Assembly (NCBI GenBank): GCA_902619925.1
Contig: CACNFY010000003.1
Coordinates: 1 to 64,000 of the forward strand
Length of the DNA: 64,000 nucleotides
Source of the DNA: an uncultured Pelagibacteraceae bacterium
Lineage (GTDB): Bacteria; Pseudomonadota; Alphaproteobacteria; Pelagibacterales; Pelagibacteraceae
Direction of reading: 5' to 3'
The first letter of the stretch is position 1. Every line of letters starts with the position of its first letter. Position numbers and translations under genes: made by a program. Under the pieces are notes generated by a model that was not told the origin of the DNA, did no database searches, and was given only the letters and a program-made list of their open reading frames with translations. Positions 1-64,000 of the stretch are shown one piece after another.

Positions 1-142
1 CGATATTTTCCTTTATTTTTTTTTCAAATTTAGACAAATCGTATAAAGAAGGTATTGAGAGTAAAAGCATAAAAGAAAAAAAAACTCCGAATGTTATGAA
101 AATAACAGGAAATGAATATTTTTTTTGGATAATATTTCTCAT
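1..142 (-). CDS. N-terminal part of an unknown membrane-anchored protein (cut by window edge)
   Basis: An ATG at 140-142 on the minus strand opens a frame with no stop down to the window edge, giving 47 residues. The peptide starts MRNIIQKKYSFP and then has one strongly hydrophobic stretch (about residues 12-31), followed by a charged segment rich in Lys and Glu (SKFEKKIKENI). That layout is an N-terminal membrane anchor followed by a periplasmic or extracytoplasmic domain. AsmA-like proteins look like this at their start, but this fragment is too short to assign a family. It is divergent from uvrD, with 36 bases between the two start codons. Confidence 0.55.
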   Translation of the reverse strand, partial: MRNIIQKKYSFPVIFITFGVFFSFMLLLSIPSLYDLSKFEKKIKENI

Positions 143-178
143 GGGATTTTGAAACTTATACTATAAAAATTAAATTAT

Positions 179-2200
179 ATGAAAATTTTAAATTATATGA
201 ATAGTTTAAATAAAGAACAACTTGAGGCAGTAACATATTTGGATGGACCTCTACTTATAGTGGCTGGGGCTGGCTCTGGAAAAACAAAGGTTTTAACTTC
301 TAAGATAGCTCATATAATTGAAAAAAAAACTGCATTTCCAAACCAAATATTAGCAGTAACTTTTACAAACAAAGCTGCTAAAGAAATGCAAACAAGGGTC
401 TCAGGTATTTTGAATAAAAATGCTACTGGCTTAAACTGGCTAGGCACATTTCATTCTATAAGTGCAAAATTCTTAAGAAAACATGCTAAGGCTGTTGGTT
501 TAAATTATAATTTTACAATTATTGATCAGGACGATCAAATTAGACTTATAAAAAATATCTGCAAGTCTGAGAATATAGATGTAAAGAAAATATCTCCTAA
601 TTATACACTTTCAGTATTAGACAAATGGAAAAATAAAGGTTGGTATCCGTCAGATGTCTCTGTATCTAAAATTGATAATTTAGAAAAAAAATTTCTGAAC
701 GTATATAAATTGTATCAACAGAAATTACTGGACTTAAATGTTTGTGATTTTGGTGATTTATTACTTCATTGCGTAAAACTATTTCAGAATAACAAGGATA
801 TATGCGAAATGTACTCTAAAAATTTTAAATATATACTTGTCGATGAATACCAGGATACAAATATAATTCAAAGTAGATGGTTGTCTTTATTATCAAAATT
901 TCATAATAACATATGTTGTGTTGGTGATGATGATCAATCGATTTATAGTTGGAGAGGTGCAGAAATTAAAAATTTTCTAGAATTTGATAAAAATTATGAA
1001 GGTTCGAAAATAATTAGATTGGAAAAAAATTATAGATCAACTCAAAATATTCTAACAACCGCTTCTAAATTAATAGAGAATAATAAAAATAGAGTTGGTA
1101 AAACATTGTATACTAATGGTGAGAAAGGTAACCTTGTAAATTTAAATTGTTACAAAAGTGGAAAAGACGAAGCTATTAATATCGGAGATCATATTGAGAA
1201 ACTAAAAAAAGAATTTGGTTTCAATAATATTGCTATTTTAGTTAGAGCCATATTTCAGACTAGGGAATTTGAAGAGAGATTTTTAAAAATAGGTATTCCA
1301 TATAGGATAATTGGAGGTACAAAATTTTATGAAAGAGCTGAAATAAAAGATTGTATTGCTTATCTAAGGATTGTGTTTCAAAATAAAGATGATTTAGCTT
1401 TTGAAAGAATAGTAAATGTACCAAAAAGATCAATCGGAGATACCACTATTAAACAGATAAGTGAGTACGCAAAACATAATAATTTTTCACTTATGGATAG
1501 TGCAAAAAAATTGTTGGAATTAAATAAAATAAAACCTAAAACTAAAATTGGTCTCAATTCTATTATTAATTTTATAAATAAGTGGGTAAATGATTACAAA
1601 AAAGGGATGAGCCATATTAAACTTCTTCAAATAATAATGGATGAGTCAGGATATAGCCAGATGTTAAAAAATAAAAAAGATTTAGAAAATGAAAATAGGT
1701 TAGAAAATATAAAAGAATTAATTAATGCAATGAAAGAATTTGATAATTTAGAAAGTTTTTTAGAGCATGTATCTTTAGCCACATCTATAGATAAAGACTG
1801 GGAAGGACAAAAAATAAATTTAATGACTATGCATGCATCTAAAGGTTTAGAATTTGATGTAATTTTTTTACCTGGCTGGGAAGAAGGACTTTTCCCACAT
1901 CAAAAGTCAATTGAGGAGAAAGGTGATAAAGGTTTAGAAGAAGAACGAAGACTTGCTTATGTTGGAATAACAAGGGCAAAGAAGATATTAAATATTTCAT
2001 TTTCTATGAATAGATTTTATCAAGGTGATTGGATAGATAGTTTAGCATCTAGATTTATAGATGAATTACCAGAGGAAAATCTTCAGAAAAATATTCAAAA
2101 CGAGGATGAAAACAATGACTTTGAATTTAATCAAGATATAGATTTTGAGAGTGAAATAAAAAGTCCAGGATGGTTGAGGTATCAAAAAAGGCTAAAATAA
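179..2200 (+). CDS. uvrD: UvrD/PcrA-type ATP-dependent DNA helicase
   Basis: A superfamily 1A 3'-5' DNA helicase that unwinds DNA in nucleotide excision and mismatch repair. The Walker A motif GAGSGKT is at about residues 30-36, the Walker B DEYQDT at about 222-227, and QSIYSWRGA (motif III) at about 253. Late motifs include TMHASKGLEFD and VGITRAKK. At 673 residues it is slightly shorter than E. coli UvrD (720), with a short acidic tail. A second ATG at 197 (MNSLNKEQ) would put the Q-motif nearer the N-terminus and may be the true start. The stop codon is immediately followed by the pepP ATG, so the two genes are cotranscribed. Confidence 0.95.
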   Translation: MKILNYMNSLNKEQLEAVTYLDGPLLIVAGAGSGKTKVLTSKIAHIIEKKTAFPNQILAVTFTNKAAKEMQTRVSGILNKNATGLNWLGTFHSISAKFLRKHAKAVGLNYNFTIIDQDDQIRLIKNICKSENIDVKKISPNYTLSVLDKWKNKGWYPSDVSVSKIDNLEKKFLNVYKLYQQKLLDLNVCDFGDLLLHCVKLFQNNKDICEMYSKNFKYILVDEYQDTNIIQSRWLSLLSKFHNNICCVGDDDQSIYSWRGAEIKNFLEFDKNYEGSKIIRLEKNYRSTQNILTTASKLIENNKNRVGKTLYTNGEKGNLVNLNCYKSGKDEAINIGDHIEKLKKEFGFNNIAILVRAIFQTREFEERFLKIGIPYRIIGGTKFYERAEIKDCIAYLRIVFQNKDDLAFERIVNVPKRSIGDTTIKQISEYAKHNNFSLMDSAKKLLELNKIKPKTKIGLNSIINFINKWVNDYKKGMSHIKLLQIIMDESGYSQMLKNKKDLENENRLENIKELINAMKEFDNLESFLEHVSLATSIDKDWEGQKINLMTMHASKGLEFDVIFLPGWEEGLFPHQKSIEEKGDKGLEEERRLAYVGITRAKKILNISFSMNRFYQGDWIDSLASRFIDELPEENLQKNIQNEDENNDFEFNQDIDFESEIKSPGWLRYQKRLK

Positions 2201-3925
2201 ATGTCTCCTCTTAAAAATATTAAAAAAAGCTTAATTACACAAAATCTAGATGGCTATGCTGTTCCCAAAAATGATGAATTTTTTCAGGAATATTCTAATC
2301 CGAATATTCTAGAATACATAACTAATTTTAAAGGTTCTGCTGGCTTGGCATTAATAACAAAAGAAGAAAATATTTTATTCGTGGATGGGAGGTACACTAC
2401 TCAAGCAAAGAAAGAAGCTGGTAGAAATTTTAAAATAATCGAAACTAATAAAGAGTCAGTTAAAAAAATAATTACTTCATATAATTTTGTAATGAGAATT
2501 GGTTATTCCCCCAAATTATTTACAAGTTTAAGTCTTGAAAAAATCTTTGGGAAAAATTGTCAAATGGTGCCACAAAGTCAGGAAATTAAGAAATTTATAA
2601 AGAATAAATACAATAAAAAAACTAATTTATTTTATACATTAGGTAAAAATATAGTAGGTGAAACAGTCAAAAGTAAAATTAATCGTTTAAATAGAGTGCT
2701 TAAAAAGAAAAGAATTGATAATATCTATATTAGTTCACCAGAAAATGTTGCTTGGTTATTAAATATTAGGGGTAGAGATAACCCAAATAGTCCAATACCT
2801 AATTGTCAAATAATTTTAAATAAAAATAAAATTTATTTTTTTTCAGATAAACAAAAAACTTTTATTTTAAAAAAGAAAAAAATATTTAACAATATAGAAT
2901 ACTTTGACAAAGAAAAATTTTTTGATGTAATAAAAAAAATTAATGGATCGAATATTTTGGTAGATAAAGTTTCATGTTCAATTTATGATGAAAGCTTAAT
3001 CAGAACAAGATTTAATTTATATTTTGATAACGATCCATGTTATCGATTAAAATCAATAAAAAATGAAATTGAAATTAAAAATACAAAAAAAATACACTTA
3101 CACGATGGATTGGCTATGACTAAATTTCTTTATTATTTAAAAAATAAAAAATTAAGATTTGATGAAATCAAATTACAAAAAAAACTGGAAGAATTAAGAA
3201 AAAGAAACAAGGCATATCTTTTTCCAAGTTTTAATACAATTTCAGGATCTGGACCAAATTCTGCAATTATTCATTATAAAGCGAGTAAGATTTCTAATAG
3301 AAAAATTAAAAGGAACGATATTTATCTATGTGACTCAGGGGGACAATATAATTATGGGACAACAGATGTAACACGGACTATATGTTTTTCTAAACAAAGT
3401 CTAAAAATTAAAAATATATTTACTAGAGTTTTAAAAGGACATATAGCAGTAGTATCATCTACAATAACAAGTGATACTACGGGTTCTAAACTTGATAAAA
3501 AAGCAAGAAAGTGGCTAAAAGAAATTAATTTAAATTATTCACATGGTACAGGTCATGGTGTGGGTTTTTTTCTTAATGTTCACGAAGGTCCTATGAGTAT
3601 ATCAAAATTTGACAAAAACAGTCTTAAGGAAGGCATGATTTTGAGTAACGAACCAGGATATTATAAGCCCGGACATTTTGGAATTAGAATAGAAAATTTG
3701 ATTTTTGTATATAAAAAATATAAAAACTTATATTTTGATAATTTGACGTTTGCACCAATCGATTTTGACTTAATTAACAAAAATTTATTAAATAAGTCAG
3801 AAAAAAATTACTTATGTAATTATCATAAAAAAATTTATAATTTTTATAAAAATGCTTTGGATCCAAATGAAAAAGTTTGGTTAAAAAATTTAACTAATAA
3901 GTTTGTTGAAATCACTTTGCGATAA
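2201..3925 (+). CDS. pepP: Xaa-Pro aminopeptidase (M24 family)
   Basis: A metallopeptidase that removes an N-terminal residue preceding proline, probably for peptide turnover in the cytoplasm. Two creatinase-like N-terminal domains (about 1-290) precede the pita-bread M24 domain. The metal ligands are visible: Asp378 in CDSGG, a second Asp in GTTDVTR, His in HGTGHGVGF, and Glu in SNEPGYY and GIRIEN. The length (574) fits the three-domain, eukaryotic-like class of aminopeptidase P rather than the short 440-residue PepP. The start follows the uvrD stop with no spacer. Its last 36 bases overlap the end of ligA on the other strand. Confidence 0.9.
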   Translation: MSPLKNIKKSLITQNLDGYAVPKNDEFFQEYSNPNILEYITNFKGSAGLALITKEENILFVDGRYTTQAKKEAGRNFKIIETNKESVKKIITSYNFVMRIGYSPKLFTSLSLEKIFGKNCQMVPQSQEIKKFIKNKYNKKTNLFYTLGKNIVGETVKSKINRLNRVLKKKRIDNIYISSPENVAWLLNIRGRDNPNSPIPNCQIILNKNKIYFFSDKQKTFILKKKKIFNNIEYFDKEKFFDVIKKINGSNILVDKVSCSIYDESLIRTRFNLYFDNDPCYRLKSIKNEIEIKNTKKIHLHDGLAMTKFLYYLKNKKLRFDEIKLQKKLEELRKRNKAYLFPSFNTISGSGPNSAIIHYKASKISNRKIKRNDIYLCDSGGQYNYGTTDVTRTICFSKQSLKIKNIFTRVLKGHIAVVSSTITSDTTGSKLDKKARKWLKEINLNYSHGTGHGVGFFLNVHEGPMSISKFDKNSLKEGMILSNEPGYYKPGHFGIRIENLIFVYKKYKNLYFDNLTFAPIDFDLINKNLLNKSEKNYLCNYHKKIYNFYKNALDPNEKVWLKNLTNKFVEITLR

Positions 3926-5908
3926 AATTTTTATACTTAATTCTTTTGCCTTAATAATTTTTTTACTAGTTGGTTTTTCTCCTGTTACTAAATAATCTAG
4001 CTTATTATTTATAGTACTCAGAATTTTTCCTGAGTTATTCTCAATTATTGACTTTGCCTCTGCTCTACTTATTCCACTAAGTTTACCCGTTATAAGAAAT
4101 GTTTTATTCTTTAATTTTCCATCATTTTTTCTTTTAGAAAATTTAATTTTTAAATATTTTTTTAATTCTGAGATAATTTTGATATTTGTTTTGTTCGAAA
4201 AAAATTTTTTTAACGACTTTATTTGTGTCTCGCCTATTCCATCAATATTTAAAAAAGATTCAAAATTGAAAGAATTATCTATTTTTGATAGCTTTTCTAC
4301 ACTTTGAATATTATCTGCCAATAATTTTGCGTTCTCTTGACCTATATGCCTTATTCCCAAAGAGTAAATTAATTTATCAAGTGATATGATTTTAGAATTT
4401 TCTATTGAAAACTTCAGGTTTGAAGCTGACAGTGTACCCCATCCTTCTAATTTTTCGATTTTTTTAAAATCTAGGTTAAAAATATCGTATGGATATCTTA
4501 TGAAACTCAGATGCCAAAATTTTTCAATAACCTTTTTTCCTAATCCATCAATATTCAAGGCATCTTTAGAAATAAAATGTTTTAATTTTTCTATTGATAT
4601 TTTATCACAGTCATAACCTTCAGATGTACATCTTTTAATGGCATCATATTTTTTTGTACTTAAATTAAATTCTTTAATTATATTTGAATGACAAGATGGA
4701 CATTTATTTGGAAAAATAAATTTTTTTGCATTCTTAGGTCTTTTAGAAATATCAACCTGAATCACATGAGGTATGACATCCCCTGCTCTTTCAATTTTAA
4801 CATAATCTCCTATTCGAATATCTTTTCTTTTAATTTCATCCTCATTATGCAATGATGCGTTAGATACTACTACTCCACCAATATTTACAGGTTTTATTTT
4901 AGCAACAGGGGTTAATGCACCCGTTCTTCCAATTTGAATTTCAATATTTAGAATTTGAGAATATGAGCTTTTAGCTGAAAACTTATGGGCTGTTGCCCAC
5001 CTTGGAGCATTTGATACATTGCCTAATCTAGTCTGTAAACTTGTATCATTCACTTTGTAAACTAAACCATCAATATCATAATTTAGATTGAACCTTAAAT
5101 TTTCCATTTTATTGTGATTATTAACTAGTTCACTTGTACCAGAAATAATTTTATTGAATTTATTCGTTTTGAAACCCCATGTCTTTAATGCTGACAAAAA
5201 CTCTGATTGTTTCTTAAATTTATTCTCGCTCAGAAAACCATAACTATAAGCAATAAAATTTAATGGAATTTTTTTTGTTTCAACTGGATTTTTCTGTCTT
5301 AAAGAACCAGAGGCTGCATTTCTAGGATTTGCAAATTTATTATTAATCTTTTCAAAATCTTGTATTGCTATAAAAACTTCCCCTCTTATATCTATATCAT
5401 CAGGAAAATCATTTTTTTCAATTTTTTTTGGAATATCTTTTATTGTCTTCAAATTTTCTGTTATTAATTCACCTTCATATCCATCACCTCTAGAAACACC
5501 TGATACTAATTTTCCATTTTTATAAGTTAGCGAGGCTGATATTCCATCTATTTTTGGCTCAACACTAAATTCTAAATTAGTTGAGTCTGGTAAATTTAAA
5601 TAATTTAATATTTTTTTTTGAAAATTTTTTAGATCATCAACAGAAAAAACATTTGATAGTGATAGCATTTTTACTCTATGTTTCAATTTTTTGAAGTTTT
5701 TTGAGGGTTTGAAACCAATTTGGAAAGAGGGTGAATTACTTGAAATTAATTCAGGATATTTTTTTTCTAACTCTAAAATTTCATTTTTTAACTTGTCATA
5801 ATCAGAGTCAGAAATTTTTGGACTGCTTTTTTCATAATAATACTTGTTATGAATTAACAACTTCTTGATTTTTTCTTTATATACTTTGCTGATAGAAATT
5901 TCACTCAT
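3890..5908 (-). CDS. ligA: NAD-dependent DNA ligase LigA
   Basis: Seals nicks in DNA using NAD+ as the adenylate donor; essential for Okazaki fragment joining and repair. The adenylation motif is EPKIDG at about residues 118-123, with the active-site Lys. The OB-fold, a Cys zinc finger (CPSC...RCTSEGYDC), helix-hairpin-helix repeats (LGIRHIGQ, IDGIGETQ) and a C-terminal BRCT domain (KTFLITGKLSG) follow in the usual order. The length of 672 is normal. It is the last gene of the minus-strand dcw run, 3 bases after bamD, and converges on pepP with a 36-base overlap. Confidence 0.97.
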   Translation of the reverse strand: MSEISISKVYKEKIKKLLIHNKYYYEKSSPKISDSDYDKLKNEILELEKKYPELISSNSPSFQIGFKPSKNFKKLKHRVKMLSLSNVFSVDDLKNFQKKILNYLNLPDSTNLEFSVEPKIDGISASLTYKNGKLVSGVSRGDGYEGELITENLKTIKDIPKKIEKNDFPDDIDIRGEVFIAIQDFEKINNKFANPRNAASGSLRQKNPVETKKIPLNFIAYSYGFLSENKFKKQSEFLSALKTWGFKTNKFNKIISGTSELVNNHNKMENLRFNLNYDIDGLVYKVNDTSLQTRLGNVSNAPRWATAHKFSAKSSYSQILNIEIQIGRTGALTPVAKIKPVNIGGVVVSNASLHNEDEIKRKDIRIGDYVKIERAGDVIPHVIQVDISKRPKNAKKFIFPNKCPSCHSNIIKEFNLSTKKYDAIKRCTSEGYDCDKISIEKLKHFISKDALNIDGLGKKVIEKFWHLSFIRYPYDIFNLDFKKIEKLEGWGTLSASNLKFSIENSKIISLDKLIYSLGIRHIGQENAKLLADNIQSVEKLSKIDNSFNFESFLNIDGIGETQIKSLKKFFSNKTNIKIISELKKYLKIKFSKRKNDGKLKNKTFLITGKLSGISRAEAKSIIENNSGKILSTINNKLDYLVTGEKPTSKKIIKAKELSIKILSQSDFNKLIS

Positions 5909-5911
5909 ATT

Positions 5912-6748
5912 TTAATTAATAAGTGATTTGAACCTTTTTAAAATTGAGTTATTTTTTTTGTCAATTTTTTTTAATTTAACTTTAGAATATTGTTTATTAA
6001 ATATTTTATAGGTTTTTTCATACCAATCTCCTGACTGATAATTATATCCTAAAGTTGATGCGTATCTTTGTGCCTCATCTTTTAATCCTAATTTATAATG
6101 TATCTCTACTAATCTATGCAATGCTTCTTCGACATAAATTGTTCTATCGTATTCTGTAGTAATTGTTTTTAATCTATTAATAGCCGGTATCCATTTTTCT
6201 TTCTCAATATAAAATCTGGCTAAATAAATTTCTTTTGATGCTAATATCTCATTAATTAGTTCTAATTTATATTCTGAGTCAATCGCAAATTCACTATTTG
6301 GGTAATTATTAATAATAATATTAAAATTTTCTTTTGCCTTAACTAGTGGATTCAAATCTTTTTTCTCATCTACAATTTGTTCATAATAAGATAATGCTAA
6401 TAGATAATGTCCATAATTCTTTCTTTCGTGCAACGGATAAGTTTTTAAATATCTGTTAAGTTCAGAAATAGAATCTTCATATAATCCTGAAACGTAGTAA
6501 GAATAAGCAGTCATTAGAGATGATCTTGGCGCCCACAAAGATTGGGGAAATAATATTTCAGCTTCACTAAATTTTTTTGCTGCGTTAAAAGCATCTCCTT
6601 TATCTAAAAAGTCTAAGCCTTCATTATACGCCTCTATCATTTGAGTATTTAAGTCAGTATCTTTCATTTGAACAACCTCTAGTTCTTTTTTAGAACAGGA
6701 AATTATCATTAAAAAAATTGATATTATAAATATAGAATACTTAAGCAT
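5912..6748 (-). CDS. bamD: Outer-membrane assembly lipoprotein BamD
   Basis: A periplasmic lipoprotein of the BAM complex, which folds beta-barrel proteins into the outer membrane. The N-terminus is a signal peptide with a lipobox-like IISC at about residues 15-18, giving a lipid-modified Cys18. The rest is built of tetratricopeptide-like helices, with recognisable pieces such as YNEGLDFLDKGDAFNAAKKF and AIDSEYKL. It lies between lpxC and ligA. In many Alphaproteobacteria recN sits between bamD and ligA; here only 3 bases separate them. Confidence 0.9.
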   Translation of the reverse strand: MLKYSIFIISIFLMIISCSKKELEVVQMKDTDLNTQMIEAYNEGLDFLDKGDAFNAAKKFSEAEILFPQSLWAPRSSLMTAYSYYVSGLYEDSISELNRYLKTYPLHERKNYGHYLLALSYYEQIVDEKKDLNPLVKAKENFNIIINNYPNSEFAIDSEYKLELINEILASKEIYLARFYIEKEKWIPAINRLKTITTEYDRTIYVEEALHRLVEIHYKLGLKDEAQRYASTLGYNYQSGDWYEKTYKIFNKQYSKVKLKKIDKKNNSILKRFKSLIN

Positions 6749-6786
6749 TTTTTTATTTTACCAGAATTTATATTAAATTCTAATTT

Positions 6787-7707
6787 TTATGCTATTGATT
6801 TTAATTGTTGTTTATTTAAGAAAGTATGTGGCAGATTCTTACCTTTAAGCTCGATAAAGGAAAAATTCGATTTATTTTCAAAAACTTTTCGTAAAAGTTT
6901 GTTTGTAAGACTATGACCACCTTGGGAACATTTTAATGAACCAATTATTCTATACCCAGACAAATATAGGTCTCCCATACAATCTAATATTTTATGGTTT
7001 ACAAATTCATTTTTAAATCTCAAACCTTTTTTATTTAATACTTTGTTACCATCCACTACAATAGCGTTATCTAAACTACCACCTTTAGCTAAACCAAGAG
7101 ATTTTAATTTGTCTATATCTTCGAATTTACAAAAAGTTCTAGAATTATATATTTCAAACAAGTCATCGTTTAAAATATTTACCTTGTTTTTTTGGTTTTC
7201 AATTATACAATTTGGGTACTTTATCTCAAACTCAATATCAGAGCTTACTTTTGACTTATTAATTTCTATGAACTTTTGACCTTCAACAATTTCAATTTTT
7301 TTTTCAATCTTTATCAACTTTATTGGACAATCACTATTTTTCAAACCTGAATTTAAAATTAATGAAACCCACTCTTTGGCTGATCCGTCAAGTATTGGGA
7401 CCTCTTGTTCGTTAATTTCAACTGTAACGTTATCTATACCTAAACCGTAAAATGCTCCCATAAGATGTTCAATAGTAGATACTTTGATACCATTTTCATT
7501 TTGAATCGTGGTACACAAATTTGTATCACACACATTCATGTAATTTGGTATAATCAAATTTTTGTGATTTACATCAACTCTTTTAAATAAGATACCTGAA
7601 TTTGGTTCGCTTGGTAAAATCTTTACATTAACTTTTTTACCTGTATGCAATCCTACACCATTTACGTGTATAGGAGTTTTTATTGTTTTTTGATTTAGGA
7701 TAGACAT
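6787..7707 (-). CDS. lpxC: UDP-3-O-acyl-N-acetylglucosamine deacetylase LpxC
   Basis: Catalyses the committed step of lipid A synthesis, the zinc-dependent removal of acetate from UDP-3-O-acyl-GlcNAc. The zinc ligands are seen in EHLMGAFYGLGIDN (His near residue 81) and in the NHKILDCMGDL segment (His and Asp). The catalytic GGHSLTN His is near residue 265. The length of 306 is typical. It follows ftsA with a 62-base gap that contains an AT-only inverted repeat, and it precedes bamD. Its presence shows the organism makes lipopolysaccharide. Confidence 0.97.
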   Translation of the reverse strand: MSILNQKTIKTPIHVNGVGLHTGKKVNVKILPSEPNSGILFKRVDVNHKNLIIPNYMNVCDTNLCTTIQNENGIKVSTIEHLMGAFYGLGIDNVTVEINEQEVPILDGSAKEWVSLILNSGLKNSDCPIKLIKIEKKIEIVEGQKFIEINKSKVSSDIEFEIKYPNCIIENQKNKVNILNDDLFEIYNSRTFCKFEDIDKLKSLGLAKGGSLDNAIVVDGNKVLNKKGLRFKNEFVNHKILDCMGDLYLSGYRIIGSLKCSQGGHSLTNKLLRKVFENKSNFSFIELKGKNLPHTFLNKQQLKSIA

Positions 7708-7713
7708 GATTAT

Positions 7714-7737
7714 TAAATATTAAATTTTTAATATTTA
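7714..7737. repeat. AT-only inverted repeat in the ftsA-lpxC gap
   Basis: Two 11-base arms, taaatattaaa and tttaatattta, are perfect reverse complements separated by two T residues. The repeat lies in the 62-base gap between ftsA and lpxC, the position ftsZ occupies in most dcw clusters. With no G or C it would be a weak terminator. It could be a protein-binding site or a chance product of the composition. Confidence 0.5.
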
Positions 7738-7769
7738 GTGAAAACAACAAATGTTACAGTAAAATACGA

Positions 7770-8903
7770 TTAATTAGAAAATAGATAAAATAATTTCTCA
7801 AATAATCCTGTTTTTTGTTGGCGTTTAGGTACTATCACTACTTCATTGCTTATATCAGATCGATCATAATTAAATGCTGAGTCACAAATTAAACTACTAT
7901 TTTCCTCAAAAAAACTCATATCGTCAAAATGATTATATTCTTCTTTTAAATATATAGATTTTTTACTAAGTAGTTTTGACCCTTCACCACTAAAAACTAA
8001 TATAGATTTAGTATTTTTTATTAATGATATATAATCAAAATCTTTAAAACTTAAATCTATTATTTCCTCTATTCTTGCATGCACAATTTTAATTAATAAG
8101 TCTTTAGAACTTTCATCATTTAAAAATGTTAAATTATTTTGTTTAAGTTGCAATTTTATATTCTCTGACTCTTGCAAATCATAGTTTAACAATTTGGAAA
8201 TATCTTTTGTTACATGATTGCCACCAATAGGTATAAATTTACTGTAAATTAAATTATTTGAATTATAGAAAAAAATTGATGTTTTGTTTAATCCAATATC
8301 TAAAAAAACTTTAGATTTATACTCTTCATAATACTTATTATAATTTAAAGACTTAATATAACTTGTATTAAAAAAGTTATCGACAAATATATGATTTTTT
8401 TTTAAAGTTTTTTGAACATTTAAAATAATGGATTTTGGTATTAACAAAAATTTGATTTCTAACACCAATTCATTTGAAATACTTTCAGCAGGCAATTCAT
8501 AAAAAACTACTTCGTCTAAAATATATTTATTAATTATTAAGTGTTGAATTTTATAATTTAAATAATTATTTTCTATTAATAATTTTGCTTCTTGGATAAA
8601 TGTCTTAATTAAATTTTTATTTAACTTATTTTTATCAATATGTTTTTTTATAGATAAATCCAATGAGATACAATCTTTGTCGTCTATCATTACATTTATA
8701 TTTTTTAAATGTTTTCCGATTTCTTTTTCAGTTTTAACAATAATTTTTTTTAATTGGTTTTCCTGATAGATAATATTTTCAGTATTTTGTAGATATGTTA
8801 TTTCAGATATAAATTTTGAATTAGGAAGATAATTGGCAAATATGCCAATTCGAAACTTATAGGAACCAAAATCTATTATTGAAAATAATTCATCAGTTCG
8901 CAT
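7770..8903 (-). CDS. ftsA: Cell division protein FtsA
   Basis: An actin-like protein that ties FtsZ filaments to the inner membrane and recruits later division proteins. The N-terminal phosphate loop is IIDFGSYKFRIG (about 9-20); a second actin-type motif is FLDIGLNKTSIFFY (about 200-213). The C-terminus, TGLFEKLFYLFSN, is the amphipathic membrane-targeting helix. At 377 residues it is shorter and more diverged than E. coli FtsA (420). Its first 11 bases overlap the end of ftsQ. Unlike most relatives, no ftsZ follows it. Confidence 0.87.
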   Translation of the reverse strand: MRTDELFSIIDFGSYKFRIGIFANYLPNSKFISEITYLQNTENIIYQENQLKKIIVKTEKEIGKHLKNINVMIDDKDCISLDLSIKKHIDKNKLNKNLIKTFIQEAKLLIENNYLNYKIQHLIINKYILDEVVFYELPAESISNELVLEIKFLLIPKSIILNVQKTLKKNHIFVDNFFNTSYIKSLNYNKYYEEYKSKVFLDIGLNKTSIFFYNSNNLIYSKFIPIGGNHVTKDISKLLNYDLQESENIKLQLKQNNLTFLNDESSKDLLIKIVHARIEEIIDLSFKDFDYISLIKNTKSILVFSGEGSKLLSKKSIYLKEEYNHFDDMSFFEENSSLICDSAFNYDRSDISNEVVIVPKRQQKTGLFEKLFYLFSN

Positions 8904-9585
8904 TACCTATAATTACTTGATTTGCTACCCTTAAATCAATAATTTTTTTTTCAAAGTTATTATTCTCCATCATTTTTTTAACCACTTTAATTGCTTCATG
9001 AAAATTTTTGTTTGGCAGTTTAATAATTATATCCTTTTGGGTTTTAATATCCCATCTATTATTTTCAAAGTAATAAAAATCTGTTATTTGATCATTTCTA
9101 AAACCATTTTCTTTTAAAGATTTATATAAAACTAAAAATCTATCTGGCTTAAAAGTACCAAAGATATTAGGTAGATTTAAATTGTAGGTAATTTCGTCAT
9201 TAACAAATTTACCATTTAACCCAAGATAATATTTTTGTCCATTTAAAATTGTTTTGCCAACTAATTTTGTATGTTCTGCAAAAATATAAATTTCAGAAGG
9301 ATATTTTTTAGTAACACTAAATTTATGTATATAATTTTTAGATAATAAAATATTTTCAACATCTCTTTTATTCAAAAAAAAAATATTCTGATTTAGTATA
9401 TTTTTAAATTGATTTTTTAGTATTTTTTCATAATTATTGTTAAGTCCCTCTATATTAATGTATTTGATTTGAAAGAAAGTAGAGGTAAAAAATTTTAGAT
9501 TTAAATTATTAATATTACTTAATAAAAGTAATATTAATAAATATAACAAATACCTATTTTTTCTATTTATTGATTGATGCATCAT
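8893..9585 (-). CDS. ftsQ: Cell division protein FtsQ
   Basis: A bitopic inner-membrane protein that links the FtsZ ring to the FtsL/FtsB and FtsW/FtsI module. It has a short cytoplasmic start (MMHQSINRKNR), one membrane helix (about 12-30), then the POTRA-type domain (IKYINIEGLNNNYEKILKNQ) and the FtsQ domain. Sequence identity within the family is always low; I call it from the POTRA pattern, the size (230) and its place between ddl and ftsA. It overlaps both neighbours. Confidence 0.85.
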   Translation of the reverse strand: MMHQSINRKNRYLLYLLILLLLSNINNLNLKFFTSTFFQIKYINIEGLNNNYEKILKNQFKNILNQNIFFLNKRDVENILLSKNYIHKFSVTKKYPSEIYIFAEHTKLVGKTILNGQKYYLGLNGKFVNDEITYNLNLPNIFGTFKPDRFLVLYKSLKENGFRNDQITDFYYFENNRWDIKTQKDIIIKLPNKNFHEAIKVVKKMMENNNFEKKIIDLRVANQVIIGNAN

Positions 9586-10477
9586 TTATTATCCAAAGTA
9601 GTAATTTAAAAAAACTTATATTTTTATATCTGGCAATTTCTGGTACTAATGATAATGCGGTCATACCTGGTTGTGTATTCAACTCTAAAAGATAAAACTT
9701 ATTATTAAAAAATTTAAAGTCTGATCTTGTCACACCTCTACACTTTAAAAGTTTGTGAGCTTTTAAGGCAATATTCATAGCTTTTTCATAATTATCTTTT
9801 GAAATATTTGCGGGCATAATATGCTTAGTATTTGCATTTTTGTTATATTTAGCTTTGTAGTCATAAAATTTTCTTTTTGGTACTAATTCTATAGCTCCTA
9901 ATTTTCTTTTACCCATAATTGCTACTTGGATTTCTTTACCGGGTATATACTGCTCTATTAATACCTCATTATAATTTTTTAATTTATCCAAACTCTTAAA
10001 AATATTTTGTTTGTTACATATATACACACCTACACTAGATCCTTCATTTATTGGTTTTACTACTACTGGGTATTTAAATTTTTTTTTTATATCTGTCTGA
10101 ATTTTTTTTTTATTTAATTTTGAATATTTCATTTTAATGGAATAAGGAGTTAAAATTTTATGTTTATTAAAAATTTTTTTTGATAGGTCTTTGTCAATAG
10201 CTATTGATGATGACCTTACTCCTGAATGTGTATATTTTATTCTTTCTTTTTCCAAAATTGATTGGATATAACCATCTTCTCCGAACCTTCCATGAAGAGC
10301 ATTAAAAACAACATGGGGTTTTATTTTTTTTAATTTTTGTACTAAATCTCCTTTTGGATCTATAATTGTGGCTCTATATTTCTTTTTGATTGATTTAAAT
10401 ACCTCTTTACCAGTTTGAAGGCTTATCTCTCTTTCTTTAGAATATCCACCTGCTAAAATTACAACTTTTTTTTTCAT
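9563..10477 (-). CDS. ddl: D-alanine--D-alanine ligase
   Basis: Joins two D-Ala molecules using ATP to make the dipeptide that MurF adds to the peptidoglycan precursor. The N-terminal signature VVILAGGYSKEREISL is at about residues 5-20. The ATP-grasp domain shows VKPINEGSSVGV (about 138-149), EQYIPGKEI and the C-terminal substrate loop LELNTQPGMTALSLVPE. The length of 304 is typical of DdlB. It overlaps ftsQ by 23 bases and abuts murB. Confidence 0.96.
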   Translation of the reverse strand: MKKKVVILAGGYSKEREISLQTGKEVFKSIKKKYRATIIDPKGDLVQKLKKIKPHVVFNALHGRFGEDGYIQSILEKERIKYTHSGVRSSSIAIDKDLSKKIFNKHKILTPYSIKMKYSKLNKKKIQTDIKKKFKYPVVVKPINEGSSVGVYICNKQNIFKSLDKLKNYNEVLIEQYIPGKEIQVAIMGKRKLGAIELVPKRKFYDYKAKYNKNANTKHIMPANISKDNYEKAMNIALKAHKLLKCRGVTRSDFKFFNNKFYLLELNTQPGMTALSLVPEIARYKNISFFKLLLWIINDASINK

Positions 10478-11386
10478 TTAATTGATTATTTCTACCTCTA
10501 GTTCCAAGTTAATATTATATTTTTGTTTTACTTGATCTTTAACAAATGTAATTAACTTATTCATATCGTCAAAAGATGCATTTTTTTTATTTACAAAAAA
10601 ATTAGCGTGATGGTCAGATATCATTGCATCTCCAAATTGGATATCAGGGGGTACAGATTTTCTTATAATTTCCCAAACTTTTAAATTATTTGAATTTACA
10701 GGGTTTTTGAATGTACTCCCACTAGTTTTAATTTTTGATGGTTGGGTATCTGATTTAATTTTTTTTAATCTTATTATTTCATTAGATATTTTGCTCTTTT
10801 CCGATTTTATTCCCTTAAACGTACCACTTAAAAAAATCAATTTTTTGTCAAGATTAGTACCTCTGTAATGGAAATGAATTTTATTTGCAGGTATAGTTAT
10901 TAAACTTCCTGTAAAATCTAATGCCTGAATTGAAACCAAAATATCTTTAAACTCTTTATTATAACATCCTGAGTTCATTTTTATGCCTCCACCGATAGTT
11001 CCAGGTATACAAGACAAAAACTCTAAACCAGAAATTTCATGTTCTTCACAATATTCAGATAATTTTCTATCTAATACGTTTCCTCCTGCAATTATAGTGT
11101 TTTCATTAAGTTTTGAAATGTTATTAAATCTTTTTCCAAGTTTAATTATAACTCCATCATATGTTTTGTCTGTCATTAAAATATTAGATCCTGCACCTAA
11201 AATAAATATCTTTCCTCTATTTTTATAAATTTTTAAAAAATTTATTAATTCATTTAAGTTTTCTGGTCTAAAGAAAATTTTGGTATTTCCACCAATATTA
11301 AACCAATTTAAATTTTTAATGTTATAATCAAAAAAAATATCACCATTGATATTTTTTGAAAAACTTAAAATATCATCTATTTTCAT
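10478..11386 (-). CDS. murB: UDP-N-acetylenolpyruvoylglucosamine reductase MurB
   Basis: An FAD enzyme that uses NADPH to reduce the enolpyruvyl group and complete UDP-MurNAc. FAD-binding segments include NWFNIGGNTKIFF (about 26-38) and ILGAGSNILMTD (about 58-69). IPGTIGGGIKMNSGCYN (about 126-142) and the catalytic-Ser loop SGSTFKNP are conserved. The C-terminus has DHHANFFVN and an active-site Glu segment. It lacks the extra E. coli loop and so belongs to the shorter type II class. It overlaps murC by 14 bases. Confidence 0.95.
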   Translation of the reverse strand: MKIDDILSFSKNINGDIFFDYNIKNLNWFNIGGNTKIFFRPENLNELINFLKIYKNRGKIFILGAGSNILMTDKTYDGVIIKLGKRFNNISKLNENTIIAGGNVLDRKLSEYCEEHEISGLEFLSCIPGTIGGGIKMNSGCYNKEFKDILVSIQALDFTGSLITIPANKIHFHYRGTNLDKKLIFLSGTFKGIKSEKSKISNEIIRLKKIKSDTQPSKIKTSGSTFKNPVNSNNLKVWEIIRKSVPPDIQFGDAMISDHHANFFVNKKNASFDDMNKLITFVKDQVKQKYNINLELEVEIIN

Positions 11387-12779
11387 TTAAGTTTTTTGGA
11401 AGCATTCTCATCCAATTTGATATAGAGCCTGCACCCATTCCAATTACTAAGTTATTTCCATATATGTTATGTTTTACAAATTTTGATAATTCCTCTTGAT
11501 TTCTAATCATTATTAATTTCACGTTTGAAAATTTAATTATTTCTTTAGCAAAGTTTTTATAAACAAAATTTAATTTAAGGTTTTCTCCAGCCTTATAAAC
11601 CGGGCATAACAACACAAAATCGGCTTCTTCAAAACATTTTACAAATTTACTTTTAAGAGTATTGAGCCTAGAAATTCTATGTGGTTGAAATACACAATAT
11701 ATTTTTTCGTCTTTATAAACGCTTTTGACTCCTTCTAGAACAGAGTATATTTCAGTTGGATGATGAGCATAATCATCAATGAAAATTGAATTTTTATATT
11801 TAAATACGTAATTGAATCTCCTTTGGACACCCTTAAAACTTTTAAGCCCATTTTTTATCATTTTGTTTGAAATTCCAATTGAGTAAGCGACAGCAATTGC
11901 AGCAGTAGCATTTCTTATATTATGTAATCCTAACAATGGAATTACTAAATTTCTAATTTTATTATTTTTTTGTCCTGGTATTGAAATCATTATGTCAAAT
12001 TTGGATAAATTTTTGTCCCTCTTTATATTTTTAATTCTAAAATTTGAATTTAATTTCAATCCGTAAGTTAAAATGTTTTTTGTTTTAATTTGTTTAACTA
12101 CTTCTCTATTGATATCATCATCTAAACAAATAAAACATTTTCCAAAAGATGGAGTTTTTTCAATAAATTTTTTAAAGTTATTTTTTAAATTTTCTATTGA
12201 CCCATAATGATCCAAATGCTCTTTATCTATGTTATTTACTATTGAGTATGAGACAGGGAGATCAAGAAAACTTCCATCAGACTCATCAGCTTCAACTATA
12301 CACCAGTCACTTTTTCCTAATCTTGCAGAATTCCCATCAGAATTAAGTACACCACCATTAATTATAGTTGGATCTATATTTGTCGAATTAAAAATTGATG
12401 ATATTAAAGAAGTAGTAGTTGTTTTACCATGAGAACCAGAAACAACTATATTTTTTTTTAAAGATACGATATGCCCTAACATTTCTCCTCTTTTAAAAAT
12501 TGGAAGTTTTCTTTTTTTTGCCTCAAGAAGTTCTGGATTATTTTTTTTTATTGCAGATGAAATCACTATAATAGTTGAACCTAATACATGAATTTTTTTA
12601 TGTCCTATTAGAACCTTAATTTTATGTCGTTTTAATCTATCAATATTTTTTCCAGTTGATATATCGCTACCTTGAATTTTAAATCCCATTGAACGCATTA
12701 TTATAGCCAGTCCGCTCATTCCAATTCCACCTATACCTATAAAATGAATATTTTCTGTTTTTGCTAATTTAATTTTCAT
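11373..12779 (-). CDS. murC: UDP-N-acetylmuramate--L-alanine ligase MurC
   Basis: Adds L-Ala to UDP-MurNAc, the first of the four Mur ligase steps. The N-terminal Rossmann signature is IHFIGIGGIGMSGLA (about 11-25), the ATP-binding P-loop is GSHGKTTTT (about 115-123), and VEADESDGSF and NIDKEHLDHYG follow. The C-terminal domain holds the IDDYAHHPTEI motif, characteristic of MurC. The length of 468 is normal. It overlaps both murG and murB by a few bases. Confidence 0.97.
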   Translation of the reverse strand: MKIKLAKTENIHFIGIGGIGMSGLAIIMRSMGFKIQGSDISTGKNIDRLKRHKIKVLIGHKKIHVLGSTIIVISSAIKKNNPELLEAKKRKLPIFKRGEMLGHIVSLKKNIVVSGSHGKTTTTSLISSIFNSTNIDPTIINGGVLNSDGNSARLGKSDWCIVEADESDGSFLDLPVSYSIVNNIDKEHLDHYGSIENLKNNFKKFIEKTPSFGKCFICLDDDINREVVKQIKTKNILTYGLKLNSNFRIKNIKRDKNLSKFDIMISIPGQKNNKIRNLVIPLLGLHNIRNATAAIAVAYSIGISNKMIKNGLKSFKGVQRRFNYVFKYKNSIFIDDYAHHPTEIYSVLEGVKSVYKDEKIYCVFQPHRISRLNTLKSKFVKCFEEADFVLLCPVYKAGENLKLNFVYKNFAKEIIKFSNVKLIMIRNQEELSKFVKHNIYGNNLVIGMGAGSISNWMRMLPKNLNENR

Positions 12780-13845
12780 TCAATAAATCGATAAGTTTTT
12801 TATTTATATTATCCCAATTATTTTTGTAAGATAAATCAACAGTACTATCAAATTTTTCTTTATAAACACTATTATCTGCAAAAATACTTTGGATTAATTT
12901 CTCAATTTTTTCGATAGATAATTCTTGTTGTCTATATATCCAACAACAATTTTTACTTCTATAGTATTTTGCATTAAGATATTGATGATCATCTTTTGCA
13001 TAAGGATATGGTATTCCTATAAAAGGTATATTATATTGTATTAGTTCGGCCATAGATGATGCTCCGCATCTTGTAAATGCCAAATTATAGTTACCTAAAA
13101 TTTTATGTAAATTATTGTCAAATATAAATAATTTGAATTCTAAATTCATTTTTTTATAAATTTTTTCAATATTATAAATCTTTTTTTTACTATTAACTTG
13201 TTGCAAAATATTTAACTTTACTTTTTTTGATAAACTTTGGACTAAAGTTAAAATAAAATTATCGAAGAATTCAGCTCCCTGGCTGCCACCAAGTATTACT
13301 ATATTGATTTTATCGATGAAATTATATTTTGTATTCTTTTTATATAAATAATACTCTTGTCTTAATATTGGTTCTATTTCATATATTTTACTTTTAAACT
13401 TAATTGGAAAATTAGAGATATTTGAACTATAACATAATATTCTTTTTGCAAATTTTAGAATAAGTAGATTAGCTCTTCCTATAATTGAATTTGGTTCGAA
13501 TAATATTATTTTAATACCTAACAATTTTGCGGATATACAAATTGGAAAAGACATATAACCTCCAGTGCTTAAAACTAGATCAATTTTTTTCTTTTTTAAA
13601 AAAAATAAAGATTTAAGAATAGGAATGATTAATAAAAAAAATTTAATAGGATATAAAAATAAATTTGAAGTAATTTTTGGAGTATAAATAACATCATAAG
13701 AATAATTATTACTAATAAATTTAGTTCCCCTTTGATCAGTTAAAATAGAGACTTTAAAATGATTTTTTAAATGATCATAAAATGTTAAAGCTGGTATAAC
13801 ATGTCCTCCTGTTCCTCCTGTTGAAATTAATAAATTTTTTTTCAA
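12769..13845 (-). CDS. murG: Lipid II synthase glycosyltransferase MurG
   Basis: Transfers GlcNAc from UDP-GlcNAc to lipid I at the inner face of the membrane, producing lipid II. The acceptor loop STGGTGGHVIPAL is at about residues 8-20, followed by LSTGGYMSFP. The C-terminal UDP-sugar domain has ILGGSQGAEF and the FTRCGASSMAEL signature. The length of 358 is typical. It starts 2 bases after the ftsW stop. Confidence 0.95.
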   Translation of the reverse strand: MKKNLLISTGGTGGHVIPALTFYDHLKNHFKVSILTDQRGTKFISNNYSYDVIYTPKITSNLFLYPIKFFLLIIPILKSLFFLKKKKIDLVLSTGGYMSFPICISAKLLGIKIILFEPNSIIGRANLLILKFAKRILCYSSNISNFPIKFKSKIYEIEPILRQEYYLYKKNTKYNFIDKINIVILGGSQGAEFFDNFILTLVQSLSKKVKLNILQQVNSKKKIYNIEKIYKKMNLEFKLFIFDNNLHKILGNYNLAFTRCGASSMAELIQYNIPFIGIPYPYAKDDHQYLNAKYYRSKNCCWIYRQQELSIEKIEKLIQSIFADNSVYKEKFDSTVDLSYKNNWDNINKKLIDLLNEN

Positions 13846-13847
13846 TG

Positions 13848-14960
13848 CTAAATCTCTCTTTTTGTAAAATTAAGTATAATTCCCGACAATATTGCTGTGC
13901 TAATTATAGACGAACCTCCATAACTTAAAAATGGCAATGTCATTCCAGTTGTAGGTAGAATTCCTATGTTTACTCCTACATGTATAAATGTCTGTAACAA
14001 TAATAGAGTTATACATCCAAGAAGAATTAACTTAATTTTAGGATCTTTTTCTCTATCAATTTTTTTCATTACTTGAAATGATAATAGTAAATAAATTAAC
14101 ATTATTACAATTACAACAACAACGCCGAACTCTTCTGATATGACTGATATAATATAATCCGTGTGAGCCTCAGGAACTTTAGAATTTAAAGTCCCTTCTC
14201 CAATGCCTTTTCCGAATAAACCCCCATTCATTATTGCCTCTGAAGCTCTATCAGATTGATAGGTATTACCAGTTTCTGGTCTAAAAAATGAGATAAGTCT
14301 TAACTTTATATAACTAAATTTAGGAAAGAAAATAATTGAATAAATAAGAGTAGATCCTAAAAATACAAGGAAGGAAAAAAAAAGTAAAAGATTAATACCC
14401 GAAACAAATATTAAAGAAAACCATACTAAGGTTATTAATATGCTTTGTCCTATATCTGGTTGCAAAATCAAAAGTAAAATTACTGGTGATACAATTGTTA
14501 GACTTAATAAGTATTTATAATAAATGCTTCTAAAGTTTGAAACAGTGAATAATGTGCTTAATAAAACTATTATAAAAGGCTTTAATAATTCTACTGGCTG
14601 AAATCGCGGTAAAAAAACAAAATCAAGCCATCTTTTTGAACCTTTAACCTCTACACCTAAAAAAGGAACTAATAAGAGAAAAATAAATGAGATGAAAAAA
14701 AATATTATGCAAAACTTAAGAACTTTATTTTTCTCTAAATACGACAGTAAAATAAAAATAAACACACTTAAAATAATAAATATTAAATGTTTTATAAAAA
14801 AATAATAAGAGTTTGTGCTTAATTTATCAGATGCAATAATTGAGGTTGAAACTAGAGAAAAAAAAAGACCAAGAAGAAATAATCCTAATATTATAACAAA
14901 GATAATTTTATCAATATTTTTCCACCAAACATAATAATTTTCAAATAAATTATTTTGCAT
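13848..14960 (-). CDS. ftsW: SEDS peptidoglycan glycosyltransferase FtsW
   Basis: A polytopic membrane protein that polymerises lipid II at the septum together with FtsI. About ten hydrophobic helices are visible. The SEDS family segments include KRWLDF (about 110-115), RFQPVELLKP with the conserved Glu, LQPDIGQSIL, the periplasmic EAHTDYIISVISEEFG and the late PFLSYGGSS. The length of 370 is normal. It lies between murD and murG and overlaps murD by 11 bases. Confidence 0.95.
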   Translation of the reverse strand: MQNNLFENYYVWWKNIDKIIFVIILGLFLLGLFFSLVSTSIIASDKLSTNSYYFFIKHLIFIILSVFIFILLSYLEKNKVLKFCIIFFFISFIFLLLVPFLGVEVKGSKRWLDFVFLPRFQPVELLKPFIIVLLSTLFTVSNFRSIYYKYLLSLTIVSPVILLLILQPDIGQSILITLVWFSLIFVSGINLLLFFSFLVFLGSTLIYSIIFFPKFSYIKLRLISFFRPETGNTYQSDRASEAIMNGGLFGKGIGEGTLNSKVPEAHTDYIISVISEEFGVVVVIVIMLIYLLLSFQVMKKIDREKDPKIKLILLGCITLLLLQTFIHVGVNIGILPTTGMTLPFLSYGGSSIISTAILSGIILNFTKREI

Positions 14961-16245
14961 TAGTAGTATTTATAAGAAATTTTTTTATTAAATCATCAAA
15001 ATACTTACCACGTTCTTCAAAATTTTTAAATTGATCGAAAGACGCTGCAGCTGGACTAAATATGATATTTGATTTCAAAGTAGAAAATTTGATATCTTTT
15101 ATTACTTCTTTCAATGCATTTTTCAACAAAGTAATTTTTTTTATTTGAATTTGATTTTTTAGTTTTTTTTCAAAAAAAGATTTATTATTTCCTATTACGT
15201 ATCCCTTAATATTTTGCATTGAATTTTTAGGTAATTTTATTTTATCCCCCTTTTTATTTAGCCCACCTAATATCCAGTAAATATTTTTATAATTTTTTAA
15301 TAAATTAAACGTTGATGAAAAACTCGTTGATTTAGAGTCATTTATTATTAAAATTTTTTTACTATTAAAAATAATTTCTTGCCTATATTTAAGCGGCTTA
15401 AAATTATTTATAGTGTTTATAAGTTTACTATTTTTAATTTTTAAAAGATTGGATATTTTAATTATAAAATTCAAATTTTCTTGATTATTTGTGTTATTAA
15501 AATATTCATTTTTAATTTGTTTTAAGTAATTGTTATTAACATTAGAACTTACTTTGTAAAGTTTAGATTTTAATTTTCTTGTATTAAGATATTTGTCTAA
15601 TACTTTATTATTTTTGCATATAATTGCTATAGAATTAAAATTTTGATTTAAAATTAATTGAGATTTTACTTTAACATAATTAAAAAAATTATTATGTCTT
15701 TCTAAGTGATCGGGGGCAATGTTAAGTATAACAGCTATATCTGACTTAAAATGATTTGAATAATCAATTTGGTACGACGAAACCTCAATAACGAAAATTG
15801 TGTTTATAGTAATTTTTCTTTCATTCAAAACAGGTTTACCAATATTTCCAACCAATCGAACATCTTTTTTTGAATTTTTTAAAATATCATAAAGAAGTTT
15901 ACATGTTGTCGATTTTCCATTAGTTCCAGTTATCGCTATTTTAAAATTACTTTTATAGGCACAATAAAAAATATCAAGTTCTGAAATTATTTTTTTTTTA
16001 TTTTTAAGTAAAAAATTTTTTAAAGTGCAATTTTTTAAATTTATACCTGGGCTTAAAACTATATAATCTAACTTTATTTTATTTAAAAATTTTTTATTTA
16101 AGAATTTTATTTTTTTATTTTTAGATCTTTTAATTTTATCATCATAAACAATTACTGAATTATTTTTTTTTAAATAATTTAAACATGCTTTTCCAGTAAT
16201 GCCAAAACCATAAATCAAAATTTTTTTATTTATTAGGTTTAGCAT
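14950..16245 (-). CDS. murD: UDP-N-acetylmuramoylalanine--D-glutamate ligase MurD
   Basis: Adds D-Glu to UDP-MurNAc-L-Ala. The start chosen, ATG at 16243-16245, shares one base with the mraY stop and gives MLNLINKKILIYGFGITGK, where the N-terminal Rossmann motif belongs; an upstream in-frame ATG would run 57 bases into mraY. The P-loop ITGTNGKST and the segment LNIAPDHLERH are present, and INDSKSTS marks the C-terminal domain. The product of about 431 residues is quite diverged and very Lys/Asn rich, as expected from the base composition. Confidence 0.93.
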   Translation of the reverse strand: MLNLINKKILIYGFGITGKACLNYLKKNNSVIVYDDKIKRSKNKKIKFLNKKFLNKIKLDYIVLSPGINLKNCTLKNFLLKNKKKIISELDIFYCAYKSNFKIAITGTNGKSTTCKLLYDILKNSKKDVRLVGNIGKPVLNERKITINTIFVIEVSSYQIDYSNHFKSDIAVILNIAPDHLERHNNFFNYVKVKSQLILNQNFNSIAIICKNNKVLDKYLNTRKLKSKLYKVSSNVNNNYLKQIKNEYFNNTNNQENLNFIIKISNLLKIKNSKLINTINNFKPLKYRQEIIFNSKKILIINDSKSTSFSSTFNLLKNYKNIYWILGGLNKKGDKIKLPKNSMQNIKGYVIGNNKSFFEKKLKNQIQIKKITLLKNALKEVIKDIKFSTLKSNIIFSPAAASFDQFKNFEERGKYFDDLIKKFLINTTNAK

Positions 16246-17330
16246 TATCTTAATTTTAAAGTAGCTAATCCAATTAAAGCCAATATTATTGATATTATCC
16301 AAAATCTGATTACAACTGTGGACTCAGCCCACCCTTTTTTTTCAAAATGATGATGAATTGGTGCCATTTTGAAAATTCTTTTTCCAGTAATCTTAAAAGA
16401 TAAAACCTGAACAATTACTGATAAAGCTTCAAAAACAAAAAGACCGCCGGTTATAGCTAAAACAATTTCATGCTTAGTTAATATTGAAACTGCACCTAAA
16501 GAGCCGCCCAAAGCTAAAGAGCCAGTATCGCCCATAAAAATTTTAGCAGGTGGAGCATTGAACCAAAGAAATCCCAAACAAGCACCAATTATAGATCCAC
16601 AAAATATTGCCACCTCTCCTGCTCCTGGAATATAGGGTATTTGAAGATATTCTGAAAATACAATGTTACCAGTTACATAACTAATAAATGCAAAACAAGC
16701 AGCAACCAATATAACAGGCACTGTAGCTAGTCCATCCAAACCATCAGTTAAATTTACAGCATTTGAAGACCCAACAATTACAAAAAGATAAAAAGGTACA
16801 AAAAACCAACTTAGATTTATTATAATGTTTTTAAAAAACGGAACATATAAATTTTTTAAGTCTACTGGATTAGCAAAATAAGTTAGGATTAAAATACCAA
16901 TTAGAGCTAAAATTATCTGTACAATAAATTTAAATTTTGACGATATCCCAGCAGAACTTTTACTTTTAATTTTTTTTAAATCATCGAAAGCACCAAGTAG
17001 TCCAAATGATAAGGCTATGTAAATAAGAAACCAGTTAAAAGGATTAAGAAGATCCCCCCATAAAAGAACTCCTGAAAATAAACCTAAAAGAATTAAGACA
17101 CCACCCATAGTGGGTGTACCAATTTTTTTTATTATATGCTCCTCAGGTCCATCTTCTCTTATTGGATTATGAATTTGCTTTGTTGAAAAATAATTTATAA
17201 AAGGTGTGCCAACTAAAAATACAACTAACATGGAAGTGAACATTGCTAGTCCAGTTCTTACAGTTAGATATTTAAAAACATTTAAAAAAGAGAAGTGGTC
17301 TACTAAACTTATAAAAAAACTATATAACAT
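16245..17330 (-). CDS. mraY: Phospho-N-acetylmuramoyl-pentapeptide transferase MraY
   Basis: An integral membrane enzyme that moves phospho-MurNAc-pentapeptide onto undecaprenyl phosphate to form lipid I. About ten transmembrane helices are visible. The magnesium/substrate motifs are LLGAFDDLKK, NLTDGLDGLA (about residues 195-204) and FMGDTGSLALGG, and the HIHH-type loop APIHHHFEKKGW follows. The length of 361 is normal. It abuts the fused murE/murF gene upstream and overlaps murD by one base. Confidence 0.97.
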   Translation of the reverse strand: MLYSFFISLVDHFSFLNVFKYLTVRTGLAMFTSMLVVFLVGTPFINYFSTKQIHNPIREDGPEEHIIKKIGTPTMGGVLILLGLFSGVLLWGDLLNPFNWFLIYIALSFGLLGAFDDLKKIKSKSSAGISSKFKFIVQIILALIGILILTYFANPVDLKNLYVPFFKNIIINLSWFFVPFYLFVIVGSSNAVNLTDGLDGLATVPVILVAACFAFISYVTGNIVFSEYLQIPYIPGAGEVAIFCGSIIGACLGFLWFNAPPAKIFMGDTGSLALGGSLGAVSILTKHEIVLAITGGLFVFEALSVIVQVLSFKITGKRIFKMAPIHHHFEKKGWAESTVVIRFWIISIILALIGLATLKLR

Positions 17331-20153
17331 TTAATTACCAAAAATATCCTTTACATATCTATTAAGACCTGTTGAGTTTGACCCTTTTACCATTAAGTAA
17401 TCTTTATCTTTTAAATCTTTCTCCACAAAGTTTTTCAATTGATTAATATTTATTATTCTCCCTTTTTTTTGTGTTTTAATTTTGTTAAAGGTATGTCTAA
17501 TATATTTACCAGTTACAAAAACTTTATTAATTTTTGAATTATTAATATAATTGGCACATTTTATATGAAGTTTTTTTGAAAATTTACCTAGCTCAAGCAT
17601 ATCTCCTAGTAAAGCAATTCTCCTAGATTTTATATCACCTAATAAACTCAATTTATCTATGGAAAATTTAAGAGATAACGGATTCGAATTATAGCTTTCA
17701 TTGATTAAGGTAATATTTTTTTTATTAATTTTAATATTAGAAATATTTCCTCTTCCCTCGGTTATTTGATGTTTGGTGAATATATTCTTACTAATCTTCT
17801 CTATATCGAAATATATAGATAATATTCCTAGTGATCCTAAAACATTATCAATATATGGTATTAAGATTTTTGGGATAATAAATTTTTTTTTTTTATATTG
17901 ATTTATTATTATTTCAATTATTGAATTAGATTTATATTTGTAAATTTTTTTTAATTTTATATTTGCTTTTGAATTTTTGCTAAATGAGATTATATTTAAT
18001 CTTTTTTTTAAGGCTTTTTTTTTTAAATAATCAAAAAATCTATCGTCTTTATTTAATATAATATAACCATTATTTTTAATTTGATCTATTAGTTCACTTT
18101 TAGCATCAGCAATACCTTTAATGCTTTTAAAATTTTTAATATGAGCATATGAAATATTTGTGATTATACCTACGTCAGGTCTGATTAGGTTTGATAATGT
18201 ATTTATCTCATTTTTTTTATCCATTCCGACTTCAAACACACCAAAATTATTCTTCATATTAATATTAAAAAGAGAAATAGGTACACCAAACTTATTATTA
18301 AATGAATTTTTTGAACATGTAGTAGATGAAATCTGAGAGAGACAATGGTTTAGCAAATTTTTAAATGATGTTTTTCCAGCACTACCTGTCACTGCAATTG
18401 CATTTATATTTGATACTTGTCTTACTTTTTTTGATACCTCTGAGAAAAATTTTAAAGAATTATTTACACTAATAATCTTAGAATTTTTAACATTTGTCTT
18501 ATTTACTATTGCAACTACTGCCTTATTATCAATAGCGTCAATCGCAAAAAAACTTCCATCGATTTTTTTTCCTTTTAAACCAAAAAATATTTGGTTTTTT
18601 TTTATTTTTTTTGAATTAGTCGATGCAGTACTAATATGTTGATAATTATTAATCTTACTTGATCCTAATGATTCATTTAATATGTTAATTTTCCATGAAT
18701 TAGAGAGCGACAAATTCTTATTTTTTATGTATTTTTTTATTATGACTTTATCTGAGAAAAATTTTTTTTTCTTATATTCTTGAAAAGTTTCATGACCTTT
18801 ACCAGCAACAATTAGAATATCTCCTGATTTTAAATTATTTACTCCAGTTTTTATTGCTTTTTCTCTTGATGGAATTTCAATCAATTTTTTCTTTTTAATG
18901 TAAGTTTTTATTTGTGATCTAATACTTTTAGGACGCTCTCCTCTTGGATTATCATCAGTTAAGTATATTTTATTACAAAGATCGTTTGCAATTCTACCCA
19001 TCTCTTTTCTTTTTGTCTTATCTCTTTCACCACCGCATCCAAAAACAACTGATATTTTCGACATATTATATTGAGATTTTATATTTGAAATACAATTTTT
19101 TAATGCATCAGGTGTATGCGAGTAGTCCAAAATAACTTGAGAATAATTTTTCAAATTAGAAACTTTTTCAAATCTTCCATTTAAATTTTTAACTTTACTC
19201 AAAATTTTAATAATCTCATCAATTGGTAATGTGCAACTTGCTGCTAAAACAGCCATTAATAAATTCTTTATTTGTACGTATCCAATTAATCGACTGAAAA
19301 AAATAAATTTTCTTTTATTAAATATAAACTCTATTTTTTGAATATCTTTTAAATATGAATGTTTTAAAATTCTCAAGTTACCCCCAGATCCGATTGATAA
19401 AGATCTAAGTTTTTTTTTTTTAATAATTTTTTCAATAATCTTAGATTCTTTTATATTTTTATCGTAAATTACTAATCCATTTTTTTTTATAAGATTTTTA
19501 AATAAAATAAGTTTTGAATTTAAATAATTTTTGTAATTCCCGTGGTAATCAAGATGATCTTTTGTAAAATTTGTGAAAATTCCTATATCAAACTTTACTC
19601 CATCTAATCTACTTTGATGTAGACCATGACTAGATGCCTCAAGTATCACGTTTTCAATTTTTCTTTTCTTCAATCTGTCCAATATTTTATGTAAAGAAAT
19701 TGGATCTACCGTTGTATTATTAGTTATATGTTTAATTTCTTTTCCAATTACACCAAGTGTACCTATAGAACACGATCTTTTTTTGCATAAATTCATAATT
19801 TGATTATAAAAATTAGCAATCGATGATTTTCCATTTGTACCCGTAACTGCTATAAGATTTTTTGATTTTCCAGGATAAAATTTACTTGAGATTTTTGCTA
19901 ATAAAGATCTAGGGTTATTTGAGTGTAAATAAAGAGCCTTATTTTTATAACCTTGAAATTTATTTTTTGAAATTATTATATTTGCACCATTTTGAATTGC
20001 TTCATTAATAAAATCTTCACCATTTAATTTATTTCCTTTAATAGAAAAGAAAATACTTCCTGGTTTACAATTTTTACTATTAAAAGAAATATTTTTTATT
20101 GTATGATTATGATATTTTTTATCTAAGTTATTGATTAATTTTGATAACTGCAT
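17331..20153 (-). CDS. murE-murF: Fused MurE-MurF: diaminopimelate ligase and D-Ala-D-Ala ligase
   Basis: A single uninterrupted 940-residue frame carries two complete Mur ligases. The MurE half (about 1-480) has the P-loop GTNGKSS at 105-111, IDEASSHGL-like ILEASSHGLHQ, NFTKDHLDYHG, and the DNPR motif at about 401-404 that marks meso-diaminopimelate use. The MurF half (about 490-940) has its own P-loop GSAGKTS at 590-596, NISYAHIKNF, INESYNSNP and GDMLELG. The linker is short. The product should perform two successive steps: tripeptide formation, then D-Ala-D-Ala addition. It abuts mraY and lies 13 bases downstream of ftsI. Confidence 0.95.
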   Translation of the reverse strand: MQLSKLINNLDKKYHNHTIKNISFNSKNCKPGSIFFSIKGNKLNGEDFINEAIQNGANIIISKNKFQGYKNKALYLHSNNPRSLLAKISSKFYPGKSKNLIAVTGTNGKSSIANFYNQIMNLCKKRSCSIGTLGVIGKEIKHITNNTTVDPISLHKILDRLKKRKIENVILEASSHGLHQSRLDGVKFDIGIFTNFTKDHLDYHGNYKNYLNSKLILFKNLIKKNGLVIYDKNIKESKIIEKIIKKKKLRSLSIGSGGNLRILKHSYLKDIQKIEFIFNKRKFIFFSRLIGYVQIKNLLMAVLAASCTLPIDEIIKILSKVKNLNGRFEKVSNLKNYSQVILDYSHTPDALKNCISNIKSQYNMSKISVVFGCGGERDKTKRKEMGRIANDLCNKIYLTDDNPRGERPKSIRSQIKTYIKKKKLIEIPSREKAIKTGVNNLKSGDILIVAGKGHETFQEYKKKKFFSDKVIIKKYIKNKNLSLSNSWKINILNESLGSSKINNYQHISTASTNSKKIKKNQIFFGLKGKKIDGSFFAIDAIDNKAVVAIVNKTNVKNSKIISVNNSLKFFSEVSKKVRQVSNINAIAVTGSAGKTSFKNLLNHCLSQISSTTCSKNSFNNKFGVPISLFNINMKNNFGVFEVGMDKKNEINTLSNLIRPDVGIITNISYAHIKNFKSIKGIADAKSELIDQIKNNGYIILNKDDRFFDYLKKKALKKRLNIISFSKNSKANIKLKKIYKYKSNSIIEIIINQYKKKKFIIPKILIPYIDNVLGSLGILSIYFDIEKISKNIFTKHQITEGRGNISNIKINKKNITLINESYNSNPLSLKFSIDKLSLLGDIKSRRIALLGDMLELGKFSKKLHIKCANYINNSKINKVFVTGKYIRHTFNKIKTQKKGRIININQLKNFVEKDLKDKDYLMVKGSNSTGLNRYVKDIFGN

Positions 20154-20166
20154 TTTGATAAAAATC

Positions 20167-21828
20167 TTAGTATTTTGTGGCTAAAATTGGTCCAACTCTT
20201 TCTATTATCTTTCCCGCAATTTCAACAGTCGTCCAACCTGCAGTATTTCTTAAATTACCTTTATATTTAAAACCACTACCATCCCTATAATTATAAATAT
20301 AATCTTTATTTACTTTAGGTTCATCTAATAATACCATTAAAACATATTTTGGTTTTGAAGAAGGAAAAATCGAGACAAAAGTATTAATTTTTTCCTTAGA
20401 ATATTTACCATTTATACTTTTTTGTGCCGTGCCAGTTTTGCCTCCAACCTCATATCCTTTTACATCTGCAAAACCTGCTGTTCCCTCTTTTGTTGAAACT
20501 ACTTTTCTTAATGCGAAATTTACTTTATTTGAAACATCATCATCTAATATTCTTTTAAATTGGTATTTATCTATATTATTATCTTTTATAAGGGTTGGTT
20601 TAATTTTATATCCTCCATTAGAAATTATTGCATAACCTACAGATAATTGTAGTGGTGTCGTTGTTATTCCATGGCCAAAAGAGGATGTTGCCAATTTACA
20701 TTTACCCCAATTTAGTGAGTGTGGTTGTCCGATCTCGTGGATATCAAAATTTATTTTTTTTAATATACCAAGATCGTTTAAAAAGTTTCTGAATTTTTCT
20801 ACTCCTAGTTTTTGGGCAATTCTAACAGAACCTATATTTCCAGACCTAATTAATATTTCCTCAGCACTTAAATCTCTTGGTATATCATTATCATATTCCC
20901 CAATTGGGTTACCTCCACAAAAAATTTTTTTTTCTAAATTAACAAAACGTGTATCGGTTTCGATTACATCTTCATTTAATCCAGCTGCAAAAGTAAAAGT
21001 TTTAAAGACAGATCCTAATTCATAAACTGCTTTTGTTGCTCTATTTATATAATTAACATCAATTATAGTGTCTCTTTTATTCAAATCAAAATCTGGAAAA
21101 GATAATAAGGATAATATTTCACCACTATCTACATTCATTAAAATCGCTGCACTTCCTATGTTCTTAAATATTTTGTTTGCAGCAATTAATTCTTGCCTAA
21201 TTAAATGTTGAATATTCGAATCTAAAGATAAAGTGACAGGATTATTATTATTTTTTAGTTCATAATCATAAAATTTTTCTATACCAGATATTCCGTTATT
21301 ATCATCATCTATTTGACCTAGTACATGGCTAAATAAATTTTTTTGAGGATACACTCTTGATATTTTTTGTTCAAACTTGATTGATTTATCACCAAGCAAT
21401 ATTAGTTTTCTGTAATCTTTTCTTGAAACTTTTTTTTCTAAATAAAAGAATTTATCTTTATTTATTTTTTTTAATATTTGACTAAAATCTTTATTTGGAA
21501 AAATTAACTTAAGGTTTATTAAAAGCTTATCTTTATTTATAATTTCTTTTGGGTTTATACCTATATTGTTTGTTATGATACTTTTTGCTAAAACGACACC
21601 ATTTCTGTCTAAAATCGTAGATCTAAATTCATTATTTAAAGAAAAACTCTTTTTTACAAAGTTTTCTTTGCTAAGATAAATAGTTTTTAACGAAAAAATA
21701 ATAAAAATTATAAAAAAAATAAAAAATATAAAAGCAACACGATTAAATGAAATTGCAAGATGATTAAATTTTTTTTTATAATCAAAATCGCTGGAATATT
21801 CTTCAATTATTATTCTTTTATTACTCAT
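20167..21828 (-). CDS. ftsI: Septal peptidoglycan transpeptidase FtsI (PBP3)
   Basis: A class B penicillin-binding protein that cross-links septal peptidoglycan as the partner of FtsW. A cytoplasmic tail and one membrane anchor (about 29-50) come first, then the non-catalytic pedestal (STILDRNGVVLAKS at about 70-83). The transpeptidase domain carries the active-site Ser in SVFK, the SGN motif in RSGNIGS and the KTG motif in GGKTGTAQK. The length of 553 is normal. It overlaps ftsL by 8 bases and precedes murE/murF. Confidence 0.96.
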   Translation of the reverse strand: MSNKRIIIEEYSSDFDYKKKFNHLAISFNRVAFIFFIFFIIFIIFSLKTIYLSKENFVKKSFSLNNEFRSTILDRNGVVLAKSIITNNIGINPKEIINKDKLLINLKLIFPNKDFSQILKKINKDKFFYLEKKVSRKDYRKLILLGDKSIKFEQKISRVYPQKNLFSHVLGQIDDDNNGISGIEKFYDYELKNNNNPVTLSLDSNIQHLIRQELIAANKIFKNIGSAAILMNVDSGEILSLLSFPDFDLNKRDTIIDVNYINRATKAVYELGSVFKTFTFAAGLNEDVIETDTRFVNLEKKIFCGGNPIGEYDNDIPRDLSAEEILIRSGNIGSVRIAQKLGVEKFRNFLNDLGILKKINFDIHEIGQPHSLNWGKCKLATSSFGHGITTTPLQLSVGYAIISNGGYKIKPTLIKDNNIDKYQFKRILDDDVSNKVNFALRKVVSTKEGTAGFADVKGYEVGGKTGTAQKSINGKYSKEKINTFVSIFPSSKPKYVLMVLLDEPKVNKDYIYNYRDGSGFKYKGNLRNTAGWTTVEIAGKIIERVGPILATKY

Positions 21829-22126
21829 TTTTTATAATCTTAAAGTTTTTAGAAAATTGCCCGTTATTTAAAGTAAAAATCCCTATTTCACTCGACTTAA
21901 TTGGTCTTAACTCTTCCTCGAAATATAATTTTTGATAATCCATTAATTTTTCTGGTGATGTTAAATAATCAAATTCCAATCTTAAATTATCTAATTTATT
22001 TTGAAGTAAACTGATTCTCTCATTTGTTAAATAAATCTCTGTATTAAGTTGTTTTGTCATATTTTTTACAACAGACGTAGTAACTATCAAGACAAGTAAA
22101 CTAAAAATAAAAATAAGTTTTTTCAT
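21821..22126 (-). CDS. ftsL: FtsL-like small division protein
   Basis: A 101-residue bitopic protein with a membrane helix at about residues 4-20 and a heptad-like coiled-coil stretch (NTEIYLTNERISLLQNKLDN). FtsL proteins share little sequence, so the call rests on size, topology and position between rsmH and ftsI. Expected role: forms a complex with FtsB and FtsQ and helps activate FtsW/FtsI. It overlaps rsmH by 4 bases and ftsI by 8. Confidence 0.8.
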   Translation of the reverse strand: MKKLIFIFSLLVLIVTTSVVKNMTKQLNTEIYLTNERISLLQNKLDNLRLEFDYLTSPEKLMDYQKLYFEEELRPIKSSEIGIFTLNNGQFSKNFKIIKNE

Positions 22127-23127
22127 AATTTTTTTCTAATATTTTCAATATCTAAATAAATTTTAAATTTCTCTATAAAATCTCTAAAATCCTCATTATT
22201 TTTAATTTTAATAGCATATCTTAATTTTGCGCTTCTAGATGGTGGATTTATTTTAATTTCTTTACTACTGGGTAAAATGGGTTTTTTATTTTTTAAAGTA
22301 AATAAAATTTTTTTATTATTTAGATTTGGCAAATATCTAGACAAATTTTTTCTCTCAGAATAGTTTTTAAAGAAAAACTTTACTATTTTATCCTCTATAG
22401 AGTGAAAAGTAACAACTGCTATGATCCCTCCTAATGGAATTAATTTAAAACTTTCAATTAATCCATAAATTAACTCACTTATTTCATTATTTACAAAAAT
22501 TCTAATTGCTTGAAAAGTTTTGGTAGAATTGTGTATTTTTGTGTATCTGTATTTTTTTACATCATCTATGATTTTTACTAAATCTTGAGTATTAATTTTT
22601 TGTGACTGCCTATTTGCTATTATTTTTCTGGAAATAAATTTTGCTTTTTGTTCATCTCCAAAAACTTTTATAATTTTATATAGGTCCTCGTATTCTAGTT
22701 TATTTATTACCTCATGAGCTGAGAATTCGTTTAATCCCATCCTCATATTTAATTTTGTATCACTATTGAATGAAAGGCCTTTAGATTTATCCTGAATTTG
22801 ATTTAAGGAGTATCCTAAATCAAAAATAATTCCTTTTAAATCTGTAGGTTTTGGATTTAATTTGTTTAATTGACTAAATTTAAGTTGTTTAAAATGAAAT
22901 CTATTTTTATATTTTGCTTCAAATTTATTGACAATTTTCATAACAGATTCGTCTCTATCGATTGCAATAACTTTATTAGATTTATGCTTTAATATTTCTT
23001 GAGAATAACCACCGTTTCCAAATGTGCAGTCAATGAAAGTGCCACCATAAAGAGGGGAAATAATGTTAATTAATTCATTTAACAATACCGGAAAATGTTT
23101 TTTTTCCGATTTTATGATGGCATTCAT
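22123..23127 (-). CDS. rsmH: 16S rRNA m4C1402 methyltransferase RsmH
   Basis: Methylates N4 of cytidine 1402 in the 16S rRNA decoding centre using S-adenosylmethionine. The SAM motif GGTFIDCTFGNGGYS is at about residues 29-43, with AIDRDE next. The family segments LKGIIFDLGYSLNQI, LNMRMG, TFQAIRIFVN and VVTFHSIEDKIVK are all present, and the C-terminal NPPSRSAKLRYA is nearly canonical. The length of 334 is typical. It follows ftsZ rather than mraZ, an unusual order. Confidence 0.97.
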   Translation of the reverse strand: MNAIIKSEKKHFPVLLNELINIISPLYGGTFIDCTFGNGGYSQEILKHKSNKVIAIDRDESVMKIVNKFEAKYKNRFHFKQLKFSQLNKLNPKPTDLKGIIFDLGYSLNQIQDKSKGLSFNSDTKLNMRMGLNEFSAHEVINKLEYEDLYKIIKVFGDEQKAKFISRKIIANRQSQKINTQDLVKIIDDVKKYRYTKIHNSTKTFQAIRIFVNNEISELIYGLIESFKLIPLGGIIAVVTFHSIEDKIVKFFFKNYSERKNLSRYLPNLNNKKILFTLKNKKPILPSSKEIKINPPSRSAKLRYAIKIKNNEDFRDFIEKFKIYLDIENIRKKL

Positions 23128-23145
23128 TTATTTTATTGAAGATCA

Positions 23146-24606
23146 TTAATTTTTTTGTCTTCTCAAAAATGCAGGAATTTCTAAATCTTCTTCTTCGTCT
23201 TTTTCTTGCTCAGATTTATCAAAAGAAGTAAATTCTTCATCAGTTGTTTCAGAATTAAATAGATCCGGAGTACTTTCCTCTATTTCGTCAATTCCAAAAT
23301 TTTCTAAGCCATTAGATTTTTGATCATCAGCCAGATTTTCATCACTTTTTTTATCATCAAAATTTTCAGTATGATTATCCACTATCTCTTCAACGGTATT
23401 TTCAGAAACTATTTCTTGACTAACATCACTTTGATTATCAATTGTATTTAAAAGTTCATCTGTATTTTGCGTGTTATTAATCACTTCATTTTCAAGTTTT
23501 AAAGCTGTTGCACCATCTGTGACATGATTATTTGTTATGTTAAAATGATTACTTGATCCTAAGTTTGAAAAATCTGAGTAACCTGGATTTCTATTATGTA
23601 TTCTATGGACCATATTTATAACCGATTTTGCCTCAGGTTGTTGACCATCTAATGCTGTCGCTACAATAGACACTCTCATTTTTCCATCTAAAGCAGGATC
23701 TGTTATTGCTCCAATAATTAATTCTGCTTCTTGATCTACTTCAGCTCTAACCTTATTTACAGCTTCGTCAACTTCAAAGAGTTTTAAATCTTTACCTCCT
23801 GTGATGTTAACAAGCAAACCTTTAGCTCCCTTCAAAGTATAATCATCTATTAATGGATTACTAATAGCAATTTCAGCAGCTTTTGTGGCTCTTCCTTCAC
23901 CTTCAGCCTCTCCTGTTCCCATCATTGCTTTGCCCATAGAACTCATCACAGTTTCAACGTCTGCAAAATCTAAATTAATTAAGCCTGGTCTCACCATAAG
24001 ATCTGTTATGCTTTGGACTCCATGTAACAAGACATCATTAGATAATTCAAATGACTCTTCGAATGTAGTTTGCTCGCTTGCAATTTTAAATAAATTTTGA
24101 TTTGGTACTACTATTATTGTATCTACATGTTTTCTAAGTTCCTCCAATCCTGATTGTGCTCTTCTCATTCTAGCAGGACCTTCATATAAAAAAGGTAAAG
24201 TGACAACACCAACGGTTAAAATATTTAGTTCTTTCGCTGCTCTGGCAATTACGTGAGCTGATCCTGTTCCAGTTCCACCACCCATGCCAGCAGTGATAAA
24301 TACCATATTTGCACCTTGTAAAATATTTACTATTTCATTCAAAGATTCATCCGCTGCTGCTTGCCCAATATCTAATTTAGCTCCAGCACCTAATCCCTTT
24401 GTTAAATTTAATCCGATTTGTACTTTTGCATTTGCTTTGCTTAATTTTAGATCTTGAGCATCTGTATTTACAGCTATAAATTCTACACCTTGTAGACCAT
24501 TGTCTATCATTCCATTTATAGCATTTCCCCCTGCTCCACCTACTCCTAGAACAAGTATTCTTGGTTTCAATTCTTTTATATCTGGTGTTTTAAAGTTTAT
24601 TGTCAT
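23146..24606 (-). CDS. ftsZ: Cell division GTPase FtsZ
   Basis: The tubulin-like GTPase that forms the division ring. The N-terminal nucleotide loop is [13 protein letters not shown] (about 19-31), the tubulin signature GGGTGTGS is at 109-116, and the T7 catalytic loop is [12 protein letters not shown] long acidic linker (about 340-470) leads to the conserved tail peptide [11 protein letters not shown], which binds FtsA. A strong GGGGG ribosome-binding site precedes the ATG by 4 bases. It sits between mraZ and rsmH instead of after ftsA, so it is near the head of the operon. Confidence 0.98.
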
Positions 24607-24617
24607 TTATCCCCCTT

Positions 24618-25073
24618 TTAATTATTAAGTTTTTGCTCCCATTTAAGATTAGCTCGATTTATGTTTGACTTCTTCCTTGCGTTTACCTTAAATTTTTCAA
24701 AAGCTGTGGGTTCCCAAATTTGAAAAGTTTTGCCCTGACCTACAAATAGCATACTATTTTTAATTTTCGCGTGTTTTAATAATTTTGAAGTTAGTAAAAT
24801 TCTACCTTCATTATCAAATTGTAAATTTATACTCTCAGATAATATTGAAGTAGCAAAGTAATCTTTTTTTTCCTCGAATGGATTTAAATTGTCAATAGCA
24901 TTAGTAATTTTTTCAATTCTATCTTGTGTCCATGCCTCTATACATAAATGATTAAATGATGGATAACAAATAATACCGTTGTACCCTAAATTTGATATAT
25001 AAGATCTAAATGGAGCAGGCACAGAAACTCTCCCTTTTTTGTCTAGTTTGTTTTCGTAAGTAGATAAAAACAT
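24618..25073 (-). CDS. mraZ: Transcriptional regulator MraZ
   Basis: A double AbrB-like protein that binds TGGG-type repeats upstream of its own operon and controls the dcw cluster. The two repeats show the family DxxxR pattern: LDKKGRVSVPAPFR at about 9-22 and FDNEGRILLTSKLLKHA at about 81-97. The length of 151 is normal. It is the first gene of the cluster; its start is 34 bases downstream of the -10 hexamer, and TGGG boxes overlap that promoter. Confidence 0.95.
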   Translation of the reverse strand: MFLSTYENKLDKKGRVSVPAPFRSYISNLGYNGIICYPSFNHLCIEAWTQDRIEKITNAIDNLNPFEEKKDYFATSILSESINLQFDNEGRILLTSKLLKHAKIKNSMLFVGQGKTFQIWEPTAFEKFKVNARKKSNINRANLKWEQKLNN

Positions 25074-25084
25074 TTTTCATATTT

Positions 25085-25117
25085 TCCCAAAATGGGTATT
25101 TATGGGATATTATGGGT
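25085..25117. promoter_or_regulatory. MraZ-binding boxes (TGGG repeats at 10-base spacing)
   Basis: On the plus strand the pentamers TGGGT, TGGGA and TGGGT begin at 25093, 25103 and 25113, exactly one helical turn apart. A fourth TGGGA box is in the opposite orientation at 25085-25089. MraZ is known to bind directly repeated TGGGN boxes spaced by 5 bases in front of mraZ. The array overlaps the -10 element, so binding here should repress the promoter. Confidence 0.75.
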
Positions 25118-25135
25118 TTTATTAGCTTGCGTCAA
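25107..25135 (-). promoter_or_regulatory. Sigma-70 promoter of the dcw cluster
   Basis: On the minus strand the -35 hexamer TTGACG (25130-25135) and the -10 hexamer TAATAT (25107-25112) are separated by exactly 17 bases. The predicted start is near 25100, leaving a leader of about 27 bases before the mraZ ATG. Both hexamers differ from consensus at one position, making this the best promoter I see in the window. Confidence 0.75.
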
Positions 25136-25210
25136 TAGCAATTATTTAGCATATTTCAAAAAATTTATTTAAATAAGTTTAATTTATTTTGATTATTTTT
25201 TATTTTTAGG

Positions 25211-25570
25211 AAGCCAGATAGATTGTAAGCCGGGTTCTGTCTTTTAAACCTATCATTTATCTAGGCCTTAAATCACTTTAAGGCTCAAGCAACTAACCCT
25301 GATGACTAGCCAAAGACTGCTTTTAGTTATTTCTAACAATGTCATCTCTACTCAGTTTTGCTCTCAGTGGGGTTTTCCATGCGCTGTTTGTTACCATTCA
25401 GCCGGTGTGCTCTTACCACACCTTTTCACCCTTGCCTTGATAAGGCGGTTTATTTTCTGTGGCACTATCCCTAGGGTTGCCCCCGCCAGCCGTTAGCTGG
25501 CACTGCGTCTTTGTAGAGCCCGGACTTTCCTCTTTAAAAACATATAAAGCGATAAGTCATCTATCTGGCG
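25211..25570 (-). ncRNA. rnpB: RNase P RNA (bacterial type A)
   Basis: The catalytic RNA that trims the 5' ends of tRNA precursors. Read on the minus strand it begins with cgccagatagatgac and ends with atctatctggctt, which pair as helix P1. The invariant pieces are present in order: GAGGAAAGTCCGGGCTC, CAGTGCC, AGGGTGAAAAGG, GTAAGAGCACACC and CAGAACCCGGCTTACA. A -10-like TAATAT lies 8 bases upstream (25579-25584). The ends are approximate to a few bases. A 64-codon frame on the plus strand inside it is a shadow. Confidence 0.97.
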
Positions 25571-25614
25571 TATTTAAAATATTAAAAAAAAAAAAAAATT
25601 AAAGTCCTAAAATT

Positions 25615-26337
25615 TCAACATTTACTCAAAATTTTAGATATATAATAACATTCTTCATCTATAATCCCATTTATTACACTAGCTCTATATTTTCTTTGAA
25701 ATGCCACTGTTAAATTTAGTTTATCTTTATTATTTTGATTAACTAAATATCCAATTTTTTTTAATGATTTAAAAAAACTTATTTTTTTTGAATTTGATAT
25801 TTTTTTTTTTCTTAATTTTCTTAATTTTTTTTTTGGAATATTGTGCCAAATTACCAAATTATTTTTTGCTAGCCTGTCCCATGGAAATTTTTCTCCTGGA
25901 TCTTTTTTTCGATTATAAGCAATATCCGAATGTCCTAAAATATTATTTTTTTTAATTTTATATTTTTCTTTTAAATGTTTTAATAATAAAATCGTCTTTT
26001 TTATTTGGATGTTTTGGAAACTTGTGTAACCATGTTCATGGCCTTTATTATGAATTTCTAGACCTAAAGAAATATTATTTAATGATTTAAATTTTTTCCA
26101 ATTAGAAACTCCAGCGTGCCACGCAATGTATTTTTCTGGGACCATTTTTACAATTTTTCCACTTTTTTTGATAAAATAATGACAGCTTACTTTAGAGTTG
26201 ACATCTGTTAGTCGATTAATTGCCTTATTTTCGCTGATCATTCCAGTGTAATGTAAAATTATGAATTTAATATTTTTTGAGTTTCTCTTTTTAGGTGAAA
26301 AGTTAGGTGAGTAATTTAGTTGAAAATTGCCCTTCAT
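25615..26337 (-). CDS. ampD: N-acetylmuramoyl-L-alanine amidase, AmpD/AmiD type
   Basis: A zinc amidase (amidase_2 fold) that cleaves the bond between MurNAc and L-Ala, probably for cell-wall recycling. Zinc-site segments are IILHYTG (about 26-32), CHYFIKKSGKIV, the His in AWHAGVSNW and LGHSDIA; GLEIHNKG is the conserved strand. No clear signal peptide is visible, which suits cytoplasmic AmpD, but the domain layout also fits AmiD. I chose the ATG at 26337 (MKGNFQLNYS); an in-frame ATG at 26367 adds ten residues. It is divergent from mlaA. Confidence 0.88.
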   Translation of the reverse strand: MKGNFQLNYSPNFSPKKRNSKNIKFIILHYTGMISENKAINRLTDVNSKVSCHYFIKKSGKIVKMVPEKYIAWHAGVSNWKKFKSLNNISLGLEIHNKGHEHGYTSFQNIQIKKTILLLKHLKEKYKIKKNNILGHSDIAYNRKKDPGEKFPWDRLAKNNLVIWHNIPKKKLRKLRKKKISNSKKISFFKSLKKIGYLVNQNNKDKLNLTVAFQRKYRASVINGIIDEECYYISKILSKC

Positions 26338-26366
26338 TTGCAAGATTTTATCATAGTAAATACTCA

Positions 26367-26396
26367 TTTACATTGATAAAAGATACAATATACAAT
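26367..26396 (+). promoter_or_regulatory. Possible promoter of mlaA
   Basis: TTTACA (26367-26372) and TACAAT (26391-26396) are 18 bases apart, with the overlapping alternative TATACA at 26389-26394. The -10 ends only 6 bases before the mlaA ATG, so the transcript would start at or next to the start codon. AT-rich composition makes chance matches common. Confidence 0.3.
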
Positions 26397-26402
26397 CGTA
26401 GA

Positions 26403-27188
26403 ATGAAAAAAATTCTAATTACTTTTTTAGCCGCCCTCTCTATATCTTTTAACTGTTTTGCGGGTACAGATGGGGAATTAAATTTAACTAAAAATAAAAA
26501 TGGAGATGTTAAAGAATGTTTCGAAAGTCTTAATAGGGGAATTTTTGCTTTCAATCAAGCTTTAGATCAAATTATTATAGAGCCAGCAGCAAAAGGCTAC
26601 AGATTGTTACCATCACCAATTAGGACAGGTACTAGTAACGCTTTAAATAATATTTCTCTAGTAGTAACAATTCCAAATAATTTATTACAAGGCGATTTGG
26701 TTCTTGCTGGAAAAAATAGTGCTAGGTTTTTAGTTAATACAACTATAGGAGTTTTGGGAGTATTTGATCCAGCATCTAAAATGGGGCTGAATGATTATGA
26801 CAAAGAGGACTGGGGTCAAACTCTAGCTAAATGGGGAGTAGGAGAAGGTTGTTATTTAATTCTACCAGTATTAGGTCCATCTACTTTAAGAGATGCATCA
26901 GCTTCGCTTGTTAATTACTCTGGAGGAAACGCTTGGTATAATATCACAGTAGACGAAGATACACGTTATTTTTCTGACTTTGACTTTTATGCGTCAAGAG
27001 GTTTAACTGGAATTGATTTCAGAGCTAAAAATATTGAGTCTTTTAATAATTTAGAAAAAAACTCTATTGATTTTTATGCATCTGTAAAAAGTTTATATTT
27101 ACAGGACAGAAAAAAAAGAATTCTTAATACCGATGATATTATTGAGACAATGGATGATAGCGATTGGGACGAGATTGAAACCAATTAA
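26403..27188 (+). CDS. mlaA: MlaA/VacJ family outer-membrane lipid-asymmetry protein
   Basis: Part of the Mla pathway, which removes misplaced phospholipids from the outer leaflet of the outer membrane. The ATG at 26403 gives a signal peptide (KKILITFLAALSISFNCFA) and a mature protein with the family pattern FESLNRGIFAFNQALD, GTSNALNNISLVVTIPNNLL, RFLVNTTIGVLGVFDPA and EDWGQTLAKWGVGEG. The Cys does not sit in a good lipobox, so it may be processed by signal peptidase I rather than lipidated. mlaC follows 12 bases later. Confidence 0.92.
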   Translation: MKKILITFLAALSISFNCFAGTDGELNLTKNKNGDVKECFESLNRGIFAFNQALDQIIIEPAAKGYRLLPSPIRTGTSNALNNISLVVTIPNNLLQGDLVLAGKNSARFLVNTTIGVLGVFDPASKMGLNDYDKEDWGQTLAKWGVGEGCYLILPVLGPSTLRDASASLVNYSGGNAWYNITVDEDTRYFSDFDFYASRGLTGIDFRAKNIESFNNLEKNSIDFYASVKSLYLQDRKKRILNTDDIIETMDDSDWDEIETN

Positions 27189-27200
27189 TAATATTTAGTA

Positions 27201-27794
27201 ATGTTGAGTAAATTCATTAGTTTAATTACGATAATATTTATTCTTTCTCCGATTAATATTTCTTTTTCCCAGACTCCTGAGAATTTTATAAAAGACGTTA
27301 CTACTAAAGCATCTGAAATACTTAAAAAAAATATTGATAAAAGTCAAAAATCTGAGGAATTAATAGAACTTGCTAAACAGAGTGTAGATATAAAAGGTAT
27401 TGGAAGATATACTCTGGGTAAGCATAAAAAATCAATTACTAATGATCAATTAATCGAGTATGAAATTTTATTTAACCAATATTTTTTAAAAAGTTTTTCA
27501 AGCAGATTATCTGAGTACTCCGATCCAAAAATTAATGTTTTAAACCAAAAGTATTTAAATGATAAATATACAATGGTTTCCTCTATATTGGTAGGAGACG
27601 ACAAGAGACCTGAAATCAAAATTGAGTGGAGGGTATATACAAAAGACCCTGATAAACTATTGATTAGAGATTTAATTATTGAGGGTCTTAGCCTTGCAAG
27701 AACTCAGAGAGAGGAGTTCAACTCAGTAATACAAGGTGCTGATGGAAATATAAATATTTTATTTGATAATCTTAGAAACTTTAATAACAGCTAG
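27201..27794 (+). CDS. mlaC: MlaC/Ttg2D-type periplasmic phospholipid carrier
   Basis: A periplasmic protein expected to shuttle phospholipids between MlaA and the inner-membrane MlaFEDB transporter. A signal peptide (about 1-23) is followed by the family pattern ENFIKDVTTKASEILKK, IDIKGIGRYTLGKH-like VDIKGIGRYTLGKH, YEILFNQYFLKSFSSRL and EGLSLARTQREEFNSVI. The length of 197 is typical. It forms a pair with mlaA; the ABC transporter genes are not in the window. Confidence 0.9.
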   Translation: MLSKFISLITIIFILSPINISFSQTPENFIKDVTTKASEILKKNIDKSQKSEELIELAKQSVDIKGIGRYTLGKHKKSITNDQLIEYEILFNQYFLKSFSSRLSEYSDPKINVLNQKYLNDKYTMVSSILVGDDKRPEIKIEWRVYTKDPDKLLIRDLIIEGLSLARTQREEFNSVIQGADGNINILFDNLRNFNNS

Positions 27795-27836
27795 AAAATT
27801 TTACTATATATCCTTCAAATAAATTTTAAATGTATT

Positions 27837-27913
27837 TGGTGGGCCCGCCAGGACTCGAACCTGGGACCAATACATTATGAGTGTACTGCTCTAACCAACT
27901 GAGCTACAGGCCC
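27837..27913 (-). tRNA. tRNA with CAU anticodon, probably tRNA-Ile2
   Basis: A complete cloverleaf with encoded CCA. Acceptor gggcctg pairs with cgggccc, the D arm is gctcagttggttagagc, the anticodon loop is ctCATaa, and the T arm ccagg-ttcgagt-cctgg is canonical. CAU can be elongator Met or lysidine-modified Ile2. The G27-U43 wobble and the U44-GGUC variable loop match E. coli tRNA-Ile2 better than its elongator tRNA-Met, so I prefer Ile2. Confidence 0.9.
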
Positions 27914-27985
27914 TAAAATATATTTGTGTAAATGATTTTTATTTTTATATCAAGTGTTTTACGAATTTTTTAAGTTAATAAATTT

Positions 27986-28060
27986 TGGTGGGCCGTGTTG
28001 GTTACGCTCCAACTACCCCTGCAATGTCAATGCAGTACTCTACTATTGAGCTAACGGCCC
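27986..28060 (-). tRNA. tRNA-Val(GAC) with non-canonical D/T loop bases
   Basis: The cloverleaf stems are perfect: acceptor gggccgt/acggccc, anticodon stem ctgca/tgcag with loop ttGACat, T stem gttgg/ccaac, encoded CCA. The T loop is AGCGTAA instead of TTCRANN and the D loop is AATAGTA instead of the usual form with GG. So T54-A58 is replaced by A54-T58 and G18-T55 by A18-G55, while G19-C56 is kept. It is either a functional variant or a decaying gene; the intact stems favour function. Confidence 0.85.
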
Positions 28061-28078
28061 CTTTTATATGTAATAATA

Positions 28079-29344
28079 TTATTTAATTGGATATTTTGCA
28101 AAAAGATTTGTTTCTTTACTACAACCAAACATAATTGAAAAGTTAATCCAGAACAAAGTTAAATTAAAGTCACTAAAAAAAGATCCACTAGGTAATAATG
28201 GTGTAAAAGAAACTATTATATATACAAAAGAACCTACTTGTATATAATTTCTTGATAGAAAAATTTGTCTCAAAATTTTATACATTAGATAGAAAATTAT
28301 ACCTATTATTACTAATGTACCAACTAAACCATTCTCAGATAACATCTCTATATAAATTTGATGTGGATGAGTGGTACATTCATATCCATATTTGATTTGG
28401 TCAGTTTTACTTTTGCAAGTTTCTATTCTATAATTTTTATTTCCAACACCAAATATTGGATAATTTTTAAAAACTGCGAGACCAGATCTATATAATTTAA
28501 AATATTGACTTTCCTCCAAAAAATTTATTGTTTTTTCTTTAGAGCTGAAGTTAACTAAGAATTGCCCAAAATAACGTAATTTTAAATACTCTGATTTACT
28601 TATAAATACAAAAAAAAGTACCGATAGAGCGACCAAAGTAAATAATTTTGTTTTAAATTTTATAAAATCTACGAAAAAAAAGAATATTAAAATTCCCAAG
28701 AAAATTTTGATTGTATTCGATCTTTCCCCTGTAGCAAGTAAAGCTAAAATAGATATAAATAAAAAAATTAATGGTATATATTTTTTCTTATTAAAATTTT
28801 TTAGCAAATGACCAAAAATAATTAAAATAAATCCTGCCAGGAAAGAGCCAGCAATTGGCTCATCTTTAAAGAAACTAACAACTCTTGAACCATCAGGTTG
28901 TATTTCTCCATCTATTTCTATAGCACCCCATCCAAAAATATTTTTTCCTAAATAAAATTCTATAAATATGTCAAAAATTAAAATTAAAATTACTCCCGTC
29001 CATACATATAAAAAATTATCTTTATAGCTATTAATATAAAAAAGGTAATTTATAAATATGAATAACAAAATAAATCTGAAAAATCCTAAGTTCCTAGCTA
29101 ATCCTGATCTATGATCAATTGAAATTAATGTATTAAATACAAGATAAATACATAAAAATAATAAAATAATTATTATTTCATTTTTAAAAATCAGAAATTT
29201 TTTTTCAAAGTAACAGATTAATAGTATTGTTAGACCAGTTACAATTATATTTAGTAAAGAAATAGTTGAACCTAATATTATTGAAATCGGAAGGATAGAT
29301 ATTAAAAAAAAAAGAAAGATATGTTTCTTATTTCTTATTAACAT
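28079..29344 (-). CDS. O-antigen ligase / Wzy-like polytopic membrane protein
   Basis: A 421-residue protein with about ten to twelve hydrophobic helices and a large periplasmic loop (about 255-325). That loop ends with the family signature HPHQIYIEMLSENGLVG, and a second one, GERSNTIKIFLG, lies earlier. These mark the WaaL/Wzy_C family, which joins O-antigen to lipid A-core or polymerises O-units. Ligase and polymerase cannot be told apart from sequence alone. It starts 10 bases after the rpoD stop and should be read from that operon. The stop is next to tRNA-Val. Confidence 0.8.
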   Translation of the reverse strand: MLIRNKKHIFLFFLISILPISIILGSTISLLNIIVTGLTILLICYFEKKFLIFKNEIIIILLFLCIYLVFNTLISIDHRSGLARNLGFFRFILLFIFINYLFYINSYKDNFLYVWTGVILILIFDIFIEFYLGKNIFGWGAIEIDGEIQPDGSRVVSFFKDEPIAGSFLAGFILIIFGHLLKNFNKKKYIPLIFLFISILALLATGERSNTIKIFLGILIFFFFVDFIKFKTKLFTLVALSVLFFVFISKSEYLKLRYFGQFLVNFSSKEKTINFLEESQYFKLYRSGLAVFKNYPIFGVGNKNYRIETCKSKTDQIKYGYECTTHPHQIYIEMLSENGLVGTLVIIGIIFYLMYKILRQIFLSRNYIQVGSFVYIIVSFTPLLPSGSFFSDFNLTLFWINFSIMFGCSKETNLFAKYPIK

Positions 29345-29354
29345 TTATGGGAGT

Positions 29355-31190
29355 TTAACTCTCAAGAAAACTCTTTAATTGTTTTGATCTGCTTGGGTGT
29401 TTTAATTTCCTCAACGCTTTTGCCTCTATTTGTCTAATTCTTTCCCTAGTAACAGAAAACTGCAAACCTACTTCCTCTAAAGTATGATCAGTGTTCATTC
29501 CAACACCAAACCTCATCCTAAGCACTCTTTCTTCTCTTGGTGTAAGGGTAGATAAGATTTTTGTTGTTGCCTCACTTAAGTTTGACTTAATTGCTTGCTC
29601 TAAGGGAGCAAGAGCTTTTGTGTCTTCAATGAAGTCACCTAAACTACTATCTTCTTCATCTCCTACAGGTTTTTCAAGTGACACAGGTTCTTTTGAAATT
29701 TTTAATACTTTTCTAACTTTTTCGAGTGGCATTCTAAGTTTTTTTGCTAGTTCTTCTGGAGTTGCTTCTCTACCAAATTCACTTAAAATTAGCCTTTGTG
29801 TCCTGACAATTTTATTTATCGTTTCAATCATGTGTACAGGAATTCTTATTGTTCTTGCTTGATCTGCGATAGATCTTGTAATTGCTTGTCTTATCCACCA
29901 TGTTGCATAAGTAGAGAATTTGTACCCTCGTCTATATTCAAACTTGTCTACAGCTTTCATTAATCCGATATTTCCTTCTTGAATTAAGTCAAGAAATTGT
30001 AATCCTCTATTTGTATATTTCTTTGCAATAGATATTACGAGTCTTAGGTTTGCTTCGACCATTTCTTTTTTTGCTATTCTCGACTCCTTTTCTCCTTTCT
30101 GTACTCTGCTTACTAATTTTTTAAAATCAGTAACTGATATACCAATCTTATTACTAGTCTCGACCAATCTTTCTCTTATATTTTTAAATTCATCCTTATT
30201 TTTTTGAAAAAATTTTTTCCATACCTCGTTAGTATCCAAGAAAGATTTGAGGTTTGGATTTATTTCATTTCCAATATAAAATTTAATAAATTCATCTCTA
30301 GATATTTTATTATCTAATGCTAACCTTAATAAATTTCCCTCTAAGGAAAGAATCTTCTTATTTTCTACATAGTGTTTTTGAACTAGTTCCTCAAGCACTG
30401 ATGGTGACAATTGTAAGGATTTGATATTACTTAAGATATTATCAACAATTTTTTTATAATTTTTCTCTTTAGAGTTTGAAAATATATTTGCATTTAAAAT
30501 ACACTCTAGCTTTTCTTTTTGATACTTTATCAATTTATTGTAATCTTTTGTTAAGTTATGAATTGTATTTAAAACTTTTGGCTTAATCTCATTTTCCATA
30601 GCGGCAAGAGTTGGGTTGAACTCATCATCTGAATTTTCATTATCTTTAATGTTGCTATTATCATTTTGCCCATCTTCACTTCTTTTTTCTTTAGATGGAT
30701 TGTTACTATCCTCTTCCTCCATATAATTTGTGTCAATATCTATTATCTCTCTTACGAGTATTTCATCATTTTGAAGCTTAGTATTCCAATCAAAGAATTG
30801 ATTTGCAGTTATGGGACTCTGTGAAAGTGCATTTAACATTACATCTTTACCTGCTTCAATTCTTTTTGCTATTGCAATTTCACCTTCTCTAGATAAAAGC
30901 TCAACACCACCCATTTCTCTTAGATACATTCTTATGGGGTCGTCACTTTTTTCAATGGTTTTTCCTTCCTCTTTGTTTGCGCCTTCTTTTTTTCTAAGAA
31001 CTTTAAAATCAGACTTTTTTTCCACTAATGTGATATTTTCATCTAAAATGTGAATAAAAGCTTGGCATAAATTATCTTGCGATAAATTTCTTTTTCCAAG
31101 TGATTTGTTTAATTCTTCGTGAGTTATAAATCCTCTATGAGTTCCACGACCCATTAATCTTGCAAATGATTTTGTAATTATTCTTTCCAC
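29355..31190 (-). CDS. rpoD: Primary sigma factor RpoD (sigma-70)
   Basis: The housekeeping sigma subunit of RNA polymerase. Region 1.1 is at the N-terminus, followed by region 1.2 ([21 protein letters not shown]). A non-conserved insert rich in Asp/Asn/Glu spans about 160-200. Region 2 ([20 protein letters not shown], residues near 420), region 3 and region 4.2 ([20 protein letters not shown]) are intact. The start codon is GTG at 31188-31190. It lies downstream of dnaG with a 64-base gap, which could hold an internal promoter. Confidence 0.97.
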
Positions 31191-31254
31191 AACAAAAATA
31201 CGAGCTATCTATATAATATGAAATTTAAAAAAATCTATTTGAAATTTAATCAAT

Positions 31255-33036
31255 TTAGTTGATTTTTTGCTGTTTTTTCAGCTCTTTAAGCTCATTAAAT
31301 GTATTTTCGCTAAAATCTTTTGAAAACTTGGACTCTAACTCCTCGATTCTTAATTCTAACTCTGTGTTTTTTAAATCTCTTTTTATTTCATTTAAAAAAT
31401 AAATTATTTTTTCTTCATTTTCTTGATTATTTTCATTTTTGTTTAATATATGCCTAATTGATGCAAATTTAGTTATTCTATTTAAAATTTGCTTCTCAAT
31501 TTCAAAATCCTCAATTTTTTTTAGATTTTTCAACTCTAAACCTTCAATTATTTTTTTCAAAATAATTGAATTATCTAAACTAAATATTTTAACATCTTTA
31601 ATTAAGTTTATATTTTCCGAAAAAAAACTAAGATTATTTAAAATTAAATAAATTATAGAAAATTCCTTTATTTCAATCGCGGAAACTGACTTGCTCTCGT
31701 TGTAAAAATTTTGGGTAGTGTTTAAACTTTTGGTTTTTTTTAATTGTTTTTGTTTATTAATATAATTTCTATTAGGCGCAAAATCTTCTAGTTGTTTTAA
31801 AAAATACTCGAGAGTATATTTTTTTATATATTCATCTTTTATTGAATAAGCAATTTTCCTCAATTTTTTTTCAAAACTTGCTAAAGATGAAGGAGTGCCA
31901 TCTACAGTTTTTTTATAGCTTTGGTAAATAAACTCATAGATTGGAACTTTATGCTCATCAGAGAATTTTTCAAAAAAACTTTTTTTATTTTTAGATATAA
32001 AACTATCTGGGTCTTCTGTTTCAGGTAAGAATAAAAAAGATATTTTTTTATCTGACTGCAAATTAATTATAGAATTTTCTGCTGCTCTCAGGGCAGCTTT
32101 TCTTCCACTAATATCTCCATCAAAAAATATAATTATATGATCGAAGAATTGATTTAATATTAAAATTTGTTTGTCAGTTAAAGCTGTTCCTAAATTAGCC
32201 ACAACATTGTTAACTCCACATCTTGTCATTCCAACTACATCCATATAACCTTCAACAACATAAACTGTGTCTATTTTATTTGATAAAGTTCTTACAAAGT
32301 TAAAATTATAAAGATTTGAACCCTTTTTAAAAAACGGTGTTTCAGGGGAATTTATATATTTTGCTAAATAATCCTTACTTTCTATAATTCTACCCCCTAC
32401 TCCAATAGGGTTATTTGTTATATTAAAAATTGGAAATATTAACCTATTTCTAAATTTCTCCACAAAAATATTTTTTTTTTCGTCAAAATAAAACAAACCA
32501 GTCTCATTTAAAGTTTTTTCGCTATGATTTAATTTTAATTTTTCATAAATATTTTTATCATCATAATTAAAACCTATTTTAAAATGATTGATAATTTCTA
32601 GAGATAAGTTTCTTTTTTTTAGGTAATTTGAAATATATTGTTTTTTATTATTTAAAATATTGTTATGACATATTTTTATGTAATCATTAAATACAGAAAC
32701 ATATTGTTTAAAATTTTTTTCTCTCTCCTCATCTAGTTTTGAAAATATATACGTTCTCATACCAGCTAAACTTGCAAGAACTTTGACGGTCTCTCCAAAT
32801 TTTAAGTTTTGTGTTTTCATCAAAAAATCAAAAATGTTACCGTGTTCGCCAGTGCTAAAACAATGGTAAAATCCCTTTTCATCATTAACAGTGAAAGATG
32901 GAGTTTTTTCATTTTTAAAAGGCGACAAACCAACAAATTCTTTTCCTCTTTTTTTTAAGACGACCGTTTTGGAGACTACAGTTGATACTTTCAACCTAGT
33001 TTTAATTTCATCTAAATATTCTTTAGGATATTTCAT
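31255..33036 (-). CDS. dnaG: DNA primase DnaG with degenerate zinc domain
   Basis: Makes RNA primers for replication. The N-terminal CHC2 domain aligns well (GLSPFKNEKTPSFTV, about 36-50), but three of the four zinc ligands are gone: Ser38, Lys41 and Thr62 replace Cys, His and Cys, leaving Cys59. The catalytic TOPRIM domain is intact, with EGYMD at 262-266 and FDGDISGRKAA. The C-terminal helicase-binding domain is diverged. The start overlaps the yqeY stop by one base. Confidence 0.95.
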   Translation of the reverse strand: MKYPKEYLDEIKTRLKVSTVVSKTVVLKKRGKEFVGLSPFKNEKTPSFTVNDEKGFYHCFSTGEHGNIFDFLMKTQNLKFGETVKVLASLAGMRTYIFSKLDEEREKNFKQYVSVFNDYIKICHNNILNNKKQYISNYLKKRNLSLEIINHFKIGFNYDDKNIYEKLKLNHSEKTLNETGLFYFDEKKNIFVEKFRNRLIFPIFNITNNPIGVGGRIIESKDYLAKYINSPETPFFKKGSNLYNFNFVRTLSNKIDTVYVVEGYMDVVGMTRCGVNNVVANLGTALTDKQILILNQFFDHIIIFFDGDISGRKAALRAAENSIINLQSDKKISFLFLPETEDPDSFISKNKKSFFEKFSDEHKVPIYEFIYQSYKKTVDGTPSSLASFEKKLRKIAYSIKDEYIKKYTLEYFLKQLEDFAPNRNYINKQKQLKKTKSLNTTQNFYNESKSVSAIEIKEFSIIYLILNNLSFFSENINLIKDVKIFSLDNSIILKKIIEGLELKNLKKIEDFEIEKQILNRITKFASIRHILNKNENNQENEEKIIYFLNEIKRDLKNTELELRIEELESKFSKDFSENTFNELKELKKQQKIN

Positions 33037-33497
33037 TAAGTATTTAAAATTTGTTTTATAATTTTTCCAGCTATTGAAAAATCAACACTTTCTGAGTGAT
33101 TTTTTTTAAGTTCACCCATAATTTTTCCCATATCTTTGATACTTTTAGCCTCTAACTTAGAAACTATATCTGAGCACAATTTTTTTGTTTCCTCTTCTGA
33201 TAACTGTTTAGGTAAATATGCTGCCAATATATTTACCTCATTTTGTTCGATTTTTAATAAGTCATCTCTTTTATTTTTTTTATAAACATCTATCGATTCG
33301 TTTCGTTGTTTAATCATTTTTTTTAAAAGCTTTAATATATCAGAATCATCAGTATCTTTTTTGTTAGGACCAGATCTGTTTGTAATATCTAAGTCCTTTA
33401 TACCAGATAAAATTAACCTGTAAGTTGATATTTTATTTTTATCCTTTGATTTAACCGCAATTTTATATTCGGTTTCTATTTTTTCTCTTAGAGACAT
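33036..33497 (-). CDS. yqeY: GatB/YqeY domain protein
   Basis: A 153-residue cytoplasmic protein with the YqeY pattern: MSLREKIETEYKIAVKSKD, KMIKQRNESIDVYKKNKR, AAYLPKQLSEEE and MGKIMGELKKNH. The domain matches the tRNA-binding tail of amidotransferase subunit GatB, which suggests tRNA binding, but the function of free-standing YqeY is not established. It heads the run yqeY-dnaG-rpoD-O-antigen ligase, occupying the place rpsU takes in the classical rpsU-dnaG-rpoD operon. It is divergent from carA. Confidence 0.92.
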   Translation of the reverse strand: MSLREKIETEYKIAVKSKDKNKISTYRLILSGIKDLDITNRSGPNKKDTDDSDILKLLKKMIKQRNESIDVYKKNKRDDLLKIEQNEVNILAAYLPKQLSEEETKKLCSDIVSKLEAKSIKDMGKIMGELKKNHSESVDFSIAGKIIKQILNT

Positions 33498-33561
33498 TTT
33501 TGAATATTAACTTAATCTAATGTTAAAATTGTTCAAAAGAAAAATTGTTTTTTTTTGATTT

Positions 33562-33628
33562 TGTTATACATCTCTTGTGAATATTTGGGTTATGTAGTAA
33601 TAACCTTTAACTCATGAGTTGTAATTGA
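33562..33628 (+). promoter_or_regulatory. carAB leader: extended -10, hairpin and palindrome around the start
   Basis: An extended -10 (TGTTATACA, 33562-33570) lacks a good -35. Downstream a hairpin ggttat-gtagta-ataacc (33588-33605) and a perfect 12-base palindrome aactcatgagtt (33609-33620) precede carA. The palindrome contains an ATG that opens a four-codon frame (Met-Ser-Cys-Asn) whose TGA overlaps the carA TTG start. The structures are directly visible; any regulatory role is inference. Confidence 0.4.
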
Positions 33629-34818
33629 TTAAAAAACAAAAAAATTACTTCAAAAAAAATACTTTAAAAAATTCAGGTATTCTTGCCCTTGATAATAAAA
33701 CCTTTTTTAAAGGAATTGGTCTTGGATATGAAGGTACTGCCACTGGAGAAGTATGTTTTAACACATCGCTAACAGGATATCAGGAAATTATATCAGACCC
33801 CTCTTATGCTGGTCAAATAATTAACTTTACCTTTCCACACATAGGCAATGTAGGAACGAATAATGAGGATTTAGAGTCAGACAAAATTTGGACAAGAGGG
33901 GTCATATTTAATTCTGAGATAACAAACCCTTCAAATTATCGATCACTAAGCCATTTAGATCTTTGGTTAAAAAAAAATAAAGTAGTTGGTCTAACTGGAA
34001 TTGATACTAGAAGTCTTACTAATTTTATTAGAGAAAAGGGAGCACCAAAGGGAACTATATCTGTAAATAAGAATGGTAATTTTAATATAAAAAAATTAAC
34101 AAATCTCTCAATTAAGTGGTCAGGTTTAAATGGTTTAGATTTAGCTAAAGAAGTTACAACTAAGAAAACATATAAGTGGGAAGGCTTACAGACATGGCAG
34201 AAAGGATTAGGTTATAAAAAATCAATTAAAAATAATTTAATAATAGTAGCAATAGATTTTGGTATAAAAAAAAATATTCTTAGATATTTCTCAAATTATA
34301 ACTGCGAAGTAAAGGTAGTTTCTTGTGACTTGTCTTCAGAAAATATTATTAAATATAAGCCCCACGGAATATTTCTATCTAATGGACCTGGTGATCCCGC
34401 TGCTACCGGAAAATACGCTATTCCATTAATAAAAGAACTTATAAATAAAAATATACCTATATTCGGTATTTGTTTAGGACATCAATTGTTAGGTCTAGCC
34501 TTAAACGCAAAGACAAAAAAAATGAAACTTGGCCATAGAGGTGCTAATCATCCCGTTAAAAATTTGTTAAATGGAAAGGTGGAAATCACTAGCCAAAATC
34601 ATGGATTTGAAGTTGTGGAAAAAAGTCTTCCAAAAAATGTGGAGGTAACACATAAATCTTTATTTGATAATTCTGTCGAAGGTTTAAAATTGAAAAACAA
34701 ACCAATTTTTTCTGTTCAATATCATCCTGAAGCAAATCCAGGTCCACAAGATAGCAAATACCTATTCGATCTATTTATAAAAGAAGTTAAAAACTATGCC
34801 AAAAAGAAAAGATATTAA
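33625..34818 (+). CDS. carA: Carbamoyl-phosphate synthase small subunit CarA
   Basis: The glutaminase subunit that supplies ammonia to CarB for carbamoyl phosphate, used in pyrimidine and arginine synthesis. The N-terminal domain has [15 protein letters not shown] and DPSYAGQI. The class I amidotransferase triad is Cys283 (GICLGHQLL), His367 and Glu369 ([10 protein letters not shown]). The start must be non-ATG: TTG at 33625 has an in-frame TAA directly before it, and no Met codon occurs in the first 40 codons. It overlaps carB by 23 bases. Confidence 0.96.
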
Positions 34819-37800
34819 AAAAATTTTAGTTATCGGTGCTGGGCCCATAATAATTGGTCAGGCCTGTGAGTTTGATTATTCTGGTACTCAAGCATGTAAA
34901 GCATTAAAAGACGAAGGATTTAAAGTAATACTAATAAATTCAAATCCTGCAACAATAATGACTGATCCAGGTATTGCAGACAAAACTTATATTGAACCTA
35001 TAACAATTGAAGTCCTTGAAGAAATTTTAAAAAAAGAAAAGCCTGATGCAATATTGCCTACAATGGGTGGACAAACTGCTCTTAACCTAGCAATAAAAGC
35101 TGAAAAATCAGGACTGCTAAATAAATATAAAATTGAGCTTATAGGAGCAAAATCTTCAGCAATAGCGAATGCCGAAGATAGAAAAAAATTTCGTAAAAAT
35201 ATGTCTGAAATTGGTATTGACCTACCTAAATCTGAGATAATAAATAAATTTTCAGATGCATCAAAATGTTTAAAAAAAATTGGACTTCCTGCAATAATAA
35301 GACCTTCTTATACTTTGGGTGGTCTCGGTGGAGGAATAGCAAAAAACAAAAAAGAGTACTACAAAATTGTTAGGGAAGGAATGCATGAGTCCCCTCAAAA
35401 TCAGGTTTTAATTGAAGAATGTTTAGAGGGTTGGAAAGAATATGAAATGGAAGTTGTAAGAGATAAAAAAGATAATTGCATCATTATTTGTTCAATCGAA
35501 AACGTGGATCCGATGGGTATACACACTGGTGACTCTGTTACTATTGCTCCGGCTCTTACTTTAACTGACAAAGAGTATCAAGTTATGAGAAATGCATCTA
35601 TCGCATGTTTGAGAAAGATTGGAGTTGAAACTGGAGGATCAAATGTTCAATTTGCGATTAATCCAAAAAATGGAAGAATGGTCATAATTGAGATGAACCC
35701 TAGAGTTTCAAGATCATCAGCTCTCGCATCTAAAGCAACAGGTTTCCCGATAGCAAAAGTAGCAGCGAAATTAGCTGTTGGATATACTTTAGATGAATTG
35801 AATAATGAGATCACAAAAGTTACTCCTGCCTCTTTTGAACCCACTATTGATTACGTGGTCACCAAAATTCCAAGATTTACTTTTGAAAAATTTAGCGAGA
35901 CCAAAGCAATTTTAGGAACTTCAATGAGATCAGTAGGAGAAGCTATGGCTATAGGAAGGAATTTTAAAGAATCACTTCAAAAAGCTTTGGTTTCTTTAGA
36001 AATTGGTTTGTCAGGATTAGATGATATTTTTAATTTAAAAAAAAGTGAAATTTTAAAAGACTTAAAAAAAAATATTCCTAATAAATTACTTTTAGTAGCT
36101 GAGGCTTTTAGAAAAAAAGTACCATTTAAAAAAATTCAAAGATTGTCTAAAATTGATCCTTGGTTCTTAAATCAAATAAGGGATTTGGTGGAGGAAGAAG
36201 AAAAAATAATAAAAAAAGGATTACCTAATACTTTTGAGGAATTTAATAGAATTAAATCCTTGGGATTTTCTGACAAAAAACTCTCAAAATTATCAGGTGT
36301 TGAAGAAAAAACCGTAAAAATTAAAAGAACCGCTCTCAAAGTCTTTCCAGTTTTCAAAAAAGTTGATACTTGCGCAGCTGAATTTAAATCATTTACACCT
36401 TATATGTATTCAACTTATCAAAGAAATTTTTCATTTAGAACTGAATGTGAAGCAAACCCCTCAAAAAAGAAGAAAATTATTATTATTGGCGGTGGACCTA
36501 ATCGTATAGGTCAAGGTATCGAATTTGACTATTGTTGTTGTCAGGCAAGTTACTCTTTAAAAGAGTCTGGATATGAAACCATTATGATAAATTGTAATCC
36601 TGAGACAGTATCCACTGACTACGATACGAGTGATAGATTATATTTTGAGCCATTAATTGAAGAATACATCGAAAATATAATTTTAAAAGAAAAGTCAAAA
36701 GGTAATCTTGTTGGTATAATTGCACAATTTGGAGGTCAAACACCAATAAAACTTGCTAAATTTTTACACGAAAATTCACTCCCTATATTAGGAACTCAAT
36801 ATCAATCAATTGATTTAGCTGAAGACAGGGACAGATTTAGAGAATTGTTAATTAAATTAAATTTAAAACAAGCCGAAAGTGGCATAGCAAATAATTATAC
36901 TGAAGCTTTACGAATTGCTGAGAAAATTGGTTTGCCACTTATTGTAAGACCTTCGTATGTATTGGGCGGTAGAGCTATGGAAATAGTTTATAAAGAGAAA
37001 CAATTAGATAATTTTATAAAAGAAGCATTTAAAGCATCCGAGGAAAATCCAATTCTAATAGACAAATTTATTGACAATGCAATGGAAGTAGACGTTGATG
37101 CTATTTCTGACGGCAAAGATGTTTACGTAGCAGGCATTATGCAACATATTGAAGAGGCAGGAATACACTCGGGCGACTCAGCTTGCTGTCTTCCACCAAT
37201 TTCAATAAAAGAAAATTTATTAAAAGAATTAAAAATTCAAACAAGAAAACTTGCTCTCTCATTAAAAGTGGTGGGTTTTTTAAATATACAATTTGCAATT
37301 AAAAATGATGAAATTTATGTAATAGAAGTCAATCCACGAGCAAGTCGAACTGTGCCTTTTGTATCTAAAGCTAATGGAGAGCCATTAGCAAAAATTGCGT
37401 CTAAAATTATGGCAGGTGAAAAACTGTCAAAATACAAACTGAAATATAAAGTAAATAAAATGTTTGCTGTTAAGGAGGCTGTTTTTCCTTTTAATAAATT
37501 TCCAGACAGTGATGTTTTGCTAGGTCCTGAGATGAAATCAACAGGAGAGGTAATGGGATTTGACAAAGACTTCGGGATGGCTTTTGCGAAAAGTCAAATT
37601 GCATCCTCTAATTTTTTACCGACTAAAGGTATGGCTTTCTTATCAGTAAAAAATTCACATAAGGAAGAGATAATTAATCTTGCTAAAAAATTAATAAAAA
37701 TAGGGTTTACACTGTCAGGCACTAAAGGAACAGCAGAAGTTTTAAAAAGAAATAGAATGAAATGTAAAACTATCAATAAAGTAAGTAGTGGAACACCCCA

Positions 37801-38020
37801 TATAGTTGATGTGTTAAACTCAAAAAAAATTGCCTTAGTAATTAATACGGGTGGTGGGAACAGTGAAACAAGGATAAATGATGCTAAAGCACTAAGAAGA
37901 GCAACATTAATTAATAAAGTTCCTTACTGCACTAATATGTCTACTGCTTATGCTTGTTTAAAGGGTATAGAGGCTTTAAAAATAAAAAAATTAAAAGTAT
38001 TTTCTCTTCAAAAGAATTAA
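34796..38020 (+). CDS. carB: Carbamoyl-phosphate synthase large subunit CarB
   Basis: Uses bicarbonate, ammonia and two ATP to make carbamoyl phosphate. It has the expected internal duplication: each half opens with a pre-ATP-grasp motif ([18 protein letters not shown] near residue 13; [18 protein letters not shown] near 563) and contains an ATP-grasp domain ([24 protein letters not shown]). The C-terminal MGS-like domain ([22 protein letters not shown]) is the allosteric region. The length of 1074 is normal. Its stop overlaps the convergent oxygenase-like gene by 4 bases. Confidence 0.98.
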
Positions 38021-38679
38021 AAAACTTTCCAATCTGTTGGAAAAGTAACGTAATTAACTTGTAAACATCTTCTCTCTTTCACAATTTCTTTTTTTTCCAT
38101 CCCATGCCATGTGTTTGGACCACTTGAAAAAAAATATCCGTAATTATGTTTATAAGGCACAGTTTTAATTTTTTTTAGATTTTCATCATAAAAATCTGTT
38201 CCCAAGGTTTCACTTTCATTTTCATTGTTAACAAACAATAAACATGAAAGTAATTTTTCTTTAATGTCACAATGAGGTTTCAACCAAAAGCCTTTTCTAT
38301 CACAGATAACCTCAACTCTCACATGGGAGTTTGATAAATCTTTGCTTATTAATTCTGATATTTTTGAGTGGGTTTCCTTTTGCTGTAATTCATTAATAAA
38401 ATTTGAAAGTCCTGGAAAATCTTTTGAGTTTTCTTTAGTTACAAAACATCTAAACTTTAATGCTTTACCACCCGAAGTAATTCCTTCTCTAAATTTACCT
38501 TCTCCACCATCAATTGCCCTTGTTCCATCATATTCTAATTTATGTTCATTTGGGTTAGCAATGTCTGCATTTATAATCTCATTAATCGCCTCCTCTGATA
38601 ATGGGTTATTTAGTTCCCAATGAGTAAAGGGTTTATCAAATTTATTCGAATTACTTGTTAATGATTTTAAAAAAGACAT
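38017..38679 (-). CDS. Putative 2-oxoglutarate/Fe(II)-dependent oxygenase-like protein
   Basis: A 220-residue soluble protein. The segment [20 protein letters not shown] carries an HxD pair, [10 protein letters not shown] gives a distal His, and [10 protein letters not shown] supplies an Arg about ten residues later. This HxD...H...R order is the facial triad and cosubstrate anchor of the 2OG-Fe(II) oxygenase fold. The substrate cannot be told; prolyl-hydroxylase-like or small-molecule hydroxylation are both possible. It starts directly after the ELM1-like gene (no gap between stop and start), so the two are translated from one transcript. Confidence 0.7.
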
Positions 38680-39612
38680 TTATTTTAATTTAATTAATTT
38701 TGCTATTCTATTTGCTTCATCTAACTTTTCATAGCTCCAAGTTTCTAATTTGTCATCTAATTTTCTTAATATATTCATATTTTCAAATAACTTTCTGAAA
38801 TCTTGAAATCTTTTATCATTTCTATTGGTTTCAATCATTGCGACATAAACCGGTTTTCCTGTTAATGCAGCTTCGGAAATCATTGAACTAGAATCACACG
38901 TTACAACAATATATTTTGCCAAACATAGTGCTGATAAATATGCTTTCTTATCCACAGTTTCTATAATTGTTGTATCTTTAACAAGTTCTGATTTTGCTAA
39001 TGAGACTGTTTCTTTTGGCGTTCTATTAGAAGGTATAACAATTAGATTGAGATTATTTTTTTCCGTTAAATTTTTTATTTTAGAAAATATAGATTTAATA
39101 TTTTGAGTTGAATAATTATAATATTTCGTAGGTCCACCTAAAATTAGAGTTAAAGTATCTTTTTTTGAATTTATTTTATTTTGAAGGTAACCCCTAGAAT
39201 TTTCTATTTCTTTTATTGTCAAATAATGTAGTGCGCCTTTGGAGGAAATAACATTTTTGCCTGATATTCCATCATGCTCAGGTGCAATAATATAGTTAAA
39301 ATTGTTAAAGGAAACTTTAGGATTTTGTATATGTATATTTATAATATTTTTTATTGAATTTTTTTTTAAATAAATTGATGGAATAACACTTTTTCTTCCA
39401 CATGATATAATTATATCAAACTCATTCTCAATATGGTTTTTAAAAATATATTTTTTTACAGGAGTTAAAGATGGGGGAATCAGTTTCCAAAAATTATTCA
39501 ATTCAATTTTCTCGTGAAAATATTCTAGGTCCAATGCTTTAGCCAAACCCTCTACTTGGCTAATCATTCCATGTAATCCTTCGGTTAATAATAACCCTTT
39601 TAATTTACTCAT
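38680..39612 (-). CDS. ELM1-like (mitochondrial fission ELM1 family) protein
   Basis: A 310-residue protein with the bacterial ELM1 family pattern: LTEGLHGMISQVEGLAKAL at the start, DIIISCGRKSVIPSIYL, VSFNNFNYIIAPEHDG, LILGGPTKYY and VTCDSSSMISEAALTGKPVY near the end. The fold resembles GT-B glycosyltransferases, and the C-terminal DSSSMISEA helix is where such enzymes bind a nucleotide sugar. The function in bacteria is not known to me. The start is only 20 bases from divergent trxB. Confidence 0.75.
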   Translation of the reverse strand: MSKLKGLLLTEGLHGMISQVEGLAKALDLEYFHEKIELNNFWKLIPPSLTPVKKYIFKNHIENEFDIIISCGRKSVIPSIYLKKNSIKNIINIHIQNPKVSFNNFNYIIAPEHDGISGKNVISSKGALHYLTIKEIENSRGYLQNKINSKKDTLTLILGGPTKYYNYSTQNIKSIFSKIKNLTEKNNLNLIVIPSNRTPKETVSLAKSELVKDTTIIETVDKKAYLSALCLAKYIVVTCDSSSMISEAALTGKPVYVAMIETNRNDKRFQDFRKLFENMNILRKLDDKLETWSYEKLDEANRIAKLIKLK

Positions 39613-39632
39613 TTATCACTATATAAACTTGT

Positions 39633-40580
39633 ATGTCAGAAAAACCAACTAAACATACAAAAGTGTTAATAATTGGATCTGGTCCTGCCGGTTACACAGC
39701 AGCAGTGTATGCGGCGAGAGCAATGCTAAAACCAATATTAGTCTATGGTTCTGAGCCTGGAGGACAACTTACTACGACCACTGATGTAGAAAATTACCCA
39801 GGTTTTGCAAAAACTATACAAGGACCATGGTTGATGGAGCAAATGAAAGAACAGGCTCATGCGGTCGGTACAGAAATGATTGAGGATCATATTTCATCTG
39901 TGAACTTAAAATCAAAACCTTTTGAAGCAATCGGAGACGGTGGTCAAAAATATACTGCGGATTCAATAATTATTTCTACTGGTGCACAAGCAAGATGGCT
40001 TAACTTAAAATCAGAACAAGAATTTAGAGGATTTGGTGTATCAGCATGTGCAACATGTGATGGTTTTTTCTTTAAAGATAAAGAGGTTGCGGTTGTTGGG
40101 GGTGGAAACGCAGCTGTTGAGGAAGCGATGTTTTTAACAAAATTTGCATCTAAAGTAAAATTAATTCATAGAAGAGACAAATTAAGAGCTGAAAAATTAT
40201 TACAAACTAAATTGTTGGAAAATAAAAAGATAGAAATAATATGGGATAGTGTTGTTGAAGAAGTAATAGGTGATGATAATCCTAAAAATGTAAAAGGCAT
40301 TAAAATTAAAAATGTTAAAACAAATAAAGTAATAGATATTAATTTAGACGGAGTTTTTATTGCAATTGGTCATGATCCTGCAACACAATTATTTAAAGAC
40401 CAACTTGAAATGGATAACGAAGGGTATTTAGTAACAAAATCTGACTCAACTGAAACCAATGTTCCAGGAGTATTTGCGGCTGGAGACGTAAAAGATAAAG
40501 TGTTTAGACAGGCTGTAACAGCAGCTGGAATGGGTTGTATGGCAGCATTAGAGGCAGAAAAACACCTCTCTCACAGTTAA
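39633..40580 (+). CDS. trxB: Thioredoxin reductase TrxB
   Basis: An FAD enzyme that passes electrons from NADPH to thioredoxin. The FAD motif LIIGSGPAGYTAAVYAAR is at about residues 12-29, the redox-active CATC at about 143-146, the NADPH motif VAVVGGGNAAVEEA at about 158-171, and the C-terminal FAD motif GVFAAGDVKD near 283. The length of 315 is normal. A TATAAA box lies 5 bases before the ATG with no ribosome-binding site, which suggests a leaderless or nearly leaderless message. Confidence 0.97.
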   Translation: MSEKPTKHTKVLIIGSGPAGYTAAVYAARAMLKPILVYGSEPGGQLTTTTDVENYPGFAKTIQGPWLMEQMKEQAHAVGTEMIEDHISSVNLKSKPFEAIGDGGQKYTADSIIISTGAQARWLNLKSEQEFRGFGVSACATCDGFFFKDKEVAVVGGGNAAVEEAMFLTKFASKVKLIHRRDKLRAEKLLQTKLLENKKIEIIWDSVVEEVIGDDNPKNVKGIKIKNVKTNKVIDINLDGVFIAIGHDPATQLFKDQLEMDNEGYLVTKSDSTETNVPGVFAAGDVKDKVFRQAVTAAGMGCMAALEAEKHLSHS

Positions 40581-40584
40581 ATAA

Positions 40585-41610
40585 ATGTCTTGTAAAGTTT
40601 TATTAACCGGAATTAGTGGATGGATAGGTAAACATATAGCTATAAAATTGCTGAAGGAAGGTCATCATGTTGTTGGAACCGTTAGAAATGAAAACTTAAT
40701 TGAGCCTACAAAACAAACTTTAAAAAGTAAAGATACACCTGTAGAAAATTTAACTTTTGCTGTATTAGATTTATTAAAGGATGAAGGTTGGGATGACGCT
40801 GCAAAAGGATGCAGATATACAATGCATGTTGCATCTCCATTTCCAATAAAGGTTTCTAATGATAGACAAAAATTAGTTCCTGTAGCCAAAGATGGAACTT
40901 TGAGAGTTTTAAAAGCAAGTATTAATGCAAGCGTTGATCAAATAATTTTAACTTCATCTATAGTTGCAATGTTTAGGAAACCAAATAGGACAAGTCCATA
41001 CTCTTTTGGGGAAAATGATTGGACTGATATTAATTGGGAAAAAGGTGTTAGTGATTATTTTTTATCAAAAACAGTTGCAGAAAAAGCAGCATGGGATTTT
41101 ATGGAAAACAAAGGTTTAAAAGATAAATTAACTGTTATTAATCCCGGAGGAGTTTTTGGAGATGCGCTTGATAGTAAAGAGTGTACATCGATAGAGTATG
41201 TAAAACAATTTTTAAAAGGTAAATTTCCTGCAGCACCAAAATGGGGAGTGTTAATTTCACATGTTGAGGACGTAGCTAAATCACATGTTGTCTGCATGGG
41301 AAAAGAGGGAGTTGGAGGTCGAAGAATAATCGTAGGAAAAGATGTTAAAACATTATTAGAATTGTCAAATATAATGGCAGAGGCTCTGCCAGGTTACGCA
41401 AAAAAACTTCCAAAAAGAGAATTACCAAATTTTATGGTTAAATTAATCAGCTTAGTAGATTCAAGTGCAAAAACTATGATACCTGATCTTCAAATTGTTA
41501 TGCAAACAGACACTTCTTACTCGGAAAATTTACTAGGAATGAAATTTAAATCTGCAAAAAGTGCAATGTCAGAAGCTGCAAAGTCAGTTGTTAGACTTGG
41601 CTTAGTTTAA
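40585..41610 (+). CDS. NAD(P)-dependent reductase of the extended SDR (dihydroflavonol reductase-like) family
   Basis: A 341-residue Rossmann enzyme. The nucleotide motif LLTGISGWIGKHIA is at about residues 6-19. The catalytic YxxxK pair is in YFLSK (about 156-160), and Ser/Thr in LTSSIVAMF precedes it. Similarity is to dihydroflavonol 4-reductase and cinnamoyl-CoA reductase-type aldehyde or ketone reductases; the natural substrate is unknown. It starts 4 bases after trxB and is probably cotranscribed with it. It ends 55 bases before the convergent aminotransferase, and that gap holds nothing I can name. Confidence 0.8.
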   Translation: MSCKVLLTGISGWIGKHIAIKLLKEGHHVVGTVRNENLIEPTKQTLKSKDTPVENLTFAVLDLLKDEGWDDAAKGCRYTMHVASPFPIKVSNDRQKLVPVAKDGTLRVLKASINASVDQIILTSSIVAMFRKPNRTSPYSFGENDWTDINWEKGVSDYFLSKTVAEKAAWDFMENKGLKDKLTVINPGGVFGDALDSKECTSIEYVKQFLKGKFPAAPKWGVLISHVEDVAKSHVVCMGKEGVGGRRIIVGKDVKTLLELSNIMAEALPGYAKKLPKRELPNFMVKLISLVDSSAKTMIPDLQIVMQTDTSYSENLLGMKFKSAKSAMSEAAKSVVRLGLV

Positions 41611-41665
41611 TATATGACTACCAGCTAATCCAGATGTCCCGAAAACCAAAGCTATTTCTATTTTT

Positions 41666-42853
41666 TTAATTTAAATTCTCACAAAAGTCTTTGATTCTTT
41701 CTAAGGCAACTTTTAAATTTTTCATTGATGTGGCATATGAAATTCTAAAATATCCATCTAATCCGAAAGCTGATCCTTGAACAACAGCAACGTTTGCTTT
41801 TTCCAATAATTTTTTAACAAAATCACTATCTTTTTTTAAATTATTTTTTTTTCCTAATAGTTTTTTACAATTTGGAAACACATAAAATGCACCATTTGGT
41901 TTTAAGCAATTTATACCTTTTATAGAATTTAAAGATTTTACAACAAAATCCCTTCGTTCTTTAAAAGATTTTGCCCTAGTTTTAATAAATTTTTGAGTTC
42001 CATTTAATGCTTCTACAGATGCAGCCTGACTTATTGAAGATGGATTTGAAGTTGATTGAGATTGAATTTTTCTAATAGCATTTATAATTTCTTCTGGGCC
42101 CGCTGCATATCCAATTCTCCAACCTGTCATAGCATATGATTTGCTAACACCGTTCATTGTTAAAACCCTATTTTTAAGTTTAGGAATTTGAGCAATTGTA
42201 AAAAATTTAAAATTATCATATCTAACATGCTCGTATATATCATCACTTAAAATAAAAATTTTTTTATTTCGTAAAAGAATTTTTGATAATTTTAATATTT
42301 CGTTTTTCGTATACCCAGAACCAGTTGGATTTGAAGGTGAATTAAGAATTAGCCATTTAGTCTTTTTCGAAATAGCCTTTTTTAATTTTTGTGGTGTGAG
42401 CTTAAATTCATCTTTTTCATCGCATTTTACAAATTTAGGTTTTCCACCTGCTAGGAGAACCATGTCTGGATATGAAACCCAGTATGGAGCTGGAATAATT
42501 ACTTCATCTCCCTTGTTGAGAGTTGCCATGAATGCATTATATAAAACTTGTTTTCCACCAGTTCCAACGGTTATTTGATTTGTATTATACGAAAGATTAT
42601 TTTCTTTTTTAAATTTTTTAACAATTGCTTTTTTAAGTGCGGGTGTTCCATCAACAGCGGTATATTTTGTATCCCCTGACTTTATCGCTTTAATTGCAGC
42701 TCTCTTAATATTTTCTGGTGTATCAAAATCAGGCTCTCCGGCACCTAAACCGATTACATCTTTGCCAGCAGCTCTTAGTTCTCTTGCTTTTTGAGTAACC
42801 GCTATTGTTGGGGAAGGTTTAATTCTCTTTAAACTATTAGATATTATGCTCAT
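41666..42853 (-). CDS. aspC: Aspartate aminotransferase (class I, PLP)
   Basis: Transfers the amino group between aspartate and 2-oxoglutarate. The N-terminus SNSLKRIKPSPTIAVTQKA and IGLGAGEPDFDTP are typical of the alphaproteobacterial Igamma class. The PLP Lys is in SKSYAMTGWRIGYAAG, NSPSNPTG is the cofactor loop, and FRISYATSMKNL supplies the carboxylate-binding Arg. I chose the ATG at 42853 (MSIISN); the longer frame would overlap uvrB and adds a poor N-terminus. It is divergent from uvrB. Confidence 0.92.
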   Translation of the reverse strand: MSIISNSLKRIKPSPTIAVTQKARELRAAGKDVIGLGAGEPDFDTPENIKRAAIKAIKSGDTKYTAVDGTPALKKAIVKKFKKENNLSYNTNQITVGTGGKQVLYNAFMATLNKGDEVIIPAPYWVSYPDMVLLAGGKPKFVKCDEKDEFKLTPQKLKKAISKKTKWLILNSPSNPTGSGYTKNEILKLSKILLRNKKIFILSDDIYEHVRYDNFKFFTIAQIPKLKNRVLTMNGVSKSYAMTGWRIGYAAGPEEIINAIRKIQSQSTSNPSSISQAASVEALNGTQKFIKTRAKSFKERRDFVVKSLNSIKGINCLKPNGAFYVFPNCKKLLGKKNNLKKDSDFVKKLLEKANVAVVQGSAFGLDGYFRISYATSMKNLKVALERIKDFCENLN

Positions 42854-42889
42854 TGAAATATATTTATATTTTATTACTTTGTTTAATAT

Positions 42890-45064
42890 ATGCAAAATAC
42901 TTATCAAGATTTAATTACAGATATTCAAAGTAAATCTACCCAAATTAGTGGAAAACTCGAAGGAGGTAAAAAGTTTAAAATAAAGTCTGATTTTAAACCT
43001 GCAGGTGATCAACCTGAAGCAATTAAAAAGTTGGTAGCTGGGGCAAAAAAGAACGAATTTAATCAAGTTCTTCTTGGGGTAACTGGTTCGGGAAAAACAT
43101 TTACGATGGCTAAAATTATTGAGGAAACCAATAGACCAGCACTGGTTCTTGCTCCGAATAAAACTCTGGCTGCACAATTGTATGGCGAGATGAAAACTTT
43201 TTTTCCAAATAATGCTGTCGAGTACTTTGTTTCTTATTATGATTACTACACTCCAGAAGCTTACGTACCAAGGTCAGACACATATATAGAAAAAGAGGCA
43301 TCCATAAACGAGCAAATCGATAGAATGAGACACTCTGCAACTAGATCTCTTCTTGAGAGAGATGATGTTTTAATTGTTGCGAGTGTATCTTGTATTTATG
43401 GATTAGGTTCTGTTGAAGCATACAGCAAAATGACTTTAACTTTACAAAAAAACTATGACTATAATCGTGAGCAAATAATAAAATCTTTGGTTGCACTACA
43501 GTATAAAAGAAATGATCAAAACTTTTTTCGGGGTACATTCAGGGCAAGAGGTGAATATTTAGAAATTTTTCCTTCTCATCTTGAGGACCGTGCCTGGAGA
43601 TTGAGTTTATTTGGAGATAAATTAGAAAAAATTGAGGAATTCGATCCTTTGACCGGAGATCAAGTTAGAGAATTAAAATTAATTAAAATATACGCGAATA
43701 GTCATTACATAACTCCAAAACCAACTGTTGAACAGGCGGTTATTAATATAAGAAAAGAATTGGATATTACTTTAAAAAAACACAAATCAGAAAATAAATT
43801 ACTAGAAGCTCAAAGGTTAGAGGAAAGAACAAAATTTGATTTAGAAATGATAGAGGCTACTGGATCATGTGCGGGTATTGAAAATTATTCAAGATTTTTA
43901 TCAGGTAGAAAACCTGGAGAACCACCACCTACTTTATTTGAGTATTTTCCTGACAATGCTCTTATATTTGTTGATGAGTCTCATGTCACAGTTCCACAGT
44001 TAAATGGAATGTTTAAAGGTGATAGGTCCAGAAAAAGTACACTAGCAGAATATGGTTTTAGACTTCCATCTTGTATGGATAATAGACCTTTAAAATTTGA
44101 AGAATGGGATCTAATGAGAACACAAACAATTTTTGTATCTGCAACACCAGGGCCATGGGAGCTAAATCAGACTAAAGGGAAATTTGTTGATCAAGTTATT
44201 AGGCCTACTGGTTTAATTGATCCTTTAGTTGAAATTCGTCCTGCAAAAAATCAAGTAGACGATTTAATGCATGAATGTAAGGAAGTTGTAAAAAGTAATT
44301 ATAGAGTACTAGTTACAACTTTAACAAAAAAGATGGCTGAAGATTTAACAGAATACCTTCATGAGAATGGAGTTAAAGTTAGATATATGCATTCTGATAT
44401 TGATACGTTAGAGAGAATAGAAATAATGCGGGATCTTAGGATGGGAGTTTTTGATGTTTTGGTTGGGATTAATCTTTTAAGGGAAGGATTAGATATACCT
44501 GAATGTGCTCTTGTAGGAATATTAGATGCAGACAAAGAAGGATTTTTACGATCCGAAACTTCCTTAATACAAACGATTGGTAGAGCAGCAAGGAATGTAG
44601 ATGGTAAAGTAATACTTTATGCTGATAAAGAAACTAAAAGCATTAAAAAAGCTATTAAAGAAACTGAGAGAAGAAGAGAAATTCAATTAAAATATAATAA
44701 AAAACATAAGATAGATGCGAAATCTGTGAAGAAAGAGATAGGAGATATTCTTGAAAGTGTTTACGAAAAAGATTACGTAAAAATAAGCGAGGGATCAAAT
44801 ATTGGTGGGAACCTAAAGAAACATTTAAAAGCTTTAGACAAAAAAATGAAAGAATCTGCATCTAATCTCGAATTTGAGGAAGCGGCTAAAATAAGAGATG
44901 AAATTAGAAAATTACAAAGTACAGAATTAGAAATTACTTTAAACCCTAAAATAAGACAATATGATGTTAAAAATAAAGTTTATCCAAAAGGAAGGTCAAC
45001 TTTAGGAATGCCAGGGACTAGAGTTACCAAAAAAAGAGAGAAAAAATGGAAGCACGGAAAATAA
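42890..45064 (+). CDS. uvrB: Excinuclease ABC subunit UvrB
   Basis: The damage-verification helicase of nucleotide excision repair, which loads UvrC at the lesion. Walker A GVTGSGKT is at about residues 64-71, and the beta-hairpin that clamps DNA includes [12 protein letters not shown]. Helicase motifs [22 protein letters not shown] and QTIGRAARN follow. The C-terminal UVR motif that binds UvrC is at about 655-690 ([17 protein letters not shown]). The length of 724 is normal. Its end overlaps the next gene by 19 bases. Confidence 0.98.
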
Positions 45065-45801
45065 TTATTACAGGTGGGGCCACTAGAATTGGTGCTGCGA
45101 TAGCAGAGAAATTATCAGGCTTAAATAAAGAAATAGTAATACATTTTAACCAGTCTAAATCAAAAGCAAAAATATTAAGAAATAAATTACAAAAAAATGG
45201 AACAAAAGTCTATTTGGTAAAAGGTGATTTAAGTAAAGAAAAAGATATCCTTAGTATAATTAATTTTTCAAGATCAAAAATGAAGTACTTTGATTGTCTG
45301 ATAAACAATGCATCTGTATTCGAAAATGATAAACTAGAAAATTTTAATTCAAAAAGTTGGGAAAAACATATATCGATAAATTTAAAAGCTCCTGCAATTC
45401 TATCAATGGAATTTTCAAAAAATATAAAAGGTAAAAATAACAATATAATTAATATTATTGACCAAAGAGTTTTTAAATTAACACCTTACTTTTTTTCTTA
45501 TACAATTAGTAAAACTGGTCTTTTTACTTTAACTAAAACCAGTGCTATGAGTTTAGCACCGAGTATCAGAGTTAACGGTATAGCTCCAGGACCGACTATC
45601 AAAAATAAAAGGCAATCTATAAAACATTTTAAAAAACAATACTTATCTACAATGCTAAAAAAACAAGTTGATGTAAAAGAAATTTGTAATGCTGTCGATT
45701 TTTTTATAAAAAATAAATCTATTACAGGCCAAATTTTGGCAATCGATAGCGGTCAAAGTCTAAATTGGCAAACCCCAGATATAGTAAGTATCAAAGAATG
45801 A
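45046..45801 (+). CDS. Short-chain dehydrogenase, pteridine reductase-like
   Basis: A 251-residue NADPH-type SDR. The N-terminal motif [12 protein letters not shown] (about 9-20) has the TGxxxRxG form typical of pteridine reductases such as PTR1 and FolM. NNAS is at about 87-90, the catalytic YTISK pair near 153-157, and VNGIAPGPT follows. A role in reducing dihydropterin or dihydromonapterin is plausible, but specificity cannot be read from sequence. It overlaps the uvrB end by 19 bases and its stop overlaps the efp start (ATGA). Confidence 0.75.
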
Positions 45802-46358
45802 AAATAAACGTTAATGAAATAAAAGTTGGAATGTTGATTGAATATAAAAATGACCTTTGGGAGGTGACTAAAACCCAGCATGTTAAACCTGGCAAAGGTG
45901 GAGCTTTCAATCAAGTAGAAATGAAAAGTATAAACAATGGTACAAAAATAAATGAAAGGTTTAGGTCTAGTGAAACTGTTGAAAAAGCAACGGTTGATGA
46001 ACTTGAGTTTGCTTATATTTATAAAGATGCAGATGGATTTCATTTTATGAATCCAAAAACTTTTGAACAAATAACTTTAAAGGATTCTCTAGTGGGAGAT
46101 AAATCAAAAATACTTCAAGAGAATTTAAACGTTATAATAGGTTTCTATAATGATAGACCAATTTTCATAACTTTACCTAATCAAATAAATTTAGAAATTG
46201 TTGATACTGATGCAGCTTTAAAAGGACAAACAGTTTCCTCATCCTACAAACCCGCTACTTTGAGCAATGGAATAAAAGTTCAAGTACCACCTTTTATAAA
46301 TGTTGGCGATAAAATAACTATAGACACTAGGACTATGGAATATATAAAAAAATTATAA
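45798..46358 (+). CDS. efp: Translation elongation factor P
   Basis: Binds the ribosome next to the P site and relieves stalling at consecutive prolines. The chosen ATG (45798) overlaps the SDR stop as ATGA and gives [18 protein letters not shown], the usual start. The tip loop HVKPGKGGAFNQ has the conserved Lys (about residue 32) that is beta-lysylated in some bacteria. Three beta-barrel domains fit the length of 186. The C-terminal signature GIKVQVPPFINVGDKITIDT is intact. Confidence 0.96.
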   Translation: MKINVNEIKVGMLIEYKNDLWEVTKTQHVKPGKGGAFNQVEMKSINNGTKINERFRSSETVEKATVDELEFAYIYKDADGFHFMNPKTFEQITLKDSLVGDKSKILQENLNVIIGFYNDRPIFITLPNQINLEIVDTDAALKGQTVSSSYKPATLSNGIKVQVPPFINVGDKITIDTRTMEYIKKL

Positions 46359-46360
46359 TC

Positions 46361-47101
46361 ATGAATTCAATTTCACCTATACTTAATATAATGATTAAAG
46401 CATGTGAAAAAGCATCTAAACCATTAATTAGAGATTTTGGGGAATTGGAAAATTTGCAGGTCTCTAAAAAAGGACCAAAAGATTTCGTTACAAGTTCTGA
46501 CAAAAAAGTAGAAAATATTATTATAGACGAATTAATTAAGCATAAAAAAAAATTTTCAATTTTAACTGAGGAACAAGGTTTCATTGGAAATGAAGATAAA
46601 AAAAATATTTGGATAATAGATCCAATTGATGGAACTACAAATTTTCTTCATGGAATCCCACACTTTTGTATTTCTATTGCTTTAAGATCTAATGATGAAA
46701 TTATATCAGGTATTATATTTGATCCTATAAAGAACGAAATGTTTTATGCCGAAAAAAATCAAGGTGCTTATTTTAATAATCACAGAATAAGAGTATCTAA
46801 TAAAAAACTTTTAGATGAATGTCTATTTGCTACAAATAAAAATGGTTTAATCTCTAATGATTTAAATTCAAGAATTACAGGCAGTGCTGCTCTAGATTTA
46901 GCATATGTAGGTAACGGAAGATTTGATGGATATTTTCAAAACAATTTAAATATTTGGGACATTGCCGCAGGTATACTAATTGTAAGTGAGGCAGGTGGAA
47001 AAATAAATAAAATTGATATTACAAAAACTGAAAATATAAAACTTAAGGCATCAAGTGAAAATATATACGAAAAAATGCTTTATAAACTTGATAAGTTTTA
47101 A
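46361..47101 (+). CDS. suhB: Inositol monophosphatase family protein SuhB
   Basis: A magnesium-dependent sugar or inositol phosphatase; in E. coli SuhB also helps rRNA transcription antitermination. The metal-binding motifs are [31 protein letters not shown] (about 86-99) and [18 protein letters not shown] near 200. The length of 246 is slightly shorter than usual. It starts 2 bases after efp. Which substrate it uses here is open. Confidence 0.92.
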
Positions 47102-47129
47102 TTGTTTTATTTTAATCTTTTGTTATAAA
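47102..47129 (+). promoter_or_regulatory. Candidate promoter of rpmE
   Basis: TTGTTT (47102-47107) and TATAAA (47124-47129) are 16 bases apart, and the -10 is preceded by the extended TGT. The -10 ends 6 bases before the rpmE ATG, which would place the transcript start at the A of the ATG. No ribosome-binding site is visible. Confidence 0.45.
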
Positions 47130-47135
47130 CCCGTT

Positions 47136-47363
47136 ATGAAAAAAAAAATTCACCCAAACTATCATAAAATTAAAGTTGAGATGACTGATGGTTCTCAATT
47201 CGAGACAATGTCCACATGGGGTGCTGAGGGTGAAATACTTAAATTAGAAATTGATCCAAAGTCTCATTCTGCTTGGACAGGAGGAAAACAAAAACTTCTG
47301 GATAAAGGTAGAGTAAGTAAGTTTAACAAAAAATTTAAAAATTTTAGATCTGAGAATAAATAA
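47136..47363 (+). CDS. rpmE: Ribosomal protein bL31
   Basis: A 75-residue protein of the large ribosomal subunit. It begins [20 protein letters not shown], the family start. The middle, [17 protein letters not shown], and the basic tail FNKKFKNF are typical. There are no zinc-binding cysteines, so this is the zinc-free form. I chose the ATG at 47136; a longer in-frame start adds a hydrophobic stretch inside suhB that no bL31 has. The stop shares one base with the trcR ATG. Confidence 0.96.
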
Positions 47364-47932
47364 TGTCTAAAGCTCCTCTAATGCCAATGGCTACAGCTTT
47401 ATGGCTTGTTGAAAATACTACACTTACATTTAAACAAATTGCAAGTTTTTGCAAAATGCATGAAGTTGAAGTTCAAGGTATTGCTGATGGAGAAGTTGGA
47501 AAAGGAATAGTTGCCTATAATCCAATTATGTCTGGACAATTAACTCGAGAAGAAATTGATCTTTCTTCTAAAGATTCTAATAGGGAATTAAATATCAAAG
47601 ATGATAGTATAAATGTTAATGTTGAAGAAAAAAAATTTAAAAAATATATTCCATTATCTAAAAGGCAAGATAAACCTGATGCGGCTTTGTGGTTGATTAA
47701 ACAACACTCGTTGTTAAAAGACTCTCAAATAGCTAAATTAGTTGGAATAACAAAAAATTCTGTAACCTTAATTAGAAACAAAAATTATTGGAATTACAAT
47801 AATTTAAATTCAAAAGATCCTGTAGCTATGGGATTATTTTCTCAAAAAGATTTAGTATCGGCTATAGAAAAAGCTGAACGAAGAATAAAAAAAGAGAGAA
47901 AAATTAAAGAAAAGAATATTCAAGATTCCTAA
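47363..47932 (+). CDS. trcR: TrcR / DUF1013 cell-cycle regulator
   Basis: A 189-residue alphaproteobacterial protein. The N-terminal pattern APLMPMATALWLVENTTL, FKQIASFCKMHEVEVQGIAD and YNPIMSGQLTREEI, and the second helical block DAALWLIKQHSLLKDSQIAKL, match DUF1013. In Caulobacter TrcR associates with RNA polymerase and affects cell-cycle genes. The two similar helix-turn-helix-like blocks (about 10-45 and 105-135) look like an internal repeat. It overlaps rpmE by one base. Confidence 0.87.
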   Translation: MSKAPLMPMATALWLVENTTLTFKQIASFCKMHEVEVQGIADGEVGKGIVAYNPIMSGQLTREEIDLSSKDSNRELNIKDDSINVNVEEKKFKKYIPLSKRQDKPDAALWLIKQHSLLKDSQIAKLVGITKNSVTLIRNKNYWNYNNLNSKDPVAMGLFSQKDLVSAIEKAERRIKKERKIKEKNIQDS

Positions 47933-47980
47933 ATAAATTAAATAGACAAATATACTTTAAAATGCTACTTAAACGCTTTT

Positions 47981-48187
47981 TTGGAGGATGTTATTAAAAT
48001 AGACGTAAAAGATAATAATGTTGAGCAGGCTTTGAGAGTTTTAAAGAGAAAACTTCAAAGAGACGGTTTTTTTAAGATAATTAAACTTAAAAATAATTAT
48101 GAAAAACCATCAGAAAAGAAAAAAAGAATTCTCCAAGAAAATATAAAGAGAGTAAAGAAATTAAATAAGCTAAAAAATAGAATTTAA
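47981..48187 (+). CDS. rpsU: Ribosomal protein bS21
   Basis: A small-subunit protein that helps mRNA selection at initiation. The body IKIDVKDNNVEQALRVLKRK is unmistakable and the tail is basic. The start is uncertain. The only usual start codon in frame is TTG at 47981, without a ribosome-binding site. A perfect GGAGG at 47983-47987 lies 5 bases before an in-frame ATT (47993), and the ATG just after it (47988) is out of frame and stops after four codons. tRNA-fMet follows 4 bases after the stop. Confidence 0.9.
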   Translation: MEDVIKIDVKDNNVEQALRVLKRKLQRDGFFKIIKLKNNYEKPSEKKKRILQENIKRVKKLNKLKNRI

Positions 48188-48191
48188 ATAT

Positions 48192-48268
48192 CGCGGGGTG
48201 GAGCAGCCTGGTAGCTCGCAAGGCTCATAACCTTGAGGTCGGCGGTTCAAATCCGTCCCCCGCAACCA
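48192..48268 (+). tRNA. Initiator tRNA-fMet (CAU)
   Basis: A 77-base cloverleaf with encoded CCA. It begins CGCGGGG and ends CCCCGCA-ACCA, giving the C1-A72 mismatch that marks initiator tRNA. The D arm gagcagcctggtagctc and loop ctCATaa are typical. The anticodon stem is caagg/ccttg, so the third of the usual three G-C pairs (29-41) is A-T. It lies 4 bases after rpsU and 12 bases before a glycosyltransferase gene, and is probably processed from the rpsU transcript. Confidence 0.97.
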
Positions 48269-48280
48269 ATTAATTAATGT

Positions 48281-49405
48281 ATGAACCTTAAGCACACTAT
48301 ACTTTTTTATCCTTCAATGGAGAGAGGTGGTGTTACAGTAAATATAAAACATTTAATAAAGTATTTAACCAAAAAAGAAATTAAAGTAACATTAATCTCA
48401 AGCAAAATTGATAGAAAAGGACTTAATTTTCAAAACAAAAATTTTAACTTTTTAAAGGTTGCATCCAATTTTAAATTTTTTTTCTTACCTTTTAGATGGT
48501 TGATTGCTTTTTACTCTATTAAAAATTTAGTTGAAAGTTTTTCATTATTTAAAAAAGAAAATACTGTAGTACTCTCCATGCAAAGTAGTATGGTGGCAAT
48601 TATAATATGTAAAATTTATGGTATTAAAGTTATAGCTAGAAATTCAGAAGATCCGGTACACTCTACAATACATGCTGACAATTATTTTTCAGCCTTTATT
48701 GTATTTATAATGAGATTTTGTATATACAATTTTGCGAATGGTATACTTACTAATTCTTTGGGTTCGAAAAAATCTATGGAATTATTTATATTTAAAAAAA
48801 AAAAGATAAAGACAATTTACAATCCTTATTTACTTAAAATAAAAAAAGTAAAATATGTAAAAAAACCAAATAATATTTTATCTGTGGGAAGATTATGTAA
48901 GCAAAAGGACTTTGTTACTTTGATTTTGGGTTTCTCGATATTTGTTAAAAAGTATCCAAAATTCAAACTAATAATTCTTGGTGATGGTCCAGATAAAGCG
49001 AATTTAGAAAATCTTATTAAAAGTTTAAATCTCCAAAAAAAAATAAAATTAAAGGGATGGGTTAAAAAAACTGATAAATATTTTTCTTCAGCTAAAGTTT
49101 TTGCCTTAACTTCACTGTATGAAGGCTTAGGAAATGTTTATATTGATGCAGTGAATTATGAAATTCCATGTGTTTATACAAATTGTAAAAGTGGACCTGA
49201 TGAAATTTTACTAAACGGAAAAGGTGGATATAAGGTTAGTATAAAAAATAAGTATGATTTAAGTAATCAATTAGAGAATTGTATATCTAATTATACTTTA
49301 AGTAAAAAAAAAATAATTAATGCAAAAAAAAAAATTAATAGATTTTATTACAAAACTACCTGTCCAAAGTATTTAAGATATCTTAAAAAAATTTCACTTC
49401 AATAA
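48281..49405 (+). CDS. Glycosyltransferase family 4
   Basis: A 374-residue GT-B glycosyltransferase expected to add a sugar to a lipid-linked or surface glycan. The N-terminal acceptor domain starts HTILFYPSMERGGVTVNIKH. The C-terminal domain has LSVGRLCKQKDFVTLI (about 205), ILGDGPDKANLENL and the donor loop LTSLYEGLGNVYIDAVNYE, with the EGLGN/E signature of family 4. Its 3' end overlaps the convergent transaldolase by 7 bases. Donor and acceptor are unknown. Confidence 0.87.
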   Translation: MNLKHTILFYPSMERGGVTVNIKHLIKYLTKKEIKVTLISSKIDRKGLNFQNKNFNFLKVASNFKFFFLPFRWLIAFYSIKNLVESFSLFKKENTVVLSMQSSMVAIIICKIYGIKVIARNSEDPVHSTIHADNYFSAFIVFIMRFCIYNFANGILTNSLGSKKSMELFIFKKKKIKTIYNPYLLKIKKVKYVKKPNNILSVGRLCKQKDFVTLILGFSIFVKKYPKFKLIILGDGPDKANLENLIKSLNLQKKIKLKGWVKKTDKYFSSAKVFALTSLYEGLGNVYIDAVNYEIPCVYTNCKSGPDEILLNGKGGYKVSIKNKYDLSNQLENCISNYTLSKKKIINAKKKINRFYYKTTCPKYLRYLKKISLQ

Positions 49406-50103
49406 TCAATTTTAAAATTTGATTTTTTACTATCATTTAAAAAAGTTTTAACAGTTTCTATAGTCAATTTATCATAGGATTTTCCAAAATTTTCTATTTT
49501 CTCAATTATTGATGGTGGGATTGTAATTATATGACATCCAAGTTGTTTTGCTTGAATGTAATTATATGGTTCTCTTACACTGGCCCAAAGTATTTCAACA
49601 TTTTTAAATTTTTTTGATAATTTAATACTTTTGATTATTTCGGGTATTGGATCTTTCCCTGCATCTGATGCACGACCTATAAATAGAGATATAATTATTT
49701 TTGTCTTTTTATTTATTACTTTTAAAATTTTCGATACTTGTTGTGAAGTATAAACAGCTGTTATATTCATTTTAATATTTTTTTTACACAATTCTTTAAT
49801 AACTTTGCCCATAAATAAACCTTTTGAATTTACAACAGGAATCTTTACATAGACATTTTTTCCCCATGAATTTATTTTTAAGGCCTGTTTATGTATATCT
49901 TTATAATTATCTCCGAAAACTTCTAAAGAAATTTTTTTTTTTGTTGCAATTTTTAAAATTTGTTGCGAATATAATTTGTAATTTTTAGCTCCTGCTTTTC
50001 TCATTAAAGTTGGATTTGTAGTAAACCCATCAACGATTTTTTTTTTATTGAAAAATTTAATTAATTTAAGATCAGCAATATCACAAAATATTTTAGTTTT
50101 CAT
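49399..50103 (-). CDS. tal: Transaldolase family protein
   Basis: A TIM-barrel aldolase that moves a dihydroxyacetone unit between sugar phosphates in the pentose phosphate pathway. The signature DGFTTNPTLMRKAG is at about residues 25-38. The Schiff-base Lys is in NVYVKIPVV (about 87), and SLFIGRASDAGKDP marks the phosphate-binding end. At 234 residues it resembles the short TalC/fructose-6-phosphate aldolase group, so the substrate could differ from classical transaldolase. It is followed within its strand by no other gene; the FkbM gene lies 3 bases upstream. Confidence 0.85.
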   Translation of the reverse strand: MKTKIFCDIADLKLIKFFNKKKIVDGFTTNPTLMRKAGAKNYKLYSQQILKIATKKKISLEVFGDNYKDIHKQALKINSWGKNVYVKIPVVNSKGLFMGKVIKELCKKNIKMNITAVYTSQQVSKILKVINKKTKIIISLFIGRASDAGKDPIPEIIKSIKLSKKFKNVEILWASVREPYNYIQAKQLGCHIITIPPSIIEKIENFGKSYDKLTIETVKTFLNDSKKSNFKIDY

Positions 50104-50106
50104 TTT

Positions 50107-50943
50107 TTAAAATTTATGAACTAAATCATTTCTAATATACACAAAATTTGTTAGATAAAAAATATTTGTTTCGGCTTTTTCTGGATTTACTTTTAATAGT
50201 TTATTACCAAATGGTAAAATTTGAAATAATTCGTATTTTTTTAAATATTTAGAAAATTCGTACATCGTATGATTTTTAAATAATTGATGTATGTTAAACT
50301 CTAGTTGAATATATTTAGGTTTATTTTCTTCAATTAATCTTTTTGAACCTTTTAAGACCTCTAACTCGTAACCCTCAGTATCAATTTTTATCAAATCTAT
50401 TTCTTTATCAAATAAATTTTTTTGTTCCATAAACTCATCTAATGTAACTAAATTCACCAATTTTTTTTTATTAGATGCTGCTTCATAAAATGACAGTTTA
50501 TTAATATCATCAAGGAAAGTTGCTTTTTCAGATTTTTCATCTGTAAAATTTAAATTTTTTTCAACATTTTTATCTCCTAAAGCTAATTTAAAAGCTTCAA
50601 TTCGATTAGGATGTTCGATTACTAGATTGTTCAAGATATCATAGGCTCCATCTAAAGGTTCGAATGCAAATATATACGAGTTGGTCTCCTCAATTAATAA
50701 TTTGGAATAATTTCCGATATTAGCACCTATATCTAAGCTAAACTGTAATTCTCTTGATATACTTTGAATAAAATTTTTTTCTCCAGTTACTTTAAAACTA
50801 CCATAATTATTATAACCTTTTGCACGTAAGGATAAGGAAAATATAATATTATTCAATTTTTGAGTAGTTTTTCTTCCAAATATAAAATTATATAAAAATG
50901 AAATTTTTTTAAATATGTACACTTGTAAATCATTTATTTTCAT
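50107..50943 (-). CDS. FkbM-family SAM-dependent methyltransferase
   Basis: A 278-residue class I methyltransferase. SAM motif I is FSLDIGANIGNYSKLL (about 71-86), with FAFEPLDGAY next and FDKEIDLIKIDTEGYELEVLKG as the FkbM core. Members often O-methylate sugars of surface polysaccharides. The position beside a GT4 glycosyltransferase supports that, but the acceptor is unknown. No membrane segment is seen. It is 3 bases upstream of the transaldolase. Confidence 0.85.
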   Translation of the reverse strand: MKINDLQVYIFKKISFLYNFIFGRKTTQKLNNIIFSLSLRAKGYNNYGSFKVTGEKNFIQSISRELQFSLDIGANIGNYSKLLIEETNSYIFAFEPLDGAYDILNNLVIEHPNRIEAFKLALGDKNVEKNLNFTDEKSEKATFLDDINKLSFYEAASNKKKLVNLVTLDEFMEQKNLFDKEIDLIKIDTEGYELEVLKGSKRLIEENKPKYIQLEFNIHQLFKNHTMYEFSKYLKKYELFQILPFGNKLLKVNPEKAETNIFYLTNFVYIRNDLVHKF

Positions 50944-50969
50944 TTAATTAAATTTTGAATATATTGAAT

Positions 50970-52367
50970 TTAATCTAAATTTTTGAGAATTTCCTCTGTC
51001 ATTTTTTTTGCGTCGGCAAATAACATTAAAGTGTTATCTCTATAAAATAAATCATTATCAATACCAGCATATCCTGGTGACAAACTTCTCTTCACAAACA
51101 AAACAGATTTTGATTTTTCTACGTCTAAGATAGGCATACCATATATTGGACTTTGAGGGTCAGTTTTCGCCACAGGATTTGTTACATCATTTGCACCTAT
51201 AACATATGCAACGTCACAATTTGCAAAATCATTGTTTATTTCCTCTAATTCAAAAACTTCATCATAAGGTACGTTTGCTTCTGCCAATAATACATTCATA
51301 TGTCCCGGCATCCTACCCGCAACTGGATGAATTGCATAATTTACTTTTACACCATTTTTTTTTAACGCGTCTACCATTTCTCTTAATGCGTGTTGAGCTT
51401 GAGCAACAGCCATACCATAACCTGGAACAATTATTACAGATGAGGCATTTTTCATCAAGAATGCTGCGTCATCTGCATTACCGCTCTTGACTGGTTTTTG
51501 CTCTTTAGATGAGGAAGAGGTTTGTTCTTCTGTTGCGCCCCAACCCCCTAGTATGACATTAAAGAAAGATCTATTCATTCCTTTGCACATTATATAAGAT
51601 AGAATAGCCCCTGATGACCCCACTAATGCTCCAGTTATTATCAAAGCTGTGTTTTCTAAAGTGAAACCAATTCCAGCTGCGGCCCATCCTGAGTAAGAAT
51701 TTAACATCGAAATAACTACTGGCATGTCCGCTCCACCTATTGGAATAATTATTAATATACCAACCAAAAACGAAATTAAAATAATTGTCCAAAATAGACT
51801 ATCTAATTGATTTATACATAAATAAGAAATTAGACCAATTAATAAAATTCCTAAAACTAGATTTAAAATATGTTGTCCTGGAAATGTTATTGGAGAACCT
51901 GACATAATTCCTCTTAATTTGAGGAATGCAATAATTGAACCTGTAAAAGTTATTGCACCTATTGCAGCACCCAATGACATTTCAATTAAACTAGCTATTT
52001 TAATATCTCCGGGTGTTCCCAGATTAAACACACCAGGATTTAAATATGCTGATATTGCAACAAAAACTGCTGCCAGCCCAACTAAACTATGAAATCCAGC
52101 GACTAATTCTGGCATAGCAGTCATTGGTATTTTAAAAGCTATAAAAGCACCTATTGAGCCACCAATCAATAACGCTACAATTAAATAAATAAAACTAGAG
52201 GATAGATCTCCAACAGAAATTATTGTTACTCCTATTGCCAAAGCCATCCCGACTATTCCATAAAAATTACCTTGCCTGGAAGTTTCTGGAGAGGATAAAC
52301 CTCTTAAAGCTAATATAAATAAAACCCCTGAAATCAAATAAAAGAAAGCTAACAAATTTGCTGACAT
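50970..52367 (-). CDS. pntB: Proton-translocating NAD(P) transhydrogenase subunit beta
   Basis: Carries part of the proton channel and the NADP(H) site of the transhydrogenase that makes NADPH from NADH using the proton gradient. About nine membrane helices (1-260) are followed by domain III: IIVPGYGMAVAQAQHALREM, YAIHPVAGRMPGHMNVLLAE, YVIGANDVTNPVA and VKRSLSPGYAGIDN. The length of 465 is normal. It is the third gene of the pntAA-pntAB-pntB set, overlapping pntAB by one base. Confidence 0.97.
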   Translation of the reverse strand: MSANLLAFFYLISGVLFILALRGLSSPETSRQGNFYGIVGMALAIGVTIISVGDLSSSFIYLIVALLIGGSIGAFIAFKIPMTAMPELVAGFHSLVGLAAVFVAISAYLNPGVFNLGTPGDIKIASLIEMSLGAAIGAITFTGSIIAFLKLRGIMSGSPITFPGQHILNLVLGILLIGLISYLCINQLDSLFWTIILISFLVGILIIIPIGGADMPVVISMLNSYSGWAAAGIGFTLENTALIITGALVGSSGAILSYIMCKGMNRSFFNVILGGWGATEEQTSSSSKEQKPVKSGNADDAAFLMKNASSVIIVPGYGMAVAQAQHALREMVDALKKNGVKVNYAIHPVAGRMPGHMNVLLAEANVPYDEVFELEEINNDFANCDVAYVIGANDVTNPVAKTDPQSPIYGMPILDVEKSKSVLFVKRSLSPGYAGIDNDLFYRDNTLMLFADAKKMTEEILKNLD

Positions 52368-52678
52368 TATTTTTTATCCCTCTTTTTTTTTTTGTACATT
52401 GCTAACATCCTTTGCGTTACTAAAAATCCTCCAAATATATTTACTGCTGCAAGAATAATAGCTGCATATCCAAATAAGTTTGAAATTTCGAAAATTTTTC
52501 CAGGCTCACCTGATAAAGCTGCAATTATTGCACCAACAATTATTACTGAAGAAATAGCATTAGTTACTGACATTAGAGGTGTATGCAAAGAGGGAGTTAC
52601 ACTCCATACAACATAGTAACCAACAAAAATTGAAAGTATAAAAATACTTACTCTAAAAATAAAAGGATCTATTTCCAT
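52367..52678 (-). CDS. pntAB: Transhydrogenase subunit alpha, membrane part (PntAB)
   Basis: A 103-residue protein with three to four membrane helices and the conserved piece YYVVWSVTPSLHTPLMSVTNAI (quoted only as its start YYVVWSVTPSLHTP). It supplies domain II helices that E. coli carries at the C-terminus of PntA. A split alpha subunit is normal in Alphaproteobacteria such as Rhodospirillum. It sits 1 base after pntAA and overlaps pntB by one base. Confidence 0.93.
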   Translation of the reverse strand: MEIDPFIFRVSIFILSIFVGYYVVWSVTPSLHTPLMSVTNAISSVIIVGAIIAALSGEPGKIFEISNLFGYAAIILAAVNIFGGFLVTQRMLAMYKKKKRDKK

Positions 52679-52679
52679 A

Positions 52680-53765
52680 TCATTTTACCAATGTTTGGCT
52701 TATTATTTCATCTTCCATATTAATTTTAATTTTTTTTGTCTCTTTATCACATAAATTAAGAACAAAATTATATACATTTTTAGCATATAGATTGGAAGAT
52801 GAGACTGGCAATTTATTTAGTATTGTGCTCTCGCCTACAATCATTACTCCATTTTGATCCACAATTTCATCAGGTTTTGTAAATGCCGCGTTTCCACCTT
52901 GAGATGCAGCAAGATCATACACAACTGATCCTGGTTGCATATTATTTATCATTTTCTCGTTTATTATTAACGGTGCTTTCTTTCCAGGTATTAACGCTGT
53001 ACAAATCACAACATCGATTTTTTTCAAGGTTTCAAATAATAAATTTTCTTGTTTTTTTTTAAATTCATCTGATGCTTCCTTAGCGTATCCGCCCTCTGTT
53101 TCAAGATTTTCTGAACCCTCAACGACTAAAAATTTCCCACCAAGGCTCTCCACTTGTTCTTTTGAGGCCATTCTAACATCTGTTGCGAATACAATAGCTC
53201 CCATTCTTTTTGCTGTAGCAATTGCTTGTAATCCAGCCACTCCAGCACCAACAACTAAAACTTTTGCTGCTGGAATGGTTCCAGCTGCAGTCATCATCAT
53301 TGGTATCGCCTTTTTAAACAATGCAAAAGAGTCTATTACTGCTTTATAACCAGCTAAATTCGCTTGGGATGATAATATATCCATAGATTGAGCTCTTGTA
53401 ATCCTAGGTAAAAGTTCTAGTGAAAACACTGAAATATTTTTTTCATTAATTTTCTTAATTGTTTCAAGGTTTTTATTTGAATTAAAGTTGCCTATAAGAA
53501 TTTTATTTTCTTTTAGTAAGGATGTGTCACCAACATCAGGAAGGTTCATTTGGACTATTATATCAGAATTTTTTAAGATATTTTCTTTACTTTCTATTTT
53601 ACATCCTTCAGTTAAAAAAATTTCATCTTTAATCCCTAAATGATCTCCAAAACCTTTTTCAATAAAAACCTCAAAGCCGCTTGAAATGTATTTTTTTACT
53701 ATATCCGGGGTAATTGAAATTCTTTTTTCCGCGTTTTTGTTTTCACTAATAGATCCAATTTTCAT
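52680..53765 (-). CDS. pntAA: Transhydrogenase subunit alpha, NAD-binding part (PntAA)
   Basis: The soluble domain I that binds NAD(H). Homologous to alanine dehydrogenase: KRISITPDIVKKY at about 14-26, RITRAQSMDILSSQANLAGYK-like region near 120 (RAQSMD and QANLAGY), the Rossmann motif VLVVGAGVAGLQAIATA at about 168-184, and DLAASQGGN later. The length of 361 is slightly short. It precedes pntAB by one base and starts 2 bases after rpmJ. Confidence 0.95.
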   Translation of the reverse strand: MKIGSISENKNAEKRISITPDIVKKYISSGFEVFIEKGFGDHLGIKDEIFLTEGCKIESKENILKNSDIIVQMNLPDVGDTSLLKENKILIGNFNSNKNLETIKKINEKNISVFSLELLPRITRAQSMDILSSQANLAGYKAVIDSFALFKKAIPMMMTAAGTIPAAKVLVVGAGVAGLQAIATAKRMGAIVFATDVRMASKEQVESLGGKFLVVEGSENLETEGGYAKEASDEFKKKQENLLFETLKKIDVVICTALIPGKKAPLIINEKMINNMQPGSVVYDLAASQGGNAAFTKPDEIVDQNGVMIVGESTILNKLPVSSSNLYAKNVYNFVLNLCDKETKKIKINMEDEIISQTLVK

Positions 53766-53767
53766 GG

Positions 53768-53893
53768 CTATTTTTGTCTTGCCTTAAATTTAGGATTTTT
53801 TTTATTAATTATATATACTCTACCTCTTCTTCTAACTAATTTTGAATTAAGATCTCTTTTTTTTAATGATTTAAGTGAACTTGCAATTTTCAT
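53768..53893 (-). CDS. rpmJ: Ribosomal protein bL36
   Basis: A 41-residue frame on the minus strand, ATG at 53891-53893 and TAG at 53768-53770. The peptide starts [14 protein letters not shown], continues [19 protein letters not shown] and ends ARQK, a clear bL36. The zinc-binding Cys and His residues of the other bL36 type are absent, so this is the zinc-free, alphaproteobacterial-like form. It lies between the epimerase (7 bases) and pntAA (2 bases). Confidence 0.95.
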
Positions 53894-53900
53894 ATAAAAT

Positions 53901-54785
53901 TTATTTTTTACTTTTAATAAATGAATTTATGTAGTCTTTCAATTGAATTTTGCCATATCTTTTATGAACTTTGTTATTAAAAGAGACATTGGTCAAAGCT
54001 GACGCATACCTTTCTCCCTTTCTTTCAGGCAAAAAAGTAATTCTTGTATCAAATAATTTTGCAACATTTAAAATAGAGTAAGATTTTTTATGAGATATAC
54101 TATAATGTCTACATTTATTTTTACTCCAAGCTTCAAAACACGTCATAATAGTATCATTAATGTGAGTAAATCTTCTTGTTTGGCTGCCAGGTCTCACTAC
54201 TGTTAAAGGTTTTTTATGCTCAAAACATTTTTCAAAGATACCAATTACAGTTGCCATGTCACCTGATTTAATATGTCTTGGTCCATATACATTGTAGAAA
54301 TAAATAACCTCGTATTTAAAGTTAAACCATTTTTTAAGATTTTCTAGTAATTCTAAATTTTTAGATTTTGTAAAAGCATAGGGGGACAAATTTTTATCTT
54401 TTCCAGAATTTCCTAAACTAGCAGATGTAGCAGAGTAAATTAATTTAATTTTGTTATCCAAACAAAATTTAAATACTGATTTACTTCCTATTGTATTAGA
54501 TTCGTGGCATTGATCGAATTTTAAAAAGCTTTGATAAATTCTTGCGAACTCACCAAAATGAAAAATTGAATGAATTTTTTTTTTATATTTTTTCAATATT
54601 GATTGAATATTTTTTGTATTACCATTTAAGTATTTGATTTTTTTATTTTTAATATGATTTTTTTTATTACCACTTGAATAATTATCTAAGCTTAAAATTT
54701 TATACTTCGTTTTATTAGCTAAAAATTCTATAAGATTAGAGCCTACAAACCCAGCTCCACCAGTAACTACAATGTAATTTTTCAT
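53901..54785 (-). CDS. NAD-dependent sugar epimerase/dehydratase (GalE-like)
   Basis: A 294-residue extended SDR. The NAD motif [16 protein letters not shown] is at about 7-22, with LDNYSSG next. The catalytic pair is in [10 protein letters not shown] (YxxxK, about 140-144), the Ser/Thr in SATSASLG, and YNVYGPRH and [12 protein letters not shown] match UDP-glucose 4-epimerase-type enzymes. Which sugar it acts on is not decided. Its ATG lies only 7 bases after the 3' end of the 5S rRNA gene, so it is probably read from the 5S promoter. No terminator lies between them. Confidence 0.83.
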
Positions 54786-54792
54786 CTGAAAT

Positions 54793-54910
54793 AGCCTGGC
54801 AACGTCCTACTCTTCCGTGTCTTAAGACAAAGTACCATCGGCGCAGAAAGGCTTGACTTCCGAGTTCGGAATGGGATCGGGTATTACACTTTCGCTGTAA
54901 TCACCAGGCA
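54793..54910 (-). rRNA. rrf: 5S ribosomal RNA, solitary
   Basis: Read on the minus strand it begins tgcctggtgattacagcg and ends cgttgccaggcta, which pair as the terminal helix. Conserved interior pieces are cccattccgaactcggaag, and gatggtactttgtct near loop E. The length is about 118 bases. No 16S, 23S or tRNA gene is adjacent; a GDP-fucose synthase lies upstream and a sugar epimerase downstream. I recall that in SAR11 genomes a hypervariable region separates 23S from 5S, and this fits. Confidence 0.97.
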
Positions 54911-54915
54911 AAAAA

Positions 54916-54943
54916 CTTATAGAGAAAAATAAAAAAATGTAAA
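54916..54943 (-). promoter_or_regulatory. Dedicated promoter of the 5S rRNA gene
   Basis: On the minus strand TTTACA (54938-54943) and TATAAG (54916-54921) are 16 bases apart. The -10 ends 5 bases before the first base of 5S, so initiation would fall at or next to the mature 5' end. The element sits in the 42-base gap after the fcl stop codon. Confidence 0.6.
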
Positions 54944-54952
54944 CTAAAATAA

Positions 54953-55888
54953 TTAATTAATTTTTGTGATGTAGTCATCTAATGTCATTTTTAAACCTTG
55001 TTTTAATGAAGTTTTGGCTCTCCAACCAAGTTTCTTTGCAACATTTACATCTAACAATTTTCTAGGCATTCCATCAGGTTTTCTTTTGTCAAAAATAATT
55101 TTAAGATTTGATGCGCCTAACTCTTTTGCAATAAAATTTGCATACCATTTAATTGTAAAATCTTTACCAGATCCAATATTAATAAATGGGTATTTAATTT
55201 TTTTGTTTAGGAAAAACATTACTGCATCAGCAAAATCATTAACAAATAAAAGTTCTCGAAAAGGTTTTCCTGTCCCCCAGACTGTAAATTTTTTTTTATT
55301 TTTAATTTTAGCCTCGTAAATCTTTCTAATTAAAGCTGCAAAAAAATGTGAGTTTTCAAGGTCGTAATTATCGTTTGGTCCATACATGTTGGATGGCATT
55401 AGGCATTTATAATTTAATTTATAATTTTTGCTGTAGTTATAACACATAAGAACTCCTGCAATTTTAGCTATAGCATAAGCATCATTCGTTTCCTCTAAGG
55501 GGCCAGTTAAAATATATTTTTCTTTAATTGGTTGTTTTGCAAGTTTTGGATATATACAGCTGGACCCTAGAAAAATCAAATTTTTGATTTTAGCTAAATA
55601 AGATCCGTGAATAAGATTATTCTGAATTTGTAAATTCTCGTAAATGAATTTAGATTTATACAAGTCATTTGCTAAAATACCTCCTACTTTTGCTGCAGCT
55701 ATTATAACCAGATCAGGTTTTTTATTTTTAAGATATTTAAAAACTTTTTCTTGGTTAGTTAAATTTAATTTTTTTTTATCTATAGTAATAATTTTTTTAT
55801 AACCTAATCTTTTGAATTTTTTTAATATCGCATTCCCTACCATACCATTATGACCAGCAATAAATATTTTTGAATTTTTATTAATCAT
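54953..55888 (-). CDS. fcl: GDP-L-fucose synthase
   Basis: Converts GDP-4-keto-6-deoxymannose to GDP-L-fucose by epimerisation and NADPH reduction. The nucleotide motif IFIAGHNGMVGNAILKKF starts near residue 8; the catalytic pair is in DAYAIAKIAG (YxxxK), FLGSSCIYPK supplies the Ser and Cys, and GPNDNYDLENSHFFAALI is characteristic. I chose the ATG at 55888 over the upstream TTG at 55909. It overlaps gmd by 8 bases, and together they make the fucose donor. It is the last protein gene before the 5S. Confidence 0.93.
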   Translation of the reverse strand: MINKNSKIFIAGHNGMVGNAILKKFKRLGYKKIITIDKKKLNLTNQEKVFKYLKNKKPDLVIIAAAKVGGILANDLYKSKFIYENLQIQNNLIHGSYLAKIKNLIFLGSSCIYPKLAKQPIKEKYILTGPLEETNDAYAIAKIAGVLMCYNYSKNYKLNYKCLMPSNMYGPNDNYDLENSHFFAALIRKIYEAKIKNKKKFTVWGTGKPFRELLFVNDFADAVMFFLNKKIKYPFINIGSGKDFTIKWYANFIAKELGASNLKIIFDKRKPDGMPRKLLDVNVAKKLGWRAKTSLKQGLKMTLDDYITKIN

Positions 55889-56924
55889 TAATGAGATTTT
55901 TCTCCTCAAACTTAATCATATCCTCAATCAATCTTTCAATGTTTATTTTAGGTTTCCATTTAAGTATTTTAGAAGCTTTTCTACTATCGCCGAGTAATGT
56001 ATTAACATCCAGGGGTCTAAAATATTTCTTGTCAATTTCTATTATTGTTTTTTTCGTATTAAGGTTTACTGCTTTTTCATTTTTACCTTTACCTATCCAT
56101 TTTAAATTTATTTTAAGTTTTTTTGCTACAATATTTACAAATTGCCTTACACTTAGTTGTTTTCCTGTAGAAATTACAAAATCATCAGGTTTTTTTAATT
56201 GTAAAATTTTCCACATCGCCTCAACATAATCTATGGCGTGACCCCAATCACGTTTAGAATCAATGTTACCTAAATATAGTTTTTTTTGTTTATTTGATTT
56301 TATTCTTACTAAAGCTTTAATTATTTTTTTTGTTACAAATGTTTCACCCCTCATAGGGCTTTCATGATTAAATAAAATCCCGTTGCATGCAAAAATGTTG
56401 TAAGCCTCCCTATAATTTACTGTTATCCAATGGGCATAAACTTTGGCAACTCCATAGGGACTTCTTGGGTAAAAAGGAGTATTTTCATTCTGAGGAACTT
56501 CTCTAACTTTTCCAAACATTTCAGATGTGCCTGCTTGATAAAATTTTGTTATCTTTTGTAGTTTATGAAATTTAATTGCTTCTAAAATTCTTAATGCACC
56601 CAATGCATCCGCATTAGCAGTATATTCTGGAACCTCAAAAGAAACTGCAACATGAGATTGAGCAGCTAAATTATAAATTTCATTTGGTCTAATCTCTTTT
56701 AATAAAGTAGATACAGATATAGCATCTGTTATATCACCATAGTGTAATATTAATTTACGATTTTTTTCATGCGGATCTTGGTAAAGATGATCTATCCTAC
56801 CAGTATTAAATGAAGATGATCTTCTTACTACACCGTGGACAATATAATGCTTATTTAAAAGAAACTCCGCAAGATAGGAACCATCTTGACCTGTTACACC
56901 AAATATTAAAGCTTTTTTTTTCAC
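55881..56924 (-). CDS. gmd: GDP-mannose 4,6-dehydratase
   Basis: The first enzyme from GDP-mannose toward GDP-L-fucose. The NAD motif FGVTGQDGSYLAEFLL is at about 8-23. NLAAQSHVAVSFEVPEYTA, FYQAGTSEMFGKV, the catalytic YGVAK and FNHESPMRGETFVTKKI are nearly canonical. The C-terminal part contains RPLDVNTLLGDSRKA. The length of 347 is normal. The start codon is GTG at 56922-56924. Genes making GDP-mannose are not in the window. It overlaps fcl. Confidence 0.97.
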   Translation of the reverse strand: MKKKALIFGVTGQDGSYLAEFLLNKHYIVHGVVRRSSSFNTGRIDHLYQDPHEKNRKLILHYGDITDAISVSTLLKEIRPNEIYNLAAQSHVAVSFEVPEYTANADALGALRILEAIKFHKLQKITKFYQAGTSEMFGKVREVPQNENTPFYPRSPYGVAKVYAHWITVNYREAYNIFACNGILFNHESPMRGETFVTKKIIKALVRIKSNKQKKLYLGNIDSKRDWGHAIDYVEAMWKILQLKKPDDFVISTGKQLSVRQFVNIVAKKLKINLKWIGKGKNEKAVNLNTKKTIIEIDKKYFRPLDVNTLLGDSRKASKILKWKPKINIERLIEDMIKFEEKNLIND

Positions 56925-56973
56925 TAAATTAAAAATTAAATATATATTATTTAATCAAAAGTCAAAGTTTACC

Positions 56974-57696
56974 TCACATATTTTCATTTTTGTAAATATA
57001 TTCGAACGTTTTTCTAAATGGCATTTTAGCTTTAAATATTTTTTTAAAATTATTTTTTCTTAATAAGTTGTGCATATCAGAAAAACTATAATTTTTGATT
57101 AGCATGTTATGATAATGATGCTCAAATAAAATATATTTAGTATTTTGGATATATTTTCCTAGGCCATTAAGTACATAAAATTCATATCCTTCAGTGTCCA
57201 ATTTTATAAAATCAATATTCTTAATATTAGAGTCTAAAATGAATTTATCTAATCTTATCTGATTAGTATTTATTTTTTGAGAATAATTTTTTTTCTTATA
57301 CAAAAAACCACTTTTTTTTCTAAAGTATTTTGAGTTTTGATTAATATCAATCAAAGTCGATGAAGAGCTTTCATCAAGTTGATTTATTTTTTTTTCTTGA
57401 TTTTTATCTCCAGCCGCTAAATTATAAATATAAATATTAGATTGATTAAATTTTTTTTTTAATTTTTCAGTTCTATTTTTAAGTAAATTATAATTTTTTA
57501 AACTAGCCTCAAAAGAATATATGCTTTTAATGCTAAAATTATTACAAAACAAATCAATAGACTCTCCAATATGAGCACCTACATCAAAAAAAATATTAAA
57601 ACTTTCAATTTCAAGTGATTTCAAATATTTAATTATTTTTTTTTTATGAAAATAATCAAAAAATTTCAGAAATAGGATTGATAAATTTTTAATCAT
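56974..57696 (-). CDS. FkbM-family methyltransferase
   Basis: A 240-residue class I methyltransferase. SAM motif I is NIFFDVGAHIGESIDLF (about 34-50), followed by SIYSFEASLKNY, and the FkbM core NIDFIKLDTEGYEFYVLNGLG (about 160). It ends in a short basic tail. A likely role is O-methylating a sugar in the surface glycan built by this island; the target is unknown. It starts 4 bases after the membrane protein gene and precedes gmd by 49 bases. Confidence 0.83.
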   Translation of the reverse strand: MIKNLSILFLKFFDYFHKKKIIKYLKSLEIESFNIFFDVGAHIGESIDLFCNNFSIKSIYSFEASLKNYNLLKNRTEKLKKKFNQSNIYIYNLAAGDKNQEKKINQLDESSSSTLIDINQNSKYFRKKSGFLYKKKNYSQKINTNQIRLDKFILDSNIKNIDFIKLDTEGYEFYVLNGLGKYIQNTKYILFEHHYHNMLIKNYSFSDMHNLLRKNNFKKIFKAKMPFRKTFEYIYKNENM

Positions 57697-57700
57697 AAAA

Positions 57701-59377
57701 CTAATTAATATTTATAAACATGTATGTTTTATATTTTTTTGTTACTTCATAGTCTCCATTAAAATCACATTCAGTTTTTATTTTGCAATTGTCATATATA
57801 TTTATAAGTCCACTTATTCTATTATTTATCCTGTAATGATTATCAGACAATTCATATCTAAAATCCTGAAAGGGGTTAAAATTATATTTAATAATTTCAT
57901 CATTAATTCTATTTACATTTCTAAATAAAAATATTATTGCAGTTACTAATAATAAAACTGAAATTCTTTTTTGAAGTTGTTTAAAGTTAAGTTTATTTCT
58001 CTCTAAAAATTTTGAAATAGGAATAAATATTAATAAACATATTAATATATACCCTCCATATCTTAAGGCTGGATGGTTATAAAACCATTCAAAAAATAAA
58101 ATTATTAGAAAAAAATAAATAGGTAATAAATATGTATCTTGTTTTTTCTTATTTTTTTTTGCAGAAAAAAAACTTAAATAAATTATTAAAATTAAAAATA
58201 AAATACCAAAAAGAAAATCAGATACTTTATTAAAAAAATAATTATCTATCCAATTAGGCACCCAATTAAAATACATTATGTGATTTTCAATATTATCTAC
58301 CTTAAAATTTGGTCCAGCTCCTGCTTTAGCCCAATTTTCGTAATGAGAATTCATAAGCTTTACATCATTAATAAGAATTGACCATTCAAAATCTGAAAAG
58401 CATGTAAAGTAAACTGGGTATACTAAACATCCTGTATTGAAAAAATTTACTAAAAGCACACTTAAGATTAATAAAGTAGCAAGATAAAATGGTATGATTT
58501 TTAGCAAATTTTTCAAAATACCTAATTTATCATTTTTTTTTAATAAAAATAATATTGGGATTAAAATTATAAAATATACAAAATAAAAACTTTTTAATGA
58601 TATAATTAAACTCGATAAAATAAGTATCTTGCCTAAAAAGATGTCACTAGTTCTTAAAAATTTAAAAAATATGAAAATTTCAATAAATAACAAAAATATT
58701 AAAATTTGTGCAGATCTATCAGAACCATGCTCAGAAATTCTGTAAAAGAAAATAAAAATGAAAATTATACTTAATAAAATTAGGAAAAATATGTAGTCAT
58801 TATCTCTCTCTAAATACTTATAATTTAATAAAGTTATTAAATGAATTAAAGAATAACCCATGATTATAATAGCTCCAATGTGAAACATGTATTTCTCAAC
58901 AATTGGTAAATAGAATAGTGAATTCAAATAAAATATTGATGAAGGTGTTCTAAAACCGTGATTAAAATTTCCGACACCAATTAAAAATTTACTTTCGTTA
59001 ATATAGTTTGTATAGCCAAAATGGTAGTAAGAAAAATCATCATGAGTTTTAAAAGCTATAAATGCAAAAAATAATATTAAAAAAACAGATATAAATATTT
59101 TTAATTCAAAATTGTATTTTATTTTATTATAGTTTAAAAAAAACATTATTAATCCAGTTAAAATAACTAGAAAATTATGTTCTAAGTTATGTGAGAAAAA
59201 AAAATGAGATACGTAAGAATAAATTGTAAGTATAAATATACCTACTAACCCATCAAATCCTAAATTAAATAGGCTACTGCTCTTAAAAATAATTTTTCTA
59301 AAAACAATACCAAAACCTAATACAGCAACTACTATTAAAAAATAAAATATAAAAAATATTATTGGGTTAGCACTCAT
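57701..59377 (-). CDS. Large polytopic membrane protein, GT-C-like, function unknown
   Basis: A 558-residue protein with about 13 hydrophobic segments. An early extracytoplasmic loop has KTHDDFSYYHFGY (about 112-124), an acidic pair like the catalytic Asp/Glu of GT-C glycosyltransferases. A larger hydrophilic stretch (about 315-375) and a soluble tail (about 500-558) follow. NHPALRYGGY near residue 432 is a distinctive piece I cannot assign to a named family. Its setting between two FkbM genes suggests a glycan assembly role. It overlaps the upstream FkbM stop by one base. Confidence 0.7.
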   Translation of the reverse strand: MSANPIIFFIFYFLIVVAVLGFGIVFRKIIFKSSSLFNLGFDGLVGIFILTIYSYVSHFFFSHNLEHNFLVILTGLIMFFLNYNKIKYNFELKIFISVFLILFFAFIAFKTHDDFSYYHFGYTNYINESKFLIGVGNFNHGFRTPSSIFYLNSLFYLPIVEKYMFHIGAIIIMGYSLIHLITLLNYKYLERDNDYIFFLILLSIIFIFIFFYRISEHGSDRSAQILIFLLFIEIFIFFKFLRTSDIFLGKILILSSLIISLKSFYFVYFIILIPILFLLKKNDKLGILKNLLKIIPFYLATLLILSVLLVNFFNTGCLVYPVYFTCFSDFEWSILINDVKLMNSHYENWAKAGAGPNFKVDNIENHIMYFNWVPNWIDNYFFNKVSDFLFGILFLILIIYLSFFSAKKNKKKQDTYLLPIYFFLIILFFEWFYNHPALRYGGYILICLLIFIPISKFLERNKLNFKQLQKRISVLLLVTAIIFLFRNVNRINDEIIKYNFNPFQDFRYELSDNHYRINNRISGLINIYDNCKIKTECDFNGDYEVTKKYKTYMFININ

Positions 59378-60063
59378 TATTTTAAACTAAAAAAAGCATC
59401 CATAAGTAAAATTTTTTCATTTCTATATTTTATTTTTGAGATAGAAATTAGTTTGTACTTATATTTATTCAGAAAACCGATTATATCGTAAAAATTTGGC
59501 TTAACGTCTTGATATCTTTCTATAAATGATAATTCAACTTTTAAAAGTTTGATTTTTTTATTTTTTAGATTTTTTTTCATTCCTTTTAAAACATTCATTT
59601 CTTCACCCTGTACATCTATTTTACAAAAATCTATTACTTGGTTTTTATTAAAAAAATCATCAAATTTGATAGTTTTAATTTTAATTTTTTTATTCAACTT
59701 TTTTAAAGATTTAAATAAATTATTTTGTTCATAAAAACTTGATTGAGAAGAAATATTGTACTGATAAAACGTTCTTGTCCCTTTTTTATTTGACAATGCA
59801 TAATTAAAATTATCTATCTTTAGATTTGAGTATCTTTCTCTAATTTTTTCATTTAATTTTTTTATTGGTTCAAAAGTTACAATTCTTCTCATATTTAATA
59901 TGTTGGACAAAAAGCCTACATAATTTCCTTCATTTGTACCTATATCTACATAAAATATTTTTTTATTATTAAATATATGTTTTAAAAGTTTTTTTTCATT
60001 TGAGACTGATGAAAATAAATATGATATTGCATCGTCTAATTTTTGATAGTATTTGAGCAACAT
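59377..60063 (-). CDS. FkbM-family methyltransferase
   Basis: A 228-residue class I methyltransferase. SAM motif I is IFYVDIGTNEGNYVGFL (about 36-52), then VTFEPIKKLN; the core is IDFCKIDVQGEEMNVLKGMKK (about 145-165), with Asp-Val-Gln in place of the more usual Asp-Thr-Glu. Its exact target is unknown. It is the first gene of the minus-strand run that ends at the 5S. The start is 43 bases from a divergent membrane-protein gene, so promoters for both directions must fit there. Confidence 0.83.
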   Translation of the reverse strand: MLLKYYQKLDDAISYLFSSVSNEKKLLKHIFNNKKIFYVDIGTNEGNYVGFLSNILNMRRIVTFEPIKKLNEKIRERYSNLKIDNFNYALSNKKGTRTFYQYNISSQSSFYEQNNLFKSLKKLNKKIKIKTIKFDDFFNKNQVIDFCKIDVQGEEMNVLKGMKKNLKNKKIKLLKVELSFIERYQDVKPNFYDIIGFLNKYKYKLISISKIKYRNEKILLMDAFFSLK

Positions 60064-60106
60064 AGCTGTATTATTGGTCCTGTTATTTATAAAATAAAAT
60101 TGTCAA

Positions 60107-61375
60107 ATGAATTTCAAGTTTATAAAAAAAAATTATCATATCACAACTTTTATTTTACTTTATTTTAGTCTCATTATTGGTTTTTTATTTGGTGAAAATA
60201 CAACTTTAGGTCCAAAATTTGACTTTGAGCATGCTTTAAAACAATTACAGCTTTTTGAGGAAAATTTTTTTTATACGTTGTTAAATTATGATAATATTAT
60301 TTATCCAACAAGAATTTCTCCTGTATTTATTATTATAATTTTATATTTAAAAAAAATATTTATTAATATTGAATTAGTCCGTTTTATTCTTCTTAATATA
60401 ATTGTATTAAATCAAATCTATTTTTACAAAAATTTAAAGTTAGTTTTTCTAAAAAAAAACAAATTTATAGATAAAAAAAATCTTTTTTTTCTGAGCACTG
60501 TAATATTTATTTCTCCTTCTTTTAGAGCTAATGCTGTTTGGCCGGAGAGTGCTATGGTTGGACTATTGTTTTTCAACATGTCTGTTTATTATTTTCTTAA
60601 GTTTAAAATTAAATTAATTAATACTCACATATATCAAAACATCATATTTTTAGCCTTGGCATCTTATATAAGACCAAGCTTTGCCTTATTTGCTATTTTT
60701 TTTTTCGTTTTTTATTTTGTAAAAATTAAAGACTATATAATTTTAATAAAAATTATTTTTTTGAATTTAGTACTGTCATTACCAGCTTTTTATTATTTAT
60801 TTGTTTTAGAGGTATTTTTTATAAACAGTGGTGTAAGCGAAAGTTCTCTAAATTTAAACTATTTAAGTAAGATTGCAATAATATTTTCAATATATTTTTT
60901 TCATATTATACCTCTACTGTATTTCAAAAAATTTTTTGTCGAAAATTTTTTTGAAAAAAAAAATTATTTGTTAATTTTAGCAACTATTATAATAGTTATT
61001 ATTTCTCTACTAAACTTCAATTATAATATCGATAACACTGGAGGTGGGATTTTTTTACATTTATCCTATTTTATTTCTGGTAATGATTTTCTATTTCTTT
61101 TACTGACACCTCTTTTTGTCTTTTTTTCAATTAAACTAGTTTTTATAAATCCAGGTGATAATTTACTTTTATTTATAATAATATTTTTAATTACCCCCCA
61201 ATTTTCAATTTACCATAAGTATTATGATCCATTAATTTTTATGCTAGCATTTTCGATTTTTAACTTTGATATCAAAGAGAAATATTTTTCTCGATCGAAC
61301 ATTTTAATTATATTTACATTTTATCTCTTGTATTATCTTACATCTTTAACTAATAGTTACTTTATAAATTTCTAA
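60107..61375 (+). CDS. Polytopic membrane protein, probable GT-C-type glycosyltransferase
   Basis: A 422-residue protein with about ten to eleven hydrophobic helices. The first extracytoplasmic loop has GPKFDFEHALKQL (about 32-44), with an acidic DFE cluster, and a later loop has ANAVWPESAMVG (about 145-156). Such loops are where GT-C enzymes keep catalytic acids, but I see no family-defining motif. The stop codon shares its last base with the ATG of a DPM1-like GT2 gene, suggesting the two act as donor-maker and transferase. Confidence 0.65.
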   Translation: MNFKFIKKNYHITTFILLYFSLIIGFLFGENTTLGPKFDFEHALKQLQLFEENFFYTLLNYDNIIYPTRISPVFIIIILYLKKIFINIELVRFILLNIIVLNQIYFYKNLKLVFLKKNKFIDKKNLFFLSTVIFISPSFRANAVWPESAMVGLLFFNMSVYYFLKFKIKLINTHIYQNIIFLALASYIRPSFALFAIFFFVFYFVKIKDYIILIKIIFLNLVLSLPAFYYLFVLEVFFINSGVSESSLNLNYLSKIAIIFSIYFFHIIPLLYFKKFFVENFFEKKNYLLILATIIIVIISLLNFNYNIDNTGGGIFLHLSYFISGNDFLFLLLTPLFVFFSIKLVFINPGDNLLLFIIIFLITPQFSIYHKYYDPLIFMLAFSIFNFDIKEKYFSRSNILIIFTFYLLYYLTSLTNSYFINF

Positions 61376-62046
61376 TGGATTTGACTTTAGTAATACCTGC
61401 AAAAAAAGAAAAGGAATCCCTGCCATACGTTTTAGAGGAATTAAAAAAGTATAATTATAAATGTTTAATTGTATTGGAAAAAAATGATACAGAAACTATA
61501 GAGTCAATTAATAATTACGATTGTGAAATAATTTATCAAAACAATTTAGGCTATGGGTCAGCTCTTATACAAGGAATAAATGCGACTAAAACAGAATATT
61601 TTTGTATATTTAACGCAGACGGATCTTTTATTCCAAACGAGATCAAACAGATGAAAGATGAATTAGAAAAAAATAACTTAGATTATGTATTTGGTTCAAG
61701 ATATCAAAAAGGATCAAAAAGTGATGATGACACATTAGTGACTCTAATTGGTAATTATTTTTTTACATACTTTGGCAAGATATTTTTTAACCTAAATATT
61801 ACAGATATTTTGTACACATTTGTGATCGGAAAAACCAAAAAAGCAAAAGAATTGAATTTAAAACAAAAAGATTTTACTTTTTGTGTAGAATTACCAATAA
61901 AGGCTAAAAGGTTAAATCAAAAAATGACTTCTTATACGTCTCACGAAAGAAGTAGGATTGCAGGTAGCAAAAAGGTTAATGCATTCAAAGATGGATTTTA
62001 TATATTAATTTACTTATTTAAAATTTTTTTTAGAAAAGAAAAATAA
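61375..62046 (+). CDS. Glycosyltransferase family 2, DPM1/polyprenyl-phosphate sugar synthase-like
   Basis: A 223-residue GT-A enzyme. It opens LTLVIPAKKEKESLPYVLEEL, then NLGYGSALIQGINATKTEYF and NADGSFIPNEIKQM. The metal-binding DxD is represented by Asn-Ala-Asp (about 81-83), an atypical first residue. FGSRYQKGSKSDDDTL is typical of dolichol-phosphate mannose synthase relatives. No membrane helix pair is obvious, only a hydrophobic tail. It forms an overlapping pair with the upstream membrane protein and overlaps the convergent WecA-like gene by 37 bases. Confidence 0.82.
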   Translation: MDLTLVIPAKKEKESLPYVLEELKKYNYKCLIVLEKNDTETIESINNYDCEIIYQNNLGYGSALIQGINATKTEYFCIFNADGSFIPNEIKQMKDELEKNNLDYVFGSRYQKGSKSDDDTLVTLIGNYFFTYFGKIFFNLNITDILYTFVIGKTKKAKELNLKQKDFTFCVELPIKAKRLNQKMTSYTSHERSRIAGSKKVNAFKDGFYILIYLFKIFFRKEK

Positions 62047-63026
62047 GCATAAGAATAAATAAATATATTTATCAAAATCAACGAAATTAAAATATCCGTT
62101 TTAGATGAGAAATGATAACCAATAAAAAATGTTGAAAAATTATATATATTAATAACAATTGAGCTAATATTATTAATAAAATTATTACTTTTTTTCTTAA
62201 ATCTTAATTTTAAAAAATTAAAAAGTAGTTGATGTAAATGTTTAGTATCGGGAGTTATAGGAGAAAGCTTATAACTATACTTTCTTATAATTGAGAACAA
62301 ATTTTCATAGCACGGATACCATAATAATAAAATTATAAAATACGGTGATATATGTTGATTGCTCATATAAAGTTTTATTAAATAGATAGCAAATAAAAAT
62401 CCTAACAAGTATGATCCACCATCACCAAGGTAAATTTTGTTCATAAAGTTGAATACCAACAATACTAATAATGTAATCAGCAGCGATACTAAAAATTCAC
62501 TGTTTTGAAATAGATAATTTTCTAGACCTAATAGAATTAAAAAAAACAAGATTATTGAGTAATAGGTAATTACTAGTCCGTTTAATCCATCAATAAAATT
62601 AGTTCCGTTAACAACAATTAAAATACAGAAACTTACAAATACTATATTAAAAAGCTTATACTCTAAAATAGTATCCAAAAAAACCAGCCTTGTTGATGAT
62701 AATGTTATATCATTATTTAGTACACATATTAATATTACAAGTATTTGTAAAAATAATCTAAACATAGGTGAGTTTAGTTTTTTTAAATCTGACAAGATTC
62801 CGATAAATGTTAAAATAAATAGATAAAAGTAGATAATATTCAGAAATTGATAATTAAAAATAAATATTGATATAAAAATGTAAGTACCTCCTATGGGGAG
62901 TATATAACTTTTGTTAGCAAAATTTTGATGTGGATCTTTTTTAATTTTGAAAAGATAATAATTTTTAGTGAGGATATAATTAAGAGCTAAACAAATTATT
63001 ATAAATATCAATGAATTAAAAATCAT
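62010..63026 (-). CDS. WecA/MraY-family polyprenyl-phosphate glycosyl-1-phosphate transferase
   Basis: A 338-residue membrane protein with about ten helices. The family motifs are GILSDLKKL (about 76-84), the magnesium-binding NGTNFIDGLNGL (about 140-151), YLGDGGSYLLGF and the cytoplasmic PDTKHLHQLLF, equivalent to the HIHH loop. Enzymes of this family start O-antigen or teichoic chains by moving a HexNAc-phosphate onto undecaprenyl phosphate. It is much more diverged than the window's mraY and so is a separate initiating enzyme. Its start overlaps the GT2 stop as ATGA. Confidence 0.87.
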   Translation of the reverse strand: MIFNSLIFIIICLALNYILTKNYYLFKIKKDPHQNFANKSYILPIGGTYIFISIFIFNYQFLNIIYFYLFILTFIGILSDLKKLNSPMFRLFLQILVILICVLNNDITLSSTRLVFLDTILEYKLFNIVFVSFCILIVVNGTNFIDGLNGLVITYYSIILFFLILLGLENYLFQNSEFLVSLLITLLVLLVFNFMNKIYLGDGGSYLLGFLFAIYLIKLYMSNQHISPYFIILLLWYPCYENLFSIIRKYSYKLSPITPDTKHLHQLLFNFLKLRFKKKSNNFINNISSIVINIYNFSTFFIGYHFSSKTDILISLILINIFIYSYAYFSFLKKILNK

Positions 63027-63763
63027 ATTTTTTTCAAATAGTTTAATGAAAGAACTAAAATAAAATAAAAAGTTTTAAAAATATTCATTCCTTGATATAC
63101 ATAGTATACTTTGAAAGCATCAATAATTTTTTGAAACGTTGATGAAGACAAAGATCCAACATGACTCAACCAATAGACTAGAAAATTATTAATTCCATAA
63201 AAAGTAACACCTTGTTTTGATAAATATAACCAACACACATAGTCCTCTTTAGTCTTAATATTTGGGAAAGGATATTTTAATTTCTTTAACACTTTTTTTT
63301 CAATCATAACCGTTGAGAGTCCAATATCACATGATTTAATCAAGCTTTGATAATTTTGATTTTTTGCATATCTTTTTGAGATTATTTTCCCTACAGAATT
63401 TTTTATATAATACGATGTGTGACTAGCTACACATCTATTTTTTTTCATAAACATTAGTTGAAGGTATAATTTATTTTTCTTCCATAAATCATCACTATCT
63501 AAAAAAGCTATATATTTACCTTTTGAGGAATTGATGCCTTTATTTCTTGATAAACCTGCACCAAGATTTACTTTATTATTTATGAATTTTAATCTTTTAT
63601 TTTTTATATTTACTAATTCGTCTATTTTTTTTATTGATGGGTTGTCATTCACAACAATAATTTCAACATTCTTATAAGTCTGATTCAACGCTGACAGTAT
63701 TGATTTTTTTAATAATGTTATATTGCTATAAAAAGGTATAATTACGCTAACTAAATTTTTCAT
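63023..63763 (-). CDS. Glycosyltransferase family 2
   Basis: A GT-A glycosyltransferase of 246 residues. The classic start LVSVIIPFYSNITLLKKSI, ALNQTYKNVEIIVVNDNPS and the metal site FLDSDDLWKKNKL (about 85-97) are all present. The C-terminus has one hydrophobic segment. I chose the ATG at 63763 rather than the upstream TTG at 63769, which would overlap the previous stop. It sits between a GT4 gene and the WecA-like gene in one minus-strand operon. Confidence 0.88.
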   Translation of the reverse strand: MKNLVSVIIPFYSNITLLKKSILSALNQTYKNVEIIVVNDNPSIKKIDELVNIKNKRLKFINNKVNLGAGLSRNKGINSSKGKYIAFLDSDDLWKKNKLYLQLMFMKKNRCVASHTSYYIKNSVGKIISKRYAKNQNYQSLIKSCDIGLSTVMIEKKVLKKLKYPFPNIKTKEDYVCWLYLSKQGVTFYGINNFLVYWLSHVGSLSSSTFQKIIDAFKVYYVYQGMNIFKTFYFILVLSLNYLKKI

Positions 63764-63765
63764 TT

Positions 63766-64000
63766 TCAAAATTGACTTAATACTAATTTTTCAAAATTAT
63801 TTTTTACGTTATTAACAGTAAATTTTTTTAATACTTTTTTTGAAGGTATTATTTTTTTTTTTAGACTTTTTGGATCTTTTATAAATTTATCGACAGATTT
63901 GACAAATTTATCTTCGTTCAGTTTGTTTATTAATTTACCGTATTTACCATATGCAAGTGCTTCTGATATTCCTCCTTTACCATTATATGCAATTACAGGA
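63766..64000 (-). CDS. C-terminal part of a GT4-type glycosyltransferase (cut by window edge)
   Basis: A minus-strand frame enters from the window edge and ends with TGA at 63766-63768, two bases before the GT2 start. The visible 78 residues begin PVIAYNGKGGISEALAYGKY, the donor-binding end of family 4 glycosyltransferases, followed by the usual helical tail with many Lys. The rest lies outside the window. Confidence 0.72.
   Translation of the reverse strand, partial: PVIAYNGKGGISEALAYGKYGKLINKLNEDKFVKSVDKFIKDPKSLKKKIIPSKKVLKKFTVNNVKNNFEKLVLSQF

Follow-up and report, generated by a model that had tools for sequence, protein, structure and literature searches.

A tRNA-Val(GAC) gene with unusual D and T loops

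In the 64,000-nt stretch of DNA analysed here (the window), ARAGORN predicted a tRNA-Val(gac) at 27986-28060 on the minus strand, a 75-nt gene with an encoded CCA end that also matched the Rfam tRNA family RF00005 (53.6 bits at 27989-28060, above the gathering score of 29). The window genome (G000) comprises 1.10 Mb in 30 contigs, and its genus is referred to below as g1. Read on the minus strand, the gene has an acceptor stem (GGGCCGT/ACGGCCC) with 7/7 Watson-Crick pairs, the anticodon stem (CTGCA/TGCAG) and T stem (GTTGG/CCAAC) are Watson-Crick paired as well, and the D stem (GCTC/GAGT) combines three Watson-Crick pairs with a G10-U25 wobble. The original prediction had described all four stems as perfect, which is correct for three of them and slightly too strong for the D stem; its report of an encoded CCA was borne out by the minus-strand sequence. 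The anticodon GAC lies at 28026-28028 (ARAGORN and sequence, minus strand), and GUU and GUC together make up 51% of the Val codons in window ORFs of at least 200 codons.

The loops are where the gene departs from expectation. Its D loop (28041-28047, minus strand) reads AATAGTA, with A18 at 28044 and G19 at 28043, and its T loop (28002-28008, minus strand) reads AGCGTAA, with A54 at 28008, G55 at 28007, C56 at 28006, G57 at 28005, and T58 at 28004. Both loops and all six assignments underlying the predicted A54-T58, A18-G55, and retained G19-C56 were thus as first described. In the canonical elbow, G18 inserts into the T loop and is bonded to Psi55, and the defining contacts are G18-Psi55, G19-C56, and T54-A58 (PMC4810234, PMC7912444), with G18-Psi55 described as invariant (PMC4810234, PMC6337575). 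Judged against these contacts, the gene fails on 18-55, having A18 and G55, and on 54-58, having A54 and U58, and satisfies G19-C56. It is like canonical tRNAs in its cloverleaf, its G19-C56 pair, its purine 57, and its seven-base T loop, and unlike them in carrying A18-G55 and A54-U58, with no U54 or U55 to modify. The absence of these two modification sites, which had also been foreseen, follows directly from the sequence.

An oddity missed in the original prediction is the combination of A15 and A48, the latter (28014) being part of the variable loop GGGTA (28014-28018, minus strand) and facing A15. We rejected A15-A48 as a part of the elbow swap because A48 is also found in the canonical-elbow Val(GAC) genes of genomes G082 and G061; the 15-48 oddity is instead a lineage trait.

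The gene has a close neighbor, a tRNA-Met(CAT) predicted by ARAGORN at 27837-27913 (minus strand), which has the canonical elbow AGTTGGTTA / TTCGAGT, scores 72.7 bits against RF00005 versus 53.6 for tRNA-Val(GAC), and is also found close to the tRNA-Val in many relatives' loci. A bacterial RNase P RNA of class A (298 bits) lies ~2.4 kb from the tRNA-Val gene at 25210-25568 (minus strand), and a 64-aa ORF (25302-25496) runs antisense to it.

Conservation of tRNA-Val(GAC) in the SAR11 order

When 61 genomes were searched with a 79-base query, 30 had a match, including one canonical gene from f2 (G037) and one partial match; 21 of the 30, the window's own genome among them, matched at 100% over the aligned part. 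Two matches were at 71% (G008 and G034), and the partial match was at L030. Of 397 genomes from the order, 222 had an exact signature, and a hand count of the signature-search rows assigned these to genus g1 (220/271) and genus g7 (2/5). One 99% complete genome (G069) had two signature-matching places, one on each strand. At least 120 loci on named genome contigs matched in a pattern scan; 119 of them hold the odd tRNA-Val type and one is a chance match that is not a tRNA. Among the matches listed, 79 of 80 contigs were titled Pelagibacteraceae, Pelagibacterales, or Ca. Pelagibacter, which places the window in SAR11. When 13 signature-negative g1 genomes were searched with a looser pattern, an odd-elbow variant was found in four (G137, G159, G176, and G198) and no match in nine, and the only one of those nine then read for Val(GAC), G082, had a canonical elbow. 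A normal TTC loop in close relatives had been named beforehand as grounds for suspecting an assembly error or recent mutation. Some relatives do have one (G082 of the same genus, G061 of g5, and the f2 genomes read); this loop represents a second stable state, and the odd form is not an error.

Twelve distinct odd Val(GAC) variants were aligned, two of them cut one base off and each lacking one end pair. All 250 of 250 stem cells were paired, 42 cells were double-changed, and double changes occurred in 12 of the 21 stem pairs. In a stem test against 500 shuffles, the observed values were reached by none of the 500 on four of the five measures and by 5/500 on the fifth. The loop positions A18, G19, A54, G55, C56, and U58 were fixed in 12/12 variants, and G57 was replaced by A in one. 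The RNA therefore satisfies the tRNA criteria of RF00005 (score above cut-off, four stems present) and evolves as a structured RNA; on this comparative evidence, tRNA-Val(GAC) is a real gene kept by selection. It need not be essential, because a tRNA-Val(UAC) is also present, both in the complete genome G012 and in the window genome.

Other SAR11 tRNAs carry A18-G55

The altered pair is not confined to valine. We read 120 distinct SAR11-order tRNAs from 330 loci and found 90 with G18-U55, 30 with A18-G55, and none with a mixed pair; many of the loci were fetched for their odd tRNAs, making 30/120 no measure of frequency, and position 18 was assigned by rule in longer D loops. The 30 comprise Val(GAC) (12), Phe(GAA) (8), His(GUG) (5), and Thr(GGU) (5), and genome G190 adds a Tyr(GUA) with A18-G55. 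All five of these species have G34. In the complete genome G012, where 32/32 tRNA hits were read, A18-G55 occurs in Val, Phe, and Thr(GGU); the hits include one Phe(GAA), which is the A18-G55 form, one Val(GAC), and one Thr(GGU), and none of the three had a further, canonical tRNA of the same anticodon among the 32. The window genome has A18-G55 in Val, Phe, and His (25/26 hits read).

Phe offered a comparison within the genus, where the coupling is perfect: the forms AGGAGUA/UGCGAAU and AGUAGUA/UGCGAUU stand against the canonical AGUUGGUA/UUCGAGU. In the eight Phe loci that we compared, the flanking ORFs were common to both elbow states, so the elbow was most likely switched in place there, and several A18-G55 variants had the anticodon arm and variable loop of the canonical form unchanged. 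Some SAR11 His genes are strongly different over their whole length, and replacement of entire genes is therefore probably at work as well. Replacement is likewise suggested for His(GUG) in the window genome (L493 / L559, contig C25), a tRNA that is unlike most sister-species His tRNAs throughout.

Positions 18 and 55 change together

Contigs predicted to be viral were a second source of tRNAs in which the coupling could be read. Loci fetched by their T loop alone (AGCGUAA, any D loop) had A18 in 12/12 cases, and those fetched by the D loop AAUAGNA, with only position 59 of the T loop constrained, had G55 in 13/13, with some duplicates in both sets. Among the matches listed for 117 loci (L220 up), A18 was accompanied by G55 in 58/61 distinct sequences and G55 by A18 in 58/62.

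We also applied a tRNA scanner that demands U8, A14, A21, U33, G53-C61, and the stems and is blind to positions 15-20 and 54-60. Run on 259 viral loci (2.13 Mb), it returned 969 matches (851 distinct), versus no tRNA-like match in mononucleotide-shuffled viral sequence. There were 418 distinct tRNAs with a 7-nt D loop, and 415 of these had G19 and C56; the three that were dropped for lacking one or the other were two G-U and one G18-G55. In the 415, the 18-55 pair was G-U in 278, A-G in 120, and G-C in 13, and the only exceptions were A18-U55, A18-C55, U18-G55, and U18-U55, one each. The 13 G18-C55 tRNAs (T loop UCCGAUU and similar) represent a third state of the pair.

The loci had been chosen by pattern, and 120/415 therefore does not give the general frequency of A18-G55 in viruses. 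Loci first fetched by a neutral pattern had A-G in 3/198, an underestimate in that loci already collected were excluded. The 249 bystander tRNAs lying outside the fetch pattern were 187 G-U, 52 A-G, 10 G-C, and no other, and both main states of the pair occurred under 17 anticodons in these bystanders. When position 55 was shuffled within anticodon (2000 shuffles), the mean number of mismatches was 59.8 and the minimum 42, compared with an observed 0. At 75% identity the bystanders fell into 46 A-G, 153 G-U, and 9 G-C clusters, which are not fully independent events. A18-G55 was found under 26 anticodons among the 120 viral-contig tRNAs that carry it. Inferred from this covariation, the coupled unit is the tertiary pair 18-55. 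G18-G55 and A18-U55 are almost absent, which suggests that either half of the change is harmful by itself.

At positions 54-58, the same 415 tRNAs had U-A in 348, A-U in 33, G-G in 18, C-A in 8, C-C in 3, and other combinations in 5. A54-U58 was found with both states of the 18-55 pair, in 20/120 A-G and 13/278 G-U tRNAs (Fisher p 0.0002, uncorrected for relatedness). The 54-58 swap is a second layer beside 18-55 and a recurrent alternative. The proposal that the elbow had changed by compensation and not by decay was strongly supported by the 18-55 coupling, the 54-58 covariation, and the selection on the stems.

Occurrence outside SAR11

A covariance model (R1) run on 289 alphaproteobacterial genomes ranked SAR11 Val and Phe tRNAs within its first four rows. 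We read 28 further loci (L563-L590), and all were G18-U55 at the hit, which is a weak negative, as mostly 17 candidates were scored per genome and rows without a locus were left unread; an A18-G55 His tRNA of G061 ranked well below those 28 loci. Among named phages, A18-G55 was present in a tRNA-Met of Brevundimonas phage Kikimora (with a 9-nt D loop) and a tRNA-Met of Erwinia phage Cronus, and it was clear in the Val(CAC) of Erythrobacter phage XM05, whose Val(GAC) has G55 and an ambiguous D loop. It was not found in the partial tRNA sets read from Agrobacterium phage Atu_ph07 (2 tRNAs), DSS3phi2 (1), DSS3_MAL1 (11), N4 (3), T4 (6), Felix O1 (10), T5 (7), or the first 50 kb of HTVC008M (0). 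In a blastn search of named phages with the Val gene, the one match was weak and partial. Val(UAC) genes on four IMG/VR contigs (L181, L190, L193, and L195) agree with SAR11 Val(GAC) in their D and T loops and in the variable loop GGGTA, and transfer between SAR11 and viral Val genes, in either direction, is possible.

Modification enzymes

We searched for the Psi55 synthase TruB. The model TIGR00431 matched in 0/5 g1 genomes, 0/2 g8 genomes, and 7/7 other genomes. The Pfam domain TruB_N was not found in g1 (0/21), g8 (0/10), g9 (0/3), g10 (0/1), or g12 (0/1), with controls positive in 14/14, and it was found in g5 (4/4), g6 (4/4), g7 (5/5), g11 (1/1), and f2 (6/6). Of the 21 g1 genomes, seven consist of a single contig; completeness is only 83-86% for the g10 and g12 genomes. 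No TruB is detectable in the main SAR11 clade. Since TruB was not found in 36/36 genomes of these five genera, their U55-bearing tRNAs may carry an unmodified U55. The predicted loss of modification sites in the window tRNA is accompanied by the failure to find TruB in its genus.

A18-G55 was read in three TruB-bearing genomes, G190 of g7 (2/30 tRNA hits), G061 of g5 (1/32), and G037 of f2 (1/25 read of 28), and in no tRNA of the TruB-bearing G065 (32 read of 33); the TruB-less g1 genome G082 also had no A18-G55 tRNA (31 read of 32). On the strength of G190, G061, G037, and G082 we rejected loss of TruB as the sole cause. It is neither necessary nor sufficient for A18-G55, and is at most permissive, because the pair occurs in TruB-bearing genomes and is absent from TruB-less G082. 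TrmFO was not found at cut-off in any of 16 genomes; all 16 had weak matches, which we infer to be MnmG and others; the frames were 622-640 aa long except for one of 824 aa.

Discussion

We consider it very probable that this gene encodes a working elongator tRNA-Val with an alternative elbow in which A18-G55 and A54-U58 are combined with a retained G19-C56. The geometry, the direct contact between 18 and 55, the charging, and the use on the ribosome are all inferred, as we have no RNA, charging, or structural data; for charging and use in translation the inference rests on conservation and on the A18-G55 tRNA-Phe of G012. In such a tRNA, A18-G55 would take over from G18-Psi55, with A18 presumably slotting between 57 and 58 in the T loop to touch G55; the Watson-Crick pair G19-C56 would still cap the elbow, and A54-U58 would stand in place of U54-A58 within the T loop. 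A free A-G pair takes up more room than G-U, and a backbone adjustment must therefore be assumed. The L shape would then survive without m5U54 or Psi55, ValRS would charge the tRNA, and the tRNA would decode GUU and GUC.

Could the gene be a decaying pseudogene or an assembly error, with tRNA-Val(UAC) reading all Val codons? Its unusual loops do lower its score (53.6 bits versus 72.7 for the tRNA-Met), and a tRNA-Val(UAC) is present; however, this reading is virtually untenable, being ruled out by the conservation in 220/271 genomes of the genus and the stem compensation. The odd loops are fixed, the same A18-G55 is found in the apparently only tRNA-Phe of the complete genome G012, and the codons GUU and GUC account for the 51% of window Val codons given above. 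A second alternative is a stable tRNA used outside translation. In Staphylococcus, tRNA-Gly species whose D and T loops are altered are employed in cell-wall synthesis, and these, too, have lost G18 and U54/U55, the altered positions lying in both loops as in tRNA-Val(GAC). Unlike them, the SAR11 swap affects several amino acids, is a paired replacement, and includes an apparently only tRNA-Phe. We find a non-translating role very hard to credit when the swap recurs in SAR11 Phe, His, Thr, and Tyr and under 26 anticodons in the 120 viral-contig tRNAs, and when G012 has no other tRNA that could replace its Phe tRNA.

Two further explanations address how the elbow came to be distributed as it is. 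Gene transfer could draw on the viral Val(UAC) genes (L181, L190, L193, and L195) that match SAR11 in the D, T, and variable (GGGTA) loops, and on the SAR11 His genes that differ over their whole length. Yet it would leave the near absence of mixed pairs unexplained, the 18-55 pairing turns up with many stem sequences and anticodons that are unrelated to one another, and in Phe both states occupy loci with common flanking ORFs and an unchanged anticodon arm and variable loop; as an account of the whole distribution we regard it as quite improbable. Loss of TruB might instead have driven the swap, if without Psi55 the G18-U55 pair were weak and A18-G55 favored. The enzyme's TruB_N domain was not found in g1, g8, g9, g10, and g12 and was found in g5, g6, g7, g11, and f2, and A18-G55 is found in Val and Phe of the TruB-less g1 and g8 and in Phe of g9. 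Against this stand the A18-G55 tRNAs of the TruB-bearing G190 (two), G061 (one), and G037 (one), and the TruB-less G082 with 0/31 tRNAs read as A18-G55. We consider it unlikely that TruB loss drove the change, while leaving the idea some weight. We return, then, to a translating tRNA with an exchanged pair, and read A18-G55, on sequence grounds, as a putative second means by which nature closes the tRNA elbow.

We found no description of A18-G55 or of the SAR11 tRNA-Val(GAC) in the open-access literature, searched by titles and abstracts with subscription journals mostly outside its scope; the A18-G55 elbow is apparently undescribed, and its absence from print has not been shown. Suppressor tRNAs with altered D/T contacts were reportedly selected in the laboratory by the group of S. 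Steinberg, and would indicate that other D/T contacts can work; those were products of laboratory selection, whereas the SAR11 pair is natural, widespread, and fixed. Natural departures are known as well. Eukaryotic initiator tRNA has A54-A58 (PMC7912444) and so has A54 in common with tRNA-Val(GAC), which differs in its U58 and its changed 18-55 pair. tRNA-Pyl lacks G18-Psi55 and G19-C56, and metazoan mitochondrial tRNAs lack the standard elbow (PMC6337575, PMC4810234); these and tRNA-Val(GAC) are all natural departures from G18-Psi55, but tRNA-Val(GAC), unlike the others, keeps its cloverleaf size and G19-C56 and exchanges one pair.

A practical consequence is a warning that tRNA models based on the TTC loop underscore such genes, as seen here with 53.6 bits against 72.7 for the tRNA-Met. 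We raise only tentatively, as a possibility that we do not ourselves favor, that A18-G55 is a second natural elbow code independent of Psi55, which would have arisen many times and would spread freely in virus-borne tRNAs and SAR11 chromosomes, serving in essential tRNAs where TruB is lacking; under such a code, phage tRNAs may evade host enzymes that read the elbow. A18-G55 tRNAs offer a system for asking what RNase P, the CCA enzyme, EF-Tu, the L1 stalk of the ribosome, and TruB need of the elbow. SAR11 bacteria are among the ocean's most abundant groups, and the nearly strict natural alternative found in their tRNAs and on many viral contigs shows that the elbow, far from obeying one rule, has two matched solutions to choose from.
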